DNA of 64,000 nt, taken from Candidatus Woesearchaeota archaeon. GTDB taxonomy: Archaea > Nanobdellota > Nanobdellia > Woesearchaeales > UBA11576. The DNA lies in the NCBI GenBank assembly GCA_018668595.1, contig JABJCP010000011.1, positions 1 to 64,000 on the forward strand. The letters are read 5' to 3'. This document shows, one piece after another, positions 1 to 64,000 of this stretch (position 1 is the first letter of the stretch; every line of letters starts with the position of its first letter). The notes beneath the pieces are model-generated. The model ran no database searches. It was not told where the DNA came from and saw nothing but the letters and a program-made list of their open reading frames with translations. A program made the position numbers and the translations under genes.

Positions 1-141
1 AAATCCGCAACCTTTTTAAACTTGTTTTGAACAATCTTCATTATGAGCTCACCTCGTCGATAAGTTGGACTAAACTACTAATCTATCGACGAGAGCTCAT
101 ATTTAAAACATTCTATTTAGAAAAAGGATTTCATATTAGCC
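1..141. mobile_element. MITE-like inverted-repeat element, copy A (left end cut by window)
   Basis: The right end (125-141, AGGATTTCATATTAGCC) is identical to the right terminal inverted repeat of the element at 53008-53162. The window opens with AAATCC, which matches positions 11-16 of the left terminal repeat of that element (GGCTAATATGAAATCCT), so the element probably starts about 10 bases before the window and is about 151 bp long. The interior differs from copy B. It holds a strong hairpin: 43-50 (ATGAGCTC) pairs with 93-100 and 54-62 (TCGTCGATA) pairs with 84-92, with a 3-nt bulge on the left arm and a 21-nt loop. No ORF is seen inside. If the 9-bp target duplication of copy B holds here, ACCAGTATA (142-150) should also lie just left of the element. 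Confidence 0.65.
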
Positions 142-273
142 ACCAGTATAGAAAAATATAAATATCATGAAATTTAGGAATTAGTAGCATAATTAAAACA
201 TAAATTGAATAACTGAAAATTATATAATAAATATACAACAAAAATATATAACCATAACTTATTATTTAACAAT

Positions 274-747
274 ATGGCAATCAACAACCCATTACAAAAA
301 TCAGAAGAAAGTATAAAATTAGAACTTCTTATTGCAGATGATGATTCTACCAACAGAAAACTTTACAAAATTTTTCTTGGAAAAGAATACAATATTACTT
401 TAGCTAAATCAGGTCAAGAATGTATTGCGCTTTTAGAAACAGGTTTTCGTCCAGATCATTTACTTTTAGATTACAGAATGTTCCCTTTAACAGGAGTTGA
501 TGTTTTAAGGTATTGTCATGAACAGCATATCGATGCTACTCCAATTATTTGTTCGGGAACTATTGATGAAGTTAAAACAGATTTAGCAGCAACACCATAC
601 ATTGAAGCCAAGCTTTTTGAAAAACCAGTTAATCCAACAGAACTCAAAGAGTACTTAGCAAATGCTAGTGAAGAAAAAGAATTCAAAGATTTTTCGGATA
701 TAGGTATTGAAGAAGTTACTGAAGTTACACAATCAAGTTATTTATAA
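274..747 (+). CDS. CheY-like response regulator receiver protein
   Basis: 157 aa with one receiver (REC) domain at about residues 16-130 and no output domain. The acidic pocket is D22-D24, the phosphoacceptor is D66 (LLLDYRM), the switch Ser/Thr position is S94 (CSG) and the conserved lysine is K117 (FEKP). A short acidic tail of about 25 residues follows. Such stand-alone receivers are phosphorylated by a histidine kinase and act by protein contact. No kinase or chemotaxis gene lies nearby, so the partner is unknown. The upstream 130 bp are very AT-rich (a TATA-like ATATAT at about 245-250), and the ATG follows about 25 nt later, which suggests a leaderless or short-leader mRNA. Confidence 0.88.
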   Translation: MAINNPLQKSEESIKLELLIADDDSTNRKLYKIFLGKEYNITLAKSGQECIALLETGFRPDHLLLDYRMFPLTGVDVLRYCHEQHIDATPIICSGTIDEVKTDLAATPYIEAKLFEKPVNPTELKEYLANASEEKEFKDFSDIGIEEVTEVTQSSYL

Positions 748-793
748 TAAATTAATAATTTGATAAAGGTAAAAAAAAAAACTCGAAACAATT

Positions 794-1471
794 CTATAAT
801 TCAAAAATTTTCGCATCATCGATAGCTTTATTTATTATTCCCTTAACATCTACTTTTGCTTCTTCGCGTTCAACAAATAAAATATTACTTTTTGTTACTG
901 GATTTTTTGGAACTGCATTACAACACATACTTGCTTCAATACTAGTCTCATATGTTCCTATTTTTTTTGCGATATTTATTATCTCTATTTTATCAAAACA
1001 GAGCAAAGGTCTAAGAATTGGAATTTTTGATGCTTGATTTGAAACAGTTAAATTAGATAATGTTTGTGATGCAACTTGCGCTAAATTTTCTCCAGTAACC
1101 AAATATTCACAACCTTCAAGTTCTGCAATTCTCGACGATATTTTAAACATAAAACGTCGACATAAAACACATCTCATTTTATTTTCACAATGTCTCATAA
1201 GTTCTGATTGCACTAAAAAACCATGTTTTATAACATATAATTTTTTTATTCCCAGCATCCCACATAATTTTTTTGTTTTTTCTTCAGGACTCGGATCTGT
1301 AAATGGTTCATTTGAAAAGTGAACTCCTAATACTTCAAACCCTTTTTGTTTCATTTTCCAAACAGCAACAGGACTATCTATTCCAGAACTTATCAAAGCC
1401 AATAATTTTGGTTTTTGTTGATCACAATGATCTTGTTTAATATCTGCCATAGTTTTATTTTCCTGTGTCAT
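794..1471 (-). CDS. ThiI-like PP-loop sulfurtransferase (no THUMP domain)
   Basis: 225 aa. The PP-loop ATP-pyrophosphatase signature SSGIDSP is at about 28-34. Downstream are ThiI-type motifs: a RRFMFKI segment preceded by CVLC, a GENLAQVASQTL segment and a PLLCFDKIEIINIAKKIGTYE segment, then a C-C-N-A-V-P-K-N-P segment at the position of the ThiI catalytic cysteine. ThiI activates a tRNA uridine (4-thiouridine) or passes sulfur to the thiazole pathway. This protein lacks the N-terminal ferredoxin-like/THUMP domains of canonical ThiI, so it is only the catalytic half. It overlaps the E1-like gene upstream by 17 bp, so the two are co-translated and probably share one sulfur-transfer pathway. 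A second in-frame ATG at 1450 is an alternative start. Confidence 0.8.
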   Translation of the reverse strand: MTQENKTMADIKQDHCDQQKPKLLALISSGIDSPVAVWKMKQKGFEVLGVHFSNEPFTDPSPEEKTKKLCGMLGIKKLYVIKHGFLVQSELMRHCENKMRCVLCRRFMFKISSRIAELEGCEYLVTGENLAQVASQTLSNLTVSNQASKIPILRPLLCFDKIEIINIAKKIGTYETSIEASMCCNAVPKNPVTKSNILFVEREEAKVDVKGIINKAIDDAKIFEL

Positions 1472-2516
1472 AAATTTCAGCCACTATTTTCTTCATTTTT
1501 TCTTCATCTTTTAATTCTTTAAATAAAATTTCGCCGTAATTATGAACAATGATTTCTCCTTCGCAATCAATAACTAGTAATATTGGTGTATCCATTATTG
1601 TTTCATATTTTTGTTTGATTGCATCCAGGTTAAGTTTTAAATTCTGCTTTGGTTTTGCACTCCATCCTGCTTTTGTTTTGCATTTTTGTATTGTAAATTT
1701 AGAAAAATTAGAAAGCTCAGTAGATTCAATACTAAATTCAGCACCAGATTCAGCACTCATTAAACAAGAATAATCACCTGCACAAACACTGCATTCAGAA
1801 TTTTTATTTACTTTAATTTTATCAATATTATTATCCAATAAATTTAATCGCAACAAATCTTTTTCGTGTTCAAGTCCGACGAGAAGTTTAATTGTTTCAT
1901 TTGCTTGAATAGATCCAATAATATTAGTAACTGCTCCTAAAACACCTGCTTCTTCGCAAGATTCTCCCTGAGAAATGTTTGGAAATATGCATTTAAAACA
2001 AGGCAAATCACCCGAATCATTCAAACCATTCAAACCATTCAAACCAAAGGAAAATACAAACATAGTTCCTTTATCTCGTATTGCTGCGCCATGAACCCAA
2101 TTAATTTTTTCTTTTTTACAATATTCATTAATTAAAAATCTTGTATCTATATTATCAGTACAATCAACAACAACGTCTGAATCAAGCAATGTTACATTTT
2201 CATTATTTAAGTGATCATCATGCGCTATTATTTTAATTTCAGAATTTATTTTTTCTAAATATTTTTTCGCAGTACTTGCTTTTGGTTTTCCTATATCTTC
2301 TTCACAAAATAAAGTTTGTCTTTGTAAATTTGTTTGATCAATCACATCATGATCTATTAAAATAATCTCTCCAATTCCTGCACGCGCAAGTAAATCGCAT
2401 ACTGTTGTTCCTAGTGCACCTACTCCAACCACTACCACTTTGCTATTTAGTAATTTCTGTTGTCCTTTTTTTCCAATCTTTTCAAAGATTTCTTGTCGAG
2501 AATATCTATTTTTCAT
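1455..2516 (-). CDS. ThiF/MoeB/HesA-type E1-like adenylyltransferase with C-terminal extension
   Basis: 353 aa. A Rossmann-like nucleotide-binding motif VGVGALGTTVCDLLARAG is at about 30-47, followed by the E1 signature IDHDVIDQTNLQRQ and GKPKASTA. Zinc-type cysteine pairs are visible (CFKC, and CSVC near 240). The segment GESCEEAGVLGAV carries a candidate thioester cysteine. About 85 residues at the C-terminus lie beyond the usual E1 core. The family adenylates the C-terminal glycine of ubiquitin-like sulfur carriers (ThiS, MoaD, SAMP). Its overlap with the ThiI-like gene suggests a tRNA-thiolation or cofactor-sulfur role. No ubiquitin-like carrier gene is visible next to it. A microrepeat at 2019-2045 encodes tandem GLN triplets. 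Confidence 0.85.
   Translation of the reverse strand: MKNRYSRQEIFEKIGKKGQQKLLNSKVVVVGVGALGTTVCDLLARAGIGEIILIDHDVIDQTNLQRQTLFCEEDIGKPKASTAKKYLEKINSEIKIIAHDDHLNNENVTLLDSDVVVDCTDNIDTRFLINEYCKKEKINWVHGAAIRDKGTMFVFSFGLNGLNGLNDSGDLPCFKCIFPNISQGESCEEAGVLGAVTNIIGSIQANETIKLLVGLEHEKDLLRLNLLDNNIDKIKVNKNSECSVCAGDYSCLMSAESGAEFSIESTELSNFSKFTIQKCKTKAGWSAKPKQNLKLNLDAIKQKYETIMDTPILLVIDCEGEIIVHNYGEILFKELKDEEKMKKIVAEIYDTGK
2019..2045. repeat. Three tandem 9-bp units (TTCAAACCA) inside the E1-like gene
   Basis: TTCAAACCA occurs three times head to tail on the plus strand. In the minus-strand gene it encodes three Gly-Leu-Asn units in a loop before the zinc-type CFKC motif. The frame is preserved, so this looks like a slippage-prone but tolerated loop expansion. 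Confidence 0.7.
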
Positions 2517-2545
2517 TTTGACTAAAATTAATAAGTATAAATTTA

Positions 2546-2821
2546 TTATTTCTTTTTTGAGTATCGATTCATATATCCTTTATACACACTTTCAATTAAA
2601 TCTGTTCCTGCATATCCTGCAATCATTGTAACTCTATAATCTGCACTAATAAGCAATCCTGCAAACACACCAATCACGCCTGATGCAATTATGGTAAATG
2701 TTAATCGTGGCCAGTCGCATTTTTCTGCACCAAATAAAACTCCATTTTTGAGTATTCCAACAAGTGCGCGAACCACTCCTCCAAAAAATCCACAACCTGC
2801 TGCAAGTAAAATTTCAACCAT
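2546..2821 (-). CDS. Small glycine-rich integral membrane protein, unknown function
   Basis: 91 aa. Three hydrophobic stretches rich in Gly/Ala are visible at about 3-20 (LLAAGCGFFGGVVRALVG), 41-60 (FTIIASGVIGVFAGLLISA) and 66-77, followed by a basic tail ending RYSKKK. The pattern of small residues suggests tightly packed helices, loosely like small holin or channel-like proteins, but no family is recognised. It follows the archease gene on the same strand after about 90 bp containing a short repeated TCAAATAA motif, and lies 29 bp before the E1-like gene, so co-transcription with the sulfur-transfer pair is possible. Confidence 0.7.
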   Translation of the reverse strand: MVEILLAAGCGFFGGVVRALVGILKNGVLFGAEKCDWPRLTFTIIASGVIGVFAGLLISADYRVTMIAGYAGTDLIESVYKGYMNRYSKKK

Positions 2822-2912
2822 TTAATACACCTCAAATTATAATTAAATATTTATCAAATAAACTTATCAAATAAACTTATCAAATAATTATCAAACATTA
2901 ATTAGATAACAA

Positions 2913-3338
2913 TTAAATATCTAAACTAACTCTTACTTTATATCCCTTGTCAGTTTTTTCAAAATTATATTGATAATATGTCACTGCCTTTACTACTGTT
3001 TCTCCTTTTTCAGGAGTTATTTCTTCTCCACTAACTACTGCTTTTAATTTTGTGTCTGAAATTTCTGTAATTATAAATTTTGAAAAAAACATTTCTTCTA
3101 TATCCACATGTGCAATCAATACAGATAACCAGTTCATCATTAAATCTTCAATATTATCTGCCTCAACTTCTAACTCAATTTCTTTTTCTGCTTTGATTAA
3201 ATCAAACTTGCAAATCATAGTAAACATTGCTTCTGCAGCATTTACAAATACATCTTTAAGGGTAGCCCCATATGCTTCAAATATTACGTCGCTTGTTATT
3301 TCATCAAAAAACACATATCTTTCTTTGTGTTGTTCCAT
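2913..3338 (-). CDS. Archease, RtcB RNA ligase cofactor
   Basis: 141 aa, the usual length for archease. Family pattern: FFDEITSDVIFEAYGATLKDVFVNAAEAMF at the N-terminus (family norm EHTADI..AYG.TL..LF..AA..MF), then LMMNWLSVLI, VSGEEI, VVKAVTYYQYNF and a C-terminal VSLDI. Archease helps RtcB become guanylylated during tRNA splicing and RNA repair, which fits a genome whose tRNA genes carry introns (two such genes are in this window). Deviations: the His of the EHTAD motif is Ile here, and the Asp usual in the (V)DWL motif is Asn. The Asp residues of TSD and of the C-terminal LDI are kept. RtcB is not in the window. Confidence 0.85.
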   Translation of the reverse strand: MEQHKERYVFFDEITSDVIFEAYGATLKDVFVNAAEAMFTMICKFDLIKAEKEIELEVEADNIEDLMMNWLSVLIAHVDIEEMFFSKFIITEISDTKLKAVVSGEEITPEKGETVVKAVTYYQYNFEKTDKGYKVRVSLDI

Positions 3339-3376
3339 AATTGCTAGAAATACGCTATTTGTTTAAAAAGTTATCT

Positions 3377-3994
3377 TTATTTAAGCTTTTTAGCCACAAC
3401 AAAAAATTCATTATGTCCTTCTTTTCTAAGAAATCTATCTTCTATACTAATCAATTTTAAGTTATTTTTTTCAATTGAATTTAAAATCCATTTTTTCTCA
3501 TAATAATTAAAATAAATTTTATGTTTCGGGTCTAGTGGCTCATCACAAATCTCATCTCCACATCCTTCTGGAATCCCTAAAAACAATAAACCCGTTTTCT
3601 TTACTAACTTAACCAAATCAGAAATAACTTTTTCTGCATCTTTATGAGTCACGTGATTTAATGCAAATAGACATATTGCAGAATCAAAATGATTTTGATC
3701 AAATTTAAGCTCACGAATATCCATTACTTCAAATATTGCATCAGGTGCTTTTGCTTTTGCAAGAGTTACCATTTTCTCAGAAAGATCTACTCCAACAACA
3801 TCAAATCCTTTTCGACACAAATACCTAGCAACATGTCCTGTTCCAGATCCAACATCTAAAATCTTAGATCCTTTCTTAAGTCTAGAAACAAAATTATCTA
3901 ATTGTTTTTTAAAATAAATAGAACGACAATATTCTTTGTCAAACTTTTCTGCTATGGCGTCGTATGTTTTGATTGTTATTTTTGTTTTGTTCAT
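3377..3994 (-). CDS. Class I SAM-dependent methyltransferase
   Basis: 205 aa. The SAM-binding motif I KILDVGSGTGHVARYL is at about 44-59, the acidic end of strand 2 is VVGVDLS (about 67-73), and there are MDIREL and a post-II segment FDSAICLFALNHV. This is the UbiE/Methyltransf_11 type. The N-terminal IKTYDAIAEKFDKEY resembles small-molecule methyltransferases of this fold. The substrate cannot be read from the sequence. It lies between the archease gene (38 bp away) and the small gene at 4007-4327 (12 bp away) on the same strand, so it may be transcribed with the latter. Confidence 0.85.
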   Translation of the reverse strand: MNKTKITIKTYDAIAEKFDKEYCRSIYFKKQLDNFVSRLKKGSKILDVGSGTGHVARYLCRKGFDVVGVDLSEKMVTLAKAKAPDAIFEVMDIRELKFDQNHFDSAICLFALNHVTHKDAEKVISDLVKLVKKTGLLFLGIPEGCGDEICDEPLDPKHKIYFNYYEKKWILNSIEKNNLKLISIEDRFLRKEGHNEFFVVAKKLK

Positions 3995-4006
3995 AATTTC
4001 ACCAAA

Positions 4007-4327
4007 TCAAATTCCTAAATATCTTCTTTTCTCATCATAATACTTATGTTTATCTAAAAATAATTCAATAAAGTATTTATTTTTTTCTTTTGTTAGTATT
4101 CCTCTAATTTTATTATCATTTGATTTATAGATAAACGCCATCAAAAGTTTAAATTGTTTACAAGGTTCAGGAATTTCAACCCCTTGTTTACATCTTTTGA
4201 TCCAATCCAAAATAATTTGTTGTTTTCGTTCAGATAAATTTTTTACAACCAAGTTGACATACCCATCAAATTTTATTTCAGTTTCTAGTATTTCTTTAAC
4301 TTTCAACTTAAATTCATTAACTTGCAA
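4007..4327 (-). CDS. Small partner protein of the nucleotidyltransferase gene, unknown function
   Basis: 106 aa, basic. It ends in a block with alternating hydrophobics (AFIYKSNDNKIRGILTKEK, then YFIELFLDKHKYYDEKRR). Its start overlaps the end of the nucleotidyltransferase-like gene (4317-5213) by 11 bp, so the two are translationally coupled. I do not recognise a named family. The size, the basic beta-rich C-terminus and the overlap with a nucleotidyltransferase fit a toxin-antitoxin-like or defence-like pair, but nothing in the sequence proves it. Confidence 0.75.
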   Translation of the reverse strand: MQVNEFKLKVKEILETEIKFDGYVNLVVKNLSERKQQIILDWIKRCKQGVEIPEPCKQFKLLMAFIYKSNDNKIRGILTKEKNKYFIELFLDKHKYYDEKRRYLGI

Positions 4328-5213
4328 TAAATTTCACCTCTTGAAATATTTTCAATATTTCTTTATAATATCGTCGGTGTTTTTTATACTCTTGCATTAT
4401 TTGCTTATATCTTTTTATCATTTCATCCATTGCGTTAATTAACATATTTTCACTAAAACCTACAACAATTGAACTCACGAATATTTTATTTATTGCTTCC
4501 TGAGATTTTTTTATTTTTAAAACAGATTCGATTTGATTTTTTAACTGGTAAGAATTTGGAATTGGTTTTTTACTTACAAAAGAGGAGTATACTAAAAATT
4601 CTCTCAAAACAGATTTAAGTCCTTTAGTATTTTTCTGTTTTTTATGCAAATCATTAAACAATTCTTGGTACATTGCAACGTATTTATCCAAAGATGCTTT
4701 TTCAATAAATCTATATTCTAATTTTTTATTTGAAACACAAAGTTTTCGTAAACTTTCAAAAAATAAAGATGAGTAAACTGATTCTGAAATATAATTTATA
4801 TGAAATTCTCCATCTTTATAATCATCCTTCAAGTATTTAGATACAATAAATACATCAACATCATTATATTTTTGTTTGTACAAAAAACTTCCTGAAATAA
4901 TAATGTGTTTATTCTTAAATTTTCTATTAAGTTTTTTTAAATATTGCTTAGCCAGTAAAAGTCTTTCTTGTAATATATATTCTGAACCGTAAACAAAGAG
5001 CCCATCATTTTCTTTGATCAACATAACATTTATTGCTTTCATTTTTTTAGAAACAGATCTAGAAAATTCATTTTTTTCTGATTGACTCATAGTTTGTCCA
5101 CTAAACTTTCTTTTGATTAAATCAAATTGATGTTCTGTGAAAAGAACTGGAACTATATCGCCTTTAATTTCCCTCAATCTATTCAAATTCACTGAAAAAC
5201 ACAATTTTCTCAT
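4317..5213 (-). CDS. Nucleotidyltransferase-fold protein, coupled to a small gene
   Basis: 298 aa. The Pol-beta-type motif GSFLYKQKYNDVDVFIV is at about 107-123 (GS followed by D-x-D); a third acidic residue may be E136 or nearby. The N-terminal 60 residues look helical and may include a helix-turn-helix (VLFTEHQFDLIKRKF). The C-terminal 130 residues are helical, as in two-domain nucleotidyltransferases that bind RNA or nucleotides. A TTTATATA box about 30 nt before the ATG suggests a leaderless transcript. The function could be tRNA- or protein-directed nucleotidyl transfer; with the overlapping small gene it may form a toxin-antitoxin module. Confidence 0.7.
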   Translation of the reverse strand: MRKLCFSVNLNRLREIKGDIVPVLFTEHQFDLIKRKFSGQTMSQSEKNEFSRSVSKKMKAINVMLIKENDGLFVYGSEYILQERLLLAKQYLKKLNRKFKNKHIIISGSFLYKQKYNDVDVFIVSKYLKDDYKDGEFHINYISESVYSSLFFESLRKLCVSNKKLEYRFIEKASLDKYVAMYQELFNDLHKKQKNTKGLKSVLREFLVYSSFVSKKPIPNSYQLKNQIESVLKIKKSQEAINKIFVSSIVVGFSENMLINAMDEMIKRYKQIMQEYKKHRRYYKEILKIFQEVKFIAS

Positions 5214-5327
5214 AATAATACATATTCATACATTTTTATATATAAACTTATTGGTTTTAGAGTATTAAAACAACAATACTAGATCAAATAACCAATAATG
5301 AAAAAATTAAAAAAATTGAGAAAAAAA

Positions 5328-5717
5328 TCAATACAATTGAACTCTTACATCTTCAGAATTTTCTTTTGCTTCTTCTTTACTTTCTTCAGAATTATTAGAA
5401 TCTTCATTAGTTTCTAAAGTTTTGTTTGAGTCATCACTAAACATTCCAAACATTCCTCCTGGCGCGGCAGGTGCAAATTGAGAAGAATTAATTTCATTAT
5501 TTGAATCCAGATTAGAACTAACACTAGAGCCATCACTAGAACTACTTGTTGAATCATCATTAAATAAACCAAACATTCCTCCTGAATTAGAAGACTCATT
5601 AGCTAAACCATTAACCAAATTAGAAGTTCCTTTTTTTCCTGCAATTGTGAGTAACAGTTGAGCTAAATGAATTATATGTTCTTTTGTGTCTTTTTCAGTA
5701 TCAATTTCTATTTTCAT
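5328..5717 (-). CDS. Acidic Ser/Asn-rich protein with duplicated GGMFGxFxDDS motif
   Basis: 129 aa. I start at the ATG at 5717, preceded by a good GGAGGT ribosome site, rather than at the upstream in-frame start at 5771. The N-terminal 30 residues (MKIEIDTEKDTKEHIIHLAQLLL) are helical. Then come two copies of GGMF-G-[LM]-F-[NS]-DDS (about 47-57 and 86-96), separated by Ser/Asn linkers, and an acidic tail. No signal peptide is seen. It overlaps the end of the pilin-like gene upstream, so it is probably made with the pilin-like cluster. The repeated hydrophobic MFGLF/MFGMF patches in a disordered acidic chain look like short docking motifs. Function unknown. Confidence 0.7.
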   Translation of the reverse strand: MKIEIDTEKDTKEHIIHLAQLLLTIAGKKGTSNLVNGLANESSNSGGMFGLFNDDSTSSSSDGSSVSSNLDSNNEINSSQFAPAAPGGMFGMFSDDSNKTLETNEDSNNSEESKEEAKENSEDVRVQLY

Positions 5718-5718
5718 T

Positions 5719-6084
5719 TTATCCTGACCTCCAGTAATATAGTTTAACAATATTAAAATCTCGAGAAACATCTCCTACAATAAATAATTGTTCAACTTGT
5801 ATATCATAACTATTTGTGAAAGATTCTAATTCATTTATTGAAACTTTAAAATTAAAATCTGAGTTAATATAAGGATCAACAATTTCTTCTGCACAACTTG
5901 TATTTTCTGCATAAATACATTCTCTAAAATCATAGTTTTGCTCGAGAGTATACAACACATCTTGTGCAACCAATTTAGTTTTTGGTAAGTATCCACTATT
6001 TACTATAAACACTAAGAAAATAAATGTAGCAAAGAATGCAAAGAATGCTTCAAGTGTCCTAACATATCCTTTTTTATTAAACAT
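5719..6084 (-). CDS. Pilin-like protein with class III signal peptide
   Basis: 121 aa. The N-terminus is a short basic leader (MFNKKG) followed directly by YVRTLEAFFAFFATFIFLVFIVN, the arrangement of archaeal type IV pilin-like precursors: a cut after Gly, a Glu near +5 to +6, then a single hydrophobic helix. The remainder is a small extracytoplasmic domain with two cysteines (CIYAENTSC) that could form a disulfide. The next two genes on this strand are 6099-7355 (also class III-like) upstream and 5328-5717 downstream. A minor pilin or pseudopilin of a surface filament or secretion system is the likeliest role. Confidence 0.72.
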   Translation of the reverse strand: MFNKKGYVRTLEAFFAFFATFIFLVFIVNSGYLPKTKLVAQDVLYTLEQNYDFRECIYAENTSCAEEIVDPYINSDFNFKVSINELESFTNSYDIQVEQLFIVGDVSRDFNIVKLYYWRSG

Positions 6085-6098
6085 TTGTCAATTAATCC

Positions 6099-7355
6099 TC
6101 ACCATATTTTTATACTCATACTCATATTATAAACTTCCAAATCAGGTTCTAAAATATATGATTTTAATTCTTCTACATATATATCTATTTTATCATTTGG
6201 AACTCCAGTTCCAATACTTTTTTCATAGTTTAAACTTGTGAATGTTATATTAAAATCAAGCATTGATGGAAAATTCCAATCTGATTTTAATTGAGCATAA
6301 GTTTTCTGACCCAACAAATCAATTGATGGCAATGACGCCCATTTTTTTCCTTGTTTTATTCCATACTTTACTTCAATAGGATAACCAATAACATTTGATT
6401 CATCTCCTTGGTGAAACATAATATCATATCTTGTTTCATTAAAAACATCAAAACCCATATCTAAATTAATATTAGTATTGTTGTTACAAAACTGAAAAGT
6501 CACATCTTCTTGAAAAACAAAAGCAACACCACTAGCGCCATTGTTAAAATCAATAAAGTTCGTCTCAAAAGTTTCACAATCATCATTGTCATAATCTATA
6601 TTGCCAAACTCTGACGCACTAACATAATAATAAGTATAATTGCTTAGTGCAGTTGTTAAACCAAAGGTATGTTCTCGATTATCAGAAGACAAAACATAAT
6701 TATACATCCTAGGATTTTTTCCAAAAATAAATGTTGTGTGATTCAAATATTCTCCTTGATTCACATATTTTGCAACTAAGCTAACATTATCAGAAAAACC
6801 TTGATTTCCAACAAGGTTTGAATCAGAATATAATTGATAATTAAACAATCTTGTTTTTCCAAAATAATTTACAGTTGAAATTTTATAGTCTGAAAATACT
6901 GTTTTCATCCCTTGCGCACTAACTGTATTTCCTGAAATGATTGGCTTGAAGCTTGAAGGTTGTTGTGTTGTTGTATCTACAAGCGGCCAATAAAGTGTTG
7001 AATAACTTGTTGATGAAATGTTTTCTAAAAACATGAACTTTTCATTATTCAATTCAAAATATGAATAGGAGGAAGATAAAACAGAATCATTTTTTATTAC
7101 ACTCATGTATTGATCAATTATTATTGGCTCATAATCATTTGTCACATTTTCTGTAAAAAATATAGGAATTTCATAAACTGTTTCGTATATATCTTCGGAT
7201 AATCCTGTTTTTATTATTTGAAATCCTGTTTCCATATTTCTTTGAGGAGGAATTAAGGGATTTACAAATATGAAAAACCAAGCTATATAAATCAGAAATA
7301 TTCCCAGACTTATTATCCAATCTGGTTGTGTTAATCCTCTTTTTTGTTTAAACAT
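6099..7355 (-). CDS. Large pilin-like secreted protein (class III leader)
   Basis: I start at the ATG at 7355 (MFKQKRG followed by LTQPDWIISLGIFLIYIAWFFIFV), because this gives a classic short basic leader before a hydrophobic helix; the longer ORF begins with a TTG 30 bp upstream. The protein is about 418 aa with an extracytoplasmic beta-rich domain containing many Asn/Tyr/Ser residues and Asn-glycosylation sequons. The gap to the next pilin-like gene is 14 bp. It probably works with that protein as a surface or secretion-filament subunit. No homologous named family was recognised. Confidence 0.65.
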   Translation of the reverse strand: MFKQKRGLTQPDWIISLGIFLIYIAWFFIFVNPLIPPQRNMETGFQIIKTGLSEDIYETVYEIPIFFTENVTNDYEPIIIDQYMSVIKNDSVLSSSYSYFELNNEKFMFLENISSTSYSTLYWPLVDTTTQQPSSFKPIISGNTVSAQGMKTVFSDYKISTVNYFGKTRLFNYQLYSDSNLVGNQGFSDNVSLVAKYVNQGEYLNHTTFIFGKNPRMYNYVLSSDNREHTFGLTTALSNYTYYYVSASEFGNIDYDNDDCETFETNFIDFNNGASGVAFVFQEDVTFQFCNNNTNINLDMGFDVFNETRYDIMFHQGDESNVIGYPIEVKYGIKQGKKWASLPSIDLLGQKTYAQLKSDWNFPSMLDFNITFTSLNYEKSIGTGVPNDKIDIYVEELKSYILEPDLEVYNMSMSIKIW

Positions 7356-7392
7356 TTTGATATTGCGTGAGCGCAAAACAGTCAATAACAGA

Positions 7393-8586
7393 TCATAAAA
7401 ATTCTACTTCTAGTTGCATCGCATCCCATGTTGGATACTCGTGAACAATAGCACAAGCAAATCCTTTTCCGTTAAGATAATTTGATAATTCGTCTACAAC
7501 AACTACATTTGTAAGCAATCTTAATTTATTCTTATCTACAGATAGTAGTTCTTTGGGTACTTTAAATTCTTTTCTTAATTTTTGTTCTATTTTTTTAAGT
7601 TTTGCAAGTATTTTTGATTTTCTAACCAAACTGATTTTTTTAACTTTATCTAAATATCCCATTCCAGGTTTCAAACTAAAATCATATATTGCTCCTCTTA
7701 TTAAAATTCCATCTTTTTCTAATATGTCAAATTCTTGTTTAACATTTTTTGCTCGTTTTTTTATTCTATTGGCTAATTGAATTTTATCTTTAAGTGTAGT
7801 TGTGCAATAATGAACAGAAAGTTTGTTTTTACTCAAACTAGTTTTATTCAAGCAGTATGTTAATAACTTTTTTGCCATCTCTTCGCTACCACTAACTCCA
7901 TAGCTAATTGAATCTTTTGCTCTAAATCCTTGGTCAACTAACTTACTCGCATTAGTATCGCTTAATTCTAATTCATTAAGATTCAAAAAGTTGATATGTG
8001 AACAAACATAGTCAATTAGTTTTTTTGTTTCTGATAATTTTCCAGGTATTACAGGAATCTCTACACCTATTTTCCAATTATATTCAGAAGCTAGAAATAT
8101 TCGAGACCACAATTTATTATTAGGGTTATTACTATTGTTATTAATCACTGGATGAAATCTTATTTCGTCAAGACCTGCAAGAAAAAGTTTTTTTAAGTTT
8201 TTTTTAGAAACCAAAACTAAAGGCGTATAAAGATGAATATGAAATTTCATTCCAAATTTTTTCTTAAGTTTTTTAATCCAGTTACAAGTTCGATCAATTT
8301 TTACTAACGGATCTCCGCCAGTTATTCCAACGCCTTTTGAATCACAGAGTTTTATCTCTTCAGCTAATTCAGAAAATTTAGTAATTGGTCTTTCATTTGC
8401 ATAAATTACATCCTTATTTTTTTTAAGGTTAGATATTGGACAGAATGTACAATTTTGAGAACAGAGTCCTGTGATAAATAAAACTGTTTTAGATCCTGTT
8501 ACACATTGTTTACAACCCTTGGTCAACCTGCCAATACATTTAGAATAATGTTTTGTATCAGTGACTTTTCTAGATTTACATACCAT
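7393..8586 (-). CDS. Radical SAM protein with extra N-terminal cysteines
   Basis: 397 aa. The [4Fe-4S] motif CxxxCxxC is at residues 42-49 (CSQNCTFC), followed by a GGDPL motif (GITGGDPLVKI), as in pyruvate-formate-lyase-activase-like radical SAM enzymes. Three more cysteines precede it (C17, C25, C28) and could hold a metal. Its C-terminal 100 residues are a separate alpha/beta segment. I recognise the type as an uncharacterised radical SAM group seen in archaea, but the substrate is unknown. The 300-bp region upstream is highly structured (see 8640-8866) and may be its leader or a separate RNA. Confidence 0.85.
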   Translation of the reverse strand: MVCKSRKVTDTKHYSKCIGRLTKGCKQCVTGSKTVLFITGLCSQNCTFCPISNLKKNKDVIYANERPITKFSELAEEIKLCDSKGVGITGGDPLVKIDRTCNWIKKLKKKFGMKFHIHLYTPLVLVSKKNLKKLFLAGLDEIRFHPVINNNSNNPNNKLWSRIFLASEYNWKIGVEIPVIPGKLSETKKLIDYVCSHINFLNLNELELSDTNASKLVDQGFRAKDSISYGVSGSEEMAKKLLTYCLNKTSLSKNKLSVHYCTTTLKDKIQLANRIKKRAKNVKQEFDILEKDGILIRGAIYDFSLKPGMGYLDKVKKISLVRKSKILAKLKKIEQKLRKEFKVPKELLSVDKNKLRLLTNVVVVDELSNYLNGKGFACAIVHEYPTWDAMQLEVEFL

Positions 8587-8639
8587 ATTGTACTATAGAA
8601 TAAAAATTAAATATTTAAATGTAATTAAAAAAAAGAGTT

Positions 8640-8866
8640 AAAAGCAATAACGAAAAATTGTCAAAAAATATACTCGCCTAATCATCTCCCTAAAAGAAGA
8701 TGTATTTTCGGCTCGCAGAATATTGGCAATTTTTCGGGATTGCAAACGTGCAATATTGCGTTTACAGCACTATATCATCTCGCTAAAGCAAGAAGTACAA
8801 AAAATCAAAGATTTTGGTACCAAAAATCTGTAAGTGTTTTTGTGTATTGCTCTGTTTGCAATAATA
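8640..8866 (-). ncRNA. Structured intergenic region, candidate ncRNA or 5' leader
   Basis: No ORF is convincing in the 300 bp between the two minus-strand genes. Two 24-nt copies (8681-8704 and 8774-8797, 20 of 24 identical) each fold, on the minus strand, into a hairpin with a UUUA loop. Copy 1 has 8 pairs (CATCTTCT / GGGAGATG, including G-U pairs). Copy 2 has 6 pairs, a mismatch and one more pair. Several differences keep the pairing, and the G-U pairs become A-C mismatches on the plus strand, which favours a minus-strand RNA. Other structures: 12-nt complementary arms at 8651-8662 and 8726-8737 (better on the plus strand), a near-palindrome at 8740-8765, an inverted repeat around GGTACC at 8809-8829, and a 6-bp hairpin at 8845-8863. 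Confidence 0.45.
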
Positions 8867-8886
8867 AAAAGAAATAACAAAAATAT

Positions 8887-9309
8887 TTAGTTCTCATTAA
8901 TTGATGCAGTGTCATATACTCTAATAAATTGATGCACATTAACAGCTCCCAACATAGGAGATACTGGAATCAATTTAAGTTCGCTATTCGAATGACATAC
9001 AGCAATCAAAGGCATATCATGTTCAGTATCATATATCACTGTGTATGCGTCATTTGGTCTTACAGTTATTTTAGACTCTTCACTTAATTTACTAAGCAAT
9101 TCTGTAATTTCTCCTGCAACATTTTGGTGAATACTGCCTTTTAATCCTGTGTCATAATACTTTTTCTCATCAATTTGAAGTACCAATGAAGACGTTTCAT
9201 ATCCTCTTGAAACTATTGCTTTCTTTAGTTTTTCATGATGAGAATCCACACCACATTCTTTGAGAACAATCTCTAGTTTTCCTAAAAGCTCAAGTTCTTG
9301 TTCTAACAT
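8887..9309 (-). CDS. Hypothetical protein, 140 aa
   Basis: It begins with an amphipathic helix (MLEQELELLGKLEIVLKECG). Later segments alternate hydrophobics (SSLVLQIDEKKYYDTGLKG, ITVRPNDAYTVIYDTEHDMPLIAVCH), which suggests an alpha/beta fold. No signal peptide or membrane segment is seen. No family is recognised. It is separated from TatD by 99 bp and reads in the same direction, with the structured region downstream of its stop codon. Confidence 0.65.
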   Translation of the reverse strand: MLEQELELLGKLEIVLKECGVDSHHEKLKKAIVSRGYETSSLVLQIDEKKYYDTGLKGSIHQNVAGEITELLSKLSEESKITVRPNDAYTVIYDTEHDMPLIAVCHSNSELKLIPVSPMLGAVNVHQFIRVYDTASINEN

Positions 9310-9408
9310 TTCAATAGAAGGTAATAGGGTTAAATTTAAAAAAGTACCTCTTTCTATTTATAAAGGAATAGAAAAAAGATAGGATAAATAAGGTCAAGCT
9401 CAAAATAG

Positions 9409-10197
9409 CTAAAATATACTCAGATAGTTCTTAAATATGTTATTTCCTGTTTCTTCTACAGTCATTTTTTTGATTTCTGCAATTTTATTTACAGATTCTG
9501 TGATAAATGCAGGTTCATTTCTTTTTCCAGGAAATGGAGATAGATATGGCGCGTCTGTTTCTGTAAATATTTTCCCAATATCTACAATTTCAACAATTTT
9601 TTGAAAATGTTCATTGCGCACAACATTTGTAGGAATTGAAAAAAAGCAACCATTGTCATATGCTCGTTTTGCAAGTTTTAGTTTTCCACAAAAACAATGC
9701 ATCACTGCTTTTTTTATAGATGATGATTCAATCATTTCAACAACATCAAGTTCTGCTTTTCTTGAATGAATTAGCAAAGGAACATTTAATTTTTCTCCAA
9801 GTTCTATGAATTTTTGAAATACTTTTTTTTGTGTTTCAAAATCTGTTCCATACTTATATTCAAGTCCAACTTCTCCAAGAGCTATTGGTTTTTGTTTTTT
9901 GATAAATTCTAATTCTTCATCAACATCAAAGGGTTTTACTTTTAGTGGATTTTCTGATTCCTCATCAACTTCTGCTGCAAGTGCGTCTTGAGGATATATT
10001 CCTAGTGCTGCTTCAACAATATCAAACCTAGAAGCCAACTCAAGAGCTTTTCTGTTTGTCTGAGCATCAATGCCATTTGTAATTATTCTTTTAACACCTG
10101 CAGCTTTTGCACGTTCTATAACTTGATCTATATCTTTTTCAAATACGTGATAATCAAGGTGTGTGTGAACATCTACTAATATCGTCATTTTAATCAA
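9409..10197 (-). CDS. tatD: TatD-family metal-dependent hydrolase (DNase)
   Basis: About 262 aa, typical for TatD. The metal ligands are visible: the N-terminal HTHLD (in VDVHTHLDYH), the glutamate of GEVGLEYKY, HSRKAE, HCFCGK, and the C-terminal TETDAPYLSPFPGKRNEP. TatD enzymes are 3'-5' exonucleases/DNases of the amidohydrolase fold with two metal ions. The natural start may be the ATG at 10188 (MTILVDV), because the first three residues add nothing conserved. It is a single gene with about 45 bp to the decarboxylase gene upstream. Confidence 0.9.
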   Translation of the reverse strand: MIKMTILVDVHTHLDYHVFEKDIDQVIERAKAAGVKRIITNGIDAQTNRKALELASRFDIVEAALGIYPQDALAAEVDEESENPLKVKPFDVDEELEFIKKQKPIALGEVGLEYKYGTDFETQKKVFQKFIELGEKLNVPLLIHSRKAELDVVEMIESSSIKKAVMHCFCGKLKLAKRAYDNGCFFSIPTNVVRNEHFQKIVEIVDIGKIFTETDAPYLSPFPGKRNEPAFITESVNKIAEIKKMTVEETGNNIFKNYLSIF

Positions 10198-10242
10198 TAA
10201 AATTATGTGCAGTTTTATATTTTGTGTTTTTTAATTATGTTT

Positions 10243-11328
10243 TCAATCAACAATCACAGTTTCAATTTTTTCTAAATCGCAAAAATCTGTCGAGAAATTA
10301 TATGCTCCTGCATTAATAAAAACTAACTCGTCTCCTTCACAAATATTTTTTAAATAAACTCTATATCTAAATAAGTCCATTGAACAAGGAGTTGTTCCTT
10401 TTATCACATATGCTTCGCCTTCCCCTTTTTCTTTACTAACTTCCCCCTCAATAAGCAACTTTACTGGAACTATTAATGCATCCATATCTGTATTGTAAAC
10501 TGATACATTAACAATAATGTTTTTATTATAAATTCGCAAAACTTTTGTGAATAATCGTCCTGCAGGTGCACAAATAAATCTTCCTGGTTCAACAATCATT
10601 TTAATTCCTAAACTCTCAAACCAGTTTCCTAAATCTAATACTTTGCTAAACACAGATTTAATCACATCAACATTTGTGTTTGCATATTCTGATGGAAGTC
10701 CTCCTCCAATATTTACATAATCTAATAAATCAAAAACTTCTGGTTCTATTGTTTGTTCTAATTCATATTTTAAATTCCACTCAGACATATTTTGTGTTTT
10801 TCTGTGAAAGTGAATTCCTAAACCAGTTAATTTTCCAGATTCTTTAAACAACGATAATTTTTTTATTTTTTTATTAATAATTTCGGATTCTATTCCAAAT
10901 ACAAAGTATCTTTCTGTTCTTAAACTTCTTTCTTTTAGTTTCAAACGCAAAAAAAGAGTTAAACCACATACATTCTCATTTTCTTCCAAGTATTTTTCAA
11001 AAATTTCTAGATCAACAACATTATCGACGACAAAATGAGTTATTCCTAAACCAATAAATTCAGAAATTTCATCTAAATTCCATCCTTGTGCTAAAAATAT
11101 AACTCGACTCAAGTCAGAAATATTTTTTAATTCGTTTTTTAGGTGTACACTAAACATACAATCTGTTTCGCGCTCAAGAATTGGACTTGCTAAACTATTT
11201 GTTTTTGAACTATACGAAACCAATTTACAAACTTCTTTTACTTTTTGAAATTGTTCTAAAATTTTACTTTTAGATAATTCAAATCTAGGAGTTCTACAAC
11301 AATTGTTAATTTTACCGTCACTCATCAT
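10243..11328 (-). CDS. PLP-dependent decarboxylase, ornithine/DAP/carboxyspermidine type
   Basis: 361 aa of fold-type III (alanine racemase-like barrel plus beta domain). The PLP lysine is in VSYSSKTNS (about 41). GIHFHRKTQN carries the stacking His. GGGLP is the phosphate loop and EPGRFI a further conserved site. A Cys in TTPCSMDLF and the Tyr in GAYNFS complete the active site. The family includes ornithine, diaminopimelate and carboxyspermidine decarboxylases; sequence alone does not decide. Its start overlaps the stop of deoxyhypusine synthase (ATGA), so the two are translationally coupled. The neighbour uses a polyamine, so a polyamine-forming role (ornithine or carboxynorspermidine/carboxyspermidine decarboxylation) is most likely. 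Confidence 0.85.
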   Translation of the reverse strand: MMSDGKINNCCRTPRFELSKSKILEQFQKVKEVCKLVSYSSKTNSLASPILERETDCMFSVHLKNELKNISDLSRVIFLAQGWNLDEISEFIGLGITHFVVDNVVDLEIFEKYLEENENVCGLTLFLRLKLKERSLRTERYFVFGIESEIINKKIKKLSLFKESGKLTGLGIHFHRKTQNMSEWNLKYELEQTIEPEVFDLLDYVNIGGGLPSEYANTNVDVIKSVFSKVLDLGNWFESLGIKMIVEPGRFICAPAGRLFTKVLRIYNKNIIVNVSVYNTDMDALIVPVKLLIEGEVSKEKGEGEAYVIKGTTPCSMDLFRYRVYLKNICEGDELVFINAGAYNFSTDFCDLEKIETVIVD

Positions 11329-12275
11329 TTATCAACTCCTTTTATCAACCCTTCGTCTGTTAATTGTTCTAACGCATTTATCATTGCGAGTGGAAATGTT
11401 ATTGATACATCCCCTATTACTGTTGCAACATCACTATCGTCTTTTACTTTTCCCCAAGATTTTGCTTCATCAGTTGTTGCACCACTCATGCTTCCTGAAG
11501 TTTTATGTGCAGTTGTCATGTAAACTGCATATTCTGCCCCGCCATTAAGCAAAGTACAAAGTATTGCATGGTGTTTTGATATACTTCCACCAAGTGCAAT
11601 AACTCCTTTTTTTTCATCAAAGCTCGTCGATAAAAGTATGTTTCCAAAGTCTTTTACCACATCAACTATGAAATCTTTATGTTTTTGTTGAAACAAATAA
11701 AGATGAAATCCTAATGCTCCATCTGTTATTGCAGGACAAAATATAGGAATATTATTTTTTGCAGCTTGGTAAAGTATAGAGTTTTCATCATCAAGCATTA
11801 GCCCAATTTCACGAAACATTTCAGATACTGTCCAGTGTTTTTGCTTTGCATAAAGTTTATCAAGAATTGGTAGTATACGATCTTCAAAATTTGTATAACT
11901 TTCTGTTTTGATATGTAAGTTTCCTACTCGATTTATTCCTTGCTCATGCAGTTCTACATCGTCGCTATTAAAATTTCCTATAACAAATTTTTCTCCTGTG
12001 GCTTTCATTATATCTTCTTCAATTCCGCCAGCAGTAGTTACTACCACATCTGCCATTTTTAATTTTAAAATTTGTGCAAAAAAACCACGCAACCCTGATG
12101 TTACCATATTAGATGTAAATGTTAAAAAAATTTTTGCAGAGTTCTTTTTCATTTTCACAATTACATCTGCACTTTTTTTTAACTCTATACTTTGAAATCC
12201 AATTTGACTATATGCATCAACAAGTTCTTTTACAGTCATTCCTTTTTTCCAATTAAAATCTTTTACTAGTTCCAT
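11325..12275 (-). CDS. dhs: Deoxyhypusine synthase-like enzyme
   Basis: 316 aa, about the usual archaeal length. DHS transfers the aminobutyl group of spermidine, with NAD, to a lysine of translation factor aIF5A. Conserved blocks: TSNMVTSGLRGFFAQ, VVTTAGGIEEDIMK, PIFCPAITDGALGFHLY, GGSISKHHAILCTLLNGGAEYAVY and DEAKSWGKVK with the catalytic lysine. The block that reads QEFDGSDSGA in human DHS reads HKTSGSMSGA here, so two acidic residues thought to contact NAD or spermidine are replaced, while the Glu of DEAxSWGK is kept. It may accept another polyamine, perhaps one made by the coupled decarboxylase. A perfect 9-bp inverted repeat lies upstream (12357-12377). Confidence 0.88.
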   Translation of the reverse strand: MELVKDFNWKKGMTVKELVDAYSQIGFQSIELKKSADVIVKMKKNSAKIFLTFTSNMVTSGLRGFFAQILKLKMADVVVTTAGGIEEDIMKATGEKFVIGNFNSDDVELHEQGINRVGNLHIKTESYTNFEDRILPILDKLYAKQKHWTVSEMFREIGLMLDDENSILYQAAKNNIPIFCPAITDGALGFHLYLFQQKHKDFIVDVVKDFGNILLSTSFDEKKGVIALGGSISKHHAILCTLLNGGAEYAVYMTTAHKTSGSMSGATTDEAKSWGKVKDDSDVATVIGDVSITFPLAMINALEQLTDEGLIKGVDK

Positions 12276-12356
12276 ATTATAATCACCCTAAATATTATTT
12301 TATAAATTTTATCGAATCGATTAATAGCAATAAAAACAAAAAACAAAAAAAACAAT

Positions 12357-12377
12357 TAAACATTTAACAAATGTTTA
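12357..12377. promoter_or_regulatory. Perfect 9-bp inverted repeat upstream of DHS gene
   Basis: TAAACATTT and AAATGTTTA are separated by 3 nt, about 80 bp before the DHS start. The symmetric arms and AT-rich setting fit an operator for a dimeric regulator. An RNA hairpin is also possible, but the stem is AT-only. No second copy was found in the window. Confidence 0.35.
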
Positions 12378-12537
12378 ACATAACAAATGCATAATAAAAA
12401 TCAAGAATTAGTCCTATATCTAACTATTTGCCTTTACAAGATTGTATTCTAAGCTTATTCGTAATATAGATGCCATTACATCTCAAAATCCCCTAAATCA
12501 TATTTAAATGTGTTGGTTGGAGAGACGAGAAACCAAA

Positions 12538-12831
12538 TTAATCATAATTTTGTTTATTCGCAGCTTTTACTAATACAGCCAGAGCCACAGCACCACTAAC
12601 AACTGCAGTAATACCATTAAAGTAATCAGGCTTATCTGCAAATTGCGCAACCATATCGTTAGCTTTTTGAACAACGTCCGGATTAATTGTATTTGCAGCA
12701 GAATAAACTTTTTGAGTTATAGAATCTGTTTGAGAACGATAAATAGCTAAGCTATATGCAAAATCTATTCCACACCCTCCTGCATTAACTGAAACACCAA
12801 TTCCTATTAAATAATCTGATAATCTTGACAT
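12538..12831 (-). CDS. Small protein with C-terminal hydrophobic segment, unknown
   Basis: 97 aa starting at the ATG at 12831, which sits 8 nt after a strong GGAGGT ribosome site; the longer reading frame from 12846 is not supported. Hydrophobic stretches occur at about 8-27 (IGIGVSVNAGGCGIDFAYSLA) and 75-90 (GITAVVSGAVALAVLVKAA), so it may be a small membrane protein. No family is recognised. It diverges from the 13000 gene. A 6-bp stem (TTGGTT/AACCAA, 12514-12536) lies just past its stop and could act in 3'-end formation. Confidence 0.72.
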   Translation of the reverse strand: MSRLSDYLIGIGVSVNAGGCGIDFAYSLAIYRSQTDSITQKVYSAANTINPDVVQKANDMVAQFADKPDYFNGITAVVSGAVALAVLVKAANKQNYD

Positions 12832-12917
12832 TTTAAATACCTCCAAGAAAGAAAAATGATACCCCCAATATAAATCTTTCCAAAAATAACCACTCAGGAG
12901 TAATCAAAACCAAAAAC

Positions 12918-12926
12918 TTTATAAAT
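12918..12926 (+). promoter_or_regulatory. TATA box (TTTATAAAT) for the 13000 gene
   Basis: This is a perfect archaeal TATA-like box 74 nt before the ATG. It predicts a leader of roughly 50 nt containing a weak AAGGT site, unlike the leaderless genes elsewhere in the window. Confidence 0.55.
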
Positions 12927-12999
12927 AAACCCCCTATAATTACCTTAAAAAGAGCTGATTCTAACAAATAATAACAAACTCAGATAAGGTAAAAACAAA

Positions 13000-13269
13000 A
13001 TGGAAACAGATAAAGATGATCAACTGCGAACAGTATATTGTCCAAGACAAACAGTAATACGACCGCAATTCAATATAGCTACAAAAATATATGAAGACAA
13101 AGAATCAACAATTGCATGGACATCTCTTCATGAAGATGAAAAAGGTGCAAGAAAAACATTAGAAGATCTTCAACAGCAAGGGTACCAAGGTTCATTACAT
13201 CCTGCGAAAGAATACAAAAATCTTAGTTCAAAAGTAATGAATATATTCAACGCAACAATAACAAATTAA
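13000..13269 (+). CDS. Hypothetical protein, 89 aa
   Basis: Soluble and mildly basic, with the segments RTVYCPRQTVIRPQFNIATKIYED and KGARKTLEDLQQQGYQGSLHPAKEY, which suggest a small alpha/beta domain. One cysteine. No family recognised. It is followed after 19 bp by the 13289 gene, which has a GAGGT site, so the two form a small operon reading toward CDC48. Confidence 0.65.
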   Translation: METDKDDQLRTVYCPRQTVIRPQFNIATKIYEDKESTIAWTSLHEDEKGARKTLEDLQQQGYQGSLHPAKEYKNLSSKVMNIFNATITN

Positions 13270-13288
13270 TCTATAGAGGTTAAAAAAA

Positions 13289-13696
13289 ATGACAGATAAA
13301 ACCAAATTAGGAGCAGAAATTATTAAAGCGACCATGAATGGAGACATGGATTCCGCAGCAATGGTAGCAGCTTTTTCAGTTTTAAGTGGAGGACCATTAT
13401 TAAAACCCAGTGCGACTCGAGAAAAAAAAGCAACAGGTTTAGATGCGATTTGCAATACTCAAGATTCACAAGGAAATGTTCTTGTTGCAGGAACTAACTA
13501 CCAGTTAAGAGGACAAAAAGTTAAAGTTCTTCGTGAACAATTTGGCGGTGGAAACATGATGGATACATACTTCAGAATTTTCTATTTAGGAAGTGATCTT
13601 GAAGAACATTTTGAGTGCGTAGATGCTAAATATTCAAGAGGAGTTTTAAATGGTCCCATTTACAAGTCACAGTTTGACCCAATCAAAGAAAAATAA
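13289..13696 (+). CDS. Hypothetical protein, 135 aa
   Basis: The N-terminal 35 residues are Ala/Met-rich and helical (IIKATMNGDMDSAAMVAAFSVLSGGPLL). The rest looks beta-rich (VLVAGTNYQLRGQKVKVLREQFGG, then DTYFRIFYLGSDLEEHFECVDAKYSRG). A GAGGT ribosome site stands before the ATG. The second half could be an SH3-like or Tudor-like barrel, but this is only an impression from strand patterns. It ends 204 bp before the next gene. Confidence 0.65.
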   Translation: MTDKTKLGAEIIKATMNGDMDSAAMVAAFSVLSGGPLLKPSATREKKATGLDAICNTQDSQGNVLVAGTNYQLRGQKVKVLREQFGGGNMMDTYFRIFYLGSDLEEHFECVDAKYSRGVLNGPIYKSQFDPIKEK

Positions 13697-13900
13697 TTTC
13701 TTTACTTTTTTTATTTAATTAATTTCTATACTGCATCTAAAAAGAGAATTTAAGCCCAATAACCAGATATTTACCCAACTTCTACCCCACACCCATAATA
13801 TTTATAAATAATAATTTAATTTATCATAAAAGCAAGTATACTCTGTATATTAGCTATATATAATAAAAAATAGTTAAAAAACTATAAAAAGGTGATATTC

Positions 13901-14314
13901 ATGGCAGTTGTAGGATTTGAGTTCAACAAAATTAATGTTGATAAAAAGAGCGCTCTTAAGGGCGACGTTAGCATCAACAACAACGTTAAAATTACTGATG
14001 TTAAGCGTAGCGACTTAGTTGTCGGCCCTAATAAGCAACCAGGTTTAAAGTTCGAATTTGAGTACGAAAGTGCTTATGAACCCGATTTTGCTAAAATCGT
14101 ATTAGGAGGATCTGTTCTATTTATTGGACCTGAAGATCTTGTAAAAGAAACAGTTGAAGGATGGGGTAAAGAAAAAAAGGTTAAAAAAGAACTTATGGCA
14201 GTTATTCTAAATAATGTTTTAGATAAGTGTAATGTTCAGTCTTTAATCTTAAGTTCAACTACTAATCTTCCACCACCAATTAGAATGCCTAAAGTTGAAG
14301 TAAAAAAAGATTAA
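13901..14314 (+). CDS. Conserved archaeal protein of unknown function, 137 aa
   Basis: I start at the ATG at 13901 because an AAGGTGAT ribosome site precedes it; the GTG nine bases earlier overlaps that site. The sequence MAVVGFEFNKINVDKKSALKG, then VSINNNVKITDV, and an end with NLPPPIRMPKVEV looks like a small beta-rich protein common in DPANN genomes, judged from memory of similar sequences. The long beta strands and helix (VKKELMAVILNNVLDKCNVQSLIL) recall the SecB-like fold, which would point to chaperone work, but this is unproven. It sits directly upstream of the CDC48 gene. Confidence 0.75.
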   Translation: MAVVGFEFNKINVDKKSALKGDVSINNNVKITDVKRSDLVVGPNKQPGLKFEFEYESAYEPDFAKIVLGGSVLFIGPEDLVKETVEGWGKEKKVKKELMAVILNNVLDKCNVQSLILSSTTNLPPPIRMPKVEVKKD

Positions 14315-14427
14315 ATTAATTTAACTTATTTAATCAACTAATTATCCAAATTTTTTATTTTAAAATTTTTTTAAATTAATTATTATACTAAATATCCTAA
14401 TTTAAATTAAATCAGGGGGTGCAAATA

Positions 14428-17151
14428 ATGAACTCAGCTAATCCTAATGTTCCGGAAATTGAATTGAAAGTTGGTGAAGCAAACCAAGATGATGTTAACA
14501 AAGGAATTGTTAGAATAGATACTACTATTTTACAACAAATAGGAATTCGTCCTGGAGATATTGTTGAAATTGAAGGTAGTAGAAAAACTGTTGCAATTGT
14601 TGATCGCGCATACCCTGGAGATATTGGCTTAAACATTATTCGCATGGATGGTCTTATTAGACGAAATGCAAAAACAGGTTTAGGAGAAGTTATTAAAGTT
14701 AGAAAAGCAAATGTAAAACCTGCTAAAAAAATTACCATTGCTCCTGCAAGAAAAGGAATTCTTATTCGTGCTCCTCAAGAAATTTTTAAACAAGGTCTTG
14801 TTGGTCGTGCAGTACTAAAAGGTGATTTGATTTCTATTGGTGGTACTGCTCGTCGTAAAAGAACTATGATGGATAGTGAATTTGAAAATGCATTTAATAA
14901 TGTTTTTGAAAATACTATGATGGGTTTTGGTCTAGGAGATATTAAATTTATTGTTGCGTCAACCGATCCGAATGGCCCTACCCTCGTCTCAACTACAACC
15001 GAAGTTGTTTTTAATCCTGAAAGTGTAGAACTAGAAGAGATCCAAAAAACTCCAGATGTTAGTTATGAAGATATTGGTGGACTCAGAGAAGAAATTAAAA
15101 AAATTCGTGAAATGGTTGAACTTCCGCTTAAACATCCTGAAATTTTTGAACGATTAGGTATTGAACCTCCTAAAGGAGTTTTATTACATGGTCCTCCAGG
15201 AACTGGAAAAACTTTGCTTGCAAAAGCAGTTGCTGCTGAAACAAATTCTAATTTTTCCTTAATTAATGGTCCTGAAATTATGAGTAAGTTTTATGGTCAG
15301 TCTGAAGAAAACTTAAGAAAAAAGTTTGAAGACGCTGAAAAAAATGCGCCTAGTATCATTTTTATTGACGAGATTGATGCTATCGCTCCTAAACGTGAAG
15401 AAACTAAGGGCGAAGTTGAGCGACGTGTTGTAGCTCAGCTTCTCGCATTAATGGATGGTCTTCAAAGTAGAGGTAAAGTTGTGGTTATTGCTGCAACTAA
15501 TATTCCTAATGCTGTCGATCCTGCACTTCGTCGTCCAGGAAGATTTGATCGTGAAGTTGATATTGGTGTTCCTGATAAATATGGCAGATTAGAAATTTTA
15601 AAAATTCATACGAGAAGTATGCCTATTGAAGGAAATTTCCATAAAGATATTGCTGCAAATTTAATAAATGAAAAGGTAAAAAAGCATTTAGAGGATAATA
15701 AATCTAAAAATACTAATTTAACCGAACAAATTAATAAATTAAAAGAACAAAAAAACATTAATGATCAAACAGTTCTTGGAAAATTAATGAATCAATTAAA
15801 GAACATTAATAATAAAATAAATTCATTAGAAGAAATAAAAAAAGTAATTACAATTCAAAATAAATTAGACGAGATAATTTCGCAAATAGAAAAAATAGAG
15901 CATTCTAAAGAAATATGGACTCATGGAGATCCCAAATTAGAATTTATTAAAATAACTGAAAATAAAATTGATGAAGAATTAAAAGATTCTATTGCTAACT
16001 TAATAGATGTAGGTATACTCGATAAAAACTTATTTAATGAAATAAGAAGAAACGGCATTAATAAAGATTTAAGCGAACTTGCAAATATTACACATGGTTT
16101 TGTTGGTGCTGATGCAGCATCTCTTGCAAAAGAGGCTGCTATGATTGTTCTTAGAAAAATTTTGCCAGATCTTCAACTTGAAAAAGAAGAAGCTATTCCT
16201 GAAGAACTGTTAGATAAACTTAAAATTACTCAAGCTGATTTTTTAGAAGCATTAAAAGTTGTTCGACCTAGTGCTATGCGAGAAGTTCTCGTCGAGATTC
16301 CTAATATTAAATGGAATGACATTGGCGGTCTTGAAGATACAAAACAGCAATTAAAAGAAGCTGTTGAGTGGCCTCTTAAAACTCCTGAAGTTTTTACTAG
16401 ATTTGGTGTACTTCCACCTAAAGGAATTTTATTATACGGTCCTCCAGGAACTGGAAAAACTTTGCTTGCTAAAGCTGTTGCTAACGAGTCTCAAGCAAAT
16501 TTTATTTTAGTTAATGGTCCCGAACTTCTTAGTAAATGGGTTGGTGAATCCGAACGTGGCGTGAGAAAGATTTTTGAAAAAGCTAGACAAACTTCTCCTA
16601 CAATTATTTTCTTTGATGAAATGGATTCTATTGCCCCTAAACGTAATGCAAGTTCAGATTCTCGAGTTACTGAGCGGGTTGTAAATCAACTTCTTACAGA
16701 AATTGATGGTCTTAGAGATCTTCACGGTATTGTTGTTATTGCTGCAACTAATCGTCCAGATATTATGGATTCTGCTCTTCTTCGTCCTGGAAGATTTGAT
16801 AGAATTGTGTATGTTGGTGTTCCTGATGAACAAGCTAGACTTGCAATATTTAAAGTTCATGCAGCCAATATGAAATTAAGTTCAGATATTGAACTTGAAA
16901 CTCTTGCTAAAGAAACAAATGGTTATGTTGGTGCAGATATTGAAGCTATTTGTCGTGAAGCTGCAATTATTGCACTTAGAAAAAATATCGATGTTAAAGA
17001 GATTTCTAAAATTGATTTTGATGAAGCACTAAAAAGATTCCCACCGTCTGTTACTAAAGAAGTTGAAGAATCATACAAAAAGCTAGAAGGTCATTTCAGA
17101 GAAGCTCGTGCAAAAGAAATGAAAGAAGAAGCTCCTAGTTATTTTGGGTAA
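14428..17151 (+). CDS. cdc48: CDC48/VAT-type AAA ATPase with a ~140-residue coiled-coil insertion
   Basis: 907 aa from the ATG at 14428, preceded by GGGGGTG; the GTG at 14419 is part of that site. Order: an N-domain (double-psi barrel, about 1-200), then D1 with Walker A GPPGTGKT (about 255) and Walker [14 protein letters not shown], then D2 with Walker A (about 671) and [13 protein letters not shown]. It is a hexameric unfoldase that extracts and unfolds proteins for degradation. The unusual part is at about 400-545: between HTRSMP and [12 protein letters not shown], inside the D1 lid region, lies a Lys/Asn/Glu-rich coiled coil absent from canonical CDC48. Its codons are more AT-rich than those of the flanks. 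No aromatic-type (HbYX) C-terminus is obvious (ends SYFG). Confidence 0.93.
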
Positions 17152-17172
17152 ATTAATATAAACAACAAATAA

Positions 17173-17180
17173 TTTATAAA
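17173..17180 (+). promoter_or_regulatory. TATA box of the MFS transporter gene
   Basis: TTTATAAA is centred about 27 nt before the ATG at 17203. With no ribosome site between, this indicates a leaderless mRNA. Confidence 0.6.
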
Positions 17181-17202
17181 CTTTTAATTTATCTAATTTC
17201 TT

Positions 17203-18387
17203 ATGAATAAAGAATATATTTCTAATATTTGGAAATTTTATTTGTTTAAAATTTTATCTTCATTAGAATTAACTGTTTCATTTTTTGTATTATTTTTCTT
17301 AGCAAATGGTTTAAGCATGACTCAAGTAATGACGATTGAAACCATTTTTATTATTTTAGTTCTTGTTTTAGAAGTTCCTAGTGGTGCGTTAGCAGATATA
17401 TTTGGAAGAAAATTATCCATAAATATAGGAGAATTTTGTGCAGTTATTAGTTTTTTTATTTTTAGTATTGGAACTAATTTTTGGACATTCCTTATAGCAC
17501 AAATATTTCTTGCATTTACTTGGGCTCTTATGTCTGGTGCAGATTCTGCATTTTTATATGATTCATTAAAGGAAGCAGGTCAAGAGAAAAAATATTCTTT
17601 AATTTTGGGAAGAGCGGGTTTTCTAAATTTAATTACTTGGTCATTTAGTGCGCTTTTAAGTGGTTTTTTAGCGATTTATTTTAGTTATAGACTTCTTTTT
17701 TTTGTAACTTCCATAATTTATTTGTTTAGTTTTTTTACAACTCTTTTTTTTAAAGAACCTCCAATTCATAAGAAAAGTTCTAAAAAAAATTATAGAGTTC
17801 ATCTCATTAAAGCGATAAAATTTGTGTACACTCATAAAAAAGTAAAGAATTTAATTATTTATTATGGATTGTTTGCAGCTACGACTCATTTAATTTGGTT
17901 TTTGATTCAACCATTTTATGATCAAACAAATCTTCCTAAATATATTATTGGTATTGCAATATTCATCTATTTTATATCTGCAGGCATAGGTAATTTAACA
18001 GCCAATTATTTTGAGCGTAAATTTAATGAGGAAATATTTCTATTTATCATTCTATTTATAGCAGTTGCATCAATTATAAGCCTATATTTTGTATCTCCAA
18101 TTGTAGCTTTATTAAGTATTTTTTTAATGTCTTTAGTTTCAGGAATGAGAGATGTATTTGTAAATAAAGGAATTAATGAAAATACTGATTCGCATCACAG
18201 AGCAACAGTAATTTCAATTCAAAACATGTCTAAAAGTATTATGTACGGGTTAGTCGCACCGCTCATAGGATATTTTACAGATATTTTTAGTGCTAGCGCA
18301 ACATTTTTGATATTAGGTATATGTTTAAGTAGTCTGTTGATTTATTTTATAATTATAAGAACAATAAGTAAAAAATCAATTATTTAA
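17203..18387 (+). CDS. MFS-family membrane transporter
   Basis: 394 aa with about 12 hydrophobic helices. The loop between helices 2 and 3 carries the MFS-type motif ADIFGRKLSINIGEF (family norm GxLaDrxGrkxxl). The middle basic loop (KEPPIHKKSSKKNYRVHLIKAIKF) separates the two six-helix halves. MFS proteins move small molecules by proton antiport or symport. The substrate cannot be read. It stands alone with its own leaderless promoter. Confidence 0.85.
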   Translation: MNKEYISNIWKFYLFKILSSLELTVSFFVLFFLANGLSMTQVMTIETIFIILVLVLEVPSGALADIFGRKLSINIGEFCAVISFFIFSIGTNFWTFLIAQIFLAFTWALMSGADSAFLYDSLKEAGQEKKYSLILGRAGFLNLITWSFSALLSGFLAIYFSYRLLFFVTSIIYLFSFFTTLFFKEPPIHKKSSKKNYRVHLIKAIKFVYTHKKVKNLIIYYGLFAATTHLIWFLIQPFYDQTNLPKYIIGIAIFIYFISAGIGNLTANYFERKFNEEIFLFIILFIAVASIISLYFVSPIVALLSIFLMSLVSGMRDVFVNKGINENTDSHHRATVISIQNMSKSIMYGLVAPLIGYFTDIFSASATFLILGICLSSLLIYFIIIRTISKKSII

Positions 18388-18541
18388 TAATACAAAAAAA
18401 TAAAACTAATTCTCATTTTTTGCAAACTCTTTAAAAACTAAAAAGAAAAATATTTAAATTCTGAAAACTATAAATAAACATTATAAATAAAAACTAAAAA
18501 TAATATGTAAAAAGAAACTATCTAAATTATGTGTTGAGATT

Positions 18542-19081
18542 ATGACTATAGAGACTATAAATATTGGGCCTAACGGAGATCTACAAACCAGACTTCGATT
18601 GTATTTTAAACCTTTAGTTGAAAAAGCAATTAGTAAACAATCATTCAATCCACGCATTGATTCTCAATTTTATTTAGTAAATCTTTTAGCATCTGCAGTT
18701 AGAACTAAAAATATTTTTATGCCTAAAGCAATATTTAACGGTGTTGAGTATGATGAAGTTCCTATTGCATTACAATACATGAGTGCTTTTGAGTCTGATG
18801 AATACAATAAAACAGGAACTATGAAAAAAATTGGAGATTACACATTATTTAAAATTGGTTTTTTTCCAAAAAGTTTTTCAAGAAAATCTGTAAAAATTGA
18901 TTATTACATGCGTATGGGTTCGAGTGCTTATTCCACTATTTCTTGGAAAGAAAATGATTTATTCTACGAACTTTCAAGACACTTCCCCTTATTTTGTGAA
19001 ACACTTTGGATTGTTAGCGGCAATGATAAAAACAAAGATGATCTTCTTGCAAGAATAAATTCTGATGAAATAATGCACTAA
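18542..19081 (+). CDS. Uncharacterised conserved protein (bacterial-type family), 179 aa
   Basis: The core reads YLVNLLASAV, then MKKIGDYTLFKIGFFPKSF and YYMRMGSSAYSTIS. From memory, this pattern (IGD-x2-LF-x2-GFFP, then YY-x2-MG-x2-AY) marks a family of uncharacterised bacterial proteins of about 200 aa, so transfer from bacteria is possible. No signal peptide or membrane segment. Predicted to be mostly helical. It stands alone; the leader region is AT-rich without a clear ribosome site. Function unknown. Confidence 0.75.
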   Translation: MTIETINIGPNGDLQTRLRLYFKPLVEKAISKQSFNPRIDSQFYLVNLLASAVRTKNIFMPKAIFNGVEYDEVPIALQYMSAFESDEYNKTGTMKKIGDYTLFKIGFFPKSFSRKSVKIDYYMRMGSSAYSTISWKENDLFYELSRHFPLFCETLWIVSGNDKNKDDLLARINSDEIMH

Positions 19082-19152
19082 TCCACAAAAGAACTCTTAT
19101 TCTTCAAAATTCTCAAAAGATATATAAATAATAATTATATTTATAATATAAA

Positions 19153-19893
19153 ATGGCAAATCTAAAAAAAATAGAGGAATTTCTAAACAAAACTCTTGAA
19201 ATCGATAAATTCAGTTCAGATGTATCCCACAACGGTCTTCAAGTTCAAGGCAATGACGAAATAAAAAATATATGCTTTTGTGTAGATGCTTCAATGGATT
19301 TTTTCAAAAAAGCAAAAAAAGAAAACTGTGACCTTCTTATTGTACATCATGGAATGTTTTGGAATAAAAAAGAAACAATCACAGGACATATTTACAAAAA
19401 AGTTAAATTTCTAATTGACAACAACATGTCACTTTATGCTTGCCATCTTCCTCTTGATGCACATTTAAAATATGGTAACAACTCAAATATTTTAAGAATT
19501 CTTGGTGCAAAAATTAAAGAAAAAATAGATGTAGGTTATGTTGGTGAATTAAATAAATCAATTGATCTAAAAAAATTAGTCGAAAAAATAAATGATAAAC
19601 TAGATACGAGATGTAAACTGATTTGTTATGGCAAAAAGAAAATTAAAAACATTGCCGTAATTTCGGGCGGTGCTCCTTGGAATGTTTTTGATACATTTGA
19701 AAAAAATATTGATGTTTACATAACTGGAGATATAGCACATGGAGTTTATCATCCAACAAAAGAATCCAAAATGAATTTCATCTCTGCAGGTCATTATGCT
19801 ACTGAAACTGTTGGTGTAAAAGCTTTAATGCCTTTGCTTGAAAAAAAATTCAAAGTAAAAACTGTTTTTATTGACGTTCCAACAGGATTATGA
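19153..19893 (+). CDS. NIF3/DUF34-family metal-binding protein
   Basis: 246 aa. Metal-ligand motifs: LLIVHHGMFW (about 61-70), YACHLPLDAH (about 95-104), an Asp in TGDIAHG and SAGHYATE at about 214. The family (also called GTP cyclohydrolase 1 type 2) binds two metals and forms hexamers. Its cellular role is unsettled. Stop codon TGA, which shows that UGA normally terminates in this genome. It lies 75 bp upstream of gatD on the same strand. Confidence 0.9.
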   Translation: MANLKKIEEFLNKTLEIDKFSSDVSHNGLQVQGNDEIKNICFCVDASMDFFKKAKKENCDLLIVHHGMFWNKKETITGHIYKKVKFLIDNNMSLYACHLPLDAHLKYGNNSNILRILGAKIKEKIDVGYVGELNKSIDLKKLVEKINDKLDTRCKLICYGKKKIKNIAVISGGAPWNVFDTFEKNIDVYITGDIAHGVYHPTKESKMNFISAGHYATETVGVKALMPLLEKKFKVKTVFIDVPTGL

Positions 19894-19967
19894 AAAAATA
19901 TTGGCAAAACAAATTAACTAATAAAATTAAATAATAACATAAAAATCAAAAAAAAAGGTACAATAAG

Positions 19968-21266
19968 ATGTCCAAAGACTATAAAGAAGGAGATAAAGTA
20001 AAAGTTACTTGTAAAGATGAAGTTATTGAAGGTATTTTAATGCCTCGTCCAGATATTTTAGAAGAGGGTGTCATAATTATTAAGCTTGACCATGGTTATA
20101 ATATGGGCATTTACAAAAACCGTATTGAAAAAATAGAATTGGTTAAAGAATATACTAAGCCAAAAATAAAAACTCAACAATTAAAACAAAATAAAAGTCT
20201 TCCGAATGTTTCATTGCTTTCGTTAGGAGGAACTATTTCTTCAAAAATTGATTATAGAACTGGAGGAGTTAGTGCTGATTTTACTGCAGAAGATTTCATC
20301 CAAATGTGTCCTGAACTTTTAGATATTGCTAATTTCAAAGCAGAAAAAGTTATGAGTGTTATGAGTGAGGATTTTAATTATAAAGATTGGCAAAAAATGG
20401 CAGAGGTTGCAGCTAAAGAATTAAATGAAGGTGCTGATGGAATAATTTTTACACAAGGAACTGATACATTGCATTTCTCGACGGCTGCTCTTTCATTTAT
20501 GCTCCCAAATCTTAACAAACCAGTTATTTTTACTGCAGCTCAAAGAAGTATTGATCGCGGATCTAGTGATGCTTTCATGAATCTTATTTGTTCAGCTGTT
20601 GCTGCAAGTAGTTTTGATGGTGCTGAAGTTATGACTTGCATGCACGCAAATAGTGATGATGATTATTGCATATTAATTAGAGGATCTAAAGTTAGAAAAA
20701 TGCATACTTCAAGACGTGACGCATTCCGCCCAATTAATGACCTTCCTTTTGCCAAAGTTTGGCCTAATAAAAAAATTGAAATAACAAATAAAAATTATAG
20801 AAAAAGAAATGATGAACCAATTGTTCCAGATACTAAATTTGAACCTAAAACTGCACTGATTCAAGTTTATCCTGGAATGGATCCTGAGGTTATAGATTTT
20901 TATCTTGATAAAGGATACAAAGGAATTGTCCTCTCAGCAACTGCACTAGGTCATGTTCCAACAGTTTCAAAAGATCACACGCTCATTCCAAAACTTGAGC
21001 GTGCAAAAAAAGAAGGCATTCCTATTGTCATCGCATCTCAAACATTATATGGCAGAACTCATCCTTTTGTTTATACTAATCTAAGAAAATTATCAGTAGA
21101 AGTTGATTGTATTTTTGTAGAAGATATGTTGCCTGAAACCGCACTCATAAAATTAAGTTGGGTTTTAGGACATACAACTGATAAAGCAGAAGTTAAAAAA
21201 ATGATGTTAAAAAACATTGCAGGAGAAATCAATCCAATTATTGATGAAGGATCTTATTTGAATTAA
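19968..21266 (+). CDS. gatD: Glu-tRNA(Gln) amidotransferase subunit D
   Basis: 432 aa. A small N-terminal barrel (about 1-55, YKEGDKVKVTCKDEVIEGILMPR) is followed by an L-asparaginase-like domain: first catalytic threonine in SLLSLGGTISSK (about 83-94) and second in FTQGTDTLHF. GatD releases ammonia from glutamine for GatE, which converts Glu-tRNA(Gln) to Gln-tRNA(Gln) in archaea. In many archaea gatD and gatE are adjacent; here two membrane genes sit between them (21316-22744). The spacing to the first of these is 49 bp and all read the same way. Confidence 0.95.
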   Translation: MSKDYKEGDKVKVTCKDEVIEGILMPRPDILEEGVIIIKLDHGYNMGIYKNRIEKIELVKEYTKPKIKTQQLKQNKSLPNVSLLSLGGTISSKIDYRTGGVSADFTAEDFIQMCPELLDIANFKAEKVMSVMSEDFNYKDWQKMAEVAAKELNEGADGIIFTQGTDTLHFSTAALSFMLPNLNKPVIFTAAQRSIDRGSSDAFMNLICSAVAASSFDGAEVMTCMHANSDDDYCILIRGSKVRKMHTSRRDAFRPINDLPFAKVWPNKKIEITNKNYRKRNDEPIVPDTKFEPKTALIQVYPGMDPEVIDFYLDKGYKGIVLSATALGHVPTVSKDHTLIPKLERAKKEGIPIVIASQTLYGRTHPFVYTNLRKLSVEVDCIFVEDMLPETALIKLSWVLGHTTDKAEVKKMMLKNIAGEINPIIDEGSYLN

Positions 21267-21315
21267 TGTTTAAAAAAAAATCAAAACCAATAACAAATTA
21301 AAAAAATAGATAAAA

Positions 21316-21996
21316 ATGGTAATGGATAAAAATCGTGAAAATCTTCGTGAATTAATGGTTCGAGCAATTGGATTTGAAAAACATAATGAAAATTGGTTAA
21401 AAAAAAAGCAAGAATTATTTGATAAATTGACTGATGACAAAACAAGTGAAGCTTTTAATAAATTAAAAATAGAAATAATTAGAATAACTTCAGAACAAAT
21501 TAAATTTGCTAACAATCTCGCCAGAAATAATTTAAGCCAAATACATTCAAAAAATAAATTATCTGTAAGCTATGGTAATTTCATCAAAGAATTAACTAAT
21601 GTATTTACCGACTTATTTAAATCAATTTATTCTCAAAGAACTGAATTGAGTTCAAATAAACATGTTCGACACAAAATCAAAGGATTTATTAGTTCTTTTA
21701 GTTCAGAAAAAAAGTATTATTCAAAATATAAAGATTTAAAAAATAGACTAACAAAACTTGATTCCGCAATTATTCCTGCTAAATCCGATATAATATATGA
21801 AAAAATAAAGAAAAGCCACATAATAAGAAATACAGGCATATTTTTTATTTTTTTCGCATCAATAATTGCATATGGACTGTTTAATAAGAATTACGGAACT
21901 GAATTATTTAGTCAAATAATAAAATATGGTTGGATTCCTCTGCTTATTTTATTATTATATGTTTTTTTCTCAGTTAGACAATTAAAAAAAGTATAA
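21316..21996 (+). CDS. Helical membrane protein between gatD and gatE (X)
   Basis: 226 aa. About 150 residues of charged, probably coiled-coil helices (for example ENWLKKKQELFDKLTDD and RNNLSQIHSKNKLSV) are followed by two C-terminal transmembrane helices (NTGIFFIFFASIIAYGLF and WIPLLILLLYVFFSV). The stop is TAA; the next gene starts 1 bp later. An alternative start is the ATG at 21322. It has the same architecture as the next protein, so the two may be distant paralogues or partners. Unknown function; no link with amidotransferase chemistry is visible. Confidence 0.75.
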   Translation: MVMDKNRENLRELMVRAIGFEKHNENWLKKKQELFDKLTDDKTSEAFNKLKIEIIRITSEQIKFANNLARNNLSQIHSKNKLSVSYGNFIKELTNVFTDLFKSIYSQRTELSSNKHVRHKIKGFISSFSSEKKYYSKYKDLKNRLTKLDSAIIPAKSDIIYEKIKKSHIIRNTGIFFIFFASIIAYGLFNKNYGTELFSQIIKYGWIPLLILLLYVFFSVRQLKKV

Positions 21997-21997
21997 A

Positions 21998-22744
21998 ATG
22001 ACCCTAGACCAAATTTACGACGAACATAACTTGAAACTTTTATTCTTCTATGTAGTTGTTACAGAAAGTCATATGTACCAATTAAATAAAATTAGAACCA
22101 AATTCCTAGAAAAAGTTAAAAATGATTTAGAAAGTTTTAAACAAGAAAAAACAATAACATTCCACTCTATTAATTTGTTACCAGGAGATATTAACTATTT
22201 AACAAAATATTTACATATTCTTGAAAAGAGTAAGGACTTAAAGGATGATAAGAAATTATATAGCCTATTCTTAAAAGTAAGACCTTTAATATATCAATTT
22301 GAAGAAATTGTGCTTGAGCAATTAAAAATTCTTAAAAAAGAAGCGTGCAAAGAAGAAGAAATAACTAAATTTGAATCAGATTGGAAAAAAGAGCAAGAAA
22401 TATTTGGAAATTTAATGGATCAATATAATATTGCTCGTCATGAAAATCCTTATTTTGATAATTTAGAAAATGGTGTTGGAATTAACAGACGGGAAAAAAA
22501 AGCAACAAACAAAGCCCTAATTGGTTTACCCATTGTGATGGGTGTAATTTATCTTGTAAATAAACAAATATTTATTGAAATTACAAAATTTATGAAAGTT
22601 GGCGGATGGGTAATTATGGGTTTTGCAGCAGTAGCATTAATATTAGTAATACTTCGAAAAATTTGGAAAACTGCAGAACATAGATTTAAATACAAAATAA
22701 TTCATAAAGATTTTGGCGTTATGTTGCAAAGAAAATTTAGATGA
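21998..22744 (+). CDS. Helical membrane protein between gatD and gatE (Y)
   Basis: 248 aa. A helical, charged N-terminal domain of about 165 residues (TLDQIYDEHNLKLLFFYVV, later LKILKKEACKEEEITKFESD) is followed by two transmembrane helices (NKALIGLPIVMGVIYLV and VGGWVIMGFAAVALILVIL) and a basic tail (RKIWKTAEHRFKYK). Ends with TGA. It starts 1 bp after the previous stop, so it is translationally coupled. Family unknown. Confidence 0.75.
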   Translation: MTLDQIYDEHNLKLLFFYVVVTESHMYQLNKIRTKFLEKVKNDLESFKQEKTITFHSINLLPGDINYLTKYLHILEKSKDLKDDKKLYSLFLKVRPLIYQFEEIVLEQLKILKKEACKEEEITKFESDWKKEQEIFGNLMDQYNIARHENPYFDNLENGVGINRREKKATNKALIGLPIVMGVIYLVNKQIFIEITKFMKVGGWVIMGFAAVALILVILRKIWKTAEHRFKYKIIHKDFGVMLQRKFR

Positions 22745-22782
22745 AAAAACTTAAATTAATAAATTAAAAATATGTGAATATT

Positions 22783-24693
22783 ATGGCAGAAAACAAAGAA
22801 AAAAAACATAAACTTGAAGAAAACAGTTGGGAAAAACTAGATTACAAAGAACTTGGATTAAGATGCGGTATTGAAATTCATCAGCGTCTCAACACCCATA
22901 AATTATTTTGTCAATGTCCTTCGATCCTAAGAGATGACAAACCCGACATTATTGTTAAAAGAAAATTGAGAGCTGTTGCAGGAGAATTGGGCAATATTGA
23001 TATTGCTGCAAAACATGAAACGCAAAAAGATATTTATTTTGTTTATGAAGCTTATTCAGATACTACTTGCTTAGTTGAACTCGACGAAGAACCTCCTCAT
23101 TTAATGAATCAAGAAGCGCTCAATACAGTTTTACAAGTTTCACTCATGCTTAAAGCAAAACCTGTTGATGAAGTTCAAATTATGAGAAAAACAGTTATTA
23201 ATGGTTCTAATACTTCTGGTTTTCAAAGAACTGCACTTGTTGCAACTCACGGAACACTAGACACAAAAGAAGGTAAAGTGAAAATTCCAACGATTTGTGT
23301 TGAAGAAGAAGCTGCAAAAGATGTTACAAAAGGCGTTGATAAAGATGGAAAAAGGTTTGTTACATACAGATTAGACAGATTAGGAATTCCTTTAATTGAA
23401 ATGGCAACAGATCCTGATATTTTTTCTCCACAGCAATGCATGGAAGCTGCCGCAAAACTAGGCATGATTCTTAGATCTACAGGAAAAGTTGCTAGAGGTA
23501 TTGGCACTATTCGTCAAGATGTTAATGTTTCTATTGCAAAAGGAGATCGTATCGAAATTAAAGGTGCTCAGGATTTGAAACTGATTCCTACCTGGGTTGA
23601 ATATGAAGCACGTCGACAAATTTCTATTTTAAAACTTCAAAATTTCTTAAATAATAATAAATTAAAAGAACAGGATTTTGAAAAATCAATAACTAACTTA
23701 ACAAATGTATTCAAAAATACTAATTGTAAGTTTGTAAACAATGCAATAAAAAAAGGAGATCAAGTTATTGGTTTTGTTCTTCCTAAAATGAATAAAATGT
23801 TAGGAAATGAAATTTGCCCAAATAAACGTCTTGGAACAGAGCTTTCAGATTATATTAAAGTCAAAGTAGGTCTTGGTGGACTAATTCATTCCGACGAGAA
23901 ATTAGATAAATATCAATTCTCAGAAGAAGAAATAAACTCTACAAAAAAAGAACTTAGCCTAAACGAAAACGATGCATTTATTCTTATTGTTGCAAAAGAG
24001 AAAATTGCAAAAAAAGGAATTAATCTTATTATTGAAAAATTAATGCAATTCAAAAATATTGGCATTGTAAGAGAAGTTAGAAAACCAAATCCTGATGGGA
24101 CAACAAGTTTTATGCGTCCTATGCCTGGCGGTTCAAGAATGTATCCTGAAACAGATACTATGCCTCTAAAGACAGACATTACAAATATCAAATTACCTGA
24201 ATTACTAGAAGAGAAAGCAAAGCGTTATGAAAAAGAATTCAAGCTAGGAAGTGATCTTGCCACTGCTCTTGCTAAAAGCACTCAACATGATTTATTTGAA
24301 GCTTGTGCAAAAAAGTTTAAAAATATTAAACCTGCATTTATTGCAGAAACAATAGTATCTACTCCAAAAATAATTAGTAGGAAACATAAACTAAACACAG
24401 ATAGTCTAAAAGATGATCAATTCAAAGTATTATTTGAAAAATTAGATTCAGGAAACATTGCTAAAGACAGTGTGGAAGATATTTTAATCAGCATGGCAAA
24501 AAATGAAACAATTGATTTTGATAAATTTAAGCCTATGAGTGATAAAGATATAGAAGAAGAAATCAAAAATATAATAAAAAATAATAAAGACTTAGAATTC
24601 AAACATTTAATTCCTAAAGTTATGGGCGCACTTAAAGGACGAGCAGAAGGTAAAAAAGTAATGGAACTCCTTAAAAAATCTCAAAACAGTTAA
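22783..24693 (+). CDS. gatE: Glu-tRNA(Gln) amidotransferase subunit E
   Basis: About 636 aa from the ATG at 22783; an in-frame GTG at 22774 is the other candidate. The GatB/GatE signature LGLRCGIEIHQRLNTHKLFCQCPS is at about 24-47, with GFQRTALVATHG, IPTICVEEEAAKDV and a GSRMYPETDTMPL block. The GatE-specific inserted domain lies at about 290-400. The C-terminal tail (YqeY-like helical region) binds tRNA. GatE phosphorylates Glu-tRNA(Gln) and amidates it with ammonia from GatD. Complete length for the family. Confidence 0.95.
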   Translation: MAENKEKKHKLEENSWEKLDYKELGLRCGIEIHQRLNTHKLFCQCPSILRDDKPDIIVKRKLRAVAGELGNIDIAAKHETQKDIYFVYEAYSDTTCLVELDEEPPHLMNQEALNTVLQVSLMLKAKPVDEVQIMRKTVINGSNTSGFQRTALVATHGTLDTKEGKVKIPTICVEEEAAKDVTKGVDKDGKRFVTYRLDRLGIPLIEMATDPDIFSPQQCMEAAAKLGMILRSTGKVARGIGTIRQDVNVSIAKGDRIEIKGAQDLKLIPTWVEYEARRQISILKLQNFLNNNKLKEQDFEKSITNLTNVFKNTNCKFVNNAIKKGDQVIGFVLPKMNKMLGNEICPNKRLGTELSDYIKVKVGLGGLIHSDEKLDKYQFSEEEINSTKKELSLNENDAFILIVAKEKIAKKGINLIIEKLMQFKNIGIVREVRKPNPDGTTSFMRPMPGGSRMYPETDTMPLKTDITNIKLPELLEEKAKRYEKEFKLGSDLATALAKSTQHDLFEACAKKFKNIKPAFIAETIVSTPKIISRKHKLNTDSLKDDQFKVLFEKLDSGNIAKDSVEDILISMAKNETIDFDKFKPMSDKDIEEEIKNIIKNNKDLEFKHLIPKVMGALKGRAEGKKVMELLKKSQNS

Positions 24694-24854
24694 ATAACAA
24701 AAAAATGTAATAAACATAGTGAAATAACAATAAATGCAATAAAAATTAAAAATAATTAAAAAGATTTAAAAGGGATTAATCATATCTTACTAAATATAGT
24801 AAAATATAATAGATCATTAAAAAAAAGATATTAAAAAAAGAGGACGAATAACTT

Positions 24855-26105
24855 ATGGAACTTATAACTCAATTTATTTTATTAGGTATTCTATTAATTT
24901 TATCAGGAACTTTTTCAGGTACTGAAACAGCGTTCTTTTCATTATCACATCTTAAACTTAGAAATTTACTTAAGCAAAAAAAGAAAGGAGCAATTTATGC
25001 ACATAAATTAAAACAAAATCCTAGACGCTTAATAATCACTATTTTAATTGGAAATAATGTCGCAAATATTGGTGCTGCATCTTTGGCAACAGTTATTGCA
25101 ACAAATTTATTTGGGTCTAGTGGTGTTGGTATTGCTACAGGAATTATGACTTTTCTTGTGCTTATTTTCGGAGAAATTACACCTAAATCTATTGCAAATA
25201 CTTATGCTGAAAAGTTTTCATTAGGAATTGCAAGACCTTTGATTATTTTTATGTACATAATATTTCCCTTAGTGTTATTTTTTGAAAGCATTACTAATGT
25301 TATGTATGCTATTTTTCATGTTGAAAATAAAGAACCCGTATTAACAGAAGAAGAATTTAAAACTTTAGTTGAAATTGGTGCAGAAGAAAAAGTTCTTAAG
25401 AGAAAAGAAAAAGAGTTAATTGAAGGCGTACTTGAATTTGGAGATATTACTGCAAAAGAAGTTATGACTCCTCGAACTAAAATGTACTCTCTAGATGGAA
25501 GCATTCCATTAAATAAAGCTTTAAAATCTATTGCAGATAGTCCATTTTCACGAGTTCCTATTTTTAATAAAAAAATTGATAATGTTATTGGAGTTGTTCA
25601 TCTCAAAGATGTAATAAGATATGTTTATAGAAAAAAAACTAAGTTAAAACTGAGTAAAATTGCTCAAAAACCTTATTTTATTCCTGAAACTAAAATTATT
25701 AGTGATTTGTTTAAAGATTTTCAAGAACAAAATATTCACATGGCTATTGTTGTTGATGAATACGGCGGAGTTTCTGGAATCGTAACTTTAGAGGATCTTT
25801 TAGAAGAAATTGTTGGCGAGATCATTGACGAATCGGATATTAATCCCGAACTTATTATGCGAATTGACAATCATACTGTTGTTGTTCATGGAGATACAGA
25901 AATTGATCATATCAATCATTTCTTTGGAACTATGATTCCTGAGGGAGATCATTCTATTACCATTGGCGGACTAATACTTCAGCATCTAAAAAAATTCCCT
26001 AAGAAAGGAGCAAAGTTAGAAGTAGAAACTATCAAAATAATTGTAGAAGAAGTTAGTGAAAAACATATTCTAAAAGTAAAGTTAATCAAACCTAGAACTA
26101 AGTAA
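24855..26105 (+). CDS. CNNM/CorC-type membrane protein with CBS pair
   Basis: 416 aa. An N-terminal DUF21 domain with about four membrane helices (family mark SGTETAFFSLSHLKLRNLLKQKKKGA) is followed by two CBS domains (about 205-325; MTPRTKMYSLDG, SRVPIFNKKIDNVIGVVHLKDV and MAIVVDEYGGVSGIVTLEDLLEEIVGEI), then a CorC/HlyC C-terminal domain. Such proteins act in magnesium or other ion transport; the CBS pair senses adenine nucleotides. Stand-alone gene. Confidence 0.9.
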   Translation: MELITQFILLGILLILSGTFSGTETAFFSLSHLKLRNLLKQKKKGAIYAHKLKQNPRRLIITILIGNNVANIGAASLATVIATNLFGSSGVGIATGIMTFLVLIFGEITPKSIANTYAEKFSLGIARPLIIFMYIIFPLVLFFESITNVMYAIFHVENKEPVLTEEEFKTLVEIGAEEKVLKRKEKELIEGVLEFGDITAKEVMTPRTKMYSLDGSIPLNKALKSIADSPFSRVPIFNKKIDNVIGVVHLKDVIRYVYRKKTKLKLSKIAQKPYFIPETKIISDLFKDFQEQNIHMAIVVDEYGGVSGIVTLEDLLEEIVGEIIDESDINPELIMRIDNHTVVVHGDTEIDHINHFFGTMIPEGDHSITIGGLILQHLKKFPKKGAKLEVETIKIIVEEVSEKHILKVKLIKPRTK

Positions 26106-26165
26106 TTAGAAAAGCAATAAAATAAATATTTAATATATACTTCATCTAACAATATTACCATCACG

Positions 26166-26849
26166 ATGGATAAGCTAAGCTTAAAAACTAAATTTGGAAA
26201 ATTAATTTGTTCAGAAAACGAATCTAAAAAAACATTAAACATTATTCTTAATGCTCTTAAAAAAGCAGAAAAATCAAATTATTCTATTTTCAAAATTAAA
26301 CCAGCTGACTACACAGTAGAACTTGTTTATTCTAATAAAGAATATGATACAAAAACAGGTTTGACAAAGACAAAAACTCATAGAGGAGGATATGTTAAGA
26401 AAAATAAAATAATAATCATTTCTCCGAACATAAAAAAACTCTTATTCGAACCAAATTCATTTTTCTTTCATGAATTAAATCATATTTTTTATAATACCTT
26501 AATTGGTTCATACAATCCTGTGTGGTTTAGTGAAGGCATGGCAACTTATTTAATGAAAACATATAAATTGCCATTAAAACAATGGAAACAACATTTTAAA
26601 AAAATGAAAAACCCAGAACAATTTTTGCATTATAGATATATAAAAAAGAAATACTACAAAAACAGACAAAATTTTTATGCGCTAAGCTATATCCTGTACA
26701 GATATATTCATTTAAACTATGGTGAGAAAAAAGTGTTATTATTTTTGAAAAAATTTGCTAATAATCCTAATCAGAAAAATTTTAATCTTCATTTTGAAAA
26801 AATATTCAAATCTCCAATTAAAACAATACTTAAACAAGCAATAAATTAA
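26166..26849 (+). CDS. Putative HExxH zinc metallopeptidase
   Basis: 227 aa. The zinc motif HELNH is at about 102-106 (SFFFHELNHIF), followed 17 residues later by WFSEGMATYL, the arrangement of gluzincin peptidases of the M1/M61 (peptidase MA-like) group, in which the Glu of SEG/A-Y is the third ligand. No signal peptide is seen, so it is probably cytosolic. The N-terminal 60 residues form a small alpha/beta segment. The substrate is unknown and inhibitory partners are not visible. Confidence 0.78.
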   Translation: MDKLSLKTKFGKLICSENESKKTLNIILNALKKAEKSNYSIFKIKPADYTVELVYSNKEYDTKTGLTKTKTHRGGYVKKNKIIIISPNIKKLLFEPNSFFFHELNHIFYNTLIGSYNPVWFSEGMATYLMKTYKLPLKQWKQHFKKMKNPEQFLHYRYIKKKYYKNRQNFYALSYILYRYIHLNYGEKKVLLFLKKFANNPNQKNFNLHFEKIFKSPIKTILKQAIN

Positions 26850-26894
26850 ATGTTAACTAATTTAAATATTAAAAAAATTAAATGAATTAGAGTT

Positions 26895-28070
26895 TTATCT
26901 TCTTAATTTCTTAACTAAATCTAAATACATACCAGCCCATAGCATATTTCCGTCGGCATGGTAAAATAAACTTGAAAATGCACGTCCGGTTCCTTTTGAA
27001 TCATAAAGTTCTATAAAATTCTTATACTCTTTAATCTTTACAGCATACAAATCAAGCATTCGCAAAGCTTTCTTTTTATCAACAAAACTTACTAGTTCAA
27101 TATATTTCATTCCCATCATAGACCATATACTATTACGCTCCCATCCTGGAACAAACCATTCTAAAAAGATCATATTATGTTCTTTATCGTCAAATTTTGA
27201 ATTATACATAAGAGGTAATGGTTTATCAAGTCCTTTTTTTTCTATAGATTTGATTACAGTTTGCAACATTTTTTTATCTTTATTCTTTCCATCAAATATT
27301 TCAAACCAAAACGGATAAATATTTGCATCCCCACAAACAGTATTGTCTCCACTGAGATCATTTAAAAAATAGTTTCCTGTCCAAAAATGTTCATTCAACA
27401 ATTTTTTATAATTATAATTAGAAAAAGGATTATTCAATGATATTTTTTTGCTAGATTTCTTAAACAATTTATTAATCAAATCAATTTCAGAAAAGAGCAG
27501 TCCAATACAACAATTATCATAACAACTACTTTTTCTCAAAGAGTAATCTTTCATTGAACTAAATCTCATATCTTTTCTTACAAGACCTGTTTTAGAGTCT
27601 ATAAAACCACAACATCTAGTAATCTCGCCTTGAAGAAAATCAAAAAACTCAAGAATCAAATCAACATCGCCAAGCAATCTTAAACTTCTAAAAATATATG
27701 CTATTGAATCAATTGAATCATAATTTGGAAAATTAAAAGCGCGACCATTAGGATTTATTGCAACATGTATTCCACCTACTTTTTCAAATACTGACAATGC
27801 ATATTCAAGACTTTTTCTAACTTTAGATTTATAACTAGCACCCACTCCAAGTAAAGCAGAAGTACACCACCCGAAATCTCGACTATAAAATTCACAATAA
27901 TGTCCAGAACTTACCATGAAATATCCTTTTTGTTTATTCCAACAACCCTCAACTATTTGTTGGCATATATAATTCACATTTCCATCATATTTTCTTATAC
28001 CAAACAAACCAACTCTAACTCTGCGTATAAAAAATCGAATTCCTTCTCCAACATGAGTTAGTGTTATCAT
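26895..28070 (-). CDS. Six-hairpin (alpha/alpha)6 glycosidase-like protein
   Basis: 391 aa. Alternating helical hairpins with aromatic acidic loops: FYSRDFGWCTSALLG (about 61-75), IDSIAYIFRSL, SSCYDNCCIGLLF, CGDANIYPFWFEIF and FLEWFVPGWERNSIWSMMGMKY. The RDFGW and WERNSIW pieces resemble the catalytic cleft of glucoamylase/amylo-1,6-glucosidase-type enzymes, with an Asp near the first and a Glu near the second as the likely acid/base pair. No signal peptide, so an intracellular glycan or glycogen-type substrate is plausible. Unusually cysteine-rich. The TrmB-type regulator across the tRNA gene could control it. Confidence 0.75.
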   Translation of the reverse strand: MITLTHVGEGIRFFIRRVRVGLFGIRKYDGNVNYICQQIVEGCWNKQKGYFMVSSGHYCEFYSRDFGWCTSALLGVGASYKSKVRKSLEYALSVFEKVGGIHVAINPNGRAFNFPNYDSIDSIAYIFRSLRLLGDVDLILEFFDFLQGEITRCCGFIDSKTGLVRKDMRFSSMKDYSLRKSSCYDNCCIGLLFSEIDLINKLFKKSSKKISLNNPFSNYNYKKLLNEHFWTGNYFLNDLSGDNTVCGDANIYPFWFEIFDGKNKDKKMLQTVIKSIEKKGLDKPLPLMYNSKFDDKEHNMIFLEWFVPGWERNSIWSMMGMKYIELVSFVDKKKALRMLDLYAVKIKEYKNFIELYDSKGTGRAFSSLFYHADGNMLWAGMYLDLVKKLRR

Positions 28071-28126
28071 AAATTTAAGTCACCTATTTATTAAACATAA
28101 AACAAACATAAAAATAAAAATATAAA

Positions 28127-28330
28127 CGAGCCTGGGGGGACTTTCGACTTTGAGTAAAGTTGTCTGCCAGGCACCTCTCCTGTCAGTCTTACCCTCAGTA
28201 TTCGAACCCCCGATCTTCTGCTCTCACCAAAATAAAAACTTAATCTTTATTAAATTATATAATTAGGAGGCAGATGCCCTATTTACTCAACTTTGCGAAT
28301 GCAATAGTTACCAGGCTAGGCTACAGGCTC
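28127..28330 (-). tRNA. tRNA-Arg(CCU) with three introns
   Basis: Acceptor arms 28324-28330 and 28128-28134 pair perfectly (GAGCCTG/CAGGCTC), discriminator G at 28127, CCA not encoded. Mature length 73 plus discriminator after removing three insertions. (1) D loop: 29 nt, about 28281-28309. (2) Anticodon loop at 37/38: 41 nt, 28223-28263; loop CTCCTAA, anticodon CCT at 28265-28267. A bulge-helix-bulge is visible with central helix CTCC:GGTG (one U-U mismatch). (3) T loop at 59/60: 60 nt, 28141-28200, with a perfect bulge-helix-bulge: exon stem GGGGG:CCCCC, central TTCG:CGAA, bulges AAT and AGT; splicing gives TTCGAAT. The D insert (28282-28290) and T insert (28150-28158) share 9 nt of perfect complementarity. 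Confidence 0.93.
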
Positions 28331-28376
28331 TTAGCAAAAAGATAAAAACCTACTGACTTTAAATTATTTGCGATAA

Positions 28377-29129
28377 TTAAACCCTCTTAGCCATACTCCA
28401 CAATAGTTTAAAGTGTTTTCGTTTAGAATCAGAAATTTCTTTGCTATTTATCAATATCCCAAATGGCTGCGAACCCCAAAGTATGATAGAAATCTTGTTT
28501 CCATAAATATTTGTTGAAGAATTAGATGAAAACTCAGGTGGAAGAACTCGTGCTGATGAAAAAGGCAAATTATTAAATTCACTTGCACGTTTTTTTAATT
28601 CTGTACTAAATAAAATTTGAAGTTTTATTTTTTTATTAATTCTAATCTTATGAAATTTAGGAAGATTAAATTTTAAGTGATATGCAAATGCTTCTGCAGT
28701 AACATCTGATGCTCCAATCGTCAAAATCTCTTTTTTTTCATCCAGCATATCATCAAACAGAGACTTTATCCCTTTAACACCATAAAATAATGTTGCATCC
28801 TGCTTCATTTGCACATTTTTTTGTCTTTTAATAAGGTCAGGCAAGATTTCTTTAAACGCGTTTTTCTGTTCAGTAAGCTCAGCTTGTTTATTTTCAAACA
28901 AAGTCATAAAATTCCTAGGAGATGCTGCCTTAAAATATTTACGTTTTGCCTGAATAACATATGAAACCAACCCTTTTGTAATTAGTGAATCAAGTGCATC
29001 ATATACTAACTGTCGATGCAAACCTGATTTTTCAATTATGGGTTTTGCAGAACTTAAATCGAAGTTGAGCAGTGCATCATAAACAATTGATTCATTCTTA
29101 CTTAATCCTAAATCTTCAAAAGATACCAC
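28377..29129 (-). CDS. TrmB-family transcriptional regulator
   Basis: 250 aa. An N-terminal winged helix of the TrmB type (about 5-75: LGLSKNESIVYDALLNFDLSSAKPIIEKSGLHRQLVYDALDSLITKGLV) is followed by a short coiled segment (FENKQAELTEQKNAFKEILPDLIKRQ) and a C-terminal sensor domain of about 140 residues (YGVKGIKSLFDDMLDEKKEILTIGAS). TrmB regulators bind sugars and control sugar transport and metabolism. The likely target is the glycosidase gene on the same strand, with the tRNA between. Confidence 0.88.
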   Translation of the reverse strand: MVSFEDLGLSKNESIVYDALLNFDLSSAKPIIEKSGLHRQLVYDALDSLITKGLVSYVIQAKRKYFKAASPRNFMTLFENKQAELTEQKNAFKEILPDLIKRQKNVQMKQDATLFYGVKGIKSLFDDMLDEKKEILTIGASDVTAEAFAYHLKFNLPKFHKIRINKKIKLQILFSTELKKRASEFNNLPFSSARVLPPEFSSNSSTNIYGNKISIILWGSQPFGILINSKEISDSKRKHFKLLWSMAKRV

Positions 29130-29226
29130 AAAAATAAAATTATTAAATGAATATTTAAATTTTTCTAAATTATCATCAAAAAATTGATGACAAAAACATA
29201 AATAGTTCCACTAAAAAGTAACTAAT

Positions 29227-30327
29227 ATGAAATTCGCAAACAAAATACTAAACATAAAACAAAAAGATACTGAAAAAATAAATATTAAGCAAATAGATGT
29301 CAAACAAAAAGATATCAAACAAGCAAATATACAACAAAGAAACTCAGATCAAAATACTATGGACAAATTAGCAAGACTTTACATAAATATGAGTAAACCC
29401 TCAATACAACTTGACTCATTGACTGAAAAAGAAATGGTTGAATTTAAAAAAAGTTTATTAGATTTGCTAAAAAAAAATCCCAAAAGGACATTTGAACAAA
29501 TCAAATATGATTATATTAATGACTCATATAACCAAAAAAAATATCATGACCTAAAATTTGTAAAGAAAGCTGCAGATATAGTGCTAGAACAGGATCCCCT
29601 ACATGCAATAAACGTAGGACAGTTCTTAATTTGGAAAAAGGAATATACAACTTTAAAAAGAAAAGGATTGAAAATTTTAAAAAAAGCAGGACGTATTTTA
29701 GCAGATTCTAATAAAATCGAGGATTTATTTGCTGCAAGCTATGCAAATAAAATTATAGCAAAAGAAAGCTGGATTTACAAAAACAACCTAGAACAAAAAG
29801 TGTCAGAACAATTATTTTCAGAATACACAAATTTAGAAATATATGAATACATAAAAAAATATTATGCTGATAATTCCAAAAAAGCAGAATACAAATTCGC
29901 ATACAACAAAACAATTTTAAAAACTGTTGGTTGGAATCTAGTCGAAACACATCCTGAAGAAGCATACTGGTGTGGAAAAACACTTCGAGAAGGAAAACTA
30001 ACAAAAAAAGCAGCAGTAAACCTTATTGATACAAAACCCGAGTATGCATTTAAGTGTCATCTTCATTTCACAGATAAAAAAATTGCCTACAAAATATGGA
30101 AACATTTTAATGATAATGGAAAAACACTAACCGCGCTACAGATAGCAGAAGAATCACAATATGAAAAATTAATAAAATTAACAGAGACAAAGTTGTTAAA
30201 CGAAAAACCATTCAAAGCATATCACAGAGCACGATCTAAAGACCCTTCTCTACGAAACAGAGCACTAAAAGAAATATCAAAAGAATATGATGTTCCTGAA
30301 GCAATACTCCAAAGAGTTTGTTTATAG
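29227..30327 (+). CDS. Helical protein with N-terminal pentapeptide repeats, unknown
   Basis: 366 aa, basic, no membrane segment. Residues 8-37 consist of 5-residue repeats of the form [ND]-[IV]-[KQ]-Q-x (NIKQK, NIKQI, DVKQK, DIKQA, NIQQR), which at DNA level are 15-bp units. The rest is helical with a pattern of paired helices (ADIVLEQDPLHAINVGQFLIWKK, then KKAAVNLIDTKPEYAFKCHLHF), possibly TPR- or HEAT-like. No family recognised. The stop is 22 bp before the 13-bp tandem repeat array. Confidence 0.7.
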   Translation: MKFANKILNIKQKDTEKINIKQIDVKQKDIKQANIQQRNSDQNTMDKLARLYINMSKPSIQLDSLTEKEMVEFKKSLLDLLKKNPKRTFEQIKYDYINDSYNQKKYHDLKFVKKAADIVLEQDPLHAINVGQFLIWKKEYTTLKRKGLKILKKAGRILADSNKIEDLFAASYANKIIAKESWIYKNNLEQKVSEQLFSEYTNLEIYEYIKKYYADNSKKAEYKFAYNKTILKTVGWNLVETHPEEAYWCGKTLREGKLTKKAAVNLIDTKPEYAFKCHLHFTDKKIAYKIWKHFNDNGKTLTALQIAEESQYEKLIKLTETKLLNEKPFKAYHRARSKDPSLRNRALKEISKEYDVPEAILQRVCL

Positions 30328-30349
30328 ATAAACACGCATAAACATATAA

Positions 30350-30427
30350 TATTAAAAGACGCTATTAAATGGAATTATTAAAAGCCAATATTAAAAGACC
30401 GCATTAAAAAAACGTATTAAAAGATAA
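30350..30427. repeat. Six tandem 13-bp repeats (TATTAAAAG + 4 nt)
   Basis: Units begin at 30350, 30363, 30376, 30389, 30402 and 30415, exactly 13 bp apart. The first 9 bases are TATTAAAAG in four units; the second reads TATTAAATG and the fifth CATTAAAAA. The 4-nt spacers vary. The array lies in a 176-bp gap between two plus-strand genes and ends about 40 bp before the TATA box of the next gene (30469-30478). It may be a protein-binding array (iteron- or operator-like) or neutral slippage. Confidence 0.75.
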
Positions 30428-30503
30428 ATATTCAATTCCCCCATAAATGCCACATAAATTCCAACAAGTTTATAAATAAAAACCATATTTATGTTTATAA
30501 AAG

Positions 30504-31769
30504 ATGTCTGATCTTAAAAAGAGGTATAAGGAATCTATTATCATTTCTATTGTGATCTATGTAATTTTATTGTTCTACTTAGGCACCATGACTCAAGCCC
30601 CTATTAATAATGTTATTATAGGCACATCACCGATTCTTCTTCAGATCGCATTTATTGCATTATTTTTTAATCATGATTTAAGAACTGAAATTTTTTGGGT
30701 TAGTCCAATTATTCTTACACTTTTGTTCTTAGGCGCGTGGAATATTGGTTTGAATAATACTTTAAATCAACTTGAAGCTCCTCAGCTTAGTTTATTAAAT
30801 CTTATTATTTCATATATAATAACTGGAATTGTATTTTTTATTGCATCAGTAAAACAAAAGAAAATAAAGAAAAAAGAGTTAGTTACAAAAACAAAATATA
30901 GAAACTTGTTGGTAGAATATCGTAGAATGGTCGCTGCCAATGAAAGAATCGTATTAGAATTAAAAAAAGAATTAGAAACATTAAGAGTTAATAGTAAACA
31001 AGAATATACTAGCATAATTAATGAATATTATGCGCATTATGAGAAACAAAAAAAAGGTATAGAACAACTAAAATCAGAATTGGCGAATTCATCTAATGTT
31101 GACATGGATGAATACGAAAAATTATTACATAAATTTCAATCTGCAAAACTTAGTGATAAAAGGAAAATTGCAGAACTTAAAACTAAAATTAGAACAGTCC
31201 AACATAAAGAAAAGAAAAATACACTCCAAATTAAACAAGAACACCAATTAGACAAACAAAGAAGCTCTGAAGAAATCAGTCGTTTGAATGAAGAACTCAG
31301 AAAAATCAAAGAAGAATTAAACATCACAAAAGGTAATTTTTCCAAAACATTAAGAAGTATTGAAGATAAATGTAAAGCTATTAATTTTGTTATTGGGAGA
31401 GTTTATTCTGATAAAAAAGGGGGCAGTCCTGAACTTAGAAAAAAATTAATAATTGATAGAGAATGGTATAATCAATTTTCTAAACTTACTAAAAATTTCA
31501 AAGACGATGATGCTCCTGCACTATTAGAAATTCTTTATCTAATAAGAGAACGATTATCACTACATAAAAAAAGAGAAAAACATGTTCTAGGGAATATTAA
31601 AGCTGAAAAAATTCCTGTTAAAAGAAATAAAGAAGGTAATGATCCTATTCTCTTAATTCTCGCAAACAACGACGAGGATCCTGTATTATATTATCATGAA
31701 GAAGCAAAAGAAATTGCAACAAAATTAATTAAGTATCTTCATGAAACTTATTTTTCCCATAGAATATAA
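30504..31769 (+). CDS. Membrane protein with cytoplasmic coiled coil
   Basis: 421 aa. Four hydrophobic helices in the first 115 residues (IIISIVIYVILLFYLGTM, ILLQIAFIALFF, ILTLLFLGAWNIGL and LIISYIITGIVFFIA) are followed by a long charged coiled coil (about 120-280) and a C-terminal globular part of about 120 residues (AINFVIGRVYSDKKGG, later EEAKEIATKLIKYLHE). A TTTATAAATA box at 30469-30478, about 30 nt before the ATG, suggests leaderless expression. Family unknown; the architecture suits a membrane-anchored scaffold or sensor. Confidence 0.75.
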   Translation: MSDLKKRYKESIIISIVIYVILLFYLGTMTQAPINNVIIGTSPILLQIAFIALFFNHDLRTEIFWVSPIILTLLFLGAWNIGLNNTLNQLEAPQLSLLNLIISYIITGIVFFIASVKQKKIKKKELVTKTKYRNLLVEYRRMVAANERIVLELKKELETLRVNSKQEYTSIINEYYAHYEKQKKGIEQLKSELANSSNVDMDEYEKLLHKFQSAKLSDKRKIAELKTKIRTVQHKEKKNTLQIKQEHQLDKQRSSEEISRLNEELRKIKEELNITKGNFSKTLRSIEDKCKAINFVIGRVYSDKKGGSPELRKKLIIDREWYNQFSKLTKNFKDDDAPALLEILYLIRERLSLHKKREKHVLGNIKAEKIPVKRNKEGNDPILLILANNDEDPVLYYHEEAKEIATKLIKYLHETYFSHRI

Positions 31770-31831
31770 TATGATTAGATATTTAACTAGAATATATAAC
31801 AAAATATATAACCTGATTATAATCGAGAATA

Positions 31832-32578
31832 TTAGTTCTTAAATTTTCTATTAAGTATCTTAACTATATATTTTTTAAACTCAAGCTGTTTTGAAATTGT
31901 GTTTTCCAGTTCCATACCAATAACTTTGCTAAATATGCACGCAGGTAATTTTGTCAAATAATTAAATTGATTTTTATTTGTTACAAAATGTAAATCTCTT
32001 TTACGACGTTTAGTATATCCATTAAGATGATTTGCATGAAACTTAGTATCTTTCAAATGTCCAACCATATAATCCCATTCCATTTTATGGCGTTCTTTAG
32101 CAGAATAAATGTGTGAAAAATCTATGCAAAATCCATTCATTTTATTAGGTTCCAATTTGTTTTCAATCACACCATCATAGTTTAATTCCAATACAAAGTG
32201 TTTTCTATATGACTGAAATTTTTTATATAACATATCAAATTCATGTTCATGACAATTAAACAACCGCGTATTAAATCTATTAAAAAAGTAATCCATCTCT
32301 TTTTTTGTAAAGTCTTGCCCTCTTATATGAACTAATTTTATTGTTTTAACACAAGATTTTTCAAGTTCTCTATAAACAACTGGACGCTCAGAAGGATTTA
32401 GTGTTGTTGGGAAAAAAGAAATCTCTTTAATACCTAATTTATTTATCTCACGTAATTGATCTCTCCAATGTTCTTTTTTTCGGCGAGAAGAAGTGCAAGT
32501 TAAACCTACAAATATTCTTTTTTCAAAATCAATCTGTTTATGACCCTTACTAATTTGCTTAATTTTTTTCAAAGCCAC
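31832..32578 (-). CDS. TIM-barrel protein, sugar-phosphate isomerase/AP-endonuclease-2-like
   Basis: 248 aa. Hydrophobic strands alternate with helices: KRIFVGLTCTS, IKEISFFPTTL, IKLVHIRGQDF, HFVLELNYDG, MNGFCIDFSHIYSA and VGHLKDTKFHANHLNG. The E-L-N, C-I-D-F-S-H and K-F-H-A-N-H segments resemble the metal ligands of xylose-isomerase-like/endonuclease IV-like barrels, but the match is partial. It starts 4 bp after the stop of the lipoprotein gene and ends the surface-protein operon, so it may act in sugar or glycan chemistry for the surface layer; this is inference. Confidence 0.55.
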   Translation of the reverse strand: MALKKIKQISKGHKQIDFEKRIFVGLTCTSSRRKKEHWRDQLREINKLGIKEISFFPTTLNPSERPVVYRELEKSCVKTIKLVHIRGQDFTKKEMDYFFNRFNTRLFNCHEHEFDMLYKKFQSYRKHFVLELNYDGVIENKLEPNKMNGFCIDFSHIYSAKERHKMEWDYMVGHLKDTKFHANHLNGYTKRRKRDLHFVTNKNQFNYLTKLPACIFSKVIGMELENTISKQLEFKKYIVKILNRKFKN

Positions 32579-32582
32579 AAAA

Positions 32583-32972
32583 TCACCTAAACTCTGTTTT
32601 ATTTAATATACTATCTGCTTCAATATACACAATCTGCCCAAATGGACTAGATCCTATCTTAACAATCCCTGTTACAGCATAAGGCAGTCCATATTCAAAT
32701 GTTTGCATAGGTGTTGCTTTTTTAATATACAGGTCAGAACAAGTATTTAATTTCACCCACTCTTTTGTTTGAGTAAAAATAATATCCCCTGATAATTCTA
32801 CGTGACTGTTATTAAATTTATCAGGGCTTTTAACTATTTTATATGCTAACTTTTCATCAGATGAAACTTTTTTAATAATAATTTCATATTCTCCAAACTG
32901 ACAACCTGTTAAAAATATAATTGAAAACAAAAAAAATAAACAAAAAAAAATCAAATAAGAATCTCGCTTCAT
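32583..32972 (-). CDS. Small secreted lipoprotein
   Basis: 129 aa. A hydrophobic signal (LIFFCLFFLFSIIFLTGC) ends in a lipobox-like LTGC at about 21-24, so the mature protein would be lipid-anchored at Cys24. The remainder (100 residues) alternates beta strands (AYKIVKSPDKFNNSHVELSGDIIF, AVTGIVKIGSSPFGQIVYIEADSIL), suggesting an OB-like barrel. It sits 19 bp after the 32992-34233 gene and 4 bp before the TIM-barrel gene. Confidence 0.72.
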   Translation of the reverse strand: MKRDSYLIFFCLFFLFSIIFLTGCQFGEYEIIIKKVSSDEKLAYKIVKSPDKFNNSHVELSGDIIFTQTKEWVKLNTCSDLYIKKATPMQTFEYGLPYAVTGIVKIGSSPFGQIVYIEADSILNKTEFR

Positions 32973-32991
32973 AAAAAAACCTCTGATTAAT

Positions 32992-34233
32992 TTACTTATA
33001 GCCTCTTTTTTTCAATATTACAATAACAATCATACTAATCAAAATAAGAAGCACAATAAATATCAACAATAGATGAAGATTTGTGATCATTGGTTTTGAT
33101 CTAATCACTTGCTCTTCAGGAATTAATCTAAGACCAAAATCATCATTAAATTCTTTATCTCCAAAGTGAGCAATTACGCTTAAAGTATAATTTCCTAAAG
33201 GATGCTCTGATGCATCCCAATACAAATTAACAGTTTTATTTTCATAAGGTGCTACGTTAAACGATGCAGATTTAACTAACTCATCAATTAACACACCATC
33301 CTTATCAAATACTTTCCCTGTTAAATAAACGTCATTTAGTTGAGCATTCCAATTAGATCCTACTTTTAATTCTAGTTTATTTGTTTGATTGAAAATAACT
33401 TGATTATCTGGAAGATAGATTTGAATAGATTCTGTTCCAATCTGAAATTTATCAAAGTGTTCTTCTGTCTCACCGTCGTATGTAACAGTTGATTTAACTT
33501 TGTATACTCCATTAGTAAGAAGAAGTCTTTTTATTGCTAATTGATTTTCAACAACATCTCCAGGATTAATTTCAAAAACTTTTTTCTTAAGTGCAATTAT
33601 TTTTGCATCTGATGATCCAATCATATCTCCTATCACTACATCATGTTCTCCTACTCCTTGTCCTCCTTTGTAGACAGTAAGTATTTTTTTAGGTCCACGA
33701 TATATTTCAACAGTATTATCTAAATCATCTACAAGCTCAGATCCTTTATTATCAAGAACCGTAGTTATTTTAATAAGATATTCATTATCCATAAATAATA
33801 AGAGATCACTTTCTATATACTTATCAGGATAAGGAATAAAAAAATTCAAATCGTGATGTACTGATGCTTTTGCACCAACTGTTCCTGCGCCAACTTTCTC
33901 CTCATTAACAATTATTTTTGATTTATGAATTCCAGGTTTTTTTAACTCGCCATTATATGTTAAAACAAAAGTAATTTCTTGTTTGCCTTGAGTTAATATT
34001 GGATTTTCTTTAAAACTTATTAGTCCTGCAAGAGGTCCTTCGACTGTAAATGTTAAATAAGTAGGTGAATCTGAAGAAGGCAGTACCTTAAAACTGTCAG
34101 TATAAACTCCTGATCCTTTATTTGAAATATCTTTTTCAAATGTTGTTTGTGCAGGAGAAACTCCTAGTGCTAAAACTAAATTAATAGATAAAATAAAAAT
34201 TACAAAAATTAAAATAAATTTTGTTAGCTTCAT
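32992..34233 (-). CDS. Secreted surface protein with Ig-like domains and C-terminal anchor
   Basis: 413 aa. An N-terminal signal peptide (MKLTKFILIFVIFILSINLVLALG) and a C-terminal transmembrane helix (LHLLLIFIVLLILISMIVIVIL) with a basic tail KKRGYK give an anchored ectodomain. The ectodomain is beta-rich with repeated strands such as TYLTFTVEGPLAGLIS, VNLYWDASEHPLGNYTLSVIAHFG and a PGD-N-Q pattern, like bacterial and archaeal Ig-fold (CARDB-type) modules. It overlaps the preceding giant-protein gene by 4 bp, so the two are probably made as a pair and may form a complex at the surface. Confidence 0.8.
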   Translation of the reverse strand: MKLTKFILIFVIFILSINLVLALGVSPAQTTFEKDISNKGSGVYTDSFKVLPSSDSPTYLTFTVEGPLAGLISFKENPILTQGKQEITFVLTYNGELKKPGIHKSKIIVNEEKVGAGTVGAKASVHHDLNFFIPYPDKYIESDLLLFMDNEYLIKITTVLDNKGSELVDDLDNTVEIYRGPKKILTVYKGGQGVGEHDVVIGDMIGSSDAKIIALKKKVFEINPGDVVENQLAIKRLLLTNGVYKVKSTVTYDGETEEHFDKFQIGTESIQIYLPDNQVIFNQTNKLELKVGSNWNAQLNDVYLTGKVFDKDGVLIDELVKSASFNVAPYENKTVNLYWDASEHPLGNYTLSVIAHFGDKEFNDDFGLRLIPEEQVIRSKPMITNLHLLLIFIVLLILISMIVIVILKKRGYK

Positions 34234-37200
34234 GTTGTCTCCACCAAAACTGTCGAATTTCTAATACCTCCTCCATCTGCTTGAGGCGGAGTTATATTAA
34301 TATCAAGTTCAGCTGTGTCTGATGCAAAACTCCAATTAAGGTTAATTAAAAATTCTGTTTGAGTTATAGGCATTTGAGTAAATGTTGTTGTAGAGGTTCC
34401 AGTATTAAAAGATCCTGATTCATTTACACCTGCTGCAAACTGATAATAGTCTGAAGGGTTTGATTGCGATTCCCATAAATTTGTAGCATTTATTGACAAG
34501 TTAACAAATATATTTCCATCATTTTCAATCAAGAAGGGTAATGGTGCATTATCAATCGTATCATTAGTTACTAATGCTTCCATTGTTCCAAAGCTTACTG
34601 AATCTCTAATTAATACAATTCTTCTCAATGAATCTATTGTGAAATTCCATACATCACTCCACTCACTTGAAACAAGTCCAGAGTATGCTCTAACTCTCCA
34701 ATAATAAGTTGTATCAACACCAAGATTAGATGTTGGAACATGAATAGTTTCGCCACTTATACTTCCAGTTCCTTCTGAGATTCCATTCGCATTATAATTA
34801 ATTGATGAAAAAATTGATGAGTCATCAATTTGTATTTCGTAAGTTTGAGCTCCACTTCCACCAGTTGAATTGTACCATTGAAACTGGGGAGTTCTATTAG
34901 TAGTTTCATTATTGTCTGGAGGCAGGTGTAAAGTTGGTGCATCAGGAGTATCTCCTGCTACTTGTTCACATTCATCTTTACAAGTATATCCGCCTGCAGT
35001 TTGTATATAATCACAGACCCAAATATTTTCTTTGTCTTGTCCATTTGCCCAAGGGTCATCTCCACTAACTGCAGTTTTTCCATTCGAATCTATTGTTGAA
35101 ACTTTAATAGTATAATATCCTTCTGTTCGACCAGTTAAACTTACTGATCCATTACAATTTCCATTTGTAGATCTTGCAATATTTCCTAGCAATACTCTAC
35201 TTCCTGAATTTTGATTTTCTGCATATACCATACATCCAGTAGTATTTGCGTCAAAGTCATAATCACTTGTAAAGTTTACTGAAACAACCATTGATTCTGA
35301 TGTGTTATAATAATCTTTAGTAGGATATGCTGCACTGCAATTACCACTCGGACAATAAAATGCACTTGATTGTTTAGGTATTGTGGTGACTGTTATATTC
35401 AAGCTAGTACTTGAACCAACATTTCCAACTCCGTCAACAACACGCGCATAAATTAAATGAGATCCGTCTGCAATACTTGTTGCTTGCGAACAATCATATG
35501 CTGATGATTCATTTATCCATCCACTTCCGAAATTAAACTGACATAATTCTACTCCTGAATTCCAAGTTCCTGAATTATCAGTTGCATTAACTCTTACTGT
35601 AACAGTATCACTAGATGTTAAACGAGTTACATTATTATCTGATTTTATTAATCTTAATCTGTTTGTTGTATGAACATCATTTGCAGGTGTTGTTTTAACA
35701 AACACTGGTGTTGAAGGTTGTTCTGTTTCTAAAATATACTGAGTTACTGTTCCGGATTTTTCTGTTCCTCCAACATTATCTGAAACATAAAATGAGTAAC
35801 TTGAATTTGTTACTATTCCATCTCCATCAGGTACTTGAACCCAGAAAGTTATATCTAATGCTTGATTAGGATATGCACCATCATATTCAATTAATACTGC
35901 TCTATAATAACCTCCTTCTGCTGCACTATATTGCACATTAAAGTTTCCTACATCAGTCCCATATATTCCACTATTCACAGAACTTATATTAAATTCATTA
36001 GGCATATATGTTGCACTTGCACTTCCTAAATATATTGCCAATGTTTTTCCATTTACATTTCCTGCAGTATCTGTAAATCTAAATGTGAGATTTTTTGCTC
36101 TGTGTTGATATTGAGTATAAGCTAAATCAGGGGTTCCTCCTCCCCAATTATTATTTGAACTTGTTTTTGGTGGTTGATTACTTAAGTAAGCAACATTTCC
36201 TGCGTCAGTACATTTTGATCCACATGCTGCACGTGAATTAGTATATGGTGCTGCACAACTTGCATCTGCTGAACAATCTGAATCTTCACAATCTACACTA
36301 TTATCAAAATCATTATCATACCCATCAGTACATGCAGTTTCAGAAATAAAATTGCTTCCTGCCGATGCATTACAAATACCTTGGTTTCCACCATATAAAC
36401 CAACATAACCATTACAATCAGAATCTGCACAATCTACTGCATTGTCGTCAAGAGATGCATTAGTATTTGCAGTAGCATAAAGTAAAGTTGCCATGTCTGC
36501 ATTTTGATATACATATTCGTTATTCAAATTATCCATACATGAATCTATAGTAACATTTTCTGTTTCAGGACATATTCTACATAATCCTTGATGATAACAT
36601 CCAGTATCATAACAATTTGCAGGTCCATCATTATCATTATCTGCAGCATACAAAGTTACATTATAATCTCCACAAACAGTGTCTGAAAATGGATCAAATT
36701 CCATCTCTTCTGATAGCGCACAAAGTAATCCTCCAGGTCCTGGAACTCCATTACAATCTGGATCTGCACAATCAATTCCTGTTGATGAATTTTCTACATA
36801 AGCAGTTCCATTCCAATTATAACCATCTAAGTCATTATCAAGTGTATCATTACAAGTTGCTTCTACAATAGATCCTCCTGTTGGATCTTCTGTACAAACA
36901 TAATCTCCACTTTCCATTACAGCATAGCAATTATAATCATCACAATCAGTTCCATTGTTTCCTCCAGCGTCAACTTCATGCTCTCCTAAATCTTGGTCAT
37001 TATCTGCACCATCTGTACAATTTAATTCCCATTCAAGTTGGCAAAAGCCCATAGCACCAGAATCATTAATATAAGTATTATTACAATCAGTATCATATCC
37101 TGACCATGCACAATCTATTCCTGCACCGTCAGCAGTGTTTAAAGTAAATCCATCTGATAAATATTTATCAAGATCGTTGTCAAATCCGTCGAGACACCAA

Positions 37201-40200
37201 TTTCTTGAAGCATTACATTCTCCTAATTTACATACATCCATTGATTCATTTGTTGGACAATCACTATTACCTGAGCAACTATAATCATCACAATCTGCAT
37301 CAACTGCATATGTTCCTGATCCAAAATATTCATTGTATACTGCAGAATCCCAGCCTACATTTTGTATTTGACTAATATAATAGTCTTGATCATTATCATA
37401 ACTATCTGAACAATTTAGTTCATTGATTAATTCACATTTAAGTGATCCACTTATAGCAGTGTTATTACAATCAACATCATATTGGTAGTTGTCATATGCT
37501 ACTCCATACGGCCAATTCTGATTTGGTTTGTATCCATTAGCATAATAAATACAGTCAACTCCACCAGAACTATTTTCTACTCTATTTGAATCTAGTAAGT
37601 AAGCAGTTCGATTATCATTATATCTATCTAAATCATTATCATATCCGTCGAGACACACAGTCCCGGTTTCTGTCACAGGGCATGCTGCATTTCCATGACA
37701 ATCATAATCATCGCAATCATAACCTCCTGCAGCTGTAAAGTTTCCTCCATCATTATGAGAAGCATCTTGATCATTATCATAATTATCAGTACAATTTCTT
37801 TCATAACCAAGTTCACAAGTTTGATTTAATGCAGTCATGTTAACTCCATCACAATCATCATCGGGATAATGGTTTCCATCATAATTAAATCTACAATCCA
37901 TTCCACCATCATATTGATTATTTGTTGCAGTGTATTGTGTTCCTGACCAACCAGTTATTGACCAATAATCTAAATCATTATCTTTATTATCAGAACATAA
38001 TGTTGAATTGTCTTCCCAATTAGCTGTTACATTACATGTAGCTTGACAATCATATTCTCCTGTTGCAGTGTTTGATCCGGATGTACTAAATTGATATGTT
38101 GGATTTGTTGTTGCTCCTCCTGTTGATGCAGTTACACAATCATATTCTCCATCTCGATCATTATCATAACCATCTATACAACTTGTTTCATAAATTAGTT
38201 CACAAGTAAACGTCCCATTATTAGATTGATTACAACCCGTATCATAATTTATCATTCTACAATCCATTCCACCACTACCATAGTAGTCAAGATCATTATC
38301 TTTTCCATCATAACATAAATTACTTGTTTCGTTTGCATAACCATTAGCTCGACAGTAAACTCCACAATCATATTCTCCATCAGGTCTATTTGCTGACGAA
38401 GATGGATTTCCTCCAGTGTATGTTTGTTTTGGGAATGCAGGTGATGTTGAATATTGAATATTAGCATAAGATTCTACTTGTTCTGTTGCACAATCATATG
38501 CTCGATCTCGATCATTATCAAAATCATCAGTACAAGTAGTTTCAGTTCCTAATTGACAAATACCTGTTGCATTTCCAATGTTTGTTAATGTATCCCATGA
38601 TGCATTAATTATATTAGTAGTATTACAATCAGTGTCCCAAGTTCCACTACTCCAATGACAATCTGTATCTCCATCTGCATCATTATCAAAATTATCAATA
38701 CAGGTATTATTACTTGCAGCATATGTACTTTCAGTTTGATATTCACAAATAGGATATGTTGAATCAGGATTTGGAGTTGTTGATCCAGCATATGTATCAC
38801 AGTCTGCATCTAAACAATCTGAACTATAATCTAAATCATTATCATAACTATCTGCGCAAGAAATATCATGTTCTTGATCAACACCCTCATCAGTAATGTT
38901 AATATTAAATTTGAAATTTGATGATGAACCATCAAAAATTCTATTAAGAACTAAACCATATAAATTTCTATAATCATTAGTTATGTCCATTTTTGCTTTC
39001 ATAACTACATCTAATTGACTATTTGTAAATGCGATTGGATCTCCAGGAAAATCTCCTGATTGTACAATTAAAGAAGTTGATGTTTGCCCCATTCCATCAC
39101 CATTAAAACCAGTACTTGACGACTCATTTATTACAATGAAATCTCCTGCTGCATTTTGCCAAAGTGAGGAATTGAATTGCCATACTTTAAAGTAAACAGT
39201 TGTACCACTTACGCCTGAATTTTGTTCAAGTCTAACACTCATGTTAGCGCCAGGTTTTATTCTTCTTGCAAAAGTTACAGTTGTATCTTCACTACTTCCA
39301 GTACAAAGATTTGAAGCGCATAAATCATCACAAGCTCCTCCTCCAACACAGGTTACTGATGCTAAATCTCCTGCACCAATAGGAGGATCATCTCTCCATC
39401 CAAGTTGAGTTTTATTACAAATCCATCCAGGAGTATATCCTTTGTTCTCATTTGATCCGCCTACTATATAATACTCCCCGTAAACAATAGAAGCGCAATC
39501 TGCATCATCACAATCTACTTTTCCATCTCCATCATTATCTTCACTATCCGTGCAAGATGATTCAATTACATCAGGAGTATTTTTCTTTTTGATTGAAAAG
39601 TCTACATCTTTTGCTCCATAATAATATGATTGATCTGCAGTATTATAAAAAACACTAGAACAAGTATTATCTTCTAAAAAGTAATTTGATCCCGGTGCTC
39701 CCGCAGCACAGTTTGATGCTCGAGTAACATATCCCACATACCACGCATCACTACTATCTGGATCTCCATTATATAATGGGAGTTGTATTGTTTGATTAAG
39801 AACATCTGAAGTTAAAGTTACATTACAAATTCTATGGCAATCCTCTCCAACAGGACAACTTGAATCATCATTGTTTTGCCAGTTCGTAACTGAGTTACCT
39901 AAACTTATAGTATATTCAACAGAATAATTAAAATGTGTTTGATTGTTTCCTAATGCAGTTACTGTTTCTGCACTTGTTGAATATGCAGAATCCATACATG
40001 AAAAATTTGCTTTCAATAAATTAGCAACACCATCTGCAAGAACTATTAAACTAATTTTAGAACCATCTTCATAAAAAACTCTATTTTTATATGCAGAAAC
40101 ATTTGTTGCTTTTTGAGTAAGTTGTAAATTAACCTGACCAGAATCTCCTGCAAATCCTGTTAAAAAATTTTCAAATCCTCCTTTTACTCCTCCATAAACA

Positions 40201-40280
40201 CCAGGATAAGGTAAGAACGAAGTTAGAATAAGTATTCCTGCTAATACAACCACCACAATATCTAGTTTTCTAGAGCCCAA
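34230..40280 (-). CDS. Giant surface protein with about 16 Cys/Asp-rich repeats and FN3-like domain
   Basis: About 2016 aa from a TTG at 40280, which follows GGGGATGG; the open frame runs upstream to 40412, but that part (rich in Leu/Cys) overlaps the promoter. A hydrophobic N-terminal helix (LDIVVVVLAGILILTSFLPYPG) anchors or exports it. Residues about 240-1340 hold about 16 repeats of the form C-x-D-x2-DND-x-D-x5-10-DC-x-D-x-DC, Asp-rich and Cys-rich, so probably calcium-binding modules locked by disulfides. Then come Ig- and FN3-like strands (YEIQIDDSSIF, TYYWRVRAYSG) and a C-terminal beta region. There is no C-terminal membrane segment; the next gene supplies one. Confidence 0.8.
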   Translation of the reverse strand: MGSRKLDIVVVVLAGILILTSFLPYPGVYGGVKGGFENFLTGFAGDSGQVNLQLTQKATNVSAYKNRVFYEDGSKISLIVLADGVANLLKANFSCMDSAYSTSAETVTALGNNQTHFNYSVEYTISLGNSVTNWQNNDDSSCPVGEDCHRICNVTLTSDVLNQTIQLPLYNGDPDSSDAWYVGYVTRASNCAAGAPGSNYFLEDNTCSSVFYNTADQSYYYGAKDVDFSIKKKNTPDVIESSCTDSEDNDGDGKVDCDDADCASIVYGEYYIVGGSNENKGYTPGWICNKTQLGWRDDPPIGAGDLASVTCVGGGACDDLCASNLCTGSSEDTTVTFARRIKPGANMSVRLEQNSGVSGTTVYFKVWQFNSSLWQNAAGDFIVINESSSTGFNGDGMGQTSTSLIVQSGDFPGDPIAFTNSQLDVVMKAKMDITNDYRNLYGLVLNRIFDGSSSNFKFNINITDEGVDQEHDISCADSYDNDLDYSSDCLDADCDTYAGSTTPNPDSTYPICEYQTESTYAASNNTCIDNFDNDADGDTDCHWSSGTWDTDCNTTNIINASWDTLTNIGNATGICQLGTETTCTDDFDNDRDRAYDCATEQVESYANIQYSTSPAFPKQTYTGGNPSSSANRPDGEYDCGVYCRANGYANETSNLCYDGKDNDLDYYGSGGMDCRMINYDTGCNQSNNGTFTCELIYETSCIDGYDNDRDGEYDCVTASTGGATTNPTYQFSTSGSNTATGEYDCQATCNVTANWEDNSTLCSDNKDNDLDYWSITGWSGTQYTATNNQYDGGMDCRFNYDGNHYPDDDCDGVNMTALNQTCELGYERNCTDNYDNDQDASHNDGGNFTAAGGYDCDDYDCHGNAACPVTETGTVCLDGYDNDLDRYNDNRTAYLLDSNRVENSSGGVDCIYYANGYKPNQNWPYGVAYDNYQYDVDCNNTAISGSLKCELINELNCSDSYDNDQDYYISQIQNVGWDSAVYNEYFGSGTYAVDADCDDYSCSGNSDCPTNESMDVCKLGECNASRNWCLDGFDNDLDKYLSDGFTLNTADGAGIDCAWSGYDTDCNNTYINDSGAMGFCQLEWELNCTDGADNDQDLGEHEVDAGGNNGTDCDDYNCYAVMESGDYVCTEDPTGGSIVEATCNDTLDNDLDGYNWNGTAYVENSSTGIDCADPDCNGVPGPGGLLCALSEEMEFDPFSDTVCGDYNVTLYAADNDNDGPANCYDTGCYHQGLCRICPETENVTIDSCMDNLNNEYVYQNADMATLLYATANTNASLDDNAVDCADSDCNGYVGLYGGNQGICNASAGSNFISETACTDGYDNDFDNSVDCEDSDCSADASCAAPYTNSRAACGSKCTDAGNVAYLSNQPPKTSSNNNWGGGTPDLAYTQYQHRAKNLTFRFTDTAGNVNGKTLAIYLGSASATYMPNEFNISSVNSGIYGTDVGNFNVQYSAAEGGYYRAVLIEYDGAYPNQALDITFWVQVPDGDGIVTNSSYSFYVSDNVGGTEKSGTVTQYILETEQPSTPVFVKTTPANDVHTTNRLRLIKSDNNVTRLTSSDTVTVRVNATDNSGTWNSGVELCQFNFGSGWINESSAYDCSQATSIADGSHLIYARVVDGVGNVGSSTSLNITVTTIPKQSSAFYCPSGNCSAAYPTKDYYNTSESMVVSVNFTSDYDFDANTTGCMVYAENQNSGSRVLLGNIARSTNGNCNGSVSLTGRTEGYYTIKVSTIDSNGKTAVSGDDPWANGQDKENIWVCDYIQTAGGYTCKDECEQVAGDTPDAPTLHLPPDNNETTNRTPQFQWYNSTGGSGAQTYEIQIDDSSIFSSINYNANGISEGTGSISGETIHVPTSNLGVDTTYYWRVRAYSGLVSSEWSDVWNFTIDSLRRIVLIRDSVSFGTMEALVTNDTIDNAPLPFLIENDGNIFVNLSINATNLWESQSNPSDYYQFAAGVNESGSFNTGTSTTTFTQMPITQTEFLINLNWSFASDTAELDINITPPQADGGGIRNSTVLVETT

Positions 40281-40329
40281 TAATCCATCCCCTTTTTTTA
40301 ACAATTTTAAATATAATGAAAAGTTTTTA

Positions 40330-40341
40330 TTTATAAAACTT
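40330..40341 (-). promoter_or_regulatory. TATA-like box of the surface-protein operon
   Basis: TTTATAAAT on the minus strand lies about 50 nt before the TTG at 40280 and inside the open frame that extends to 40412. It supports a transcript start near 40305 and thus the later start codon. Confidence 0.5.
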
Positions 40342-40456
40342 GTTGTTTTTTTAACGTTATCGAACAATAAACAACAAAAAAGTAAACAAAACAAACAAAA
40401 TAAATTTTCCAATAACTATTCATACGTAAAAACAAACCAAAACATTTAAAAAAACC

Positions 40457-41083
40457 ATGCTCATAATTAAACTTAAAATGCTCGAAGAAACATTACAAAA
40501 AACAAAAGCAACTAACTACTTAATAGATTTACATCCATCTGCAAATAGACTTTTTAAAACAGATAATAATTTTGAAAAAAAATATTTTGGATATTCTAAA
40601 CAAATAAAATATAAAGCAGAATTAAATAAAATCAGCCCGTTTATGAAAGACAAAGCTAAGCTTATTGGTGGAAAATTTGTTCATCCAATAGCATATACAG
40701 TATATGGTAGTGCGGAATTTATATCTCGAACGTCAGAAACAATTTGTAGAGGTATTAGCAGAAGCATAAAATATCTCGCAGGAAAAGTTTATAATTCTTT
40801 TGATAAAGAAGAAAAAACAAATTTTAAAAAAAAAGTCAAAAGGGAAAAAAAAGTTCTTTTTGCAATGGGAGATAATTTAATAGATTCATTTACGTACAAT
40901 AAACAAAGTAAAGAATCTAAAAGAAAGGTCAAAGATGTTTTTGTTGTTGGAATTTCGATTTACGCAACATTAATTGGTTTAAGTTATATTATCCCGACGC
41001 CAGAAAAACCAAACAAAAATGATGTAGCAGTTACAGAACAAGTAAAAACTGCAGATAATAATATTGAAGAAAAAATAGAATAA
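40457..41083 (+). CDS. Hypothetical protein with C-terminal transmembrane helix
   Basis: 208 aa, or about 201 aa if translation begins at the ATG at 40478. Basic, helical N-terminal 150 residues (HPIAYTVYGSAEFISRTSETICRGISRSIKYLAGKVY), one hydrophobic helix at about 168-185 (VFVVGISIYATLIGLSYII) and an acidic tail. Divergent from the giant-protein operon and sharing its upstream region. No family recognised; the layout suits a tail-anchored membrane protein. Confidence 0.6.
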   Translation: MLIIKLKMLEETLQKTKATNYLIDLHPSANRLFKTDNNFEKKYFGYSKQIKYKAELNKISPFMKDKAKLIGGKFVHPIAYTVYGSAEFISRTSETICRGISRSIKYLAGKVYNSFDKEEKTNFKKKVKREKKVLFAMGDNLIDSFTYNKQSKESKRKVKDVFVVGISIYATLIGLSYIIPTPEKPNKNDVAVTEQVKTADNNIEEKIE

Positions 41084-41115
41084 AAACAATTCAAAACTTA
41101 AAAAAAACAAAAAAA

Positions 41116-41529
41116 TCAGATTTCTTTCTCAGTTAATACTTCAATTCCATTTTCTTTAAGCAACTTTGCCAAAACACCATCTCCTTTAATTAATTTATCA
41201 GAAAAAGATCCATCATAAACTAAATTTGAACCACACGAAGGAGATTTTGATTTAAGAATTGCTTTTTTACAATCAACAAGCTTAGCAAGTTTCAAAACTT
41301 CTTGCGCGCCACGATTAAACTCTAAACTAACATTAGTTCCGTCTTTTGTAACTACTAATTTATCTCTTTGTTCTACAGGACTTCTTGGAGTGCTCAATCC
41401 ACCTAACTGTTCAGGACATAGGGGAATTGCTTTTCCTTCTTTTACTAATTGAATTACTTTATCACAAGACCTTGCCTTTCCATCCCATGCACATTTCATT
41501 CCTGCTAAACAAGCACTAACAATTATCAT
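41116..41529 (-). CDS. DUF523-family protein (TudS-like)
   Basis: 137 aa. Characteristic blocks: SACLAGMKCAWDG (first cysteines), PLCPEQLGGLSTPRSPVE and SPSCGS near the C-terminus. In the family, cysteines of these blocks bind an [4Fe-4S] cluster and the protein removes sulfur from 2-thiouracil-type substrates (the TudS desulfidase). Since the window holds other RNA-sulfur genes, a thiouridine-related role fits, but the evidence is family-level only. Standalone gene. Confidence 0.85.
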   Translation of the reverse strand: MIIVSACLAGMKCAWDGKARSCDKVIQLVKEGKAIPLCPEQLGGLSTPRSPVEQRDKLVVTKDGTNVSLEFNRGAQEVLKLAKLVDCKKAILKSKSPSCGSNLVYDGSFSDKLIKGDGVLAKLLKENGIEVLTEKEI

Positions 41530-41606
41530 GAATTAAAAATAAAAAGAACTCACATAAAAAACTTACTAAAAAAAAAAAACTATTCAAAAAAGCTAATCAA
41601 AAAAAA

Positions 41607-42518
41607 TTAAAATTCATAACCTAAAGTTGCTTCTGCAGCAGGTCCGTGCATTTCGTAATCAATTGATGTTTCAACAATACTAGGCACTCCATCAAAGTCT
41701 CTATTTTCAGTCATTGTAAAATCAGGGAACCACATGAATCTATACCCTCCCTTAAGGTCAATTCGAAATCCTTTCAAATCAAATTTCAAACCCCCCATCA
41801 AATCTAAAAAACCACCATCACCAACACTTTCTGTTACAGTTCTTGTTTTTTTGTAAAGACCTAATAAATTTGCATTTTCAACACCGCCTAAATTATTAAA
41901 AACAGTATCGTTTAAAACCTCTCCTTCTAAGATACTTTCTCCTCGGTGCCATGCAAATCCTCCTCTAGCAAGAAGCACTAATCCTCCAGAACAATCGCGA
42001 CCAAAATCTAAATTATAAGGATTATAGAGCAAATCAATACCCAGTCTACCTGCATGTTTTAATTCTTGAGACCAAGTCATTGGTGAATCTCCTAGTTCTA
42101 ATCCAAAATCTTGAATTACTGTTTGAAAAACTTGACTTCTTTCTTTACCGCCAAATATTGCAGATGATGTAAATGCAAAGTAAAGTCCCATTTCAAATTC
42201 ATCTTTTGAATGGATATGCCCTTGCGGATTTACTAAAACTTCTAATGATAGCGATGGCATTTGTGGAAAGTTTTCAAAAAAATTTGCAAAGCCTGCTCTA
42301 GCCGGATCGATTTCATCTCTATATACATCCATGTAATCAGTCATTTCTCCTCTTTCTTTTACATGTTGATATTGAAAACCAATCATAGGCGTTACAGTTA
42401 CTTTTGCTTTCTTCGTTGAAATAGAATCTTCAGTAGTTTTAGGCGATTTAGCCAAGGTTTCTCCAGCACCTGCTGTAAGCATACCTAATGCAGTTAGTAA
42501 TGTTATTGTTTTTTTCAT
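41607..42518 (-). CDS. Secreted protein resembling a bacterial outer-membrane beta-barrel
   Basis: 303 aa. A signal peptide (MKKTITLLTALGMLTAGAGETLA) is followed by strands with alternating polar/hydrophobic residues (VTVTPMIGFQYQHV, FEMGLYFAFTSSAIFG, GLVLLARGGFAW, FLDLMGGLKFDL, IDLKGGYRFMWF). It ends HGPAAEATLGYEF, the aromatic-terminated last strand (beta signal) of Gram-negative outer-membrane barrels. Such proteins are not expected in single-membrane archaea. It may have been acquired from bacteria or be a beta protein of another kind. The next stretch upstream has no gene. Confidence 0.65.
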   Translation of the reverse strand: MKKTITLLTALGMLTAGAGETLAKSPKTTEDSISTKKAKVTVTPMIGFQYQHVKERGEMTDYMDVYRDEIDPARAGFANFFENFPQMPSLSLEVLVNPQGHIHSKDEFEMGLYFAFTSSAIFGGKERSQVFQTVIQDFGLELGDSPMTWSQELKHAGRLGIDLLYNPYNLDFGRDCSGGLVLLARGGFAWHRGESILEGEVLNDTVFNNLGGVENANLLGLYKKTRTVTESVGDGGFLDLMGGLKFDLKGFRIDLKGGYRFMWFPDFTMTENRDFDGVPSIVETSIDYEMHGPAAEATLGYEF

Positions 42519-42540
42519 TTTAGCTAAATTATAGCAATAG

Positions 42541-42934
42541 TATTTAAAAAGACTTATAGTGTGGAATATTTAGTATTTAAACTCCGATATTGGAAAGTAA
42601 ATGTGTTATTAGATAGATTATAAAATATATTAAAAAATAAGAATTAAAAAGTATAATTATCTATTAATAATTAATATAATAATAATTAATTAATTATTAA
42701 CATAATTATTTATCAATATAAAATACATGCCCGTAATACACACATAAACAATAACCTGAACATAATATTTGTAATAAGCCAAAAATGTGCGACATTTATG
42801 TCTTTATGATTAAAAAGTCTCAGTTAGATACTCTCAAGACCAATTTTATTTAAAAAGCAAAGAGTCATTTCTAGATATAGTATTAATTAATTGTTAAAAT
42901 TAATAGATATTATGAAATTAATTGAAAATTTAAT
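42541..42934. other. AT-rich intergenic region (nearly 400 bp) with no gene
   Basis: Divergent genes flank it. I see no ORF, tRNA or clear hairpin. Bases 42655-42725 are almost only A and T with repeated TTAAT/AATTAA words. Two promoters must lie here: for the barrel-like gene (minus) and for the 42941 gene (plus). The region could bind regulators, but nothing specific is visible. Confidence 0.5.
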
Positions 42935-42940
42935 TTGAAA

Positions 42941-43564
42941 ATGGTATGCGGACCTCATCAAGGAGTATTGAATTCAATTGCAACAGGTTACTCGCGAGTT
43001 TTTGCAGAATCATATTCTGCACAAGAAAAATTAAAAACAAGTTTTCAAGCTGCAACAATTGCTAATGCAATATACAAAGAACAAGAAGATCAACAAGCAG
43101 AATATAATATGACTCAAGATAGAGTGTATGAAGCTAACCAAGAAACAAAACAACAATATGCTCCTCAAGATACTTATTTATCAACAGGAGTTCAAATAAA
43201 ATTAGTTAATAGCAGTCCTGCAAAATCTAACGTAGAAAATAATACTCATGTTTCATCAGAAGATCAAACTAAATTTGAAGGTATAGAATCAAAATTATCT
43301 AAATCTCAACCAATAACAATTAATATTCCCACTGCAGATCCCTCAAATTATAATTGGGAATATAATCCACATTCAACTCAAAGTGATACTCAAATTACTG
43401 ATGGTGACTCAAGATCAGACCTTTCAAAAAGAATACAAGTTGAGCTAAACAAAATAAAAGGAACAGATTCATCAACTAATAATCAAGAAACAAGACTGAG
43501 ATTAAGACAACAAATAAGAGATGAAATGACAGTAGAAAATCTATTACCTTATCATGCAAATTAA
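42941..43564 (+). CDS. Hypothetical protein upstream of the MIT-AAA ATPase gene
   Basis: About 207 aa from the ATG at 42941 (MVCGPHQ); a TTG at 42935 is the longer option. Gln/Asn/Ser-rich, low complexity, with helices at about 15-55 (YSRVFAESYSAQEKLKTSFQAATIANAIYKEQEDQQAEY) and a helical C-terminus (LRLRQQIRDEMTVENLL). No signal peptide and no membrane segment. It is followed after 57 bp by the AAA ATPase and could be its substrate or partner. Family unknown. Confidence 0.65.
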   Translation: MVCGPHQGVLNSIATGYSRVFAESYSAQEKLKTSFQAATIANAIYKEQEDQQAEYNMTQDRVYEANQETKQQYAPQDTYLSTGVQIKLVNSSPAKSNVENNTHVSSEDQTKFEGIESKLSKSQPITINIPTADPSNYNWEYNPHSTQSDTQITDGDSRSDLSKRIQVELNKIKGTDSSTNNQETRLRLRQQIRDEMTVENLLPYHAN

Positions 43565-43621
43565 AAATCAAGTGATTACAAAAAAACATAAAACAAACAA
43601 AAAACAAAACGGTAAAACTCA

Positions 43622-45076
43622 ATGTGCAACACAAAAGATGCAAAGCGATATGTAGAACTCGCAAAACTAAATGAAAGAGATGAAGAATATGAAGAAGCTA
43701 GAAAAAATTACCTCGAAGCTGCAAGCATATATGTTTTGGAAGCAGAAGTTCGAAGAGATGATTCCATCCTCAAAAAAGCAAATTATTGTTACAAAAAATC
43801 AAAAGAAGTTATTGGAGAAACATTTGATCGCGAGTTAACAAAACAAGAACTTGCAATGAGAACTTTAACTGAATTAAATGAAGAAAATAAACAAAATAAA
43901 TCAATAAATAAACAAGATAATAAAACAAATGATCAAGGTGAAAAGAAAATGTGTGGAGAAAAAAGTATTAAGACATTAATTGAAATTGGGAAAAAAATAG
44001 AAAAATCAGATCCTCAAGAAGCAGCAAAAAATTATTTAGAAGCTGCAGATCTATTATTAAAAGAATCTTATGATGATCCGTCTCGAGAAGATGAATATAT
44101 TGCAGTCGCTAATAAAATTTATCTTAAAGCTAAAGAATTAAAACAACAAAAAACAAAAATAACTCAGATAGATTCATCTCATTCAGATCTTTTATCAAAA
44201 AAAGATAATAAAATTAAATTTTCAGATATTGGCGGTCTCGAGGAATTAAAAGACGAAATTAAGTTTAAAATCATTGAACCATTTCAAAAACCAGATTTAT
44301 TCAAGTACTATGGAAAATCTGTAGGCGGAGGAATATTAATGTATGGTCCTCCAGGTTGTGGAAAAAGTTTGATTGCAAAAGCAACTGCAAATGAAGCTAA
44401 TGCAAATTTCATTCATGTTAAAAGTTCTGATCTAAAAAGTAAATTTGTCGGAGAGACTGAAAAAAATATTGCAGAACTTTTTGAAAACGCAAGAAAATCC
44501 CAACCAACAATTATTTTCTTTGATGAATTTGAAGCACTAGGCGGAGATAGAACTGACGGGTTAGCTCACGAAAAAAGTTCAGTGGCTCAGCTTCTTACTG
44601 AAATGGATGGTATGGACTCCGAGGATCAACAAATTCTTTTGCTTGCAGCAACTAATGAACCTTGGTCTATTGATCCTGCTCTTCGTCGAGAAGGACGATT
44701 TGGAAAAACTTTATTTATACCCCAGCCAGACTCAGAAGCCAGAAAAGAAATTTTCAAAATTAGTTTAAAAAATAGACCTATTGGAAAAGTAGATTTTAAT
44801 AAGTTAGTAAAACTTTCAAAAGGATTTTCAGGAGCAGACATAAAAAGTGTTTGTGAACTTGCAACAGATATTCCTTTAAGAGAAAGTATAGTTACAAATA
44901 ATAAAAGAAACATAGAATTAATTGACTTATTAGAAGGTATTGAAAAAACTAAAACCCAATCCATACTAAATCAATGGTTTAAAAAAGCAAGTAAGCAAGT
45001 AACAAAAAGAAAGCTTGAGGACTCATTCAAAGAATTAGTTGATGCCTCGGCTAAAATTTCTATCTCGCAAACATAA
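43622..45076 (+). CDS. AAA ATPase with two N-terminal MIT-like domains
   Basis: 484 aa. Two helical repeats at about 5-65 (AKLNERDEEYEEARKNYLEAASIYVLEAEV) and 118-180 (SDPQEAAKNYLEAADLLLKES) have the MIT-type spacing of a three-helix bundle (K-N-Y-L-E-A-A repeated). Then a single AAA domain: Walker A GPPGCGKS (about 241-248), Walker B IIFFDEFEALGG, sensor-1 AATNEP and an RREGRFG arginine finger region. The architecture resembles Vps4/CdvC, the ATPase that remodels ESCRT-III polymers in membrane scission, but tandem MIT-like domains are unusual and no ESCRT-III gene is in the window. Confidence 0.82.
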   Translation: MCNTKDAKRYVELAKLNERDEEYEEARKNYLEAASIYVLEAEVRRDDSILKKANYCYKKSKEVIGETFDRELTKQELAMRTLTELNEENKQNKSINKQDNKTNDQGEKKMCGEKSIKTLIEIGKKIEKSDPQEAAKNYLEAADLLLKESYDDPSREDEYIAVANKIYLKAKELKQQKTKITQIDSSHSDLLSKKDNKIKFSDIGGLEELKDEIKFKIIEPFQKPDLFKYYGKSVGGGILMYGPPGCGKSLIAKATANEANANFIHVKSSDLKSKFVGETEKNIAELFENARKSQPTIIFFDEFEALGGDRTDGLAHEKSSVAQLLTEMDGMDSEDQQILLLAATNEPWSIDPALRREGRFGKTLFIPQPDSEARKEIFKISLKNRPIGKVDFNKLVKLSKGFSGADIKSVCELATDIPLRESIVTNNKRNIELIDLLEGIEKTKTQSILNQWFKKASKQVTKRKLEDSFKELVDASAKISISQT

Positions 45077-45090
45077 TTTAGCAAAAAAGA

Positions 45091-45103
45091 AAAAATTATA
45101 AAC
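45091..45103 (+). promoter_or_regulatory. TATA-like box of the DEDDh exonuclease gene
   Basis: AAATTATAAAC lies about 28 nt before the ATG at 45127, with no ribosome site between. Leaderless transcript expected. Confidence 0.5.
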
Positions 45104-45126
45104 TTCCATTTATTCTTTTTGATTTA

Positions 45127-45720
45127 ATGACTTACACAATTATAGATATAGAAACAACAGGTCTTTCTAAACACAGACACAATATTACAGAAATTGCTGC
45201 TGCAAGAATGCATAAGGGTAAAATTGTTGATAAATTTCAAACATTAGTAAATCCACAAGTAAAAATTCCTAGATTTATTACACGACTTACTGGAATCGAT
45301 AATGAACTAGTCAAGGATGCACCTAAAATTTGTGAAGCACTTCCAGATTTCATAAAATTTTTAGGAGATAATGTTTTTGTTGCACATAATGCTACATTTG
45401 ATTATGGTTTTTTACATCACAATTGCAAAACACATCATGATCACACTCTTCTTAATGAAAAAGTTTGCACTCGAAAAATTGCAACGAGACTTCTTCCAGA
45501 TCTCCATAGAAAAAGACTTGGTGATTTATGTGAATATTTTGACGTAACTAATGTACAAGCGCACCGTGCAATGGCAGATGTCGAGGCTACTGCAGAAGTA
45601 TTCAAACATATGTTAACAAAACTTGATGATGCAGGCATAAAAGACCCTGAAGAGATAATCAAATTTCAAGTATTACCTGTAAGAAAGGCAATGAGTCTTA
45701 TTGGTGTTGAAAGAATTTAA
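45127..45720 (+). CDS. DEDDh 3'-5' exonuclease (DnaQ-like)
   Basis: 197 aa. Exo I is IDIETTG (about 6-12), Exo II VAHNATFDYGFL (about 86-97) and Exo III HRAMADVEAT (about 146-155), so the D-E-D-D catalytic residues and His are all present. The family proofreads DNA (DnaQ/epsilon) or trims RNA (RNase T, ExoX). As a stand-alone protein its substrate is open. It resembles bacterial DnaQ/PolC proofreading domains and is uncommon in classical archaea, so it may have been acquired from bacteria. Confidence 0.9.
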   Translation: MTYTIIDIETTGLSKHRHNITEIAAARMHKGKIVDKFQTLVNPQVKIPRFITRLTGIDNELVKDAPKICEALPDFIKFLGDNVFVAHNATFDYGFLHHNCKTHHDHTLLNEKVCTRKIATRLLPDLHRKRLGDLCEYFDVTNVQAHRAMADVEATAEVFKHMLTKLDDAGIKDPEEIIKFQVLPVRKAMSLIGVERI

Positions 45721-45758
45721 AAAAACAAGTAAAAAAACAAAAAATTAAAAAATTAATT

Positions 45759-46292
45759 CTATTTTAAAGAATATCTCAATTCTTTGAGCTTAGGTTTTGC
45801 AATTTCTCTCGCAGATTCAAGATTTATCTTTTTTTTCATTTTATCAAATAAAAATAATAACTCTTCTTTGGTTTTTGTTTTTCTGCAATGTTCTTGCCAT
45901 ACATCATCAAATAAAATTGCAAGTGCGTCACTGCATTGAATTACTTTTACTTCTATCTCATTATCTTCATGAGAATATCGCCCACTATGTTTTAACATAC
46001 ATTTTAGAATTAACTCTTTTTGTTTAGTAGAAAATTCAAGAGAGTCAATAAAATCTTTTGATAATTCACAGCTTTTTTGCGCATGTCCTTCTCGACCATT
46101 TATTTTCCCAATGTCATGAAGAAGTGCTGCAATTTCTAAAACTTCTAAATCACAATTCTCTATTTTGCCAAGTTCAAGAGCATATTTTCTAACAAGTCGA
46201 ATGTGGTGTGCCCATATCCACCTATTAAGAGAAGAGTCTAAATAATATTTTTTTGCAAACAACTCTGTTTTATCAATTTTTTCTGAAGACAT
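45759..46292 (-). CDS. HD-domain phosphohydrolase
   Basis: 177 aa. HD-type metal site: H near 30 (WAHHIRLVRKYA), HD at about 58-59 (AALLHDIGK) and D near 133 (QCSDALAILF), with H at about 110 (LKHSGR). Family members hydrolyse nucleotides or other phosphates. Another HD protein lies at 48929-49483, with a similar size. Stand-alone and convergent with the exonuclease gene. Confidence 0.85.
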   Translation of the reverse strand: MSSEKIDKTELFAKKYYLDSSLNRWIWAHHIRLVRKYALELGKIENCDLEVLEIAALLHDIGKINGREGHAQKSCELSKDFIDSLEFSTKQKELILKCMLKHSGRYSHEDNEIEVKVIQCSDALAILFDDVWQEHCRKTKTKEELLFLFDKMKKKINLESAREIAKPKLKELRYSLK

Positions 46293-46341
46293 ACAATAAA
46301 GAAAACAATTGAAATATTTAAAATAATACTATCAATATTAA

Positions 46342-46881
46342 CTAATCAGCATCTTGATTTCTCATTACTACAAATCCACCAACTGCTAAAACAAGTAGTA
46401 ACATTATTGCATAGTCTGAAAATTCAGGTACGCCTGCAGAAGGAGGATCTCCACCTTCAGCTACAGTTATATTTTCTACAGTTGCAACATCACCAAACAT
46501 AGGTGGACCCTCGCCTGTAGCATAATTTCCCTCAGCACCTAAAACATAAGCTACATCTCTTACATAATAGTTAGCTTGAAGTTGGGGTGAGTCTCCCTCT
46601 GCCATCGCAGTAGAATCATCTCCTTCAAAAACAAGAACCCATTGTGTTTCACCAGTATAATAGTATACTACATAATCATGATCTCCCGACTCTATTTTAC
46701 GCCACCAATTATGACCATTATCATTAGTTCCTACATAAGTATAATTTCCATTAGCATTAGCATAGTCTTCAGTAGAATCAACTCCTGAAACAGAAATATT
46801 TGGCACTGCAGAAACTGTAAACGATAATGCTAAAGATAACACAACCAACATAGCTAAGAATATAATTAATTTTTTCACCAT
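46342..46881 (-). CDS. Secreted protein with PEF-CTERM-like sorting signal
   Basis: 179 aa from the ATG at 46881 (MVKKLIIFLAMLVVLSLALSFTVSA); a start 18 bp upstream would only add a short hydrophobic prefix. After the signal peptide is a domain of about 110 residues with Gly, Asp and Trp (HNWWRKIESGDHDYVVYYYTGETQW) and a second beta segment. The C-terminus is VPEFSDYAIMLLLVLAVGGFVVM plus a short tail, the layout of archaeal PEF-CTERM proteins cut and lipid-linked by an archaeosortase. No archaeosortase gene is seen in the window. Confidence 0.72.
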   Translation of the reverse strand: MVKKLIIFLAMLVVLSLALSFTVSAVPNISVSGVDSTEDYANANGNYTYVGTNDNGHNWWRKIESGDHDYVVYYYTGETQWVLVFEGDDSTAMAEGDSPQLQANYYVRDVAYVLGAEGNYATGEGPPMFGDVATVENITVAEGGDPPSAGVPEFSDYAIMLLLVLAVGGFVVMRNQDAD

Positions 46882-46959
46882 CTTTAACAAGTAGAACATA
46901 CATTTAGTTAATAAACTTTTTGGTAAATTAAAATAAAAACATAGTTATACTTAGTTTAC

Positions 46960-47316
46960 CTAAAATCCTTCAAACTCAACTTCTTTTATTTTCCAGAATT
47001 CTTTTGTTACTTCTACTGCTTTTTCTTCATCAAAGTCTTTACAAGTATAAATTATCAAACTTAAAAATTTTGAATTTGTCCAAACATAAAGAGATATTCC
47101 AGAATCAATTAATGGAACAAATGCATCATATCCTTGATTCTCATCTTTACCATCTCCTCCAGGAGAAAAAATAATTGGTTCGTCATACATTCGAAGATTA
47201 AGTGCAGAAGTAACTGCTCTAAAATAATCTTCAATAACGTTCTTATCTGCTTCAAGATCATAAAATCATTCAATAAGCAATCTTTGACGTTTGATATTTG
47301 GTGCAATATTTTTCAT
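46960..47316 (-). pseudogene. AdoMet-decarboxylase-like gene with one in-frame TGA (readthrough or broken)
   Basis: Read as one frame from the ATG at 47316, codon 17 is TGA (47266-47268); the frame otherwise runs clean for 118 codons. Before: MKNIAPNIKRQRLLIE; after: FYDLEADKNVIEDYFRAV. From memory, relatives have LLIEG at this place, so a GGA-to-TGA change is likely. The rest (DAFVPLIDSGISLYVW, IIYTCKDFDEEKAVE) resembles the archaeal AdoMet-decarboxylase-like family, but the H-x3-H-x2-PE processing residues of true decarboxylases are absent, while a late Cys is kept. It is either a recent nonsense mutation, a recoded UGA, or a sequencing error. UGA ends other genes here. Confidence 0.65.
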
Positions 47317-47371
47317 AATAAAATAAACATAAATTTAGAATATATAAAAGTTACGGGAAAATAAAATATAT

Positions 47372-47752
47372 TTACAACACTGATTTAATAAAAGCATCCA
47401 AGCCCTGTTGATTTATTTTTCTTATATTAACTAGAAACTGATTAGTTAAAAGATTACATTTTTCAAAACAGTTGCATTCCCAACAACCTGCAATAGTTTT
47501 ACTTCGACAACACAATCTAATTTTACAAGTATCACTCCCGCCAAAAGCTTTACAAAAATTAATACACTTAAGCTTAACTAATTTGTCCAATTCATCTAAG
47601 AATTCATTTGAAGATTTGTTCTTAGAATCACAAATATGAGTATTATTCAATGCTTTTTTTAAATTATCTGCTGCTTCAGAAACAACCATCTTATAACACT
47701 TAGGACAGTACAGTCCACAATAAGCAACTAAATCTTTATTTTCAGACGTCAT
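47372..47752 (-). CDS. DUF3795-like cysteine-rich protein
   Basis: 126 aa with 14 cysteines. The N-terminal YCGLYCPKCYK is followed by a central FCKAFGG segment and a dense CKIRLCCRSKTIAGCWECNCFEKCNLL block at about 80-105, as in DUF3795 proteins thought to bind metal. Function unknown. It lies at the left side of the BRO module; its stop is 55 bp from the start of the broken AdoMet-decarboxylase-like gene. Confidence 0.8.
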   Translation of the reverse strand: MTSENKDLVAYCGLYCPKCYKMVVSEAADNLKKALNNTHICDSKNKSSNEFLDELDKLVKLKCINFCKAFGGSDTCKIRLCCRSKTIAGCWECNCFEKCNLLTNQFLVNIRKINQQGLDAFIKSVL

Positions 47753-47829
47753 TAATAAAATAAAACTTAAACAGTTATAAAAATGTTTTGTTAAATATAA
47801 ACATTGAATAAAAACTCACTCAAAACATT

Positions 47830-47883
47830 CATTAATTTTATATACATCTAAAATAAATTAAATCGTATGATCAAAGAAATTAC
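47830..47883. repeat. Left copy of duplicated promoter plus first codons (54 nt)
   Basis: The 31-nt promoter block (47830-47860) and the 17-nt ATGATCAAAGAAATTAC (47867-47883) are identical to 48890-48920 and 48929-48945. Between them the left copy has 6 nt and the right copy 8. Here the ORF stops at codon 7 (MIKEIT then TAA), so it is a dead stub of the HD gene at 48929. The two copies bracket the BRO-N gene. Confidence 0.9.
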
Positions 47884-47906
47884 TTAATAAAAACATTTAC
47901 ACCCAA

Positions 47907-48743
47907 TCATTTATTTTCTAATTTACGTTTAGATTTAAAATGAATTTCTTTTGCATTTTTTTTAGTAACAACACACTCACCTAATTTATTTTCTATATCT
48001 TTTCTAGCATTTCCTGCAACGATTCCTCCTTTTTTTGCAATTTTTTTACTGTGCGAAAATGTTTTCGGATCTTCTTTTTTAGAAAATTCTTTTGTTGTTG
48101 CTTCAGCAAGCATATTAAGAACCAATTCTAAATTAGTCATATTATCTTTTAAATTTTCTTTTTTTAATTGTTTAAGTATTTTATATTCTTTAACTGTTTT
48201 ACCAGACCATGCTTTTGTAATTTCATTTGTTAATATTGCGTAATCAGTCTGTTTATTAATCCCCACTCTAAACCATTCATCAGTTAATTCTTTCCTTACT
48301 TCAATTGTTTTTAATCTTTGATTAATCCATTCCTTTGAATAACCTTTTTTAAGATATGTGTTCATAGCTCTATCAAATGCAAGTTCAGGATCTTCTGTTT
48401 CATCGATTCGATCACTACCGACTTTAGCCAACCATAACTTAAATGGCTCTGCTTTTTTTGAGGGAATTGATTGAATTAATCTTAATAATTGCTCTGTATC
48501 TGCAACATCTGTATTATAATATTTACCATCAGAAGATCGCATTTTCAGTTGACTACAATTTGTAGTCAACTTACTCCCTTCCTGTTTTAACCGCATTTTT
48601 AAAACACTCCAATATTTTCTTGGATTTAAACTCTTAGTCAAAACTGCAATTACATCAACTATAGAAAAATACCAGTTTTCTTTATTTTCATCCCACTTAA
48701 CACGTATTTTTTCATTTTGAAAAAGTTTCATTTCTTTTTTCAT
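47907..48743 (-). CDS. BRO-N domain protein (phage antirepressor-like)
   Basis: 278 aa. The N-terminal 110 residues follow the BRO-N pattern (IRVKWDENKENWYFSIVDVIAVLTKSLNPRKYWSVLKMRL, then KYYNTDVADTEQLLRLIQSI and PFKLWLAKVGSDRIDE). The C-terminal half is a helical, lysine-rich segment with ELTDEWFRVGINKQTDYAILTNEITKAWSG and KKGGIVAGNARKDIE. BRO-N domains bind DNA and are typical of phages, viruses and mobile cassettes. The gene lies opposite to the neighbouring HD gene and between two copies of that gene's promoter, which marks it as inserted. Confidence 0.88.
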   Translation of the reverse strand: MKKEMKLFQNEKIRVKWDENKENWYFSIVDVIAVLTKSLNPRKYWSVLKMRLKQEGSKLTTNCSQLKMRSSDGKYYNTDVADTEQLLRLIQSIPSKKAEPFKLWLAKVGSDRIDETEDPELAFDRAMNTYLKKGYSKEWINQRLKTIEVRKELTDEWFRVGINKQTDYAILTNEITKAWSGKTVKEYKILKQLKKENLKDNMTNLELVLNMLAEATTKEFSKKEDPKTFSHSKKIAKKGGIVAGNARKDIENKLGECVVTKKNAKEIHFKSKRKLENK

Positions 48744-48889
48744 AATTAATATAATAAACCTAATTCATTTATATACCTTACGTACACAAGTCCAGTGTCC
48801 AATGCTTCTCGACGAAAAATCTTTCAAAAAAATCGAAAATATTTCACTAATTATCGCTAATCTAAATTGTTTAATTATTTTCTAATCTC

Positions 48890-48945
48890 CATTAATTTTA
48901 TATACATCTAAAATAAATTAATACTAAAATGATCAAAGAAATTAC
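48890..48945. repeat. Right copy of duplicated promoter, in front of the intact HD gene
   Basis: 48890-48920 and 48929-48945 match the left copy exactly. The ATG at 48929 opens the complete HD gene. A TATA-like TTTATATAC lies 25-33 nt before the ATG, so the unit duplicated is a promoter plus the start of its gene. Confidence 0.9.
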
Positions 48946-49483
48946 AGAATTAGTAAAAACTGCTTGTAAAAAAGAAACTAATTATTTTGGATATGGTATT
49001 TGGAAATATCATATTATTAATGTAGTTAAGTATGCAAAATTAATGGCTAAAAAAACTAATGCTAATGAAGAAGTTGTTGAAATTGCAGCACTGCTTCATG
49101 ATTATGCAAGCATAATTAATTATGATTATTACAAAGATCACCACATTCATGGCGCAGTCGAAGCAGAAAAAATTCTAAGTCAATTTGATTATCCTCAAGA
49201 CAAAATTGATTTAGTAAAAGAATGCATTATTTCTCACCGAGGAAGCAAAGTTGAACAAAAGCAAAGTAAAGAAGCTTTATGTGTTGCAGACGCTGACGCA
49301 ATGGCTCATTTTGATTCAATAGGATCACTTTATTACTTAGCATTTTTCAGCCACAAACTAAACATTGACGAATCAAACAAATGGCTAATTGAAAAACTAG
49401 AACGTAGCTGGAATAAATTAAGTCCAAACGGAAAAAGCATAATCAAAGATAAGTACGAAGCAAGTAAGTTAATTCTAGGTTAA
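48929..49483 (+). CDS. HD-domain phosphohydrolase
   Basis: 184 aa. HD motif in AALLHDYAS (about 53-61) with an earlier His in YHIINVVKYA, a later H in ISHRGS and D in VADADAMAHF, the metal-site pattern of YfbR/RelA-type HD hydrolases. A stub of its 5' end and promoter is repeated 1060 bp upstream, on the far side of the BRO gene. Possibly a nucleotide or phosphate hydrolase; no partner gene is visible. Confidence 0.85.
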   Translation: MIKEITELVKTACKKETNYFGYGIWKYHIINVVKYAKLMAKKTNANEEVVEIAALLHDYASIINYDYYKDHHIHGAVEAEKILSQFDYPQDKIDLVKECIISHRGSKVEQKQSKEALCVADADAMAHFDSIGSLYYLAFFSHKLNIDESNKWLIEKLERSWNKLSPNGKSIIKDKYEASKLILG

Positions 49484-49504
49484 ATTTAAATTGCAATTAT
49501 CATA

Positions 49505-50443
49505 CTAAAATTCAAGACAATTATATTTTACAGTCTTTGCAATCATCTGCTTTACTTCTTTAGAATTTGGCCACTCCAATAATGTTTTTAAGTCATGTTC
49601 GACAGCATACATATCTAATCTCTTATCTAAATTTTCAAAATTAAATAATTCTGGATAAAACTCCCTAAACCAATCTAACAAATGTTCATAATCCTCTTTT
49701 TTAGCAAATTTTTCCTGTTCTTCAGACATATATTTTTTAGGGTACTCGACCATTCTTTTTATTATATCCAATGAAAAATCAACAGATGCTAATTCTGTTC
49801 TTTCAAAATCAAGGATTCCAACAAGTTGATTATTCTGAACTAAAATATTATCAAAATGAGCATCCCAATAAACCAAAGCAAGTTTTTGATCGACTAAAAC
49901 TTGATGATTATTCGTTACAAATTTTTTAATAGTTTGAATAAAATTAGTTGATAGAAGTTTCTTTTCTTCAATTTGTTTCAAAGAATTCTGAATTTTATTA
50001 ATTATTTTGTCATGCCAATTGTATGTTTGTTTAATTTTAAACTTTGTTGTAAATTCTTCATATGAAAACGTATTAATTTTTTTTAGAATATTACAAAGTT
50101 GTTTGATAACTTTCTTTCGTTCAATATCAGCCATTAAATGCCATTTCGAATACAAAGTATCTCCTTGAATTTTATAATAAATCATGAAAATTTGATCATA
50201 CATTTTTTTAGATTCATCAAAAACAATAACATCAGGAACAGGAATTTCATTCTTAAAAAAATCATAAAAGAATACTTCTTTTTTAAAGTTTTCTTCATTA
50301 TCTAAATTTCCACAAATTTTCAGAATAAATTTATCATTAATAGAATAAATTTGATTTGTAAAACCAATCTCGATCTTTTTAATTGACCTAGGTTCTTCTA
50401 AATTATGATTAGAAAATATTTGTTTAATAATTGAATTATCCAT
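49505..50443 (-). CDS. Aminoglycoside/homoserine kinase-type phosphotransferase
   Basis: 312 aa of protein-kinase-like fold. N-lobe lysine in FILKICGN (about 40), then the catalytic-loop WDAHFDNILV (about 206-215), whose Asp replaces the usual HGD-x-H form, and the metal-binding GILDFERTELASVDFSLD (about 220-237). The family phosphorylates small hydroxyl substrates such as aminoglycosides, homoserine, choline or ethanolamine; sequence does not decide. It has no resistance gene next to it, so a metabolic kinase is more likely. Confidence 0.85.
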   Translation of the reverse strand: MDNSIIKQIFSNHNLEEPRSIKKIEIGFTNQIYSINDKFILKICGNLDNEENFKKEVFFYDFFKNEIPVPDVIVFDESKKMYDQIFMIYYKIQGDTLYSKWHLMADIERKKVIKQLCNILKKINTFSYEEFTTKFKIKQTYNWHDKIINKIQNSLKQIEEKKLLSTNFIQTIKKFVTNNHQVLVDQKLALVYWDAHFDNILVQNNQLVGILDFERTELASVDFSLDIIKRMVEYPKKYMSEEQEKFAKKEDYEHLLDWFREFYPELFNFENLDKRLDMYAVEHDLKTLLEWPNSKEVKQMIAKTVKYNCLEF

Positions 50444-50549
50444 ATCAACCTATACGAGATATTTCGGTTTAAATAATTATTGGTTTTTGGAAAAAATACT
50501 CAATTCATTCGCATGCTCATTAAGAATTAAAGTAAAATTAAAAGAAAAA

Positions 50550-50673
50550 AGCCTCCGGCGAGAGTTGAACTCGCGACCTGCTGATTGCCTGACTACAATT
50601 TGTAGCTACAAGTTACGGTTAGATAATCAATAAGATTGTCTATCAGCCGCTATAGCCACTAAGCCACGGAGGC
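50550..50673 (-). tRNA. tRNA-Thr(UGU), probable, with two introns
   Basis: Acceptor arms 50667-50673 and 50551-50557 pair perfectly (GCCTCCG/CGGAGGC). Discriminator U at 50550, the base expected for archaeal tRNA-Thr. Anticodon stem GCTGA (50643-50647) pairs with TCAGC (50580-50584); T stem GCGAG/CTCGC with loop TTCAACT. The loop region is 58 nt instead of 7. No single cut restores a U at position 33; two cuts do, leaving loop C/T-TTGTAA with anticodon TGT (50608-50610). Predicted introns: about 30 nt (50612-50641 or one base shifted) and 21 nt (50586-50606). Intron 2 fits a relaxed bulge-helix-bulge with central CTTG:CAGG. Intron 1 has no clear motif, so identity is provisional. Confidence 0.78.
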
Positions 50674-50780
50674 GTTGAAAATATTTGTTCTGTTTTATGC
50701 CTTTTTCGTACAATAAGCTCTAGACACTTCCTCTTAGGATTTTGAAGTCGTTTATAAAGTTTTTGGAGTCAATAAGAAAT

Positions 50781-50790
50781 ATTTATAAAC
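50781..50790 (+). promoter_or_regulatory. TATA box (ATTTATAAAC) of the 50812 gene
   Basis: It is centred about 27 nt before the ATG with no ribosome site, so the gene is probably leaderless. Confidence 0.6.
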
Positions 50791-50811
50791 CCCCTCAAAT
50801 CCAAAACAGTC

Positions 50812-51261
50812 ATGAAAGACGAATATAATAAAATTCAAAAGAAGTTTAAACTCCCTGATTTTGATGATCTAAACAAAGATTTTGAAATATCAAGTGTTGA
50901 AACAGAGCCGTTTCTTTTAAGAAATATCAGAAATAAATTATTTGAAAATATTGAGCACGTAACTGCAATTTTAGATGATTTAGTTCATCCAGATAAATTT
51001 ACTAGTTTGACTGAAAGTGCAGTTCTTACAGAGCAAGATAAAGAAATGATAATAACATTATACAAACAATTAATGTATTACAGTAGACTTGCATTAGAAA
51101 TTAGTGTTGAGGATAGTGATGATCTTAATGCTAATTTCATTAATGAATTTTATTTGTTTTGGAATGAATCAAAAAAGATTTTATTGATAATTACTAAAAA
51201 AATGAAAGACTGTTGGACAAATAATACTGTTGAAAAAAGTGACATAGCATATTTTGGTTAA
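50812..51261 (+). CDS. Hypothetical helical protein, 149 aa
   Basis: Acidic and probably all-helical (FLLRNIRNKLFENIEHVTAILDDLVHP, then EMIITLYKQLMYYSRLALEISV and FINEFYLFWNESKKILLIITKKM). No membrane segment or known motif. The downstream adenylate kinase gene begins after 26 bp with a GAGGTGAT ribosome site, so they form an operon. Function unknown. Confidence 0.7.
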   Translation: MKDEYNKIQKKFKLPDFDDLNKDFEISSVETEPFLLRNIRNKLFENIEHVTAILDDLVHPDKFTSLTESAVLTEQDKEMIITLYKQLMYYSRLALEISVEDSDDLNANFINEFYLFWNESKKILLIITKKMKDCWTNNTVEKSDIAYFG

Positions 51262-51287
51262 AAAAAACATTTGAGGTGATTTAAAAA

Positions 51288-51929
51288 ATGAAATTAATTT
51301 TCTTTGGTCCTCCTGGCGCAGGAAAAGGAACTATAGCACAACAAATTTTGAACAAATATAAAATTATTCAGATTTCTACAGGGGATATGTTTCGTGAAAA
51401 TATTAAAAACCAAACAGAAATTGGAGTAACTGCAAAAGAATACATTGACAAAGGAGAACTTGTTCCTGATGAAGTCACAATCACCATGTTAAAAAATAGA
51501 ATAGAAAATGATGACTGCAAAAATGGTTTTATTCTAGACGGTTTTCCTCGAAATATTCCTCAAGCACAAGCTTTAGACAATTCAGATGTAGAAATTGATA
51601 GAGTTATTTATTTCACAGTTCCCGCCGATTTAATCATCCATCGATTATCTGGTAGACGTAGCTGTAAGCAATGCAATAAAGTATACAATATTAATCCTGA
51701 TGGTTTTCCAAATCCAAAAGTTGAAAACAAATGTGATGTTTGCAATATAGATTTGTTTCAAAGAGCTGACGACATACCTGCTACAATAAAAGACAGATTA
51801 GATATTTACAGAGAACAAACAGAACCGCTTGCAGAGTATTACGAAAAACAGGGTAAACTAAAAAAAGTTAATGCTGATGGCGAAATTCAAAGAATTATTG
51901 ATGACACAATTAATGCTATTGAAAACTAA
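51288..51929 (+). CDS. adk: Adenylate kinase with zinc-type LID
   Basis: 213 aa, the usual length. P-loop GPPGAGKG (about 7-14), STGDMFRENI and DGFPRN motifs. The LID holds CKQC (about 126-129) and CDVC (about 147-150), the four-cysteine zinc site of many bacterial enzymes. It makes 2 ADP from ATP and AMP in the cytosol. Archaea often have a different (trimeric) adenylate kinase, so this looks like a bacterial-type enzyme, common in DPANN genomes. The GAGGTGAT site supports the ATG. Confidence 0.93.
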   Translation: MKLIFFGPPGAGKGTIAQQILNKYKIIQISTGDMFRENIKNQTEIGVTAKEYIDKGELVPDEVTITMLKNRIENDDCKNGFILDGFPRNIPQAQALDNSDVEIDRVIYFTVPADLIIHRLSGRRSCKQCNKVYNINPDGFPNPKVENKCDVCNIDLFQRADDIPATIKDRLDIYREQTEPLAEYYEKQGKLKKVNADGEIQRIIDDTINAIEN

Positions 51930-51950
51930 TTTTTTATTTTTTTCTTAAAA

Positions 51951-52985
51951 TTATCCAAACAATTTCTTAACAATCATTGTGGCATATGCACCTTTATTCA
52001 AAAAGAATTTCAAAACACATTTTTTCTTGTCATTATTGCGCTCATCATCTAAAAACTCAAAAGAAAAATCTTTAACTTCAATAAATGCATCTCGTTCATC
52101 TCCAACAACAGATAATTCAGGCATTGATCGTATTGCAAAACTAGTTTGTTTTATTCCCATTTCATTTAAAATCTCGCAAGCATGATCTTTAACATCAGAA
52201 TCTAAATATTCTGTTGCAAATCCTACTAATGGCAACTTAAAATTTTCGATTTTCTCGTCTGAAAAAATAAATTTTCCAAAAGAGTAATCAACTTCCTTAG
52301 AATGTTCGTTATCAGAAATTATTCTAGCTAATAATTTATTAAATATCAAACTTTGCACCGAGTGAATATAAATTAATCTTGTTTTCAAAGGTATTTTTTT
52401 AAATGCTCCTACAAAATCTGTCGGATTTTTTTTCAACGCGTTATTGATACAATGTTCATTCGCAATCTCACAAGCTAATTTAAAATCTTTTTTTAAAATT
52501 GCTAGTCCTACATCGGGATTTTTTGTCGAAAATCTTTGTTCATCAAAATAATTTTCAACAAGTTTTAAATCCAAAACAGAAATATCTGATTCTAAATTTC
52601 TAACAACAACAGTAAATCTATTTCCTAACAAATCTCCTAATGAAATAGGATTTTCTAATTCACCAACTAATTCTAATTCTATTAATTCAGATTTAAATTG
52701 TGAAACTTCAAACAAAATCCTAGCATATGATTTTTTTATAGATATAAACTGAGTTGTTATTCCATGCTTATCTTTTAATCCTGCAAATCCTAAAAACTTT
52801 AATGGAATTCTAAGATATTTTGCAATTTCTTGTAGTGCTTGAATAGTATTGCAATTTTTCTTCTTCAGCTCATATATTAAAAAATTGCCTTGAGGTACTA
52901 AATCTAACTTAGATACTTCATCCACAACAAAGTCTGCAGTAATTTGTTTTATATTGTACATAAACGAGTCATAATTTCCAGTCAT
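51951..52985 (-). CDS. truD: tRNA pseudouridine synthase D
   Basis: 344 aa. The TruD catalytic block FLGFAGLKDKHGITTQFISIK (Asp in LKDKHG) is at about 65-85, followed by a family-type GNRFTVVVRNLE segment and TRLIYIHSVQSLIFNKLLARI. TruD makes pseudouridine at position 13 of tRNA in bacteria and some archaea; archaeal members often also act at other sites. The length is below that of several archaeal homologues (about 400). Convergent with the adenylate kinase gene. Confidence 0.9.
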   Translation of the reverse strand: MTGNYDSFMYNIKQITADFVVDEVSKLDLVPQGNFLIYELKKKNCNTIQALQEIAKYLRIPLKFLGFAGLKDKHGITTQFISIKKSYARILFEVSQFKSELIELELVGELENPISLGDLLGNRFTVVVRNLESDISVLDLKLVENYFDEQRFSTKNPDVGLAILKKDFKLACEIANEHCINNALKKNPTDFVGAFKKIPLKTRLIYIHSVQSLIFNKLLARIISDNEHSKEVDYSFGKFIFSDEKIENFKLPLVGFATEYLDSDVKDHACEILNEMGIKQTSFAIRSMPELSVVGDERDAFIEVKDFSFEFLDDERNNDKKKCVLKFFLNKGAYATMIVKKLFG

Positions 52986-53007
52986 ATTTAAACTTTATTT
53001 AAAGTTC

Positions 53008-53162
53008 GGCTAATATGAAATCCTCTAGGTCCCTGAGCAAACGCCTTGGAGTGCTTGCGTAAGAACGCCCGATTTATGCAGGGCGTTCGTCGTGATTTTT
53101 TTGACCATAGGTCAAAATGAGTCTCCGCCTTTGCTCAGATTTCTAAGGATTTCATATTAGCC
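53008..53162. mobile_element. MITE-like element, copy B, 155 bp with 17-bp terminal inverted repeats
   Basis: Ends: GGCTAATATGAAATCCT (53008-53024) and its exact complement (53146-53162). Directly outside both ends stands TTAAAGTTC (52999-53007 and 53163-53171), a perfect 9-bp direct repeat as left by a transposase. Inside are further hairpins: CTGAGCAAA/TTTGCTCAG (53033-53041 with 53130-53138), GAACGCCC/GGGCGTTC (near 53073-53088) and TTTTGACC-ATA-GGTCAAAA (53099-53117). No ORF. It is a non-autonomous transposable element; the 17-bp ends recur at 1-141. The GG-starting ends with a 9-bp duplication resemble several IS families (for example IS1, IS6 or IS256 types), but the parent is not in the window. 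Confidence 0.9.
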
Positions 53163-53298
53163 TTAAAGTTCATTTAAAACCAATCCATTAATCTTACGAC
53201 TCTATATTCCAACCTATAAATAATACTATAACAATCCTTTTTAACTAAGACTTATTCCAAAAAGGTATAAACGATATTATAATCTTGAGGTGATTTAT

Positions 53299-54735
53299 TT
53301 GGAAAATTTACGAATTGGTGTTTGTGGCAATATTGGCGTTGGAAAGTCTACTTTAACTAAGTCTTTAACAGAAGATCCACTTGATAAAATTTTACTTAGT
53401 GTATTTCCTAAGCCTAATGGCGAGAAAGTTTATTGTTTTCCTGAAAAATTTGATGATACTGTTTTAGAAGAATTTTATCAAGATCCTATTAGTACTGCTT
53501 TTTTTTCTCAGATTGAATTCTTTAATGGAAGACTTGAAAGGCAATTAAGAATTGAAGAAGCTAGAGGTATTGTTTTAGAAGATCGTACACTTCAAGAAGA
53601 CTATCATATTTTTGGTAAAGCTCAACGAATTCTTGGACATATGACTCCTGGAGAATTTGCAGCATATCAAAGAACTTATAATTTAATGACTGAAAAAATT
53701 GATGAACCTGATTTAGTTGTTTATCTTAGAGCTACTGTAGATACATTAATGGAACGAATTCAAACAAGAGGTAGACCTGAAGAAAAAAGTATTCCTAGAA
53801 AATATCTCGAATTATTAAATCATCTTTATGAAGAATTTATTGATAAGCATGTTAAATGTCCTATTTTAGTTATTGATGCAAATGATGATGCTCCGTTAGA
53901 TCCTTATCTTAATATGGTTGTGAATAAAATTAAAGATAAAATTGAGACTTTAGATCTTAAGATAACTACTCCAGGAATTAGTGATTGGGTTTCACTACCT
54001 GAAACCAAAGCAACTATTAGATCTATTGCTGCAGAAAAAGTTTTAGAGGATTATTTACAAAAAAATCCTAGTTTGATTGCAGTTGCTGCAAATGTTGGTT
54101 TAGGAAAATCTACTTTTACTGAAATTGCTGAACGTAGTTTAAACATTCAAGGATTATATGAAGATCCTGATCAAAATCCTTTGTTAAAAGATTTTTTAGG
54201 TAATAAAAGAAAATATTGTTATGATTTACAAATGTTTTTTCTTGATATGAGAACAAAACAGAGAGTTAGGGGAAAAAGCGGAGATAAAAGTTATGTTAAA
54301 GATCGTAGTTTTGCAGAGGATCTTGTGTTCTGTGATTTATTTTATCAACAAGGTCATCTAACTAAAAATCAGCTTGATCAAATCAATACTGAATTTAGGA
54401 AAGCACTCAATAATTTACCGTCGGCAGATTTGATTGTTCATTTGCGCGGTCCTTCTGAACTTGCATGGAGACGTATTCAACAACGTGGTCGTGAAATGGA
54501 AATAGAGGGTGGTTGGAGTTATGAGGAAATTCGCGAATTGAATAGACTTTACAAAAATTATACTAATGATGTTAGACGACATGGTTTACATAATGGAGAA
54601 CTTTTAGAAATTGATGTGTCAAAAATTGATTTAACCAATAGAATTCATATGGGTTATGTTTTTGAACAAATTTATGAAAGTTTATCTGGGGAAAAAATTG
54701 ATTTTGATATGATTTTAGAGAATGATAAAAAGTAA
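53299..54735 (+). CDS. Fused tandem deoxynucleoside kinase
   Basis: About 478 aa, starting at the TTG at 53299 because GAGGTGAT (53287-53294) is placed as its ribosome site; the GTG at 53290 overlaps it. Two P-loop kinase halves: first GVCGNIGVGKS (about 6-16) with EDRTLQEDYHIFG and RGRPEE; second AVAANVGLGKS (about 259-269) with KDRSFAEDLVF and QQRGREMEIEGG. Each half has the dNK fold with a LID Arg. The family phosphorylates deoxynucleosides for salvage. Both halves keep P-loops and DRS/DRT-type motifs, so both may be active; their specificities could differ. The length is twice a single dNK. Confidence 0.85.
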   Translation: MENLRIGVCGNIGVGKSTLTKSLTEDPLDKILLSVFPKPNGEKVYCFPEKFDDTVLEEFYQDPISTAFFSQIEFFNGRLERQLRIEEARGIVLEDRTLQEDYHIFGKAQRILGHMTPGEFAAYQRTYNLMTEKIDEPDLVVYLRATVDTLMERIQTRGRPEEKSIPRKYLELLNHLYEEFIDKHVKCPILVIDANDDAPLDPYLNMVVNKIKDKIETLDLKITTPGISDWVSLPETKATIRSIAAEKVLEDYLQKNPSLIAVAANVGLGKSTFTEIAERSLNIQGLYEDPDQNPLLKDFLGNKRKYCYDLQMFFLDMRTKQRVRGKSGDKSYVKDRSFAEDLVFCDLFYQQGHLTKNQLDQINTEFRKALNNLPSADLIVHLRGPSELAWRRIQQRGREMEIEGGWSYEEIRELNRLYKNYTNDVRRHGLHNGELLEIDVSKIDLTNRIHMGYVFEQIYESLSGEKIDFDMILENDKK

Positions 54736-54774
54736 TAAATAACGCGATAACAAAATTGATTTAAATTTCTTTTT

Positions 54775-55608
54775 TCATAATTTTATTATTTTTCCTTCTT
54801 CTAACAATTTTATTTTTGAGCCACTACGATCAAAATGATCTGGACAATGTATTAAATACATTTTATCTCTAATCTCAGAAGGTAAACTATTTAGTTCATA
54901 ATATCCTGTGTGTATTCCTGGCAATGTTCCATTGCACTCATGAATTATTAAATCACAATCGCTCATAAACTTAATTAATTTAGGATCAAAACTTGTATCT
55001 GCACTATAGCCTATACTCCTCCCTTCATATTTTGCAATAAATCCAAATGATTTCATTTCATGATGTTTTGTTTTGTATATTTTTAATTCTAAATTATTTA
55101 TTTTTGTAATACCCTTGTTTTCAATTTCATTTTTATTTTTAATTTCATTTAATTTTCCAATATTAAAATAATCTGTAATTTGTTTTTGTTCTGGTTTTTG
55201 TGTGAATGGATTTACAAGTGTTCCCATTGATCCTGAGAATCTATTCCACAATCCTTCAATATCAAGAGTATAAATTGTTGGAAAATTTAGTTTAGTTCCA
55301 AAGTGTTTATTTTTGTAGTTTTCAAATCCAAAGCTTTCTATTCCATGACAATGGTCTCCATGAATATGAGTTATTATAATATCCTCAATATTCTGCAATA
55401 CTACCTTATTCCCTGATTTAATTGAACTTTCACGCAGTATTTTTTGTATAGGATCTGGACAATCTACCAATGTATATTTTCCGCCTGCATTTATTAAAAA
55501 ACTACTTCTATAATACAGTGCAGATCCTGAATTTCCAATACCTAATACTTGTACAAAAAAGTCAGTATTACTAGAATTAGTAAGTTTGGTTTTATTGGCT
55601 TTTGTCAT
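54775..55608 (-). CDS. Metallo-beta-lactamase-fold hydrolase
   Basis: About 277 aa from the ATG at 55608; the frame from 55647 would cover its promoter (a TTATATGG box lies 20-27 nt upstream). The zinc motif HIHGDHCHG is at about 80-88 (THIHGDH), later SADTSFD and LIHCPDHFD at the C-terminus, the pattern of the RNase Z/PqqB-like branch. It may process RNA ends or hydrolyse small esters; the PqqB-like spacing fits better than true RNase Z. Leaderless. Confidence 0.85.
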   Translation of the reverse strand: MTKANKTKLTNSSNTDFFVQVLGIGNSGSALYYRSSFLINAGGKYTLVDCPDPIQKILRESSIKSGNKVVLQNIEDIIITHIHGDHCHGIESFGFENYKNKHFGTKLNFPTIYTLDIEGLWNRFSGSMGTLVNPFTQKPEQKQITDYFNIGKLNEIKNKNEIENKGITKINNLELKIYKTKHHEMKSFGFIAKYEGRSIGYSADTSFDPKLIKFMSDCDLIIHECNGTLPGIHTGYYELNSLPSEIRDKMYLIHCPDHFDRSGSKIKLLEEGKIIKL

Positions 55609-55701
55609 ACTTATAATTATACCATATAAGTATCTAAACATACTCATTAAACTCTTTAAAGATCCATTAAGAAAAAGAATAACAAAAAGTTAAACTGCAA
55701 A

Positions 55702-56280
55702 TTAAGCAGTTGGAAACTTATATGGATGAAATGGCTTACCAGTATATTCATGTAAGAATGCTTTAAGTTCTAAGTATTGTTTCATTGCACTTTGTAATCT
55801 ATATGCATCTTTATACAACTCTTCTGCTTTTTTATCAATTGAACGTTTATATGCTTTATTCAACCACCATTTTGAAACTAGAGGATTACTAAGAAAAAAG
55901 TGGTCATCCCATTCTCCTTTAGGATCAAATTGTAAGAATGCATAAAATTCTACATCAACTTCGCCAACATCTGTTTTCATTTTTTTCCCTTCATGCATTA
56001 TCTCAGATGGTTGCATATTTAGTAAGTGAAAATCGACATTAAGAATAAATTTGAAATTTCCGTCAACTTCTTTTGATGTTCGCCACCAAATCCAAATTTC
56101 TTTTCCACCATTAGCACCGATTCGTTCTACATATAAATTTTCTATCCATTTATCAGTACTATCCAAACCACAATATCCTTCTTCAGCCAACCATTGACGT
56201 AAAACTTTGTATAATCCTTTAACACTAAATACATCTTTATAAGTTACTCTAAGTTTAATAACTTGTTGAGGCTTGGCCAT
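55702..56280 (-). CDS. Conserved hypothetical protein, 192 aa
   Basis: Soluble alpha/beta protein rich in Trp, Tyr and Lys (WIENLYVERIGANGGKEIWIWWRT; VSKWWLNKAYKRSIDKKAEELYKDAYRLQSAMKQYLEL). It looks like a family common in DPANN archaea, judged from memory. A TTTATAAAT box about 25 nt upstream of the ATG (near 56305) suggests leaderless expression. No catalytic motif is visible. Function unknown. Confidence 0.75.
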   Translation of the reverse strand: MAKPQQVIKLRVTYKDVFSVKGLYKVLRQWLAEEGYCGLDSTDKWIENLYVERIGANGGKEIWIWWRTSKEVDGNFKFILNVDFHLLNMQPSEIMHEGKKMKTDVGEVDVEFYAFLQFDPKGEWDDHFFLSNPLVSKWWLNKAYKRSIDKKAEELYKDAYRLQSAMKQYLELKAFLHEYTGKPFHPYKFPTA

Positions 56281-56301
56281 ATTATAATACTATATAAAGA
56301 A

Positions 56302-57030
56302 TTATTTATAAACGTTTCGTTGAATATTCCTAATCATCCTAAATCCATCATCCAAAACCATCCTCCCAAGAACTAGTGCTATTTTATGTTTTGGAAAAGG
56401 TCGAGTAATCAATTTTATTTTATCTAATTTATTTTTCTTAAAAACGCCAATAATAGAATCAATGTTTTTATCGCAATCTAAATTAGTAAATGTATAATCC
56501 ATTTGCATTAATGTATGTGCATCTGATGTTCCCAATAATGGAATTTTGTTCCGAGCAGCAACGCAAGAAGCTTTTTTATTAAAATTTATCATATTAAAAT
56601 AAAAATGAGAATATTCTATTGCATCAAATAATTTTATATTTTCAACTAATCGATTGCCAAGAGTATTCCCTCCTGGAAAAAATGGGTGTGGAGCAGTAAT
56701 TAATATTTGATCTCCAATTTTTTCTTTCAAACTAACAAGAGAATCAAATGTTGGTTTTTTGATAATTTTATCAAAATTCTTTTTATCAATATTATGAACA
56801 AGCACATGCTTACCTTCAATTGTAAACTCAACTCCTGGAATTAATAAAATCCCTTTTTTCTTTGCATACCCTACCAAATCAGAATTATAAAAAAGTCCAT
56901 CATGATTAGTAACACTTAATACATCAAATTTTTTCTTTGCTGCAAATTTAATCAAATCTTTTGCAGAGTGACTAATAAATCCATCAAACAAATCTTCCTT
57001 TGTATGTATGTGTAAGTCTGTTTTAAGCAT
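56302..57030 (-). CDS. PHP-domain phosphoesterase
   Basis: About 242 aa from the ATG at 57030 (MLKTDLHIHTKED), which sits after GGAGGACTAATT. The PHP metal sites are visible: DLHIHT, NHDG, GVEFTIEG, TAPHPFFPGG, HFYFNM and GTSDAHT. Family members hydrolyse phosphoesters such as histidinol phosphate, or act in polymerase-associated repair. The specificity is not readable. It diverges from the GTPase gene across a 67-bp gap that contains the TATA box of the latter. Confidence 0.87.
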   Translation of the reverse strand: MLKTDLHIHTKEDLFDGFISHSAKDLIKFAAKKKFDVLSVTNHDGLFYNSDLVGYAKKKGILLIPGVEFTIEGKHVLVHNIDKKNFDKIIKKPTFDSLVSLKEKIGDQILITAPHPFFPGGNTLGNRLVENIKLFDAIEYSHFYFNMINFNKKASCVAARNKIPLLGTSDAHTLMQMDYTFTNLDCDKNIDSIIGVFKKNKLDKIKLITRPFPKHKIALVLGRMVLDDGFRMIRNIQRNVYK

Positions 57031-57065
57031 AATTAGTCCTCCAAACATGCCCAAGGATGAAAAGA

Positions 57066-57073
57066 TTTATAAA
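57066..57073 (+). promoter_or_regulatory. TATA box of the YchF-like GTPase gene
   Basis: TTTATAAA is centred about 28 nt before the ATG at 57098. It lies inside the longer open frame that begins at 57008, which confirms the later start and a leaderless mRNA. Confidence 0.6.
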
Positions 57074-57097
57074 AATTATCATAATTCAACAAAGATT

Positions 57098-58303
57098 ATG
57101 TTTATTGGAATTGTAGGAAAACCTAGTTGTGGAAAAAGTACGTTTTTTAAGTCTGCTACTTTAGCAGAAGTAGATATTGCTAATTATCCATTTACAACTA
57201 TTAAGCCGAATCATGCAGTAGGTTTTGTGAAAATTGATTGTGTTGATACATTTTTTGAAAAGCAATGTCATCCTAGAACTGGTTTTTGTGTAAACCATAA
57301 ACGTTTTGTTCCAATTGATCTTGTGGATGTGGCAGGACTTGTTCCTGGAGCTCACGAAGGTCTTGGAATGGGCAATCAATTTCTTGATGATTTAAGACAA
57401 GCTGATGCTTTGGTTCATGTTATTGATGTTTCTGGCAGTGTTAATGAAAAAGGTGAACCCGTTGAAACATTAAGTTATGATCCTGCTAATGATATTAAAT
57501 TTCTTGAAACTGAACTTGATCAATGGTATTTAGGAATTTTAAAAAAAGGTTGGGCAAAATTTGCAAGACAAGTTATGCAAGAAAAAAGCAATATTGCAAA
57601 AGCTCTGGGTAAACAATTATCTGCTCTTAAAATTACAGAGGAAATGGTTGCAGGGGGTATTAAAAAACTTAATTTGAATTCTGAAAAACCTAGTGAATGG
57701 TCTGATGAAAGTCTTTTGAGCCTCTCAACTGAACTTAGAAAAATTACAAAGCCTATGGTTATTGCTGCAAATAAAATTGATGTTCCGGGTGCGCAAAAAA
57801 ACTTTGAGCGTCTAAAAACACAGTTTCCTGATTATTTTATTATTCCTTGTAGTGCAGAAAGTGAACTTGCTCTAAGAGAAGCTGCAAAACATGAACTTAT
57901 TAAATACATTCCTGGAGAAGATAGTTTTGAAATTACAGATTTAGGAAATGAAAAACTTAATGATAAACAAAAGACTGCATTGAATTTTATAAAAACTAAT
58001 GTGCTTGAAAAGTTTAATACTGCAGGAGTTCAAGATGCTCTTAACAAAGCAGTTTTTGAAATGCTTGATTATATTGCAATATATCCTGGCGGTGTTAATA
58101 ATCTTGAGGATCAATATGGTAATTGTCTTCCAGACTGCTTCTTATTAAAAAATGGATCTACAGCACTTGATTTTGCATTCAAACTCCATACTGATTTTGG
58201 TAAAAAGTTCATTCGAGCAATAGATGTAAAAACCAAGCGTACTGTCGGAAAAGAACATCTTCTTAAACATCTTGATGTTGTTGAAATTATTTCTGATAAA
58301 TAA
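57098..58303 (+). CDS. Obg/YchF-type GTPase with TGS-like C-terminus
   Basis: About 401 aa. G1 GIVGKPSCGKST (about 4-15), G2 TTIKPNHA, G3 DVAGLVPGAHEG, G4 AANKIDVPG and G5 CSAESEL. A helical segment follows G3, and the C-terminus ends in a TGS-like RNA-binding domain (KTKRTVGKEHLLKHLDVVEIISDK). This is the archaeal YchF-like branch (related to OLA1). These GTPases/ATPases bind ribosomes or tRNA. The start is fixed by its promoter. Confidence 0.92.
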   Translation: MFIGIVGKPSCGKSTFFKSATLAEVDIANYPFTTIKPNHAVGFVKIDCVDTFFEKQCHPRTGFCVNHKRFVPIDLVDVAGLVPGAHEGLGMGNQFLDDLRQADALVHVIDVSGSVNEKGEPVETLSYDPANDIKFLETELDQWYLGILKKGWAKFARQVMQEKSNIAKALGKQLSALKITEEMVAGGIKKLNLNSEKPSEWSDESLLSLSTELRKITKPMVIAANKIDVPGAQKNFERLKTQFPDYFIIPCSAESELALREAAKHELIKYIPGEDSFEITDLGNEKLNDKQKTALNFIKTNVLEKFNTAGVQDALNKAVFEMLDYIAIYPGGVNNLEDQYGNCLPDCFLLKNGSTALDFAFKLHTDFGKKFIRAIDVKTKRTVGKEHLLKHLDVVEIISDK

Positions 58304-58334
58304 TAAAACATGAATATTACCTCAAAATCTTAAT

Positions 58335-60554
58335 CTATCCTATTCCGCCACCAACTACATTTCCTGCAATCATATTAAATGCAAACATGACGCCTAGTGC
58401 AATAACACTATATAATATTGTTCCTCGAGTTAAATTTGCTCCAATCATGTATCTTTCATTTAGTGGGTCTGCTCCATTTTGAATTCCATTAACCATTATT
58501 GTCATAATATAAATTAACTGAACAACATAAAATCCTACAATTATTTGAAAGTAAAATGTTGGCATTCCTTGACCAAAAAGTCCGGAGAGTGCCATTCCTT
58601 GTCCTGCTCCTGATGTTGCTCCTTCTTGTTGTATTTTAGCTAATTGAACTGTAAGTTTTGTAAGTATTGTTGTAACCATAGATGTTATTCCAATCACTAT
58701 TCCTGATATTGTTGGTGCTAAAAAACTTATTTGTGATTTTAAACTACTTACAGTATCTGCCATTAAATCTTGCAATCTCTCGTCGACTCTATGCATTTCT
58801 TTTATGTAATTTGATACATTTATTACTGCTTGTGCAGCAATTAAAGGTCCTTTTTTTCCACTTTCAATCAAAACTTTCATACTTGTTTCAATTAAGTCTG
58901 AAGGGTATTGATTTATTGATCCTGCACGTTCATCAAATATTGCTTGCTCTACACTCATCCCAAGTCTAGTTATATTATTTGATGTTGTTCCAAAAAAATC
59001 TCCACTTATAGATCCATCCATTGATTGTGCTACTCTTTGAAACGCTAGTTCTGCAGGTAGTCCATCTCCAAGTCTATTACCTAATTGAAATAATGCTGAA
59101 GCAAATTCATCTTCTAATTTTTTTGTTTGAGTTCTTATTTTTCTAACATTTTTAGTGCGCAGTTTGTAATATAATCCTACAGGTACACCTACAGACAAAG
59201 GCAAAAATACACTGATTAATGCACTTCCTAAACCATATGGTCCAACAATAACATCAGAATTTGTTTGACTTTCCATATATCCTAAAAAATAAAACTTTGC
59301 TTGATCGTGTTGATACACTCCAGGACTTAAAAATTCTATAAATCCATCTCTAGTAAATATCATATCCCATCCAGGATTTAATATATGAATTATTATTGGT
59401 AAAAATGCAATAAATAAAAAGAACAATCCTAAAATTATACAAAAATATAGAGGAGTTATTTCTCGTCCAAATATTTTTATTTTTGTAAATGATTGTAATG
59501 CAGGATTTTTTGATATATCTACATCTCCATAACCAGTAGGTCTTGTTGATAAAATAGATTTTCCTAAATAATAAACAGATGCAGGCAATACAACATTATA
59601 CAATGTTGCTATGTGATACCACCCAACTCCTTCCATAAAACTTACCGCCAATGGCAATATTACAAGACCTAGTACAGGGAGTATAATTCCCAGCATATGA
59701 AGCATGGTTATTGGTCCTTTTAGATTATGTGCAAAGTGAAGCATTTTTTCAAATGTCTCCTCGAGAATCACATTAAGTGATTTATCCAGCATTCCAATTC
59801 TTGCTTCTTCTGCACTTTCTAAAAGACTTCCTTCTATCAAATTAACTGATTCTATAAACTCAGGATTATGATCTTTCCATGCTACTAAATAATCATCCAT
59901 GCTTTCTTTTATTGATTCAAATTTTTCTGTTTCTATATTCCATAAAACCCGTTTGAAATCTAAACTCAATGGAGCTGCTAAGTATGATCCTGCAAAATCT
60001 ACTGCAAGTTCTAAATTAGATGTGTGCCTCATATAAGTCACCAGATAAAAAACAGCCATCACCATTTGATTGGATGCTTTCATTCGCCAAGAGTTTGCCA
60101 TTACATGAGGTGCTTTTCCTAAAGGTCCCATTAAAACACCGCCTGTGATTAAAAAAAAGAATGGAAAAAATAATCCTTGAGTTATTGCAAATGATAATAA
60201 AAATCCTACAAATGCAATTGTTAATGGTGCAATAAGTGAAAGAGAATAAACTCCTGTAGGAGTTATATTAAGATGACATATTTTTATTGATTCTTCTAAT
60301 TTTTTTGCAGCTTTTGGAGTTGGTGCAATCTTAAATAATTTTTCAGAATAATTACATGCTTTTTCATACCAATTCATATGTTTTGGCATATATTCTGCTC
60401 TAAATTGTTGGTATGCTCGAGTTCTAACTACTTTAACCTCTTCTCCACCTCCAGTTCCTAATTCTTCAGTAACTGGAGTTAATTTTTCACCTAACTGGGA
60501 TTTATATTTTCCCAGTATTTTCTTTAGTTCCTCTTCAGGAATTTCTTTTGTCAA
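58335..60554 (-). CDS. Type IV pilus/secretion membrane platform protein (FlaJ/TadC-like)
   Basis: 739 aa, starting with TTG and preceded by a GAGGT ribosome site. A cytosolic N-terminal 110 residues is followed by two T2SSF-type domains: helices around 110-160, a cytosolic helical part, helices around 275-340, a middle hydrophobic span (about 370-395), then a second T2SSF domain (EFASALFQLGNRLGDGLPAELAFQRVAQ) and C-terminal helices. It assembles type IV pili or archaella with an ATPase. No FlaI-type ATPase or pilin is adjacent. The pilin-like genes at 5719-7355 could be clients. Confidence 0.88.
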   Translation of the reverse strand: MTKEIPEEELKKILGKYKSQLGEKLTPVTEELGTGGGEEVKVVRTRAYQQFRAEYMPKHMNWYEKACNYSEKLFKIAPTPKAAKKLEESIKICHLNITPTGVYSLSLIAPLTIAFVGFLLSFAITQGLFFPFFFLITGGVLMGPLGKAPHVMANSWRMKASNQMVMAVFYLVTYMRHTSNLELAVDFAGSYLAAPLSLDFKRVLWNIETEKFESIKESMDDYLVAWKDHNPEFIESVNLIEGSLLESAEEARIGMLDKSLNVILEETFEKMLHFAHNLKGPITMLHMLGIILPVLGLVILPLAVSFMEGVGWYHIATLYNVVLPASVYYLGKSILSTRPTGYGDVDISKNPALQSFTKIKIFGREITPLYFCIILGLFFLFIAFLPIIIHILNPGWDMIFTRDGFIEFLSPGVYQHDQAKFYFLGYMESQTNSDVIVGPYGLGSALISVFLPLSVGVPVGLYYKLRTKNVRKIRTQTKKLEDEFASALFQLGNRLGDGLPAELAFQRVAQSMDGSISGDFFGTTSNNITRLGMSVEQAIFDERAGSINQYPSDLIETSMKVLIESGKKGPLIAAQAVINVSNYIKEMHRVDERLQDLMADTVSSLKSQISFLAPTISGIVIGITSMVTTILTKLTVQLAKIQQEGATSGAGQGMALSGLFGQGMPTFYFQIIVGFYVVQLIYIMTIMVNGIQNGADPLNERYMIGANLTRGTILYSVIALGVMFAFNMIAGNVVGGGIG

Positions 60555-60566
60555 ATTATTTTACCT

Positions 60567-61118
60567 CTATTTCCCCAACAGTTGCCAATACTTTTCTGCA
60601 CCATGCAAAATTATTACACCCCTATATTTTTCTCTATTTTGTTTTAATTCATCTATTGTTATTACGTCTCTTAGTTTAAATGTTTTAAAATCAAAATCTA
60701 GAATTTTTTTAGGTTTTACTATGATAATTTTATTTTTGTAGTATAATATGCAATGAATATCATCAGTTAAATCTGATAACCCTGATTTAGTTTTAATTTT
60801 GTCATATATTCTTTGTGCCCAAGGATTTTCGTTTAACCATTTTTTTGTTTTATTGTATTCAATCAAAGCAAGATATCCAAAAATTGCTTGATCTTCAAAA
60901 TTTAATTGAACAACACTAACTCTTCCTAATTTTTTGATCTTCAAAACTCCTTCTGCATTCATTTCTTGTACAAATTTATGTGCGTGGCTATATGCTACTT
61001 TAAGTCTTTTAGATATTTCAGAAATTGTAATTAGTTCATCTAGCTCAGAAGCTAATAATTCAATTATTCTAAATCTTAATGTGCGAGTCAAAGATAATTC
61101 TAATATAAACACATTCAT
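60567..61118 (-). CDS. Winged-helix regulator with C-terminal domain
   Basis: 183 aa. A winged helix at about 8-70 (FRIIELLASELDELITISEISKRLKVAYSHAHKFVQEMNAEGVLKIKKLGRVSVVQL) is followed by a 100-residue alpha/beta domain (IFGYLALIEYNKTKKWL, DIHCILYYKNKIIIVKP, DVITIDELKQNREKYRGVIILHGAEKYW). The second half may be a small nucleotidyltransferase-like or ligand domain. It lies 12 bp before the FlaJ/TadC gene, so it may regulate its own operon. Confidence 0.8.
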   Translation of the reverse strand: MNVFILELSLTRTLRFRIIELLASELDELITISEISKRLKVAYSHAHKFVQEMNAEGVLKIKKLGRVSVVQLNFEDQAIFGYLALIEYNKTKKWLNENPWAQRIYDKIKTKSGLSDLTDDIHCILYYKNKIIIVKPKKILDFDFKTFKLRDVITIDELKQNREKYRGVIILHGAEKYWQLLGK

Positions 61119-61313
61119 TTATAAACTTATCTATAATAAAGATAGAAAAATCTCAAATAACAACTATAAAACTAAAAAACAAATACAATTATCTATAAAA
61201 TAGATAAATAATACATAACAAAAACATAACATAAACAAAAACCAAATGTTTATTTACAGTATTGAAAATAAATAGTAATTAATATAAACAATAAAATATA
61301 TCCTAACAATAAT

Positions 61314-61661
61314 ATGTCAGAAAAGCAAAAAAAACAAGGTAGACCAATTGGAAGTCTAATAAGACAAAACATAGTAGAAATTCTATTTTTCTTAGGAGAA
61401 GGATATGCATATGATATCTATAAAACATATCATGAAATTTTTCCAAAAACAACAATGAGATCTATTTATTATCATCTAAAAAAAGGAACCTCAACAGGTG
61501 AATTCAAAATAAAAGCAATAAAACAAGAACACGGCAATTTTAGTTGGGGTCCAATATCTGAAAAAACATATTACTGTCTAGGAAGTTTTGCAAGTCCAAC
61601 ATTAAATCCTACTGTCGAAAAATACTTTAAAGAACAAAAAAATAAAAAAGTAAAAAAGTAA
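61314..61661 (+). CDS. PadR-like winged-helix protein
   Basis: 115 aa. The core reads LIRQNIVEILFFLGEGYAYDIYKTYHEIFPKTTMRSIYYHLKKGTSTGEFKIK, a helix-turn-helix with a wing. A Lys-rich tail follows. PadR-like proteins repress their targets. It lies in a promoter-like, very AT-rich region beside the divergent regulator at 61118 and could control it. Recognised only by pattern. Confidence 0.75.
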   Translation: MSEKQKKQGRPIGSLIRQNIVEILFFLGEGYAYDIYKTYHEIFPKTTMRSIYYHLKKGTSTGEFKIKAIKQEHGNFSWGPISEKTYYCLGSFASPTLNPTVEKYFKEQKNKKVKK

Positions 61662-61736
61662 CTTCTAAACTAATTCTCATAATAATAAAAATATACCACA
61701 CTAAATTTTATATACTTCTATCATTTCTATTAAACA

Positions 61737-62708
61737 ATGAAACGGATATTCCTTCTTTCGGGTGAAAATCTGGATATGGCCCAAGCAGAAATACAAGCTT
61801 TATGTCCTGAAAAACCAAAATCATTCAAACGAGTAGATAATGTTGTCATTTGCGATACAGATTTTATGTTCCCACGTCTTGCTTTAACTAAAAAGGTGTA
61901 TGATTTCTTATTTGAAGCAACATCTAAAAACTTAAATGAAAAAATGAAAAAGTTTGACTGGAACGAAATTTATGATAAAAATTTTTCATTAAAAATAACA
62001 AATGCAGGCAGTATCAAATTTTATGAAAAAGAAGCAACACTTGCAAAACATATTTGGAATCAAGTTCATGAACCTAGAGTAGATTTAAAATTTGCGCAAA
62101 CAAAAATTGAAATAATTCTAACTGAAAAAAAAATATTTGTAGGAAAATTAATTTATGAAACAATTACTAATTTTAGAATGCGTAGATCTCATTTAAGACC
62201 TGCACCACATCCAACATCTATTCATCCTAAACTTGCAAGAGCATGTATTAATTTAACTGGACTTCCAAGAGGAAAAATATTGTGCGATCCTTTTTGTGGC
62301 AGCGGAGGAATTCTTCTTGAAGCAGGACTTATGAGATTTAAAACAGTTGGTTTTGATATTGATGATGGCCTGCTCGAACTTGCTGAAAAAAATCTTGACG
62401 CATTCAAAGCTAAGGGTTTTCGTCTTGAAAAACATGATTCTACAAAACTTCCTGAAGATGTTGATTATGTAACAACAGATCTTCCTTATGGTAGAAGTAG
62501 TAAAATTACTAAAAAATTAAAACTTCTTTATACTGATTTTTTAAAATCACTAGAACAAAATTTAAAATACAAAGCAGTTATTATCTTTCCAGATTTCATC
62601 GATCATAAACCATTAATTGCAAAAACAAATTTTAAAATTGAAAAAGAATTTAGTTGGTATATTCATAAATCTTTAACAAGAAACATAGTTCTATTAAGTA
62701 AAAAATAA
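61737..62708 (+). CDS. tRNA (guanine-N2-)-methyltransferase, Trm-G10/Trm11 type
   Basis: 323 aa. An N-terminal THUMP-like domain (about 1-150: MKRIFLLSGENLDMAQAEIQAL) is followed by a Rossmann methyltransferase with motif I CDPFCGSGGILLEAGL and the N-methyltransferase motif TTDLPYGRSS (D-L-P-Y, target amino group). The archaeal family methylates G10 of tRNA (N2 or N2,N2). Together with TruD, the tRNA genes and archease it is part of the tRNA-maturation set in this window. Confidence 0.9.
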   Translation: MKRIFLLSGENLDMAQAEIQALCPEKPKSFKRVDNVVICDTDFMFPRLALTKKVYDFLFEATSKNLNEKMKKFDWNEIYDKNFSLKITNAGSIKFYEKEATLAKHIWNQVHEPRVDLKFAQTKIEIILTEKKIFVGKLIYETITNFRMRRSHLRPAPHPTSIHPKLARACINLTGLPRGKILCDPFCGSGGILLEAGLMRFKTVGFDIDDGLLELAEKNLDAFKAKGFRLEKHDSTKLPEDVDYVTTDLPYGRSSKITKKLKLLYTDFLKSLEQNLKYKAVIIFPDFIDHKPLIAKTNFKIEKEFSWYIHKSLTRNIVLLSKK

Positions 62709-62839
62709 ATAAACCTCGAATTTATAAACCCCTCTTCTCAACCAAATAAAAGCTTATAAAGCACAAAACCATTTCTAACAATATCAAAATAAATAAATAA
62801 ATAAATACAGCTTATTAAAAGCTTAGGGGGTTTTATAAA

Positions 62840-63442
62840 ATGAATAATTGTCCTATGTGTGAACGAAAATTTAAAAAACTAGATGACTTCCCACAAGTTT
62901 ACTTGGAGAACTTTGAACGAAACAAACTGCCACCAGACTTAGTATTGCCCTATAATAACATGAATGAAATTTTTGTTAGTCAGGGAACAAATTTAGGAAA
63001 CCCTATTGCTCCGCAAGAGGTGGTAGAATCATTAAAAAATAATCAGGATATAGAATATGACGGATGGATTTGGCGTATAGATGAACAAATATCAAAAAAT
63101 TCATATTCGTATCTTCGCAGGAAAAAAAATAATATTGATTCTGTACTCAAAGAAATAGACCCTTACTTAACTAAATTAAAAAATATGGTTGGTAGGCAAG
63201 TAAAAAGCATAGAGTTATTACCTGAAATTAAAAAACATTGGCATGACGATACTAGCTTTGAAATTCCAAATACAACACACAACTTACATTTTATTTATGA
63301 AAACCCGGAAGAAAATTCTAATGATGAAGAAAAGTTAAGAAAAGCAACAATTTACATCAGCGGTACTAATCTTCCCCCTGTAATTAATGATTGCCCTATT
63401 ATAGGAACCTTGTTTTATTATGGAAGATTAAATGAAATGTAA
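62840..63442 (+). CDS. Hypothetical protein with N-terminal CxxC
   Basis: 200 aa. It begins NNCPMCERKF, a probable zinc knuckle, then KLDDFPQVYLENFERNKLPPDLVLPYN and a region rich in Asn, Glu and Lys (YDGWIWRIDEQISKNSYSYLRRKKNN). No membrane segment. AGGGGG stands 8-10 nt before the ATG. A TATA-like ATTTATAAAC (62721-62730) gives a leader of nearly 90 nt. No family recognised; followed by the edge gene in the same direction. Confidence 0.7.
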   Translation: MNNCPMCERKFKKLDDFPQVYLENFERNKLPPDLVLPYNNMNEIFVSQGTNLGNPIAPQEVVESLKNNQDIEYDGWIWRIDEQISKNSYSYLRRKKNNIDSVLKEIDPYLTKLKNMVGRQVKSIELLPEIKKHWHDDTSFEIPNTTHNLHFIYENPEENSNDEEKLRKATIYISGTNLPPVINDCPIIGTLFYYGRLNEM

Positions 63443-63503
63443 AAAAAAACATAAAAACTAAATTAAAATAATTAACTGATTAAAAATAGTTGGAGGTTTT
63501 AAA

Positions 63504-64000
63504 ATGTTAGAAAAAATTCTTAGAGGAGTAAGTAATGCAACTAAATCTTTTGCAAATGTGGTGGAACTTAGTAATCCAAACCATAGGAAAATCATCAGAG
63601 AATATCACAAAGTTGATTTTCAAAAATATGACCAAGCAGTTTTACAACCCTTAGAAAAAAAATATAGATCATTAAAGCACTTAGCAAATACTATAAGAAA
63701 AAATAAAGATCCTGCTGCATTGATTCAAAAAGTTTATGCTATTAACGCAGTTACTCAATTAGGTCAAGGAGTAATGGATGCTCTTGAAATAAATATGCAA
63801 GATATAGCAAATAAAGATGCTGATGAAAAAGAAAAAACAGAAATGAAAACTATTATTGATGAAATAAAAGAATATTATAATTTATTAAAAAATATTTCTC
63901 AAGATAGAAAAGAATTTTATGAAAGAGTTGTGAAAACAACAGTAGAAATTCAAGATCATAATAAATTTGAGTTAAATATTATTTTTGAAAACCAAGGTTT
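63504..64000 (+). CDS. Helical protein, 3' end beyond the window
   Basis: At least 165 aa visible, no stop before the edge. A GGAGGT ribosome site stands 7-8 nt before the ATG. The sequence is highly helical with charged heptads (YDQAVLQPLEKKYRSLKHLANTIRKN, EKTEMKTIIDEIKEYYNLLKNISQDRKEFYERVV) and resembles a coiled-coil or ESCRT-like bundle only in a general sense. It may form an operon with the 62840 gene (61 bp gap). Confidence 0.7.
   Translation, partial: MLEKILRGVSNATKSFANVVELSNPNHRKIIREYHKVDFQKYDQAVLQPLEKKYRSLKHLANTIRKNKDPAALIQKVYAINAVTQLGQGVMDALEINMQDIANKDADEKEKTEMKTIIDEIKEYYNLLKNISQDRKEFYERVVKTTVEIQDHNKFELNIIFENQG

Follow-up and report, generated by a model that had tools for sequence, protein, structure and literature searches.

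A tRNA gene interrupted in three loops

The window analysed here, a 64,000-nt stretch of a Candidatus Woesearchaeota contig (JABJCP010000011.1), contains at 28127..28330 on the minus strand a tRNA-like locus of 204 nt that is missed by ARAGORN and by the Rfam model RF00005, and the question it raises is whether so long a locus is a working gene and, if so, how its transcript is brought to the size of a tRNA. We propose, with a probability of roughly 93%, that the gene is functional and encodes a tRNA-Arg(CCU) precursor with three archaeal bulge-helix-bulge (BHB) introns, which is spliced to a 75-nt tRNA. The source genome (G000) comprises 2.32 Mb in 45 contigs and is 90.5% complete.

The gene has four exons. 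Exon 1 (28311..28330; GAGCCTGTAGCCTAGCCTGG) supplies the 5' strands of the acceptor and D stems and the D loop to G19; exon 2 (28264..28282) the remaining D arm and the anticodon stem and loop to A37, including the anticodon CCU; exon 3 (28201..28222), for which there is a 23-nt exact exon match, A38, the 3' strand of the anticodon stem, the variable region, the 5' strand of the T stem and UUCGAA; and exon 4 (28127..28140) U60, the 3' strands of the T and acceptor stems and the discriminator G. The 5' part of the precursor reads GAGCCUG-UA-GCCU-AGCCUGG(28 nt)AUA-GGGC-A-UCUGC-CUCCUA(41 nt) and the 3' part A-GCAGA-AGAUC-GGGGG-UUCGAA(60 nt)U-CCCCC-CAGGCUC-G. Cutting out the 28-, 41- and 60-nt inserts of the D, anticodon and T loops leaves tRNA-Arg(CCU) with an unbroken cloverleaf, in which the D loop (AGCCUGGAUA) is the same as that of an Arg tRNA of this family that has no introns (L041, in genome G004). 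A preliminary description of the locus had placed a tRNA-Arg(CCU) with inserts in these three loops at the same position, which our analysis confirms; its further statement that the product is a standard tRNA also stands, while the length it gave, 73 nt plus discriminator, has to be amended, since the exons amount to 75 nt with the discriminator included.

Intron borders were placed by the BHB rule. The T-loop intron (60 nt, at 59/60; 28141..28200) has the strict hBHBh' form, with a 4-bp centre UUCG:CGAA, two 3-nt bulges (AA^U and AG^U) and an inner helix ACU:AGU. The anticodon-loop intron (41 nt, at 37/38; 28223..28263; z = -4.2) is relaxed, with one U.U mismatch in its centre CUCC:GGUG. Both motifs had been anticipated, as canonical and relaxed respectively, and both were recovered. 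Folding the intact 204-nt precursor to its minimum energy gives a long-armed cloverleaf that contains the T-loop BHB exactly. The D-loop intron (28 nt, after G19; 28283..28310) had been described without a BHB, and we identify one here, also relaxed, with centre GCCU:GAGU containing one C.A mismatch and bulges GG^U and AA^A. Of the two GCCU repeats in the D-loop exon, the first pairs in the mature D stem and the second with the intron; folded in isolation, the D-arm segment forms only the D stem and an inner hairpin, and shuffled sequences fold equally well (z = -0.57).

The gene architecture, the splice sites and the orthology of Arg(CCU) are established at the level of sequence comparison. 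For the processing we infer cleavage by a single alpha-type EndA, ligation and an order of removal: the precursor would fold as a cloverleaf with longer D, anticodon and T arms, EndA would cleave within the two 3-nt bulges of every intron, the exons would be joined into the 75-nt tRNA by a tRNA ligase, presumably RtcB, and the mature tRNA-Arg(CCU) would decode AGG codons.

Orthologs, empty sites and alternative readings

The only same-genus genome found (G001) carries a syntenic ortholog of the gene, in the order gatE, a CBS-domain gene, the tRNA gene and the ortholog of ORF 30504-31769. It has three introns (60, 40 and 43 nt) at unchanged sites and with diverged sequences; in the anticodon intron both the site 37/38 and GGUG are kept. 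Exon 1 is 100% identical in the two genomes, and over the 75 positions of the spliced tRNA there are 3 differences, two of which constitute a single compensatory change of a T-stem pair (G50-C64 to A50-U64, G000 to G001) whose members flank the T intron on opposite sides. In the sister genus g2, the Arg(CCU) gene of G006 carries D, anticodon and T introns, that of G009 (L132, read by eye) D and T introns, and that of G002 a D intron alone. The G002 and G006 genes are orthologous (82% identity over approximately 1.5 kb, as far as the anticodon intron), and removal of the predicted 22-nt anticodon and 18-nt T inserts from G006 yields the G002 sequence exactly, from the 3' strand of the D stem to the end of the tRNA. 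These exact empty sites are the strongest evidence for correct boundaries and for clean gain or loss of introns. Archaeal BHB introns are expected to restore a canonical tRNA on exact excision, and here the product is the 75-nt cloverleaf and the empty-site allele is identical. D and anticodon introns are also present in G003 and G032.

The unusual length of the locus, and the failure of standard tRNA finders to detect it, might suggest a decaying tRNA pseudogene that has acquired insertions. However, the exons are near-identical to those of the syntenic G001 gene and include a T-stem pair that has changed in a compensatory manner across the T intron, while the inserts lie exactly at BHB sites; nor was a replacement copy found, as a search with the spliced exons detected no other intact Arg(CCU) in either G000 or G001, although the G000 assembly, being 90.5% complete, could miss one. 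The preliminary description had singled out such a second copy as a check on the gene, and none came to light. We consider decay very improbable. Marginally less improbable, and still most unlikely, is that the inserts are kept as expanded D and T loops of an unusual mature tRNA, a possibility raised by the uncut precursor itself, which is still a long-armed cloverleaf. Against this, sister species keep the BHB elements but have inserts that have diverged freely, in size as well as in sequence, related genomes contain exact insert-free alleles, and a retained T insert would break the elbow formed by the D and T loops.

It could also be supposed that the D and T introns pair with each other, in an assisted or permuted form of processing, since in G000 they share by eye 9 nt of exact complementarity (TTGAGTAAA/TTTACTCAA). 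But the fraction of shuffled sequences with duplex energies as low is 0.47 for G000 and 0.77 for G001, and each intron has a separate BHB, so that we regard pairing of this kind as no more credible than decay. Excision of three BHB introns from a functional transcript is preferred because sites are shared between sister species whose inserts have diverged and exact empty sites occur in a related genus, and because the two halves of a T-stem pair have changed in a compensatory manner on either side of the T intron and no second intact Arg(CCU) was found.

Distribution of loop introns in Woesearchaeales

A scan of 288 Woesearchaeales genomes for the T-loop BHB pattern gave matches in 91, and the reversed-pattern control was far lower, with few matches; these counts, like all those given here, derive from covariance-model and pattern searches, and the T-pattern counts include some chance matches. 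In a phylum-wide draw the pattern was present in 52/166 genomes of the order versus 8/113 others (counted from the listing). Although the search did not impose an inner helix, 32 of the 129 distinct inserts form one, compared to a shuffled-partner expectation of 7.9 (sd 2.5), both without offset; allowing a 1-nt offset the number is 39/129. Among 30 loci sampled, 27 can be read as tRNA genes, which belong to many isotypes; 12 have only a T intron, 10 have anticodon and T introns, 3 have D and T introns and 2 have all three. Two further loci failed to parse as tRNA, and one, L085, resembles 23S rRNA by eye.

The D-intron pattern gave 27 matches in 25 of the 288 genomes and none with the reversed-pattern control. 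Pairing with the exon GCCU was not demanded by this search, yet 19 of 28 intron strands pair fully with it, compared to 1% for random 4-mers. In relatives this strand is mostly GGGC, AGGC or GGGT, of which GGGC and AGGC give complete pairing.

RF00005 detects 15–20 tRNAs in each of the intron-rich genomes G000, G001, G002, G006 and G019, the last of which is a single contig and 100% complete, and 40–45 in G007, G010, G012 and G022. Many tRNAs of the former five genomes are probably hidden by multiple introns. Since RF00005 counts are low in intron-rich genomes, some DPANN tRNAs recorded as missing are probably concealed in the same manner, a point relevant to claims of host dependence. tRNAscan-SE 2.0 uses noncanonical-intron models derived from Crenarchaeota, Euryarchaeota and Thaumarchaeota (PMC8450103).

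Several other tRNAs were noticed. The other tRNA of the window (50550-50673, minus strand), an RF00005 match, is best read as a tRNA-Thr(UGU) gene that contains one intron of 30 nt at 30/31 and another of 21 nt at 37/38. The second apparently forms its BHB best after removal of the first; taken at face value, the loop yields the false anticodon GAC. The intron of Arg(UCU) lies near 29/30 in G000 (L037/L046, G000:C28 ~25744-25891, minus strand) and in G006 (L047), and at 37/38 in G002 (L058), which belongs to the genus of G006, and thus the position appears to have changed within one genus. A further strict-type T-loop intron lies at G000:C11:257-306, close to two weak tRNA matches.

The splicing endonuclease

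The preliminary description had suggested searching this genome for a splicing endonuclease of broad specificity. An enzyme of the known broad types is not what the searches recovered: there is one alpha-type EndA gene (G000:C28:57702-57962; PF01974, E = 2e-29; TIGR00324 above cut-off), and no second subunit was detected in the source genome by PF01974, NF007085 or tblastn. The encoded ORF of 176 residues has both Pfam domains and the catalytic Tyr/His region. Its closest PDB relative is the alpha subunit of N. equitans (3iey, E = 2.5e-37), it aligns collinearly with the M. jannaschii enzyme (1a79) apart from a gap of one residue, and its relatives in named genomes are mostly labelled Candidatus Woesearchaeota, with other labels including Nanoarchaeota and Nanoarchaeia.

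Crenarchaeal EndA is an (alpha-beta)2 enzyme with a Crenarchaea-specific loop (CSL) of 15–18 residues, the fused chains of the epsilon2 (ARMAN) and alpha'2 types have approximately 290–395 residues, and relaxed BHB motifs have been tied in the literature to (alpha-beta)2 or epsilon2 enzymes. None of 37 Woesearchaeales EndA sequences, drawn from both intron-rich and intron-poor genomes, has an insertion at the CSL site, and no ARMAN-type loop (ASL) was seen in the source EndA. A lysine in the turn beside the CSL site was considered as a marker of intron-rich genomes and rejected, as intron-poor genomes carry it too. At 176 residues the protein is too short for a fused chain, and as a single gene of about 180 residues with both Pfam domains it looks, judged by sequence against the published classes, like alpha4, a class expected to be narrow in specificity (PMC6379350).

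In 28 further genomes one EndA locus is the rule, although none was detected in G154 and G211. G134 has two full EndA-like genes (L249 and L274), which may reflect contamination (4%) or a second enzyme. Weak second matches (E 0.1–0.3) were obtained in G051, G071, G130 and G226, and those in G071 and G130 were rejected because both lie in unrelated ORFs.

The co-occurrence of relaxed introns with a plain EndA may reflect an enzyme broader than its class, tolerance of single mismatches, or a partner that was missed. Intron diversity has been reported to go with CSL or ASL loops (PMC12397907, PMC6379350), against which stands the presence of the same plain EndA in intron-rich and intron-poor genomes, a contrast that is biochemically testable. 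We suggest tentatively, at somewhat less than even odds, that in Woesearchaeales noncanonical and relaxed introns, up to three per tRNA, are removed by a single-gene EndA lacking a second subunit, CSL or ASL, and that the link of diversity to those features fails in this order.

Comparison with known systems

The splicing mechanism is the known one, and three-intron tRNAs are already known. Our search found no literature linking Woesearchaeota with BHB tRNA introns, although most subscription papers lay outside it and priority is not established. Up to three BHB introns per tRNA are reported from Thermoproteales, with tRNA-Glu(UUC) of Pyrobaculum calidifontis and tRNA-Pro(UGG) of P. islandicum as examples of multi-intron pre-tRNAs (Sugahara et al. 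2008, cited by PMC4390854). The view that three introns are known mainly from Thermoproteales, taken in the preliminary description, is therefore right as to their occurrence there and wrong if it implies confinement, since they are recurrent in Woesearchaeales and the red alga Cyanidioschyzon merolae has three tRNA genes with D, anticodon and T introns (PMC9602550). In C. merolae, a eukaryote, the introns of tRNA-Ile(UAU) lie at 12/13, 37/38 and 53/54 (PMC9602550), whereas here they lie after G19 and at 37/38 and 59/60. In N. equitans the splicing endonuclease also includes a beta subunit (NEQ261), of which no equivalent was detected here.

The resemblance to Thermoproteales thus extends to as many as three BHB introns in an archaeal tRNA, to the mixture of canonical and noncanonical sites and to recent gain or loss among close relatives. 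The difference lies in the lineage and the enzyme: this is a DPANN archaeon in which one alpha-type EndA gene was found and no CSL was seen, whereas Crenarchaeota have an (alpha-beta)2 enzyme that bears a CSL. It is this pairing of an intron-rich lineage with a plain one-gene endonuclease that makes the system of interest.
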